DNA of 21,699 nucleotides from Calditrichota bacterium (lineage in GTDB: Bacteria > Calditrichota > Calditrichia > RBG-13-44-9 > J042), in the NCBI GenBank assembly GCA_013150955.1, contig JAADJD010000045.1, forward strand, positions 1 to 21,699, given 5' to 3'. Below are positions 1-21,699 of the stretch, piece after piece. The notes under the pieces are model-generated. The model was given only the letters and a program-made list of their open reading frames with translations. It made no database searches and was not told the DNA's origin. Position numbers and translations under genes: made by a program. Position 1 is the first letter of the stretch, and the number at the start of each line of letters is the position of its first letter.

Positions 1-526
1 CGATCTTCAGATTGAAAAGATTGCGGTGGCGTTCGAAGATGTGCCGTTCGATCGTTTCCTTGCCCTCGGCTAAAATATCCAGACTCCGATAGAGATGATG
101 CAGGGAAATCTCTTCCAGATGGATGTATCGGTCCTGATGGTGGAAGGTGCTCAATTTGCTGCCAGGCTCCAACAAACGGTCAATGATCAGCAAATAAACG
201 GTTTGAAGAAAATCAAATTGGACCTTTTTGCCGCGGATCATCCCGGATAATAATTCATCAAACTGGTAGGCTTTCCAGAGTTTGCGGTATACGATGTCTC
301 CGTAGCAGAACCGGTTGCGTTCCTGCAGATCACGAATACTGGGAATGCTTTCCCCCGATAGGGCATCCAGTCGTTTTCGCAACCGCTGCAGTTGACCGCT
401 TTGCTTCAACACATCAAGTCGACCCAGGTTAGCCACCACCCGTTGGTGGGCTTTGCCGTTTTCCCAGTAGGTTTCGACCAGTTTGAGATATTCGAAGCCT
501 TTTGATTTCACGATTTTAAAGTACAT
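1..526 (-). CDS. IS1634-family transposase, N-terminal part (cut by window edge)
   Basis: The frame is open from an ATG at 524-526 to the left edge and gives 175 residues. It begins MYFKIVKSKGFEYLKLVE, followed by YWENGKAHQRVVANLGRLD, the typical N-terminus of IS1634-family DDE transposases. Further on, DRLLEPGSKLSTF matches the conserved region before the first catalytic Asp of this family. The DDE residues lie beyond the edge, so I cannot tell whether the enzyme is intact. The visible part has no stop or frameshift. The enzyme would catalyse cut-and-paste movement of its own element. It has no functional link with its neighbours. Confidence 0.85.
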   Translation of the reverse strand, partial: MYFKIVKSKGFEYLKLVETYWENGKAHQRVVANLGRLDVLKQSGQLQRLRKRLDALSGESIPSIRDLQERNRFCYGDIVYRKLWKAYQFDELLSGMIRGKKVQFDFLQTVYLLIIDRLLEPGSKLSTFHHQDRYIHLEEISLHHLYRSLDILAEGKETIERHIFERHRNLFNLKI

Positions 527-699
527 GCTGAAATTTAAAGAATTGTCCCCCTTAATGCAAGGGAAATTGTTCATATTATTGCATTATATCACAAAAAGTT
601 GTCCACAGGATTTTGGGCGAGGAAGGAAAGCCTATATTGTTTTTATTGAACTTAAGTGCCCTAAATACCCCAAAAATGCCCTTCAAGTGTCAAACTTGA
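1..699 (-). mobile_element. IS1634-family insertion sequence, upstream end only
   Basis: The element contains the partial transposase at 1-526 and about 170 bp of upstream DNA. It runs off the left edge, so only one terminus is visible. I place the outer end near 699 because the next bases (from about 700) match the start of a repeat module that recurs at about 1110, 1368 and 1500, where it is preceded by different sequence. Next to this end is a short inverted repeat (TCAAGT at 683-688, ACTTGA at 694-699), which may be part of the terminal inverted repeat. The other end is outside the window, so neither the inverted repeat nor the target duplication can be confirmed. Nothing else was recognised in 527-699. 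Confidence 0.6.
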
Positions 700-1737
700 G
701 AAATAAATCCCGCCACGGAGGATAACGACTCAGAAAGTTGCGAGCTCATAAATGTCCCTTCCTGCGGGACATAACGACTCTGGAGAGTCGTGCTACAGCC
801 GGCTACTCATTAACACCGGCTTTCAAACCGGTGAATTAGGGGCAACCGCACACCTCATTAACCGCTTTAGCGATTTATCCGCGTAGCGAACTCACCCCCA
901 CCCCTCCTCTCTTTTCCAAAGAGAGGAAGCTTTTTGTAACCCGACTCTCCAGAGTCGGTGCGAGCGACAGCGAGCTGAAAAGTTCCTACTGAACCTGGAA
1001 AGTTGGGCAATATCAGCAAGCGCAGGCGGAAAGTCTGCACCTACCCCGGAAAAAGAACGGCTCAAACCCGGTAGTCGCAGCCTCTATACCTGCGGAATGT
1101 TCCGGAAAGAAATAAATCCCCGCAAAGCGGAGTTAACGACTCAAAGAGTTGCGAGCTCATAAATGTCCCGCCCTGCGGGACATAACGACTCTGGAGAGTC
1201 GTGCTACAGCGATGTCGGTGCGAGCGACAGCGAGCTGGAAACTCTCTACTGAATCTGAAAAGTGGGGCAATATCAGCAGGCACAGGCGGAAAGCCTGCGC
1301 CTACCCCGGAAAGAACGGCTCAAACCCGGTAGTCGCAGGCTTTATGCCTGCGGAAGGTTTCGGAAAAAAATAAATCCCCGCAAAGCGGGGATAACGACTC
1401 TGGAGAGTCGTGCTACAGCGATGTGGGTGCGAGCGCAGCGAGCTGAAACTCCCAAACCCGGTAGCCGCGGGCTTTATGCCTGCGGAACTTTTTGGAAAGA
1501 AATAAATCCCCGCAAAGCGGAGTTTTAACGACTCGGAGAGTTGCGAACTCATAAATGTCCCGCCCTGCGGGATATAACGACTCAGAGAGTCGTGCTACAT
1601 TCGGGTGTGAGGGTATTGTAACCCGACTCTCCAGAGTCGGTGCGAGCGACAGCGAGCTCATGAATGTCCCGCCCTGCGGGACATAACGACTCTGGAGAGT
1701 CGTGCTACAGCGATGTGGGTGCGAGCGACAAACAAAA
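700..1737. repeat. Mosaic array of REP-like hairpin modules
   Basis: About 1 kb without a credible gene, made of shuffled short modules. Module A contains CCCCGCAAAGCGGGG-type hairpins after AAATAAAT (near 700, 1110, 1368, 1500). Module B has GTCCCGCCCTGCGGGAC followed by ACGACTCTGGAGAGTCGT (near 753, 1163, 1557, 1665; the second half alone near 1396). Module C has CCGACTCTCCAGAGTCGG followed by TGCGAGCGACAGCGAGCT (near 942, 1622; its second half also near 1214). Modules D and E carry GCAGGCTTTATGCCTGC-type hairpins (near 1024-1100, 1282-1350, 1456-1490). Other hairpins include ACCGGCTTTCAAACCGGT near 815 and CTCTCTTT/AAAGAGAG near 910. The pattern resembles bacterial interspersed mosaic elements mobilised by REP-associated tyrosine transposases, but no such transposase is in the window. 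Short open frames here are repeat artefacts. Confidence 0.75.
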
Positions 1738-1763
1738 GCGGCGGGGACTTCTCTCCCGCCGCC
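1728..1763 (-). terminator. Intrinsic terminator of the M24 peptidase gene
   Basis: GCGGCGGGG (1738-1746) pairs over eight bases with CCCGCCGC (1755-1762) around a short loop. Read on the minus strand, it starts about 30 bp after the peptidase stop codon and is followed by TTTTGTTTGT. This is a GC-rich stem plus T-rich tail, the form of a rho-independent terminator. The other side also has a T-rich run, so it may work in both directions. Confidence 0.7.
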
Positions 1764-1793
1764 TTTGTTTTCCCGAAACCTGTGGGTCAATTC

Positions 1794-2975
1794 TCAGGTA
1801 ATACAAATCAGCTCTTCCTGCTGATCGCCGTGAATTTCCACTTTTCCATCCAGGGTAATAAATACGTTAATCTCCGAACGCACGGCCATCTCGCCTTCAA
1901 TATAAATACCGGGTTCAATGGAAAAACAAATGCCGGGGATCAGCTTGCGTTCATCCTTGGTTTCCAGATTATCCATGTTTACCCCATTTCCGTGTACCTC
2001 CACCCCAATGGAATGTCCGGTGCGGTGAATGAAATAAGGGCCATATCCCGCCCGTTCAATGACCTCCCGCGCGGCCCTGTCCACCTCCCAGCCGTAAACG
2101 GGTTCCTGCCGCTGGAATCGTTCGATCACCAGATCGCGGGCCGCATTGCGGGCCTGCTTGACCACCTCAAATATTTCCACGTACTTTGCCGGGGGATTTT
2201 CCCCGACATACCCACACCAGGTAATGTCGTAATAAATGGTTTCCGGTTCATTCACCCGCGCCCACAAATCGATCAAAACGGTGTCTCCCGGACGAATCAC
2301 CCGCGCATTCTGAGGCGTGGGCTCAAAGTGGGGATCGGCCGGATGATCATTCACCCCCACGATGGGACTGTGCCCATCATTGGTCAATCCTTCCTCCGAA
2401 AACCGACGTTCAATGAACTGCTGAATATCGTACTCGGTCATGGGCTTGTTGTGGCGGATGGACATTCCAATCCGTTCGAAGGCCTCATCCTTAATCATCT
2501 GCACCAGCTTGCTGGCCTTCACATGGCTCTGGTAACCCTTCTCATCGATCACCGCCTCAAATTTCTGAATCAAATCGGCCGCACAAATGGGCTCGTACCC
2601 CAGGGAGCGAATAATCTCAACCGTTCCCGCATCCACCAGGGAAACGTAAGGGATGTTGTTCATGGGGGAATAATGCATGGCAATTTTCCGGGCATCTCCC
2701 AGCATCTGCTTCAATCCCTCGTGCATTTGCTGCCAGGAAAGGTAAATCAGCCGCTGCCCCGGAAGTGCATCCAGGCTGGTTCGCTCCACCGAACTGACCA
2801 GTTTTACCGGCTCTCCCCGCGCGGGGATGTAGTAAAACCAGCGCCGCGAACGAAATCGAGTAATGTCCAGTCCCAGAATGCGATAGGCAATGGCATCCCG
2901 ATTGTGAAAATCACAAAACAACCAGCCATCCAGCTGATGGGCTTGCAGGGCGTTTTGAATTGCCTGTAAATCCAT
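1794..2975 (-). CDS. M24-family metallopeptidase (Xaa-Pro aminopeptidase/prolidase-like)
   Basis: A 393-residue cytoplasmic metallopeptidase with the pita-bread fold of family M24, expected to cleave Xaa-Pro or related bonds in short peptides using two metal ions. The N-terminal domain (about 1-150) is creatinase/prolidase-like and the catalytic domain is about 155-385. All five metal ligands can be placed: D236 (LIDLW), D250 (YYDITW), H321 (RTGHSIG), E354 (SIEPGIY) and E368 (VRSEIN). H328 of VEVHG is also conserved. The ATG at 2973-2975 is preceded by GGAGG with a 7-nt spacer. An upstream in-frame TTG at 2994-2996 overlaps that site and is unlikely. It is a single gene with its own terminator; the porU gene upstream ends 212 bp away. 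The exact substrate cannot be read from sequence, and other M24B branches are possible. No signal peptide. Confidence 0.88.
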   Translation of the reverse strand: MDLQAIQNALQAHQLDGWLFCDFHNRDAIAYRILGLDITRFRSRRWFYYIPARGEPVKLVSSVERTSLDALPGQRLIYLSWQQMHEGLKQMLGDARKIAMHYSPMNNIPYVSLVDAGTVEIIRSLGYEPICAADLIQKFEAVIDEKGYQSHVKASKLVQMIKDEAFERIGMSIRHNKPMTEYDIQQFIERRFSEEGLTNDGHSPIVGVNDHPADPHFEPTPQNARVIRPGDTVLIDLWARVNEPETIYYDITWCGYVGENPPAKYVEIFEVVKQARNAARDLVIERFQRQEPVYGWEVDRAAREVIERAGYGPYFIHRTGHSIGVEVHGNGVNMDNLETKDERKLIPGICFSIEPGIYIEGEMAVRSEINVFITLDGKVEIHGDQQEELICIT

Positions 2976-3187
2976 GTTTTGGCCTCCAATTTTCAATATC
3001 TGTGTTTTTAACGGTCACCCGGTTCATTACCGGATGATTCTCCTGATACCCACACAATTCCAGGCATTCGGTGATATGACCCCTGTTTGAACTTTGTTTG
3101 AGATTGGAGTTTAACCGTTTTCCCGATTTTTTCCAAAAAGAATCTAAATTCCCGGATCGAATCGCTTTTTAGCGAAGGGTAACCAAA

Positions 3188-6100
3188 TTACCGAACGATG
3201 GCCAGTTTTTCGATTTTCTCCAGGCGATTGTCCCCATCGTCAACGATGATCTTGTACAGATACACCCCGTTGGCCAGCACATCGCCCACTTCATCTCGAC
3301 CATCCCAGTAAATTTTATTGAATCCCGGATAGGCCACGTCGGTAATTTCACGGATCAGGCGCCCGGTAATGGTGTAGATTTTAATGGTCACCTCGGCGCT
3401 TCCATTGGGAGACTGAAATTGAAAGGTGAAATAAGTGTCCTCCTGAAACGGATTGGGGTAATTGGCCACCTGATCCAGAATCATCTCGGTGGATCGCGTG
3501 GTGCGGAAGGTAATTTCTTTTTCCGAATAGTTGTTGAGATTATCCCACGCCGAAATCTTCATCCGATGAACACCTTCCGGCAATGGGGGAAGCGTATATT
3601 CCAGCTTGCCGGATTGGTAACTATCCTTATCGTAAACAAAAAACGAGGTCACGTCCTTTTTGATGCGATCGTCAATGGTCAATTCGATGCGGTGCCCCAC
3701 CTCCTGCGTTAAGTTGATGCCGTTTTCGTCGTACAACCGAATGATGACCCGCGGTTGACTGCTGACGTAGTCCCCATCGAAAAAGTTGGGTTGATCGGCA
3801 AAGGAGAATTCAATTTCCGGCCCTTCCCGATCCACCACATTGCTTTCGGTACCATGAAACATTAATCGATACGCGCTTCCCACCGCATCGCCGGATGTTT
3901 CGCTCCAGGCATACACATACAATCGCCCGGTGGGAGATGGCTTATACTTGATGGATTTGGGTACAATGAAATTCGCCGTCAGCTCCCCATTCACCACACT
4001 CATTCGCCCCTTAAATACCGTTCCACCCTGGTAAGTATACACAATGTCCTGCCAGGCCAGATCCACCACGTTCGTATCCTCCGCATCAAACACCCACATG
4101 ACCGCATCGCCATTGAAATCGGTCATCGGTTGGCCCTGCGTATCAATCACCCGTCCGGTAACGGTCACCTTGCTCAAGGCCTTCAGGGTGTCTGGAGAAA
4201 TGCTGGTGATTTGAATGCGAAAATCGGGATCGGCCAGTCGCAGGGTGGGATCGCCAAAATAGCGGAACTTCTGATCATTTTCCCCACCGCCCAGCGACCG
4301 CACCAGGGCATCGCCCACAATCTCCGAATGACGATTCTTCCCCGGCACGGTGAACAGATTGTTGTAGAAATCGGACGCCAGCCGGGCATTGGACGAGGAA
4401 TACACCGGACGGGACGAGGCCAGCACCCCAATGCCGCCCTTCATGGGCAGCCAGATCATTTCCTCCGCCATGGAGCTCTCTTTGGGATCGTCATACTTGC
4501 CCCAGTCACAGGTGGCTGCCACAAAAAAGGGCAATCGATCCTCGTTCTGAAACTTTGGCAAATCCCGGCTCTGTACCAGCACCTGCTCGTGTGCCCAGGT
4601 CGCCGGATCCCCATGCCCGATGTAATTAATAATCAGGGTGCCCTGATTAATCTGATTCATCAAATCTTCATTGGCGCCCGGTTTGATGCGCCCCAGTCCT
4701 CCCGGTTCGGTCTCATAATCGGTCAGGTAAATTTTCCGGACAATGAACTTCTTCAGCGGCTCCACGTAGCGCTTGATCAAATTTTCCGTCTGGGCCAGAT
4801 GCTCCCATTCATTGGTGTAGGTTCCAATCTCATCGTCTGCCACAAAGGTCATGATCGTCTGCCAGCCATTGGCCTCGGGATCAAGCAAGTAGGATTTGAC
4901 GTAGCGGATCTGTTTTTCCAGAAAAATCTCAATTTCCTGAACATTGTTTACCGGGATGCGCCCGATGGGCAGCCAGGGGTCAATGTTGCGCATGTTGCGA
5001 CCGTTCCAGCCAAAGGCCACGTAAAAATGATCGGTTTCCCGGCTGGATACCTCATCGCTGCCACTGATTTGAAACGTGGGAACGTGGTTGTTTTCCACCG
5101 ACACTTCGATGCCTTTATAGTCGTAACTGCCGTCGCCCATCAGCATGACGTACTCCGGAGGAAGGCTCCAGTTGTAATAGGCCCACATCAGGAAATCCCG
5201 AATGGCGGTGACATCGGGTACCCCACTGGAAAATTCCCGATAAATGTCCTCCAGAATGACCCGTTCCGTTTCCACCGGATAAATGGGATGGGTTTCCCGA
5301 TAGGTTTCAAAGGCTTCGGTGGCCTCGTAAAATTTTTCCGGCACAATGACAATCAGACGTCCCCGGCGCGAAGGATCCCGCAAATTGGGGCGATTGGGAA
5401 TCCGTTCCAGGGTGGTCACATCTTGAATGACCGAAGGATTGAACACATAATATTCCCTTGCCTCTCCGCTACCGGCACTATCCTGAAAGGTGACCGAGGT
5501 ACTATTCTGCAGGGGCACAATTTCCCGCACATTAGCAAAATCGGTTACATCCCACACCCGGTTTCCCCCTCCGGAAAAACCGCTGATGGTGTAGGAGCGA
5601 TATTGCCCGTCAAAAATATCATTCAACTTCAGGAAATTATTTTCCGCCACCAGCGCCCGTCGCACCTGAACAATGAAGTAATCCATCAGCACGCGACACC
5701 CTTCCAGATTTCCCCGGTGCAGAATGGTCAGCGTGTTCTTGCCCGGTTTGAACGGCGACAGGGTGGCGCGATTCTCCGTCGTTACCCGCGATTGAGTGCG
5801 GTAAATGGTAATGTTGTCAATAATCTTGGTGCCGTTGATGACGATGTCCAGCGTATCGCTGTACGGATCGTTATCCCCGTAACGGAAACCCGACTCCCCC
5901 ATGAAGCGAATGGAGAATTTCACCGGTTCATTCAGAAGATTTTGAGGCAGTTGAAAATCCACCGACTTTTGATCCGACAATCCCGCCAATCGTACCCAGA
6001 ACCAATCCAGTCCGGTCGAAATGATGATGTACCGGTCTTCCTCAAAACGGTACCGATCCACAAACTGCTGCACCTTTACAGCTCCCGGTTTATTGGGGGA

Positions 6101-7180
6101 ATTTTCTATCGGTATCCGCTTCCCGATGTTCTGATTATAGGTCAGCAAATAAAAATTGGTGGTGGCATAAGGATGGTGATAGCTTTTCCAGGTGTAATTT
6201 CGGGGATTATATTTCCATCCATCCACGCCTCTACCGTAAAACAGGATCACATCCTCCTCATCCATGATGCCGTTGCCGTTATTGTCCACCACCTGAATAG
6301 CAATCTCGTTCAGGTCATCGGGACGGGGTTCGTACACACTGTAAGGTAAGGGGGCGCCGCCATAATTAAACATTTGAATGGTAGCCGTCTGAATCTGGCT
6401 AATCTCCACACCCCGCGATTTTAAAAATTCCCCCGTAATGCGATAGATTCCTTCTTCAGTAACCGGAATTTTGAACCAATCGCCGGTGGAAAAATCGTAG
6501 CTAACGGTGGTTTTGCGCAGGGCCGGGCCGGGTGCCACCGCCCATTGTCGGGCCTGTCGGAAATTGACCACCTTGTGCTCCAGCAGTTCCGTTTCTGCGG
6601 GACGAAACCGCACCGGCACCCGCAGCAGGGGCGATTTTTCCTCGCGCTGAATGTCCAGCACAATGCGCAGGCGCTTCAGCAACCGCAGGCGATCGTCGGC
6701 AGGGATGTACTGCACCGGAAAAACGGTTAATTGCACCACCGGGAGTTTTCGATAAATATAAGGTTCGCTAATTTCCACCACGCGTTCGGGATAGGGAACG
6801 GGCATCCGGTAGATCGAATCGTTGGGCTGGGCAACCACTTCTTCGCGGATTCCTGAGAAATCCACCACCGGATACACCCGCACATTGCGCTTTTCTTCCT
6901 CCGCCAGCACCAACACCCGCACCTGAACGCGGCTTCCCGGTGGAATGGCAACCTTGTGGGTGAAGTAAGGGAGTTGCGGATGACCGCCACGGGCGATTAA
7001 GCGGGCCTGAGGCACGTCCAATCTATAGTAATTCTGGCCATTCCATTCCACGGCCTGCAATCGCACTTCGGGTAATTCAAACTCCAGTATAATTTGCCGC
7101 TCAGAATGTTGAATGACCTTGATGTTGGCTTGCAGGAAAGAGACACACACGGTGAGCAGTAAAACCAACCCGATACGCAT
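3188..7180 (-). CDS. porU: PorU-like type IX secretion sortase (C25 gingipain-fold cysteine peptidase)
   Basis: A 1330-residue exported protein. The signal peptide (about 1-18) is hydrophobic and ends near LQA. The long N-terminal part is beta-rich and contains a calcium-type loop D299-N-N-G-N-G-I-M-D-E-E-D310. The C25 caspase-like domain spans about 600-945, with catalytic His856 in YIGHGDPATWAHE and Cys891 in AATCDWGKYDDP. The TC-x-(W/F)-G-(K/R)-x-D-D-P stretch is typical of PorU. Beta-sandwich regions follow (about 985-1225). The C-terminal FlgD/type A sorting-like domain (about 1236-1330) has YPNPF and NGVYLYK. In Bacteroidota, PorU sits at the outer membrane, removes the C-terminal signal of type IX cargo and attaches the cargo to A-LPS. 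No other por gene lies nearby. An alternative is a secreted C25 peptidase that is itself cargo; the length and Cys motif favour PorU. The ATG at 7180 has only a weak ribosome-binding site (TTGGGG). Confidence 0.82.
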   Translation of the reverse strand: MRIGLVLLLTVCVSFLQANIKVIQHSERQIILEFELPEVRLQAVEWNGQNYYRLDVPQARLIARGGHPQLPYFTHKVAIPPGSRVQVRVLVLAEEEKRNVRVYPVVDFSGIREEVVAQPNDSIYRMPVPYPERVVEISEPYIYRKLPVVQLTVFPVQYIPADDRLRLLKRLRIVLDIQREEKSPLLRVPVRFRPAETELLEHKVVNFRQARQWAVAPGPALRKTTVSYDFSTGDWFKIPVTEEGIYRITGEFLKSRGVEISQIQTATIQMFNYGGAPLPYSVYEPRPDDLNEIAIQVVDNNGNGIMDEEDVILFYGRGVDGWKYNPRNYTWKSYHHPYATTNFYLLTYNQNIGKRIPIENSPNKPGAVKVQQFVDRYRFEEDRYIIISTGLDWFWVRLAGLSDQKSVDFQLPQNLLNEPVKFSIRFMGESGFRYGDNDPYSDTLDIVINGTKIIDNITIYRTQSRVTTENRATLSPFKPGKNTLTILHRGNLEGCRVLMDYFIVQVRRALVAENNFLKLNDIFDGQYRSYTISGFSGGGNRVWDVTDFANVREIVPLQNSTSVTFQDSAGSGEAREYYVFNPSVIQDVTTLERIPNRPNLRDPSRRGRLIVIVPEKFYEATEAFETYRETHPIYPVETERVILEDIYREFSSGVPDVTAIRDFLMWAYYNWSLPPEYVMLMGDGSYDYKGIEVSVENNHVPTFQISGSDEVSSRETDHFYVAFGWNGRNMRNIDPWLPIGRIPVNNVQEIEIFLEKQIRYVKSYLLDPEANGWQTIMTFVADDEIGTYTNEWEHLAQTENLIKRYVEPLKKFIVRKIYLTDYETEPGGLGRIKPGANEDLMNQINQGTLIINYIGHGDPATWAHEQVLVQSRDLPKFQNEDRLPFFVAATCDWGKYDDPKESSMAEEMIWLPMKGGIGVLASSRPVYSSSNARLASDFYNNLFTVPGKNRHSEIVGDALVRSLGGGENDQKFRYFGDPTLRLADPDFRIQITSISPDTLKALSKVTVTGRVIDTQGQPMTDFNGDAVMWVFDAEDTNVVDLAWQDIVYTYQGGTVFKGRMSVVNGELTANFIVPKSIKYKPSPTGRLYVYAWSETSGDAVGSAYRLMFHGTESNVVDREGPEIEFSFADQPNFFDGDYVSSQPRVIIRLYDENGINLTQEVGHRIELTIDDRIKKDVTSFFVYDKDSYQSGKLEYTLPPLPEGVHRMKISAWDNLNNYSEKEITFRTTRSTEMILDQVANYPNPFQEDTYFTFQFQSPNGSAEVTIKIYTITGRLIREITDVAYPGFNKIYWDGRDEVGDVLANGVYLYKIIVDDGDNRLEKIEKLAIVR

Positions 7181-7207
7181 AGAAACCCCAATGTTTCGTT
7201 TTAACTC

Positions 7208-7213
7208 ATTATA
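7208..7213 (-). promoter_or_regulatory. Candidate -10 box for porU
   Basis: The minus strand reads TATAAT here, about 28 bp before the porU ATG, which would leave a leader of about 20 nt. No convincing -35 box is present at 17 bp; TGAACT at 18 bp is the nearest match. The call rests only on the -10 match and its position. Confidence 0.3.
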
Positions 7214-7320
7214 ATGTTTCGCACCCTCAAAAGTTCACGATGAAATATAGAAATTTTTTCCGGGAATGGTAGCATAAATTCGTTCAAATTGGGAGAGGTT
7301 TCCCCAAAAAGGAGGACAAA

Positions 7321-7754
7321 CCCAAATGATGCCTTAAACCGCGAATGACACGGTTAACCCCAGATTGTGCATTGGCCTACGAATTACACGAATGAACTCA
7401 AATCAGACTAACCCGTTGTGCTAATTCAGGATAAAGCAGGTATTTAGAAAAACCGTTAAAACGGTTAAGAATCAATCTGTTACATTATCCATTTCTCCTG
7501 GCTGAAGCCAGGAGTTAATAGAAATTTTCATTCATGAACACCCAGATTTATCTGGGTGGACAATTCTTATAGTCACAATAAATTATGAAACCGTTTTAAC
7601 GGTTTAGGTTGTCTAATTCGCACAACGGGTAAGACTAATAAAATACATTGGATCGTGTCTGGATGAAAATGTGTTCCAGGATTTATTCGCGATTTTGTTG
7701 ATTTTTTTCGAATTCATTCGCGGCATTCGTGGTTTAACGCTTTATTTGGGTTTA
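7321..7754. repeat. R1 repeat cluster 1, interrupted by an R2 element
   Basis: R1 DNA occupies 7321-7410 and 7631-7754 and is split by the R2 copy at 7411-7630. The left part begins CCCAAATGATGCCTTAAA, then restarts at 7355 with CCCAGATTGTGCATTGG and CACGAATGA. The right part carries the R1 core (TACATTGGAT, GGATGAAAATGTG, ATTCGCGATTTTGTTGAT) and ends GTGGTTTAACGCTTTATTTG, whose last bases include the stop codon of the kinase gene at 7752-7754. Between porU and this cluster (7214-7320) I see nothing but AT-rich DNA. Confidence 0.75.
7411..7630. repeat. R2 element, copy 1 (220 bp, four hairpins, flanking direct repeats)
   Basis: The ends are ACCCGTTGTGC (7411-7421) and GCACAACGGGT (7620-7630), which are inverted repeats. 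Four internal hairpins are visible: AACCGTTAAAACGGTT (7451-7466), CTCCTGGC-TGAA-GCCAGGAG (7495-7514), CACCCAGAT-TT-ATCTGGGTG (7539-7558) and AAACCGTTTTAACGGTTT (7588-7605). AGACTA occurs at both borders (7405-7410 and 7632-7637), like a target-site duplication. A second copy lies at 16817-17037. There is no coding potential, so this is a non-autonomous palindromic element. Confidence 0.75.
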
Positions 7755-8846
7755 TTGAGAGCGGGTGATTTCGGTTCCCACGGGCAATTCCACCCGAAAG
7801 ACGGTGCCCTGCCCCTGCCGGGATTCAAAGGAGAGGCGTCCCTGGTGATTCCGCACAATCTTCTGGCAGATGTTCAGTCCCAATCCCCACCCATCTTTCC
7901 GCGTGGTAAAAAAGGGATTAAAAATCTTTTTCTGAATATCCACCGGAATGCCCTCTCCGGAGTCGATAATTTCCATGGATGCCACATCCTTTTCGGCGTG
8001 CACCCGGATGATGATGTGCCCTCCATCAGGCATGGCCCGCTTGGCATTCAGTAACAAATTGATTAACAACTGTTGCAACTGGCTTTTGTTGGCGTAAATC
8101 CGGGGAACATCCGGTGCCAGCTGCAGCTGTACCTGAATGCCGTTCTGCCGTAGACGGGCGGCAATAAAACGCAGCGTTTCCTGAACCACTTCGGTTAAAG
8201 AAACCGGTTGTTTTTCCATGGGATCCTGTCGGGAAAATTTCAAAATGCTGGCGGCAAAATGGGAAATATTCTCCACCTGATTGCGCAAAAATTCCAGGTG
8301 CTCTTCCACGGCGGGATCGTGATTCTTGACCAGGGCCAGCTCAATGTGTCCCATCAAAATGCTCATAAAATTGTTCAATTCGTGGGCAATGCCCGCCGCC
8401 ATCTCTCCCAGTGCCAGTAACTTGGCCTGCTGCAATACACTCATCTCTTTGTCGTGACTGTGGGTTAAATCCTCCAGAATGAACATAAATAAAAGCCCCT
8501 CCTCTCCCGGCATCGGCAGAATGTGAATGCGGTAAAATCTTTCCTGCTGATCCGGAAGCACCAGACGGTAGCGGGAAATCTGCATAATTTGAGGATTTTC
8601 GCCAAATACCTCTTTTAAAAATTGAATGCGTTGAACAATATTTTCATCCTCCACCAGCTGGCGGGGGAGCAATTCTTCGATGGACACCTTCTCGGCCTTC
8701 TCCACCGTTCCTCCAAATAGCTCAAAATAACGTTGATTGCCATAATAAAAATTCCGATACTCATCGATGACCAGAATGGCAAAGGGCATCATATCCAGAA
8801 TCATCTTAAATTCTTCCTCTCCGGGTTTGGAATGGATCGAGGTCAT
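7752..8846 (-). CDS. PAS-domain sensor histidine kinase
   Basis: A 364-residue soluble sensor kinase. The PAS domain (about 11-128) begins KMILDMMPFAILVIDEY and probably binds the signal or cofactor. The HisKA dimerisation domain (about 137-205) has phospho-acceptor H155 in GEMAAGIAHELNN, close to the NtrB/HPK4-type H-box. The HATPase domain (about 215-355) has an intact N-box (N263, N267), a G1 box DSGEGIP (D295), an F-box FFTT and a G2 box WGLGL. No membrane segment or signal peptide is present, so the signal is probably internal. The ATG is preceded by GGGAG with a 6-nt spacer. No response regulator is adjacent, so the partner is unknown. The stop codon coincides with the end of an R1 repeat, and the kinase domain looks complete. 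Confidence 0.9.
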   Translation of the reverse strand: MTSIHSKPGEEEFKMILDMMPFAILVIDEYRNFYYGNQRYFELFGGTVEKAEKVSIEELLPRQLVEDENIVQRIQFLKEVFGENPQIMQISRYRLVLPDQQERFYRIHILPMPGEEGLLFMFILEDLTHSHDKEMSVLQQAKLLALGEMAAGIAHELNNFMSILMGHIELALVKNHDPAVEEHLEFLRNQVENISHFAASILKFSRQDPMEKQPVSLTEVVQETLRFIAARLRQNGIQVQLQLAPDVPRIYANKSQLQQLLINLLLNAKRAMPDGGHIIIRVHAEKDVASMEIIDSGEGIPVDIQKKIFNPFFTTRKDGWGLGLNICQKIVRNHQGRLSFESRQGQGTVFRVELPVGTEITRSQ

Positions 8847-9240
8847 TTTATTCTCCCTATTGCTTTGGTGGAAAAATAAAATTGCTCCCTCATCGGTTCA
8901 AAGATCGGGGTTGAACCCTCCGGTTCATCAGGGGAATCGGCAGATGTTCAGAGGTTACCCAACTCCTGAGCAGCTACCGGTAAATCTCCCGTACCGTTCA
9001 ATATACGGCGTGCGCCCCACACTTCCAATGAAAATAATTTGAAAATCCTGAAAATAAATTCCGTATTTTGAAAACAACAGGTAGCACCCGTACGCACACC
9101 GATTCTTTTCGGAACGCAAACGTCAGGACATTCGGGGAAAAATCGCCGTTCGCAAACTCCGGCGGCACATTCCACGAATGGAGACTTTCCCGCTAATCGG
9201 GAAAACGTTCCCGATGTTTAACGCGAATGTTGCATTCGCC
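8847..9240. other. Non-coding gap with competing hairpins at its right end
   Basis: No credible gene. The open frame at 8948-9175 (minus) has no ribosome-binding site, no recognisable motif and Cys/Arg-rich composition. At 9186-9214 two mutually exclusive hairpins share the middle arm: TTTCCCG/CGGGAAA and TCGGGAA/TTCCCGA. They are followed by the perfect hairpin GCGAATG-TTG-CATTCGC at 9223-9239. No convincing promoter for the kinase was found. Confidence 0.5.
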
Positions 9241-9582
9241 TCGAATGACCTGAATTCACACCAATAAAAATAACCTCAAATAATGCAATAAACCGCGAAT
9301 CACGCGAATGAAAGCAAAAAATATCTACAAAATCGCGAATAAACCCTGGAACACATTTTCATCCAGACACAATCTAATGTATTTTATTGGTTTTATTTGT
9401 GTTAATTCGTGTTTTTATTTGTGTTAATTCGTGTCATTCGTAGGCTATTGATTAATCTGGGATAATAAAATGCACTTGATTCTATCTGGATGAAAATGTT
9501 TTCCCGGATATATTCGTTATTTTGTTGATATGATTCGAATTCATTCGCGTGATTCGGGGTTTAACGCATTATTTGGGGTTAA
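9241..9582. repeat. R1 repeat cluster 2
   Basis: The cluster contains one R1 unit read in the opposite orientation (from about 9276, TAATGCAATAAACCGCGAAT, to about 9464), followed by most of a second unit in the forward orientation ending CGCATTATTTGGGG near 9576. Hallmarks are AATCACGCGAATGAA, CATTTTCATCCAGA, GTGTTAATTCGTGTCATTCG (with GTGTTAATTCGTG duplicated near 9405 and 9424), CACTTGATTCTATCTGGATG and ATTCGCGTGATTCGGGG. It has no coding potential. Confidence 0.75.
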
Positions 9583-9647
9583 TGAAGCTATTCTGCCCAT
9601 CCTGTACCCACTCTGAAGCCATTCGGTTGGGAGAGGTATGGAATGCG

Positions 9648-9679
9648 TGCCGCCGGGTCATCCTGCATCCCCGGCGGCA
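9648..9679 (-). terminator. Stem-loop after the OPT transporter gene
   Basis: TGCCGCCGGG (9648-9657) pairs perfectly with CCCGGCGGCA (9670-9679) around a 12-nt loop, starting 8 bp after the transporter stop codon on the minus strand. There is no T-tract after it, so it may act as a 3'-end stabiliser or a factor-assisted terminator. The remaining 9583-9647 holds nothing recognised. Confidence 0.45.
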
Positions 9680-9686
9680 GGCGGTA

Positions 9687-11609
9687 TCAATCCTCAACTT
9701 TCTTTCGGGTGGAAATGAAGAAGAGGAAATATCCCAGTGCGGCAAAGACCAGCAAGGAGACCAGATCCCCGGCCAGTCCGTGCAAACCAAAGGGCACACC
9801 GGCTGGTCGTGCACCCACAAAGAAGGCGTACGCCGCAATGGCCACTCCCATGATGCCCTCACCTGCAATCAATCCCGAACTTAACAGCACTCCGGTGTGA
9901 GTCTGCTCGGTAGCCAGATCTGCTGCCTGTTCGCGATTCCAGTGCTCCACCATGCGACGGATCACTCCGCCGATAAACACCGGCGTCATGGTCGACAGGG
10001 GCAGGTAAATGCCCACGGCAAATGGCAGGGACGGCACCGAGAGCAGTTCAGAAACGATGGCAAAGCTGGCGCCAATCAAAACCAGTCCCCAGGGCAGGTT
10101 GGCCTGCAACACACCATCGACCACGGTTTTCATCAGTGTGGCCTGAGGTGCGGGAATTTCTCTGGTTCCAAAGCCATACACTTCGCCCAGCGTCATCACG
10201 GCCAGGGCAATGAAAAAGGCCGAACTAAACGCCCCAAACAGTTCGCTGGCCTGCTGGCGCCGGGGAGTGGCACCCAGCAGATACCCCGCTTTTAAATCCT
10301 GTGAAATATCCCCGGCAATGGAAGCAGCCACTGCCACCACCGTCCCAATGGTCAACACCGCCGTCTTGCTTAACGGATCTGTCCACCCCAGCATGAAAAA
10401 AACCGCGCTGGTGCCCAGCAGGGTCACGATGGCCATTCCCGATGTGGGATTGGACGAAACCCCCACCAGACCCACAATTCGGGAAGAAACGGTCACAAAA
10501 ATAAAAGCAAAAAACGCAATGGCAAAGGAGCCGATGAGTCGGGTAAGAAAGGTCTGATGCAATCCCACCACGTAGGGAGAAAAAATGGAAATCAGCAGAA
10601 ACAGGAGCACAATGCCGATCACAATTTTAAAGGATAGATCGCGATCGGTGCGGATCCGATTGGCCACCTCGGCCATGGCACCGGGGGTTAATTCTTTCAT
10701 CCCGATCTTCAGGGATTCGATCATGGTGGGTAGCGATTTAAATACTGTGATGATTCCGGCAACGGCCACGGCACCGGCTCCAATGTAACGCACGTAACGG
10801 CTCCAGATTTCTCCGGGACTCATTTCAGAAATGAGTTTGGTCGTTTCGGGGAATAAGGGCACCGGCACTTTCTCGCCAAAATGGGCAATTAGCGGAATGA
10901 TGCCCAGCCAGGAGAGCAATCCCCCGGCCACCATGATGGCACCGATGCGAAATCCCAGAATGTAGCCCACTCCCAGTAATGCCGGGGTGGCTTCCAGCCC
11001 CAGCAACCCCTTCTTCAAGCCAGGAATTTTCAAATTCAACTCCGACGGCCAGAGTTTTGCAAAGGATAACAGGCCCTTGTAAACCGCACCGATGCCCAGT
11101 CCCTGAAACACAAACCGGGCTTTACTGCCACCGGTATCGGCCGCGATCAGCACCTGAGCGGCCGCCGTGCCTTCGGGATAGGGCAGGGTGCCGTGTTCTT
11201 TGACAATCAGAAACCGACGCAGGGGAATCATGAATACAATGCCCAGCATCCCGCCCAGCATGCCCAACAGGGCAATCTGAAACAGTCCCGGCTCAAATCC
11301 CCACAAAAACAGCGCTGGAATGGTAAAAATAATGCCCGAAGCCAGCGACGAACTGGCCGATCCGGTGGTCTGGGCAATGTTGGCCTCCAGAATGGTGGCT
11401 TTTCCCCAGATTTTTTCCATGGATTTAAAAAGCGCAACCGAAATCACCGCCAGCGGAATGGCCGTACTGATGGTCAGTCCCACCCGCAATCCCAGATAGG
11501 CGTTGGCACTTCCAAACAGCACCCCGAAAACCGCACCAACCAACAGTGCCCGCAGACTAAAATCGCGCATGGGACTTTCCGCCGGAACGTAAGGTTTAAA
11601 TTCCTTCAT
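9687..11609 (-). CDS. OPT-family oligopeptide transporter
   Basis: A 640-residue inner-membrane protein with many hydrophobic helices throughout, the usual size for prokaryotic OPT-family carriers that take up oligopeptides or metal chelates using an ion gradient. Family hallmarks: RALLVGAVFGVLFGSANAYLG near the N-terminus, EHGTLPYPEGTAAAQVL at about 138-154, FRIGAIMVAGGLLSW at about 225-239, NPTSGMAIVTLLGTSA in the central region and KAGYLLGATPRRQQ later. The ATG at 11609 is preceded by GCGAGG with a 5-nt spacer. It is a single gene with a candidate sigma-70 promoter upstream and a strong stem-loop downstream. The substrate cannot be deduced. The M24 peptidase in the window would fit peptide use but is not linked. 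Confidence 0.9.
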   Translation of the reverse strand: MKEFKPYVPAESPMRDFSLRALLVGAVFGVLFGSANAYLGLRVGLTISTAIPLAVISVALFKSMEKIWGKATILEANIAQTTGSASSSLASGIIFTIPALFLWGFEPGLFQIALLGMLGGMLGIVFMIPLRRFLIVKEHGTLPYPEGTAAAQVLIAADTGGSKARFVFQGLGIGAVYKGLLSFAKLWPSELNLKIPGLKKGLLGLEATPALLGVGYILGFRIGAIMVAGGLLSWLGIIPLIAHFGEKVPVPLFPETTKLISEMSPGEIWSRYVRYIGAGAVAVAGIITVFKSLPTMIESLKIGMKELTPGAMAEVANRIRTDRDLSFKIVIGIVLLFLLISIFSPYVVGLHQTFLTRLIGSFAIAFFAFIFVTVSSRIVGLVGVSSNPTSGMAIVTLLGTSAVFFMLGWTDPLSKTAVLTIGTVVAVAASIAGDISQDLKAGYLLGATPRRQQASELFGAFSSAFFIALAVMTLGEVYGFGTREIPAPQATLMKTVVDGVLQANLPWGLVLIGASFAIVSELLSVPSLPFAVGIYLPLSTMTPVFIGGVIRRMVEHWNREQAADLATEQTHTGVLLSSGLIAGEGIMGVAIAAYAFFVGARPAGVPFGLHGLAGDLVSLLVFAALGYFLFFISTRKKVED

Positions 11610-11694
11610 GATGACCTCGCCATTTCGTTAGAATTTTTCTGACCTTGCGAAAGCCTGATGTGTAAATTTTTGCCCATGACAACCGCAAGATAAC

Positions 11695-11724
11695 ATAATA
11701 CAAAAAACCGGAGGAAAATTTCAA
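11695..11724 (-). promoter_or_regulatory. Candidate sigma-70 promoter of the OPT gene
   Basis: The minus strand shows TTGAAA (11719-11724), an 18-bp spacer and TATTAT (11695-11700), about 85 bp before the ATG. It predicts a leader of roughly 80 nt. Both boxes are one or two mismatches from consensus. Nothing else was recognised in the rest of the divergent gap up to the R1 cluster (11725-11862). Confidence 0.4.
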
Positions 11725-11862
11725 ATTATTTTTCATCCCAATTCCAGACTGAATCTCCGCCATTGCCGGAGAGATGAAAACAAGAGATGTTTTCCAGATT
11801 CGTTCACCTATAACGTCACCCTGAGCCGGTCATAAACAGGTTCAAATCCAAATGGTTACTTT

Positions 11863-12090
11863 TTAACCCAAGCCATGCATTAAACCGCAATCACGCGAAT
11901 AAAATCAAAAAAATAACCCTAAAATCGCGAAAAAAATCTAAAACCCATTTTCATCCAGATAGAATCCAGTGCATTTTATTATTTTTATTGGTGTTAATTC
12001 GTGTAATTCGTAGGCTAATGCATAATCTGGGATTATTTTTATTCGTGTTAATTCGTTTAATTCGTGGTTTAAAGCATAATCTGGGTTTAA
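11863..12090. repeat. R1 repeat cluster 3
   Basis: One R1 unit in reverse orientation runs from TTAACCCAAGCCATGCATT (from about 11863) through CATTTTCATCCAGATAGAAT and GGTGTTAATTCGTGTAATTC to GCATAATCTGGGAT (about 12037). It is followed by a second right end (GTGTTAATTCGTTTAATTCG, then GTGGTTTAAAGCATAATCTG). It lies between the divergent OPT and glycan-synthase genes. From 12091 to the promoter candidate at 12335 I see no gene and no clear signal. Confidence 0.75.
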
Positions 12091-12334
12091 TCCGGGGATT
12101 GGTGACTTCACGTTTCAATAGGATTCGGCCGCGTAAATCGTTCCCACCCACTGCGCACATCATTCACGCAATTTACAGAATTGCACACCTGACTGTCTAC
12201 GAAATGAGCAGTTTACAGAAATCGAAAAACGCCTCTTTCATCTTTCTAACCCATTGAATTTTCGAAAAATAACACCTTACCCCTTTCGTCCTTGTCCACG
12301 GAAATGTTTCGTTTTTAGACAATGCATGTTTTTC

Positions 12335-12350
12335 TGGCACAGGTTTTGAA
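12335..12350 (+). promoter_or_regulatory. Candidate sigma-54 promoter of the glycan synthase pair
   Basis: TGGCACAGGTTTTGAA matches the -24/-12 consensus TGGCAC-N5-TTGC(A/T) except for A instead of C at the -12 GC. Spacing between the two blocks is exact. It lies about 60 bp upstream of the start codon, giving a leader of about 50 nt. No enhancer-binding regulator is in the window, so the call rests on sequence match and position only. Confidence 0.35.
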
Positions 12351-12413
12351 CCCCTCTGACCGTTCGGAAAGGGACAGGGAAAGGCAATCATGTGAAATCA
12401 GAGGGAGATGATG

Positions 12414-15400
12414 ATGGAACAATCATCGGGAAGACAGGTCGATCGGCAACGGTTCTATTCCTGGATCACCATGGGAATCGTCCTGTTTTATTTCATCCAA
12501 CTGGCGCTGGGTGCGCCGCAATCCTCACCACCCGAATATCATCCGTTTGGGATTAAAATTCGCACCGGAGCCAATCTGCGCAGTTACCGGGAAGCGGACG
12601 AGCTGGTGCAGATCATGGCCGAAAACCGGGTCAATCTGGCGTTCCTGCTGGTCAAATCGGATGAAGAAGAACCGGAACTGCCTTCCGGTTATTTGTTTTA
12701 TCCCGGCAAAACGGCCCCGGTGGCGCCGGGATTTGAAGAGGACATTCTGGGATATTTCATCCGCAAGGCGCAGGAAAAACAGATCCGAATCATTGCCTGG
12801 CTGCCGGTAATGAAGGATGCGGCGTTCTGGGAAAGCCATCCTTCCGCACGGGCACAGGTGGTACGTGCGGACGGCACGGTCAGCGAACTGGAAAACTGGC
12901 TCAGTCCCTTTGCACCGGCCACACTCGAACATGCGCAGGCGGTGCTTCAGGAAGTATTGAGCCGCTATCCTTTCGACGGTGTGGTACTGGATTACATTCG
13001 TTACGATGATGATTTTGCCACAGTGGATCAGCACGCGCTGGCGGCCTATCAGCGCCGCTACGACCGTACCCTGCGGGTGGATCGGCTCCATCAGGAAGCC
13101 CGTAAGCACAGTCGCATCTGGAAAAAATGGGTGCGGTTGCGCGCCCAACAAATCGCCGAGGTTTCCCGCCAATTGCTGGAGACCGCAAAGGCGTTGCGAC
13201 CGGACATTGAATTTGGACTGACGCTGCTGCCTTTCAGCGCGGGGGACTATTTTAAGAATACAGTTTCTGGACAGGATTATCGACTGCTCTCCAAAATTGG
13301 GGTCGATTTCATTTCCCCGCTGGGCTACTGGGATGACTGGTACAAAGAGCCCGACTGGGTGCGCCAGGTGTACCGGGAAGCGTTAAAGAATGTGGATGGC
13401 CGCTGCCAGGTCATCATGGCTGTGGACGGGGACATGCCATTCCACAGTACCGCTGCAACCTGGAAGGTGTTACCCGATGATCACCAGCCCATTTTCTTTT
13501 ATTACGGCAAATGGACGCGAGAACGGCTGGTCATGCTGCGGCTGGCCCGCCGTGCCGTGGTCCAACAATCGGAACAACTGGTGGCAATTCGCATCGACAC
13601 GGAACCCGACTATTCGGGTAACTGGAACGTGCCCGACGGCGATTTTCTTCGCCTGCTGGACGTTTTCGAAGCCAATGGCATTTCCGTTACCTGGGTAACG
13701 GTGGGACGATTTGCAGAAACCCGTCCCGAACTTTTGAAACTGCTATACCTGAAAGGGCACGAGATTGCCCTTCACGGCTGGGCACATGAGCGGTTCGAAG
13801 ATTTGCCCAATCGACAGGAAAAAGAAAATCGCATCCGCCGGGGAATCAATGCCATGAAGAAAATCGGCATCCCCATCTGGGGATTCGGCGCTCCGCAAAA
13901 TTCCATTGATTCGGAAACGCGGGATATTTTACTGGAACTCGGATTTCTTTACGATGCCTCGCTGGCTCTGGATCCGGCAGCGGGACAGTGGCTGAGCGTG
14001 CAACATTTTTCCGATTCGCGCGGCACCCTGCTGGTCATCCCCTATGTTTACCCAAATGATTATGACGGATTGTACACGATGCAGCTGGATGCCCGGGGAC
14101 TGTTCCGGGAGTGGAAAAAGCGCTTCGATGAGAATTATCGGACGGCGCGAACGCCCTTTGTCATCGATGTGCATCAGTGGTTAATTGGCCAGCCTCAATA
14201 CCTGGATGCCCTGAAGCAGTTCATTCAGTATGTCCAGAAACAGCCTAACGTCCGCTTTGTGACGCTGAAACAAATTGCAGATATTTACCGAACCGATCCG
14301 CTGCCCACGGCTTTACCCGTGTCCGAACCTCCGACCACCAAATCCTCTCTGGACATTCCCGGAGATCTCTGGACGGGATTTCTCCGATTCATTGCCTTTT
14401 TTCCGGGCATTCTGGCTTTGCAGTACATCATCTTTGCCCTGCTGTACAGGTGGATCATCGAAAGAAAAGCGCCGTTCAACAGCGAATTCACTCCCTCTGT
14501 GGCGGTGCTGGTACCCGCGCACAACGAGGCGGCTCACATCCAGTCCACCCTTAAAGCCCTGCTGGCTTCCGATTATCCCAACATGGAAATCATCGTCATC
14601 GACGACGGTTCCACTGATGGCACGGCGGAACTGGCCGCCCGAATGCCCGGTGTCAAGGTGTTGCGATTGCTGGAGAATCGGGGAAAAGCCCACGCACTAA
14701 ACCAGGCGCTGCGGTGGACTGCGGCGGACATTGTGGTGTGTGTGGATGCGGACACGCGCGTGGAGCCCATGACGATTCGTTACCTGGTACAACGCTTCCG
14801 GGATCCCACCGTGGCCGGCGTTACCGGGAATCCGCAAATTCGCGACCGCAGGGGATTTTTAAGAAAGCTGCAGACCATGGAATATGCCACCATCATCAGC
14901 CTGATCAAGCGGGCAGAAGCGCTGCTTGGCGGTCTGTACACCGTGTCTGGAGCCATTTGCGCCTTCCGACGTTCGGTGCTGGTTCAAAACGGTGGCTGGA
15001 ACGAAACCACCCAGACGGAAGACATCGAAATTAGCTGGCGCCTGCAGAAACTGGGTTACCGCATGACCTACGAACCCCGCGCCGTGTGCTGGATTTCCGT
15101 ACCGGGGAAATATTCCGGTTTGCTACGGCAGCGGATTCGCTGGTCACGCGGCAGTGGCGAGGCGTATCGCAAACATCTGAAAATTGTGACCTCCCCCAAC
15201 ACGGCAACGGTACCCATTATCTTTAACGGGATGATGTCTTCGCTCTGGGCCATTTCCCTGCTGGTGGTGTTTCCCGTGCTCACACTACATGTGCTGCCAG
15301 GGCTGCGAAACGGCAGCGAGATTCTCCTGGCCAGCATTGGACTACTGCATCTGCAAAGTGCAATCGGTCTCATTCTGGACAGGCCATACAATCCCCGCCT

Positions 15401-15533
15401 ACCCAGGTATTTTCTCATGACGCCATTTTTCATCCTGTATTTCTGGCTGCTGGTTTTGCCGGCGTTCGTTTACGGGTTCGGTCGGGGACTTCTGGGGGAA
15501 CAGAGCGGAGTCTGGCAAATTCAACGTGCCTGA
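12414..15533 (+). CDS. Three-domain envelope glycan enzyme: GH-like, CE4 deacetylase-like, GT2 synthase
   Basis: A 1039-residue membrane protein. Order: membrane anchor (16-34); periplasmic TIM-barrel glycoside-hydrolase-like domain (about 43-338) with FDGVVLDYIRYD and acidic D193, recalling the GHL10/GHL13 and PgaB C-terminal families; NodB/CE4-like deacetylase domain (about 388-623) with D395, metal-type histidines H454 and H458 (HGWAH) and DVHQW near 585; membrane helix (655-679); cytoplasmic family 2 glycosyltransferase (about 694-928) with D731 of IDDGS, D778/D780 of VDAD, E869-D870 and QRIRW at 906-910; then three helices to the C-terminus. Helix count and domain sides agree. It probably polymerises a beta-linked hexosamine polymer and trims and deacetylates it, like PgaB plus PgaC. 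Three ATGs are in a row: GGGAG touches the first (12408) and is 6 nt from the third (12414), chosen here. The CE4 motif 1 is atypical (IDTE). Residue 1 is the 12414 Met. Confidence 0.85.
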   Translation: MEQSSGRQVDRQRFYSWITMGIVLFYFIQLALGAPQSSPPEYHPFGIKIRTGANLRSYREADELVQIMAENRVNLAFLLVKSDEEEPELPSGYLFYPGKTAPVAPGFEEDILGYFIRKAQEKQIRIIAWLPVMKDAAFWESHPSARAQVVRADGTVSELENWLSPFAPATLEHAQAVLQEVLSRYPFDGVVLDYIRYDDDFATVDQHALAAYQRRYDRTLRVDRLHQEARKHSRIWKKWVRLRAQQIAEVSRQLLETAKALRPDIEFGLTLLPFSAGDYFKNTVSGQDYRLLSKIGVDFISPLGYWDDWYKEPDWVRQVYREALKNVDGRCQVIMAVDGDMPFHSTAATWKVLPDDHQPIFFYYGKWTRERLVMLRLARRAVVQQSEQLVAIRIDTEPDYSGNWNVPDGDFLRLLDVFEANGISVTWVTVGRFAETRPELLKLLYLKGHEIALHGWAHERFEDLPNRQEKENRIRRGINAMKKIGIPIWGFGAPQNSIDSETRDILLELGFLYDASLALDPAAGQWLSVQHFSDSRGTLLVIPYVYPNDYDGLYTMQLDARGLFREWKKRFDENYRTARTPFVIDVHQWLIGQPQYLDALKQFIQYVQKQPNVRFVTLKQIADIYRTDPLPTALPVSEPPTTKSSLDIPGDLWTGFLRFIAFFPGILALQYIIFALLYRWIIERKAPFNSEFTPSVAVLVPAHNEAAHIQSTLKALLASDYPNMEIIVIDDGSTDGTAELAARMPGVKVLRLLENRGKAHALNQALRWTAADIVVCVDADTRVEPMTIRYLVQRFRDPTVAGVTGNPQIRDRRGFLRKLQTMEYATIISLIKRAEALLGGLYTVSGAICAFRRSVLVQNGGWNETTQTEDIEISWRLQKLGYRMTYEPRAVCWISVPGKYSGLLRQRIRWSRGSGEAYRKHLKIVTSPNTATVPIIFNGMMSSLWAISLLVVFPVLTLHVLPGLRNGSEILLASIGLLHLQSAIGLILDRPYNPRLPRYFLMTPFFILYFWLLVLPAFVYGFGRGLLGEQSGVWQIQRA

Positions 15534-15624
15534 TGAATGATCGGTTGAACAAATTTTCGTAGTCGAAAGAACGATTTGCAAAAATGAAATTTCGAATAAA
15601 TCAAATTAAGATGGAGAGGCAACC

Positions 15625-16764
15625 ATGAAACAGCATGTGGTTCATTTGTTTTCGTATTTCAGTTTTGGATGGGGGTTCATTGCCCTGAATCTGGGATTTA
15701 GTGGATTATTCAACGGGGATGGCATTACCCTGGGCGATTTTTGTCTGTTGAACGCAGGCCTGCTGGCCATCTTCCTGAGTGCCCGCGCCGATCTGTTGTT
15801 CCAGATGGCCCAATCGGCTTTCCAGCATCGAAATGCGACCCGGAAACAGGTGTCGGCAATCGGGGGGCTTCTGCTTCTGCTCATCCTCCCCCTGCAGGCC
15901 CATTCGGCACCGCTGGATGCGGAGGTTCAGAATGTGGAGATGGGAACGACCTATATTAAGGATTCCAGCGACGAACAGTACCGGAGCAACTTTGCGCTGC
16001 TGAAATTTCGCATGGCCGACCGGGACAACATCCGCCTGTGGATTCGGCAAATTCAAAAGAGCGATCCCTGGGGTAGCTCCGGACTTTACGCGGTGCAAAT
16101 GGAGATGGCACCGTTTCGATGGATGGGTCTGAGTGTGGGATACCAGCAAATGCCCGTGGGAACGATTCGCCTGGCAAAAGAGCTTGGCCCCCTGCATCTG
16201 GCCATTGGCGGTGGCCGGGAAGCAATTACCAGTCGATCAAATGCCATTGCGGATCGCATTGATCTGGTCTCGGCGTATGTGGATGCATCGATTCGATTGC
16301 TGGACAATGTGAGCCTGTCCACTTCCATTGGACAGGGGCGTTTCGGTGATCAGAATACCCTGCGAACGTTTACCAGCATGGTGTCCCATTCTCGAAATCT
16401 GGGGCCCATAAAACTGACGCTGCACGCAGGATACAGCCAGCGCATGCTGGATGATTATAGCCCGTATTACTGGAGTCCGGTGGCGTATCGAGAGTTTTTC
16501 CTGGCGCCGGATCTGGGCCTGGAATTAAATGGTTTCTGGATTTACCTGAATCTTTCCGTGGATCGCATACTGGAGGAGCGCTACGCAGGCGATGCCACCG
16601 GATTGACCAGCTGGGGAGCGAACGGAGAAATCAGTCTGGGATATCGGATAGGGCCGGGTTACATCTATTTAACCGGACGAGCCTGGAATAGCGGGATCGA
16701 ACGCGCCACCTCTGGATACCGGGGACAAATTTTTCAGGTGAGTTATGAGCTGGATCTGGATTGA
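15625..16764 (+). CDS. Membrane-hairpin plus outer-membrane-barrel-like protein, probable glycan export partner
   Basis: A 379-residue protein starting 92 bp after the glycan synthase, in the same orientation. GGAGAGG with a 5-nt spacer supports the ATG at 15625. The N-terminus has two hydrophobic helices (about 9-29 and 36-52), a basic stretch (about 53-75), then a signal-peptide-like segment (about 77-95) ending LQAHSA before PLDA. The rest (about 100-379) is rich in alternating beta-strand patterns with Gly and aromatic residues, like an outer-membrane barrel. I do not recognise a named family. Positive-inside topology would put both N-terminus and basic loop in the cytoplasm, so cleavage after AHSA would release the barrel domain. 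The helical pair recalls PgaD and the barrel recalls the porin part of PgaA, but this is inference from context. The stop codon abuts an R1 repeat. Confidence 0.7.
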   Translation: MKQHVVHLFSYFSFGWGFIALNLGFSGLFNGDGITLGDFCLLNAGLLAIFLSARADLLFQMAQSAFQHRNATRKQVSAIGGLLLLLILPLQAHSAPLDAEVQNVEMGTTYIKDSSDEQYRSNFALLKFRMADRDNIRLWIRQIQKSDPWGSSGLYAVQMEMAPFRWMGLSVGYQQMPVGTIRLAKELGPLHLAIGGGREAITSRSNAIADRIDLVSAYVDASIRLLDNVSLSTSIGQGRFGDQNTLRTFTSMVSHSRNLGPIKLTLHAGYSQRMLDDYSPYYWSPVAYREFFLAPDLGLELNGFWIYLNLSVDRILEERYAGDATGLTSWGANGEISLGYRIGPGYIYLTGRAWNSGIERATSGYRGQIFQVSYELDLD

Positions 16765-16816
16765 ACCCAGATTGAGCCATAGACCACGAATCACACGAAT
16801 CGTTACCAATAAATTA

Positions 16817-17037
16817 AACCGTTTTGCTATTTCAGGATAAAGCAGGCATTTAGAAAAACCGTTAAAACGGTTAAGAGTCAATCGGTTACGTTATCCATTC
16901 TCCCGGCTGGAGCCGGGAGTTAATAGAGAAATTATCATTCATGTCCACCCAGATTTATCTGGGTGGACAACTCCTTTAAGAACAATAAGTGATAGAACCG
17001 TTTTAACGGTTTGGGTTGTCTAATTCGCACAACGGAT
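16817..17037. repeat. R2 element, copy 2
   Basis: It is nearly identical to the copy at 7411-7630 and in the same orientation. Ends are AACCGTTTTGC and GCACAACGGAT. The hairpins are conserved: AACCGTTAAAACGGTT near 16858, CTCCCGGC-TGGA-GCCGGGAG (16910-16929), CACCCAGATTTATCTGGGTG near 16947 and AACCGTTTTAACGGTT near 16996. The second hairpin has a compensatory T-A to C-G change relative to copy 1. ATTAAA occurs at both borders (16813-16818 and 17036-17041), overlapping the ends, so a target duplication is less clear than for copy 1. Confidence 0.75.
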
Positions 17038-17141
17038 TAAACCCAAATTACGAATTAGCCTACGAATGACACGAATTAACACAAATAAAAATACATTGGA
17101 TTGTATCTGTATGAAAATGTTTTCCAGGGTTTATTCGCGAT

Positions 17142-17314
17142 TTAACCCAGATTATGCATTAAAACCACGAATTACACGAATAAACACCAATAAAAATAAA
17201 AGAATACACTTGATTCTATCAGGATAAAATGTTTTCCCGAATATATTCGCTATTTTGTTGATATTATTCGAATTCATTCGCGTGATTCGTGGTTTAACGC
17301 ATTATTTGGGTTTA
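17142..17314. repeat. Complete R1 unit with terminal inverted repeats
   Basis: The left end reads TTAACCCAGATTATGCATT then AAAACCACGAATTACACGAA. The reverse complement of the right end reads TAAACCCAAATAATGCGTT then AAACCACGAATCACGCGAA. These are about 42-bp imperfect inverted repeats. The AT-rich centre contains CACTTGATTCTATCAGGAT, AAATGTTTTCCCG and ATATTCGCTATTTTGTTGAT. Its form is that of a small non-autonomous (MITE-like) palindromic element. Confidence 0.7.
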
Positions 17315-17480
17315 ATTGATATTTTTGGTTTCATTCGTGTGATTCTCGGTTTTATGCATTATTTGGGATAAAATGTACTGGATTCTATCTGGATGAAAAT
17401 GTTTTCCCAGATATATTCGCGATTTTGTTGATATTTTTCGAATTCACTCGCGTGATTCGTGGCTTAGCGCATTATTTGGG

Positions 17481-18494
17481 TTAAACGGAATGCTTGCGCT
17501 GGCGAAATAACAACCATAGAAAGAACGGCCCACCCAGCATGGCCGTCAGAATCCCCACCGGAAGATTAATGGGCGCCAGAACCGTTCGCGCGACCGTATC
17601 CGCTGTGGCCAGAAACACCCCACCATACAAAAAACTTCCGGGAATCAACAGGCGATGATCCGGTCCCACCACCATCCGTAAAAAATGCGGCACAATTAAT
17701 CCCACAAATCCAATCGGCCCGGTTAATGCCACCACGGTTCCCGTCAGCAATGAGGTCAATAAAAACGCCCACTTCTGAACGCGGGGGACATCCACACCTT
17801 TACTGAGCGCAAACACTTCGGAAGTGCTCAACAGGTTTAACGTATTGGCCAAAGCACCCAATCCCACGACAGCAACAGCAATCAGCGGCAACACGCGCAA
17901 AATCGTTCCGTAATCGGTAATGTCCAGCCCCCCCATCATCCAGCGAATCATCTGCTGGGTTTCGGTGAAATCCGCCAGATAGTGCAATAAGAGGATCAAC
18001 GCGCCAAAAAAATAACTGAGGGTCACCCCGGCCAGAATCATGATGTGGATGGCAATTTGGCCTATGCCACGAGAGAGCCCATACACCAGCGCGATGGTGA
18101 GCAGGCTTCCCGTAAAGGCAGCGATTTGCAGGGTGGAAAAACCCCACCAATTCAGGCCAATCCCCAATTTTATGGCCAGCAGGGCGCCCAGTGCCCCGCC
18201 ACTGGAAACACCCAGGGTGTATGGCGTGGCCAGCGGATTTCGCAGCAATGCCTGAAATACCACTCCGGCCAGGGACAAACAACCGCCGGCTAACAATCCC
18301 AGCATCACCCGGGGCAGGCGTACCTGAAAAAAAATCACTCCATCGGGATTGGTGGTTCCCCGCAAATGATTCCACACCTGGTGAAAATCCAGTGCCTGGC
18401 TGCCAATGAGCGGCAATACCACCACCGCACCGGCTACCGAAACCAGTCCCAGCAAAACAAACCGGATGCGAAAACCGATCGGGTTACGGCCCAT
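17481..18494 (-). CDS. btuC: FecCD/BtuC-type ABC transporter permease
   Basis: A 337-residue inner-membrane permease with about ten helices, the normal length for the FecCD/BtuC family that imports corrinoids, haem or siderophores. Hallmarks: RLPRVMLGLLAGGCLSLAG and FQALLRNPLATPYTLGVSSG in the first third, GPIGFVGLIVPHFLRMVVG with DHRLLIP later (the ATPase-coupling region), and NLPVGILTAMLGGPFFLWLL near the end. The ATG at 18492-18494 is preceded by GAGGGG with a 6-nt spacer. An in-frame TTG two codons earlier touches that site and is less likely. It overlaps the end of the ATPase gene by 11 bp, so the two are probably translationally coupled. It is last in the operon, and its stop lies in the end of an R1 repeat. 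Substrate is assigned by context (see the DUF71 gene). Confidence 0.85.
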   Translation of the reverse strand: MGRNPIGFRIRFVLLGLVSVAGAVVVLPLIGSQALDFHQVWNHLRGTTNPDGVIFFQVRLPRVMLGLLAGGCLSLAGVVFQALLRNPLATPYTLGVSSGGALGALLAIKLGIGLNWWGFSTLQIAAFTGSLLTIALVYGLSRGIGQIAIHIMILAGVTLSYFFGALILLLHYLADFTETQQMIRWMMGGLDITDYGTILRVLPLIAVAVVGLGALANTLNLLSTSEVFALSKGVDVPRVQKWAFLLTSLLTGTVVALTGPIGFVGLIVPHFLRMVVGPDHRLLIPGSFLYGGVFLATADTVARTVLAPINLPVGILTAMLGGPFFLWLLFRQRKHSV

Positions 18495-19269
18495 GATCAA
18501 CCCCTCTGAACATCACCAGCGGTTTGCCATCTCCGGGATGCGGGAAAATTTCCAGCGGCACCTCGTACACGGCCTCCAGCACCTCCGGTCGAATGATCTG
18601 TTGCGGCGGACCATCGGCCACCAGACGACCATTTTTAAGCACCACAATGCGCCGACAAAACCGGATGGCCAGATTCACATCGTGGGTTACCGTCACCACC
18701 GTGTGTTGGGATTGGCGCTGCTCCTCCTGTAAAATGCGATAAAATTGCAACTGATGTTTTAAATCCAGTGCCCGGGTGGGTTCATCCAGCAACAATATCC
18801 GGGGCTCCTGTGCCAGCGCAGAGGCAAGAATCACCCGCTGCTTTTCGCCTCCGCTCAACTGGCTGAGCCGGCGCTGACGCAACGTCTGAACTCCAGTCCG
18901 CTTCATCACCGCCCCGACGATCTTCCAGTCCCGTTCATCCAGCGGTTCGAACAGCCGGTGGTAAGGGAATCGTCCCATGCAGACAATCTCTTCCACGGTA
19001 AAATCGTACATGGAGGAAAATTCCTGAGGCACATAGGCCAGTACCCGCGCCAGCTCATTGCGGCGATAGCGATCCAAGGGACGATCAGCCAACCACACCT
19101 GCCCGCGATGGGGCCGCACCATTCCGGCCATGAGCTTCAATAAGGTGGTTTTTCCGGCACCATTGGGCCCAATCAGACCCACGAATTCTCCACCGGAAAT
19201 TTCCAGGGAAACATCCCGAAAAAGAGGGCGATCCCCGTAAGCAAATTCAATGTTTTGCAGGCGTATCAC
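18484..19269 (-). CDS. btuD: BtuD/FecE-type ABC transporter ATPase
   Basis: A 261-residue ATPase that powers the permease. All motifs are intact, numbered from the chosen start: Walker A GPNGAGKT (34-41), Q-loop Q82, signature LSGGEKQR (138-145), Walker B ILLLDEP with D162/E163, and the H-loop H196 (VTHD). The start is taken as GTG at 19267-19269, because the protein then begins VIRLQNIEFAYG as is usual for the family. It overlaps the preceding binding-protein gene by 23 bp. An ATG 19 codons upstream (19326) would add a non-homologous tail. The ribosome-binding site of the GTG is weak, which fits translational coupling. Substrate follows the operon. Confidence 0.87.
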   Translation of the reverse strand: MIRLQNIEFAYGDRPLFRDVSLEISGGEFVGLIGPNGAGKTTLLKLMAGMVRPHRGQVWLADRPLDRYRRNELARVLAYVPQEFSSMYDFTVEEIVCMGRFPYHRLFEPLDERDWKIVGAVMKRTGVQTLRQRRLSQLSGGEKQRVILASALAQEPRILLLDEPTRALDLKHQLQFYRILQEEQRQSQHTVVTVTHDVNLAIRFCRRIVVLKNGRLVADGPPQQIIRPEVLEAVYEVPLEIFPHPGDGKPLVMFRGVDHGP

Positions 19270-20122
19270 GGAAAGACTCTCGAATCGTCTCGGCAATGCG
19301 TTGTAGTTGAACGGCCATGCGGGCAATTCGTGGTCCCGGTATAAGAAACATCCGATCGGTGAGTAAATAGACCTGCTGCCGCTGTACTGCCGTCAGGATT
19401 TTCAACGCTTCCCACTCTTTCTGCAACTGAACCTTTTCGACCCGGGAAAGCGTTTCGGACCGAAATTCCAGGATGGCGTCCGGATTGGCTTTGATGAGAT
19501 CCTCGCGAGAGATCTCGAAATATCGCAGGGGAATCCCATCAAACACATTGCGGCCCCCACACAGGGCCCACAGTTCGCTCAAATACGTTTCCTTCCCGGC
19601 AATGTAGATATGCTGAAGGGTGCCCGGCGTTCTGCCCACCACCAGCAACGCCCGCACAGTTCGTTTATCTGCGGATTGCTGCTCAACCTGTTGCAGGGTA
19701 TCCTGGATGCCCTGAATCACGGCCTGCGCCCGATCAGTTATGCCAAAGGCTTCACCCAGCGTGCGGAAACTTTCCAGAATGTCGGCAAGGGTTTCGTTGG
19801 GCAAGGTTAGCGTGGCCAGTCCCAATCGCTGCAGTTTTTGCTCCATTTCGGGATTGGGCAATAGCAACACCAGGTCGGGCTGCAGCCGCACCATCTGTTC
19901 GAAATCGGGGTTCAGATAGCCCCCCACCGAAGGGAGCCGTAAAACCGCCGGGGGATATTGACAAAAGGCGGTGCGCCCCACCAGACGATCCTGCAATCCC
20001 AACCGATAGACCATCTCGGTAATATTCGGGGCCAGGGAGATAACACGCCGGGGCTGAGCCGGTAATAAAAGCCAGCTCCCGAAAAACCACAGCCAGATTA
20101 CCGTCCATTTACGAATGGTCAT
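19247..20122 (-). CDS. btuF: BtuF-like periplasmic substrate-binding protein
   Basis: A 291-residue binding protein of the Peripla_BP_2 (TroA/BtuF) fold. The signal peptide (about 1-22) ends in LLLPAQP. Then comes RRVISLAPNITEMVYRLGL, the typical opening of BtuF and siderophore-binding proteins, and YLNPDFEQMVRLQPDLVLL. A second lobe begins near residue 150. No lipobox Cys is evident at the cleavage site, so the protein is probably free in the periplasm. The ATG (20120-20122) overlaps the stop of the upstream gene as ATGA, and AAAGGA lies a few bases before it. An upstream in-frame start at 20275 would run 51 codons into the preceding gene. It would deliver ligand to the permease. Corrinoid is favoured by the DUF71 neighbour, with haem or siderophore the alternative. 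Confidence 0.82.
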   Translation of the reverse strand: MTIRKWTVIWLWFFGSWLLLPAQPRRVISLAPNITEMVYRLGLQDRLVGRTAFCQYPPAVLRLPSVGGYLNPDFEQMVRLQPDLVLLLPNPEMEQKLQRLGLATLTLPNETLADILESFRTLGEAFGITDRAQAVIQGIQDTLQQVEQQSADKRTVRALLVVGRTPGTLQHIYIAGKETYLSELWALCGGRNVFDGIPLRYFEISREDLIKANPDAILEFRSETLSRVEKVQLQKEWEALKILTAVQRQQVYLLTDRMFLIPGPRIARMAVQLQRIAETIRESFRDTPAKH

Positions 20123-20823
20123 GATTCCTTTTTCGAGTCGGAGTTGCCGCGCGATCGAATCCGGGCTACCCAGAACACCCCCTTGCTTTCCAGGCTCTTC
20201 ACCTCCACTTCCACCGGAAACCGGAAGCTGGGTGACGAGAACACAAAGGTATGAAATTCTCCCCGTTCCCCACAAGGATCAATCCAATTTGGTAGCCGTC
20301 GCAAAAATTCTGAATTAAAAAATTTCCCCAGAAACGTGGGTTTCAGCACCCGGGTATCCACCACAATCAGAACCGCGCGGTTTTTATCTTCAATGAATTG
20401 CCAGGCCAGCGACCGGGTGTCCTGTCCCCACAACGGAAATAAGGGAGTCATCCCAATCCGCTGGCATAACCCCTCGCGATATTGCCGAATGTCTTCCAGG
20501 TAAATATCCCCAAATGCCCAGTGGGTAATGCCGCGGTCCCGATGCTGACGGGCCACTTCTTTCATGCGCGCCTCATACACCTCATTGGGAGCCCGGGCAG
20601 GCAAATAAACCTTTTCCAGCGGCAATCCAAGCGATTGGGCCTGTTGCTCAATCAATTCCACCGGAAAACCGTGCATGACCACTTGATGGGTACCCTCCTC
20701 CACCGTCGTCATCAATCCAGCCACTTTGTACTGCTCACTCTGTTGCAACTGCCTCAACATTAGTAAAGAATCCTTCCCCCCACTCCAGGACACCATAACG
20801 GGAAGCTTTTGCACTGCCTTCAT
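20119..20823 (-). CDS. DUF71/Dph6-related ATP pyrophosphatase, probable B12-salvage subgroup
   Basis: A 234-residue cytoplasmic PP-loop enzyme of COG2102 (ATP_bind_4). The PP-loop SWSGGKDS is at 12-19, THWAFGDIYLEDIRQYRE follows, and the conserved C-terminal motif CGERGEFHTFV is present. Eukaryotic and archaeal relatives (Dph6) ligate ammonia to diphthine. Bacteria lack diphthamide, and published comparative genomics assigns a DUF71 subgroup to B12 salvage because it sits with btu transporter genes, as here. It is the first gene of the operon and overlaps the binding-protein gene by 4 bp. Start choice is uncertain: GAGGGG touches the ATG at 20823 and is 9 nt from a GTG at 20814, so the protein may begin three codons later. 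No promoter or riboswitch was recognised upstream. Confidence 0.83.
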   Translation of the reverse strand: MKAVQKLPVMVSWSGGKDSLLMLRQLQQSEQYKVAGLMTTVEEGTHQVVMHGFPVELIEQQAQSLGLPLEKVYLPARAPNEVYEARMKEVARQHRDRGITHWAFGDIYLEDIRQYREGLCQRIGMTPLFPLWGQDTRSLAWQFIEDKNRAVLIVVDTRVLKPTFLGKFFNSEFLRRLPNWIDPCGERGEFHTFVFSSPSFRFPVEVEVKSLESKGVFWVARIRSRGNSDSKKES

Positions 20824-21120
20824 CCCCTCATCATCAATACACCTTTTATGCCGAACAATTTAATTTCGAAAAAAAAGACCTTTCCCGAAAATATTTTTTG
20901 ATTCAATTCAAAAATTTGATGATTAAATAATTTTCCTGCTGGAGTGGATAAAATTTCTTTCATGAATGTAAACGACTTTTCGAAAGAATCGCGATTTTCC
21001 ACGAAAGGGTTCACACGCCTTTTCGCATTTCTGGTGTTGCCCTCCCGGGCTCTTAATATCATGGTCATCTTCTTGAGACCCGACATTGCTGAAAGCATTG
21101 AATGCTTCGCAGACAGCTGG
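20824..21120. other. Upstream gap of the DUF71-btu operon
   Basis: AT-rich leader without a credible gene. The frames at 20820-21167 (minus) and 20944-21207 (plus) lack ribosome-binding sites and recognisable motifs, and both run into R1 repeat DNA. I looked for the cobalamin-riboswitch B12-box on the minus strand and did not see it. Confidence 0.45.
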
Positions 21121-21442
21121 TGTAAAGCCAGATTATGCAATAGCCTACGAATTACACGAATGAACACACATAAAAATAATAAAGTACATTGGATTATATC
21201 CGGGTGAAGTTTTGTTTCCGGGTGTATTTGTGATTTTGTGGATATTTTTGGTTTTATCCAAGATGATGCAATAGCCTACAAATGACACGAATGAACACCA
21301 ATAAAAGCAATAGAATGCACTTGATTCCATCTGGATGAAAATGTTTTCCCGGATATATTCGCTATTTTGTTGATTTTATTCGAATTCATTCGTGTGATTC
21401 GCGGTTTAATGCATGATTTGGGTTAAACCCAAATAATGCATT
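21121..21442. repeat. R1 repeat cluster 5
   Basis: Two R1 units in tandem, same orientation: 21121 to about 21262 (GCCAGATTATGCAATAGCC, CACGAATGAACACACATAAA) and about 21263 to 21424 (GATGATGCAATAGCCTACAA, CACTTGATTCCATCTGGATG, GTGATTCGCGGTTTAATGCA). The start of a third (AAACCCAAATAATGCAT, 21425-21441) is joined head to tail, giving a palindrome around GGGTTAAACCC. The third is cut off, probably by the insertion sequence that follows. Confidence 0.75.
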
Positions 21443-21487
21443 TGCATATTCAGATTTTACTTGCAAAAGCGGGATAAAACAATAAAA

Positions 21488-21531
21488 ATACTCCTTTTGA
21501 GCGACCCAATGAACCGACTCAAAAGGAGTAT
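21488..21531 (+). promoter_or_regulatory. Hairpin that encloses the transposase ribosome-binding site
   Basis: ATACTCCTTTTGAG (21488-21501) and CTCAAAAGGAGTAT (21518-21531) are perfect 14-bp inverted repeats around a 16-nt loop. The right arm contains AAAAGGAG, the ribosome-binding site of the transposase ATG at 21538. In a transcript covering both arms the site would be paired. A transcript starting inside the loop would leave it free. Confidence 0.65.
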
Positions 21532-21537
21532 AAAAAA

Positions 21538-21699
21538 ATGAAAGAATCAACGCCTGCCAAAATTACCGATTCCCACTTTGTTAATCAAGTAAGAATTGAG
21601 TTCACCTTCAAATCGATCACCGCCTGGGGAGGACTTGGGGTGTTAATGGGGAAGTTTTTAGAAAAAATCCAATTTAGAGATTGGGTGGAGCGCCATATA
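21538..21699 (+). CDS. DDE transposase, IS1380/IS4-like, N-terminal fragment (cut by window edge)
   Basis: Fifty-four codons are visible from the ATG to the right edge. The text VRIEFTFKSITAWGG, then FLEKIQFRDWVE, resembles the start of IS1380/IS4-type DDE transposases (a short beta strand, then a (T/S)-x-(W/Y)-GG turn and an F-x-x-(I/L)-x-(F/L)-R helix). The catalytic part is outside the window, so family and intactness are uncertain. AAAAGGAG with a short A-rich spacer precedes the ATG. Confidence 0.65.
   Translation, partial: MKESTPAKITDSHFVNQVRIEFTFKSITAWGGLGVLMGKFLEKIQFRDWVERHI

Follow-up and report, generated by a model that had tools for sequence, protein, structure and literature searches.

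In Streptococcus pneumoniae, 36 genes have their extreme 3' end, stop codon included, within a BOX repeat, and the passage that describes these genes reports no strong evidence of their truncation (PMC3049150). Since BOX repeats encode the stops of 36 genes, the presence of a repeat at stop codons is not a new phenomenon. The repeat described here, R1, resembles BOX in being a short interspersed repeat found at stop codons. BOX is nevertheless a different repeat, and an explanation by target duplication is absent from the same passage (PMC3049150). A second related group is that of the TIMEs, non-autonomous inverted-repeat elements derived from Tn3 and making AT-rich duplications of 5 or 6 bp, which differ from R1 by 38-bp Tn3-type ends and by a Tn3 transposase partner (PMC4133298). 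R1 was considered as a possible TIME because of its AT-rich 5-bp duplication; its ends match those of IS1380 elements instead. Among the papers retrieved by a text search, none named a miniature inverted-repeat element linked to IS1380 in its title or abstract opening. R1 is filed here as a new MITE family, a known kind of element.

The window, which is the whole stretch of 21,699 nucleotides analysed, contains the R1 arrays listed in Table 1. According to the sequence-only reading, R1 ends coincided with the stop codons of the barrel gene, of the btuC-like gene and of the sensor kinase gene, and all three cases were confirmed in the sequence, the corresponding array edges being placed at 16762, 17484 and 7754 by a model of the R1 end. 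The array that had been described as running from stop to stop between the two convergent genes (16762–17483) was likewise found to do so. One refinement emerged, in that the first nucleotides of what had been called the R1 end (TAA, TGA or TTAA) belong to the target-site duplication, whereas the element proper begins at CCCA. Neither Rfam families nor tRNAs were found in the window.

Table 1. Genes, R1 arrays, repeat units and target-site copies in the window.
Feature	Position	Strand	Remarks
Sensor kinase gene (PAS/HisKA/HATPase)	7752-8846	-	Stop TAA 7754-7752
Predicted barrel protein gene	15625-16764	+	Stop TGA 16762-16764, in target copy; no Pfam match
FecCD/BtuC-type permease gene (btuC-like)	17481-18500	-	PF01032; stop TAA 17483-17481, in target copy
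R1 array enclosing R2, right edge on sensor kinase stop	7317-7754		R1-end HMM, consensus alignment
Target-site copy TTTAT (gene strand ATAAA)	7751-7755	-	Holds sensor kinase TAA stop
R1 array off stop codons	9218-9581		R1-end HMM
R1 array off stop codons, divergent interval	11863-12089		R1-end HMM
R1 array between convergent barrel and FecCD genes	16762-17484		Six R1 ends, pattern >>><<<; R1-end HMM, consensus alignment
Left target-site copy TTGAA	16761-16765	+	Holds barrel gene TGA stop
R2 module, different repeat within R1 array	16815-17037	+	Consensus alignment
Partial R1 unit	17038-17143	+	Consensus 1-114
Near-full-length R1 unit inside 16762-17484 array	17144-17314	+	86% to consensus
Right part of R1 unit adjoining FecCD stop	17368-17482	+	Consensus 57-171
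Right target-site copy TTAAA (gene strand TTTAA)	17481-17485	-	Holds FecCD TAA stop
R1 array off stop codons, upstream of gene 20119-20823	21123-21426		R1-end HMM

The R1 element and its 5-bp target duplication

The outer end of R1 was modelled with a 51-nt HMM, trained in three rounds on matches from its own genome. The search covered 1.20 Mb of the 4.07-Mb genome (29%), in which the genes were predicted with a home-made gene caller, and yielded 560 R1 ends distributed in 188 arrays, or approximately 470 ends per Mb. Nearly all array edges carried the same R1 end, pointing outward. The element consists of a 165-bp core without genes, with ends of the form CCCA(G/A)AT.ATGCATTA, and the core starts with CCCAGATTATGCATTAG at one end and with CCCAAATAATGCATTAA at the other. 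Its consensus is an imperfect inverted repeat. The commonest unit measured 173 nt from the T to the A of the ends, and 128 of 176 units were 170 to 174 nt long. R1, of which 142 units of 168–178 nt were aligned, has the characters of a MITE: small size, no transposase gene and high copy number. The average difference between copies, approximately 22%, indicates that R1 was not amplified recently.

A second repeat, R2, was observed within R1 arrays, where it mostly occupies a single R1 position and occurs in either orientation. It is approximately 220 nt long, has ends of the CCCGTTGTGC type, contains two strong hairpins and is present in the window at 7409–7628 and 16815–17037. Eight near-full copies were counted in 1.2 Mb.

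The target-site duplication of R1 is 5 bp long and follows the motif X-T-N-A-Y, usually WTWAW. Among the 31 arrays made of a single unit, the flanking 5-mers were identical in 21 (the permuted mean was 5.1, with a maximum of 13 in 2000 permutations) and showed at most one mismatch in 29, and the match did not continue past 5 bp. At the junctions, position 1 was a T and position 3 an A in 113 units out of 113, position -1 was almost exclusively A or T, and the typical duplicated 5-mers were ATAAA, TTTAA, TTTAT, TTAAT and TTAAA. A 3-bp TNA duplication, corresponding to an IS5-type reading, was discarded in favour of 5 bp after shift analysis and comparison of the flanks. In arrays abutting a stop codon, the 5-mer on the far side was identical in 7 of 24 cases (2.5 after permutation, P 0.004), for example TTTAG/TTTAG at a TAG stop and ATGAA/ATGAA at a TGA stop. 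Since the far copy lies outside the gene, its match marks the original target. A single base distinguishes the two target copies of the 16762–17484 array (TTGAA/TTAAA), and the two 5-mers flanking the 7317–7754 array do not match; the reading of these two arrays thus relies on the family as a whole and is not demonstrated case by case.

Stop codons among the target sites

In 821 kb, 149 array edges faced a stop codon, and in 25 of them the stop occupied positions 1–3 or 2–4 of the R1 end (offset -2 or -3), the other single offsets near zero accounting for 0 to 4 edges each. In the 1.20 Mb, 23 of 127 clean arrays adjoined a stop codon, compared to 3.9 expected for uniform base positions. This excess and the peak in offset indicate a genuine coincidence that does not come down to three chance cases, and the observation of the sequence-only reading holds beyond the window. 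When positions were drawn uniformly among the TWA sites of the arrays' own intergenic intervals, stop codons included, 20.6 ± 3.0 stop matches were expected for the 23 observed. The agreement was less good in tandem intervals, where nine stop matches were found for 3.4 expected in the (-,-) orientation and five for 7.0 in the (+,+) orientation, which speaks against the TWA expectation. The rate of R1 per TWA site was 0.079 at stop codons and, downstream, 0.061 (4–20 bp), 0.062 (20–50 bp) and 0.065 (50–100 bp). The slightly higher rate at stop codons than over the 100 bp that follow was non-significant (Fisher P = 0.27), and stop-codon sites are thus used about as often as other TWA sites within that distance.

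We propose that R1 is a non-autonomous MITE moved by a transposase of the IS1380 family and that its XTNAY target duplication explains the coincidence with stop codons, a model that we hold to be very probably correct. It builds on direct observations, namely the duplication and its target motif, the terminal repeats, the transposase family present in the genome, and the statistics. In this model, the IS1380-family transposase would act in trans to mobilise R1, either at present or formerly, and R1 would insert at X-T-N-A-Y (mostly WTWAW; N-T-(A/T)-A-N), the 5 bp being copied on both sides. A stop codon could be part of the target in two registers, either as the central TNA, which would be TAA or TGA, or as positions 3–5 of X-T-T-A-R, which would be TAA or TAG. 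In both registers the stop lies wholly within the duplicated 5-mer, so the gene would keep its own stop and the insertion would survive selection; insertions within coding DNA would not. The exact coincidence would then result from the large share that stops represent among the tolerated TWA sites of a gene-dense genome with approximately 50% GC. The stops observed at offset -2 (nine TAA, three TGA, no TAG) and at offset -3 (ten TAA, one TAG, one TGA) agree with the XTNAY prediction apart from one exception.

The 16762–17484 array is the sole case of a double, stop-to-stop coincidence among the arrays analysed. It most likely derives from a founder insertion into a TTRAA in which the stops of the two convergent genes overlapped. 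Duplication of the TTRAA would have left one copy of the stop to each gene, and more R1 units as well as R2 would have filled the array later. Because the target copies differ by one base, this history and the order of the insertions are what we infer from the family. Neither the recognition of gene ends nor a termination function is needed to account for this array.

The state of the genes abutting R1 was examined by comparison with G001, a genome of the same genus which is poor in R1 (one weak match). This comparison bears on the idea that R1 inserts randomly in gene tails, supplying a new stop and slightly truncating the protein, an idea suggested by the TAA that one frame of the R1 end contains. 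Orthologs in G001 were available for 14 genes that abut R1. The last residue is the same in eight of them and lies within 4 residues in four more; the remaining two encode proteins longer than their orthologs, by approximately 8 and 17 residues, and none is shorter. Furthermore, of three possible registers just two are seen, and genes entering R1 in other frames are few, all of which makes such truncation extremely unlikely. The proteins next to R1 in the window had been judged complete, and this was borne out for FecCD and the kinase, which end within 2–4 residues of their G001 orthologs; the barrel protein had no match in the three nearest relatives. A concatenated C-terminal query also drew paralogous kinases, and the match of C6_84007 was rejected (25% identity, not orthologous). 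In G001, the FecCD gene is followed, at approximately 0.8 kb, by an OPT transporter gene, and the kinase gene by a C25 peptidase gene; the intergenic DNA is too diverged for a base-by-base alignment of empty sites. In the window, a large polysaccharide deacetylase/glycosyltransferase gene and the barrel gene (12408–16764) are situated between the OPT and FecCD genes.

The analysis agreed with the sequence-only reading in that the genes are not truncated and that the pattern depends on where an element inserts. That reading had further considered that the element might target gene ends or transcription terminators, or might itself serve as termination or 3'-end processing DNA, and neither suggestion was supported. 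Recognition by R1 of gene ends or terminators, whatever the base sequence there, would agree with the strong 3' bias, the rate per TWA site on the 3' sides of genes being 5.8 times that on the 5' sides, and with the highest rate being observed in convergent intervals (0.073). The rate nevertheless stays level over the first 100 bp, stop codon included, without a peak at terminator distance; the stop matches equal the expectation from TWA sites only; and TGA, which represents 39% of gene stops, makes up only 4 of the 24 stops abutted by R1, a scarcity that the motif predicts and gene-end recognition does not. Weaker insertion upstream is expected from selection at promoters, and the lower 5' rate would follow if insertions were selected against in promoters and leaders, although a preference of R1 for 3' DNA might still be a source of the bias. 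Recognition of gene ends is for these reasons very improbable. That R1 is host DNA acting as a transcription terminator or 3'-end processing signal is slightly less probable still. Its preferred 3' location and the strong fold of its arrays (z -10.8 for 16740–17500) would suit such a role, but a strong RNA fold is expected of inverted repeats. No intrinsic terminator (a GC-rich stem followed by a T run) was found within 16762–17483 on either strand, the only terminator-like match, at 16710–16724, being inside the barrel gene. The ends and duplications of R1 are those of a transposable element, R1 also occurs upstream of genes, where it is about sixfold rarer per site, and it is nearly absent from G001, in which the same genes end normally. 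A more limited role seems unlikely, in which some strongly folding R1 arrays, once inserted at stop codons or just behind them, would have been retained because their 3'-end structure shields convergent transcripts or keeps them apart, the 3' bias being then partly the product of positive selection and not of the removal of harmful 5' insertions alone.

With the target-duplication model, a repeat can seem aimed at gene ends because its 5-bp target contains stops and the duplication restores them. The same logic may extend to other bacterial repeats located at stop codons, such as the pneumococcal BOX, and coincidences with stop codons should not be taken for termination signals.

The IS1380-family transposase and the probable parentage of R1

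The AT-rich 5-bp duplication of R1 and its CCCAGATT end suggested the IS1380 family, the lead being ISEcp1, and this family was then tested with a positive result. A single IS1380-family transposase (PF13701) was present in the same genome, at C18:15-959 (E 2e-40), at the end of contig C18. A matching end, CCCAGATTACGCAATAG, was found upstream of it, where the end reads CCCAGATTACGCAATAGAACGAAAT. The contig end interrupts this copy (L103:1-1400), and a one-base frame break was apparent by eye near its 5' part. Being incomplete and carrying a frame break, it may be dead, and is probably inactive. PF13586 had no match in the genome. PF01609 had seven (L096-L102), several of them incomplete or at contig ends; when the R1 motif was sought in their flanks, only one copy, which is also the PF13701 match, was followed to a matching end.

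Relatives of this transposase in other phyla showed 46–62% identity, and IS1380 copies are present in Candidatus Magnetominusculus LBB02, in a Syntrophaceae bog MAG, in Nitrosomonas NMNS01 and in the betaproteobacterium UKL13-2. The ends of the relatives read CCCAGATT..CCATTAG or CCCAAATTT.CCATTAG, and their 5-bp duplications (ATTAT, ATTAA, TTCAA, TTCAT, CTCAT and TTTAA) are all X-T-N-A-Y. The terminal inverted repeats correspond to each other, with CCCAGATTATGCATTAG in R1, CCCAGATTACGCAATAG in the IS of the same genome and CCCAGATTGTCCATTAG in the relatives, as do the duplications, which are 5 bp WTNAW for R1 and 5 bp XTNAY for the IS1380 relatives, and the PF13701 gene, though incomplete, is found in the genome that carries R1. 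R1 is thus similar to IS1380 elements in its terminal repeat, CCCA(G/A)ATT...CATTAG, and in its 5-bp XTNAY duplication, and differs from them in its lack of a transposase gene, its size of 165 bp and its abundance of approximately 470 ends per Mb. It adds a high-copy MITE family for which the transposase family is identified. In a small sample of 17 IS1380 relatives, a few possible cases of location on a neighbouring stop codon were noticed.

Two other groups of repeats were observed. A run of tandem-like repeats of approximately 22 nt (ttgttttactcaaaacatac) is present at L103:1960-2190. In the window, GC-rich direct repeats of families D5-D7, D12, D17, D18 and D20 are clustered at positions 699–1730; they are unrelated to R1 and include hairpins such as TCCCGCCCTGCGGGA.
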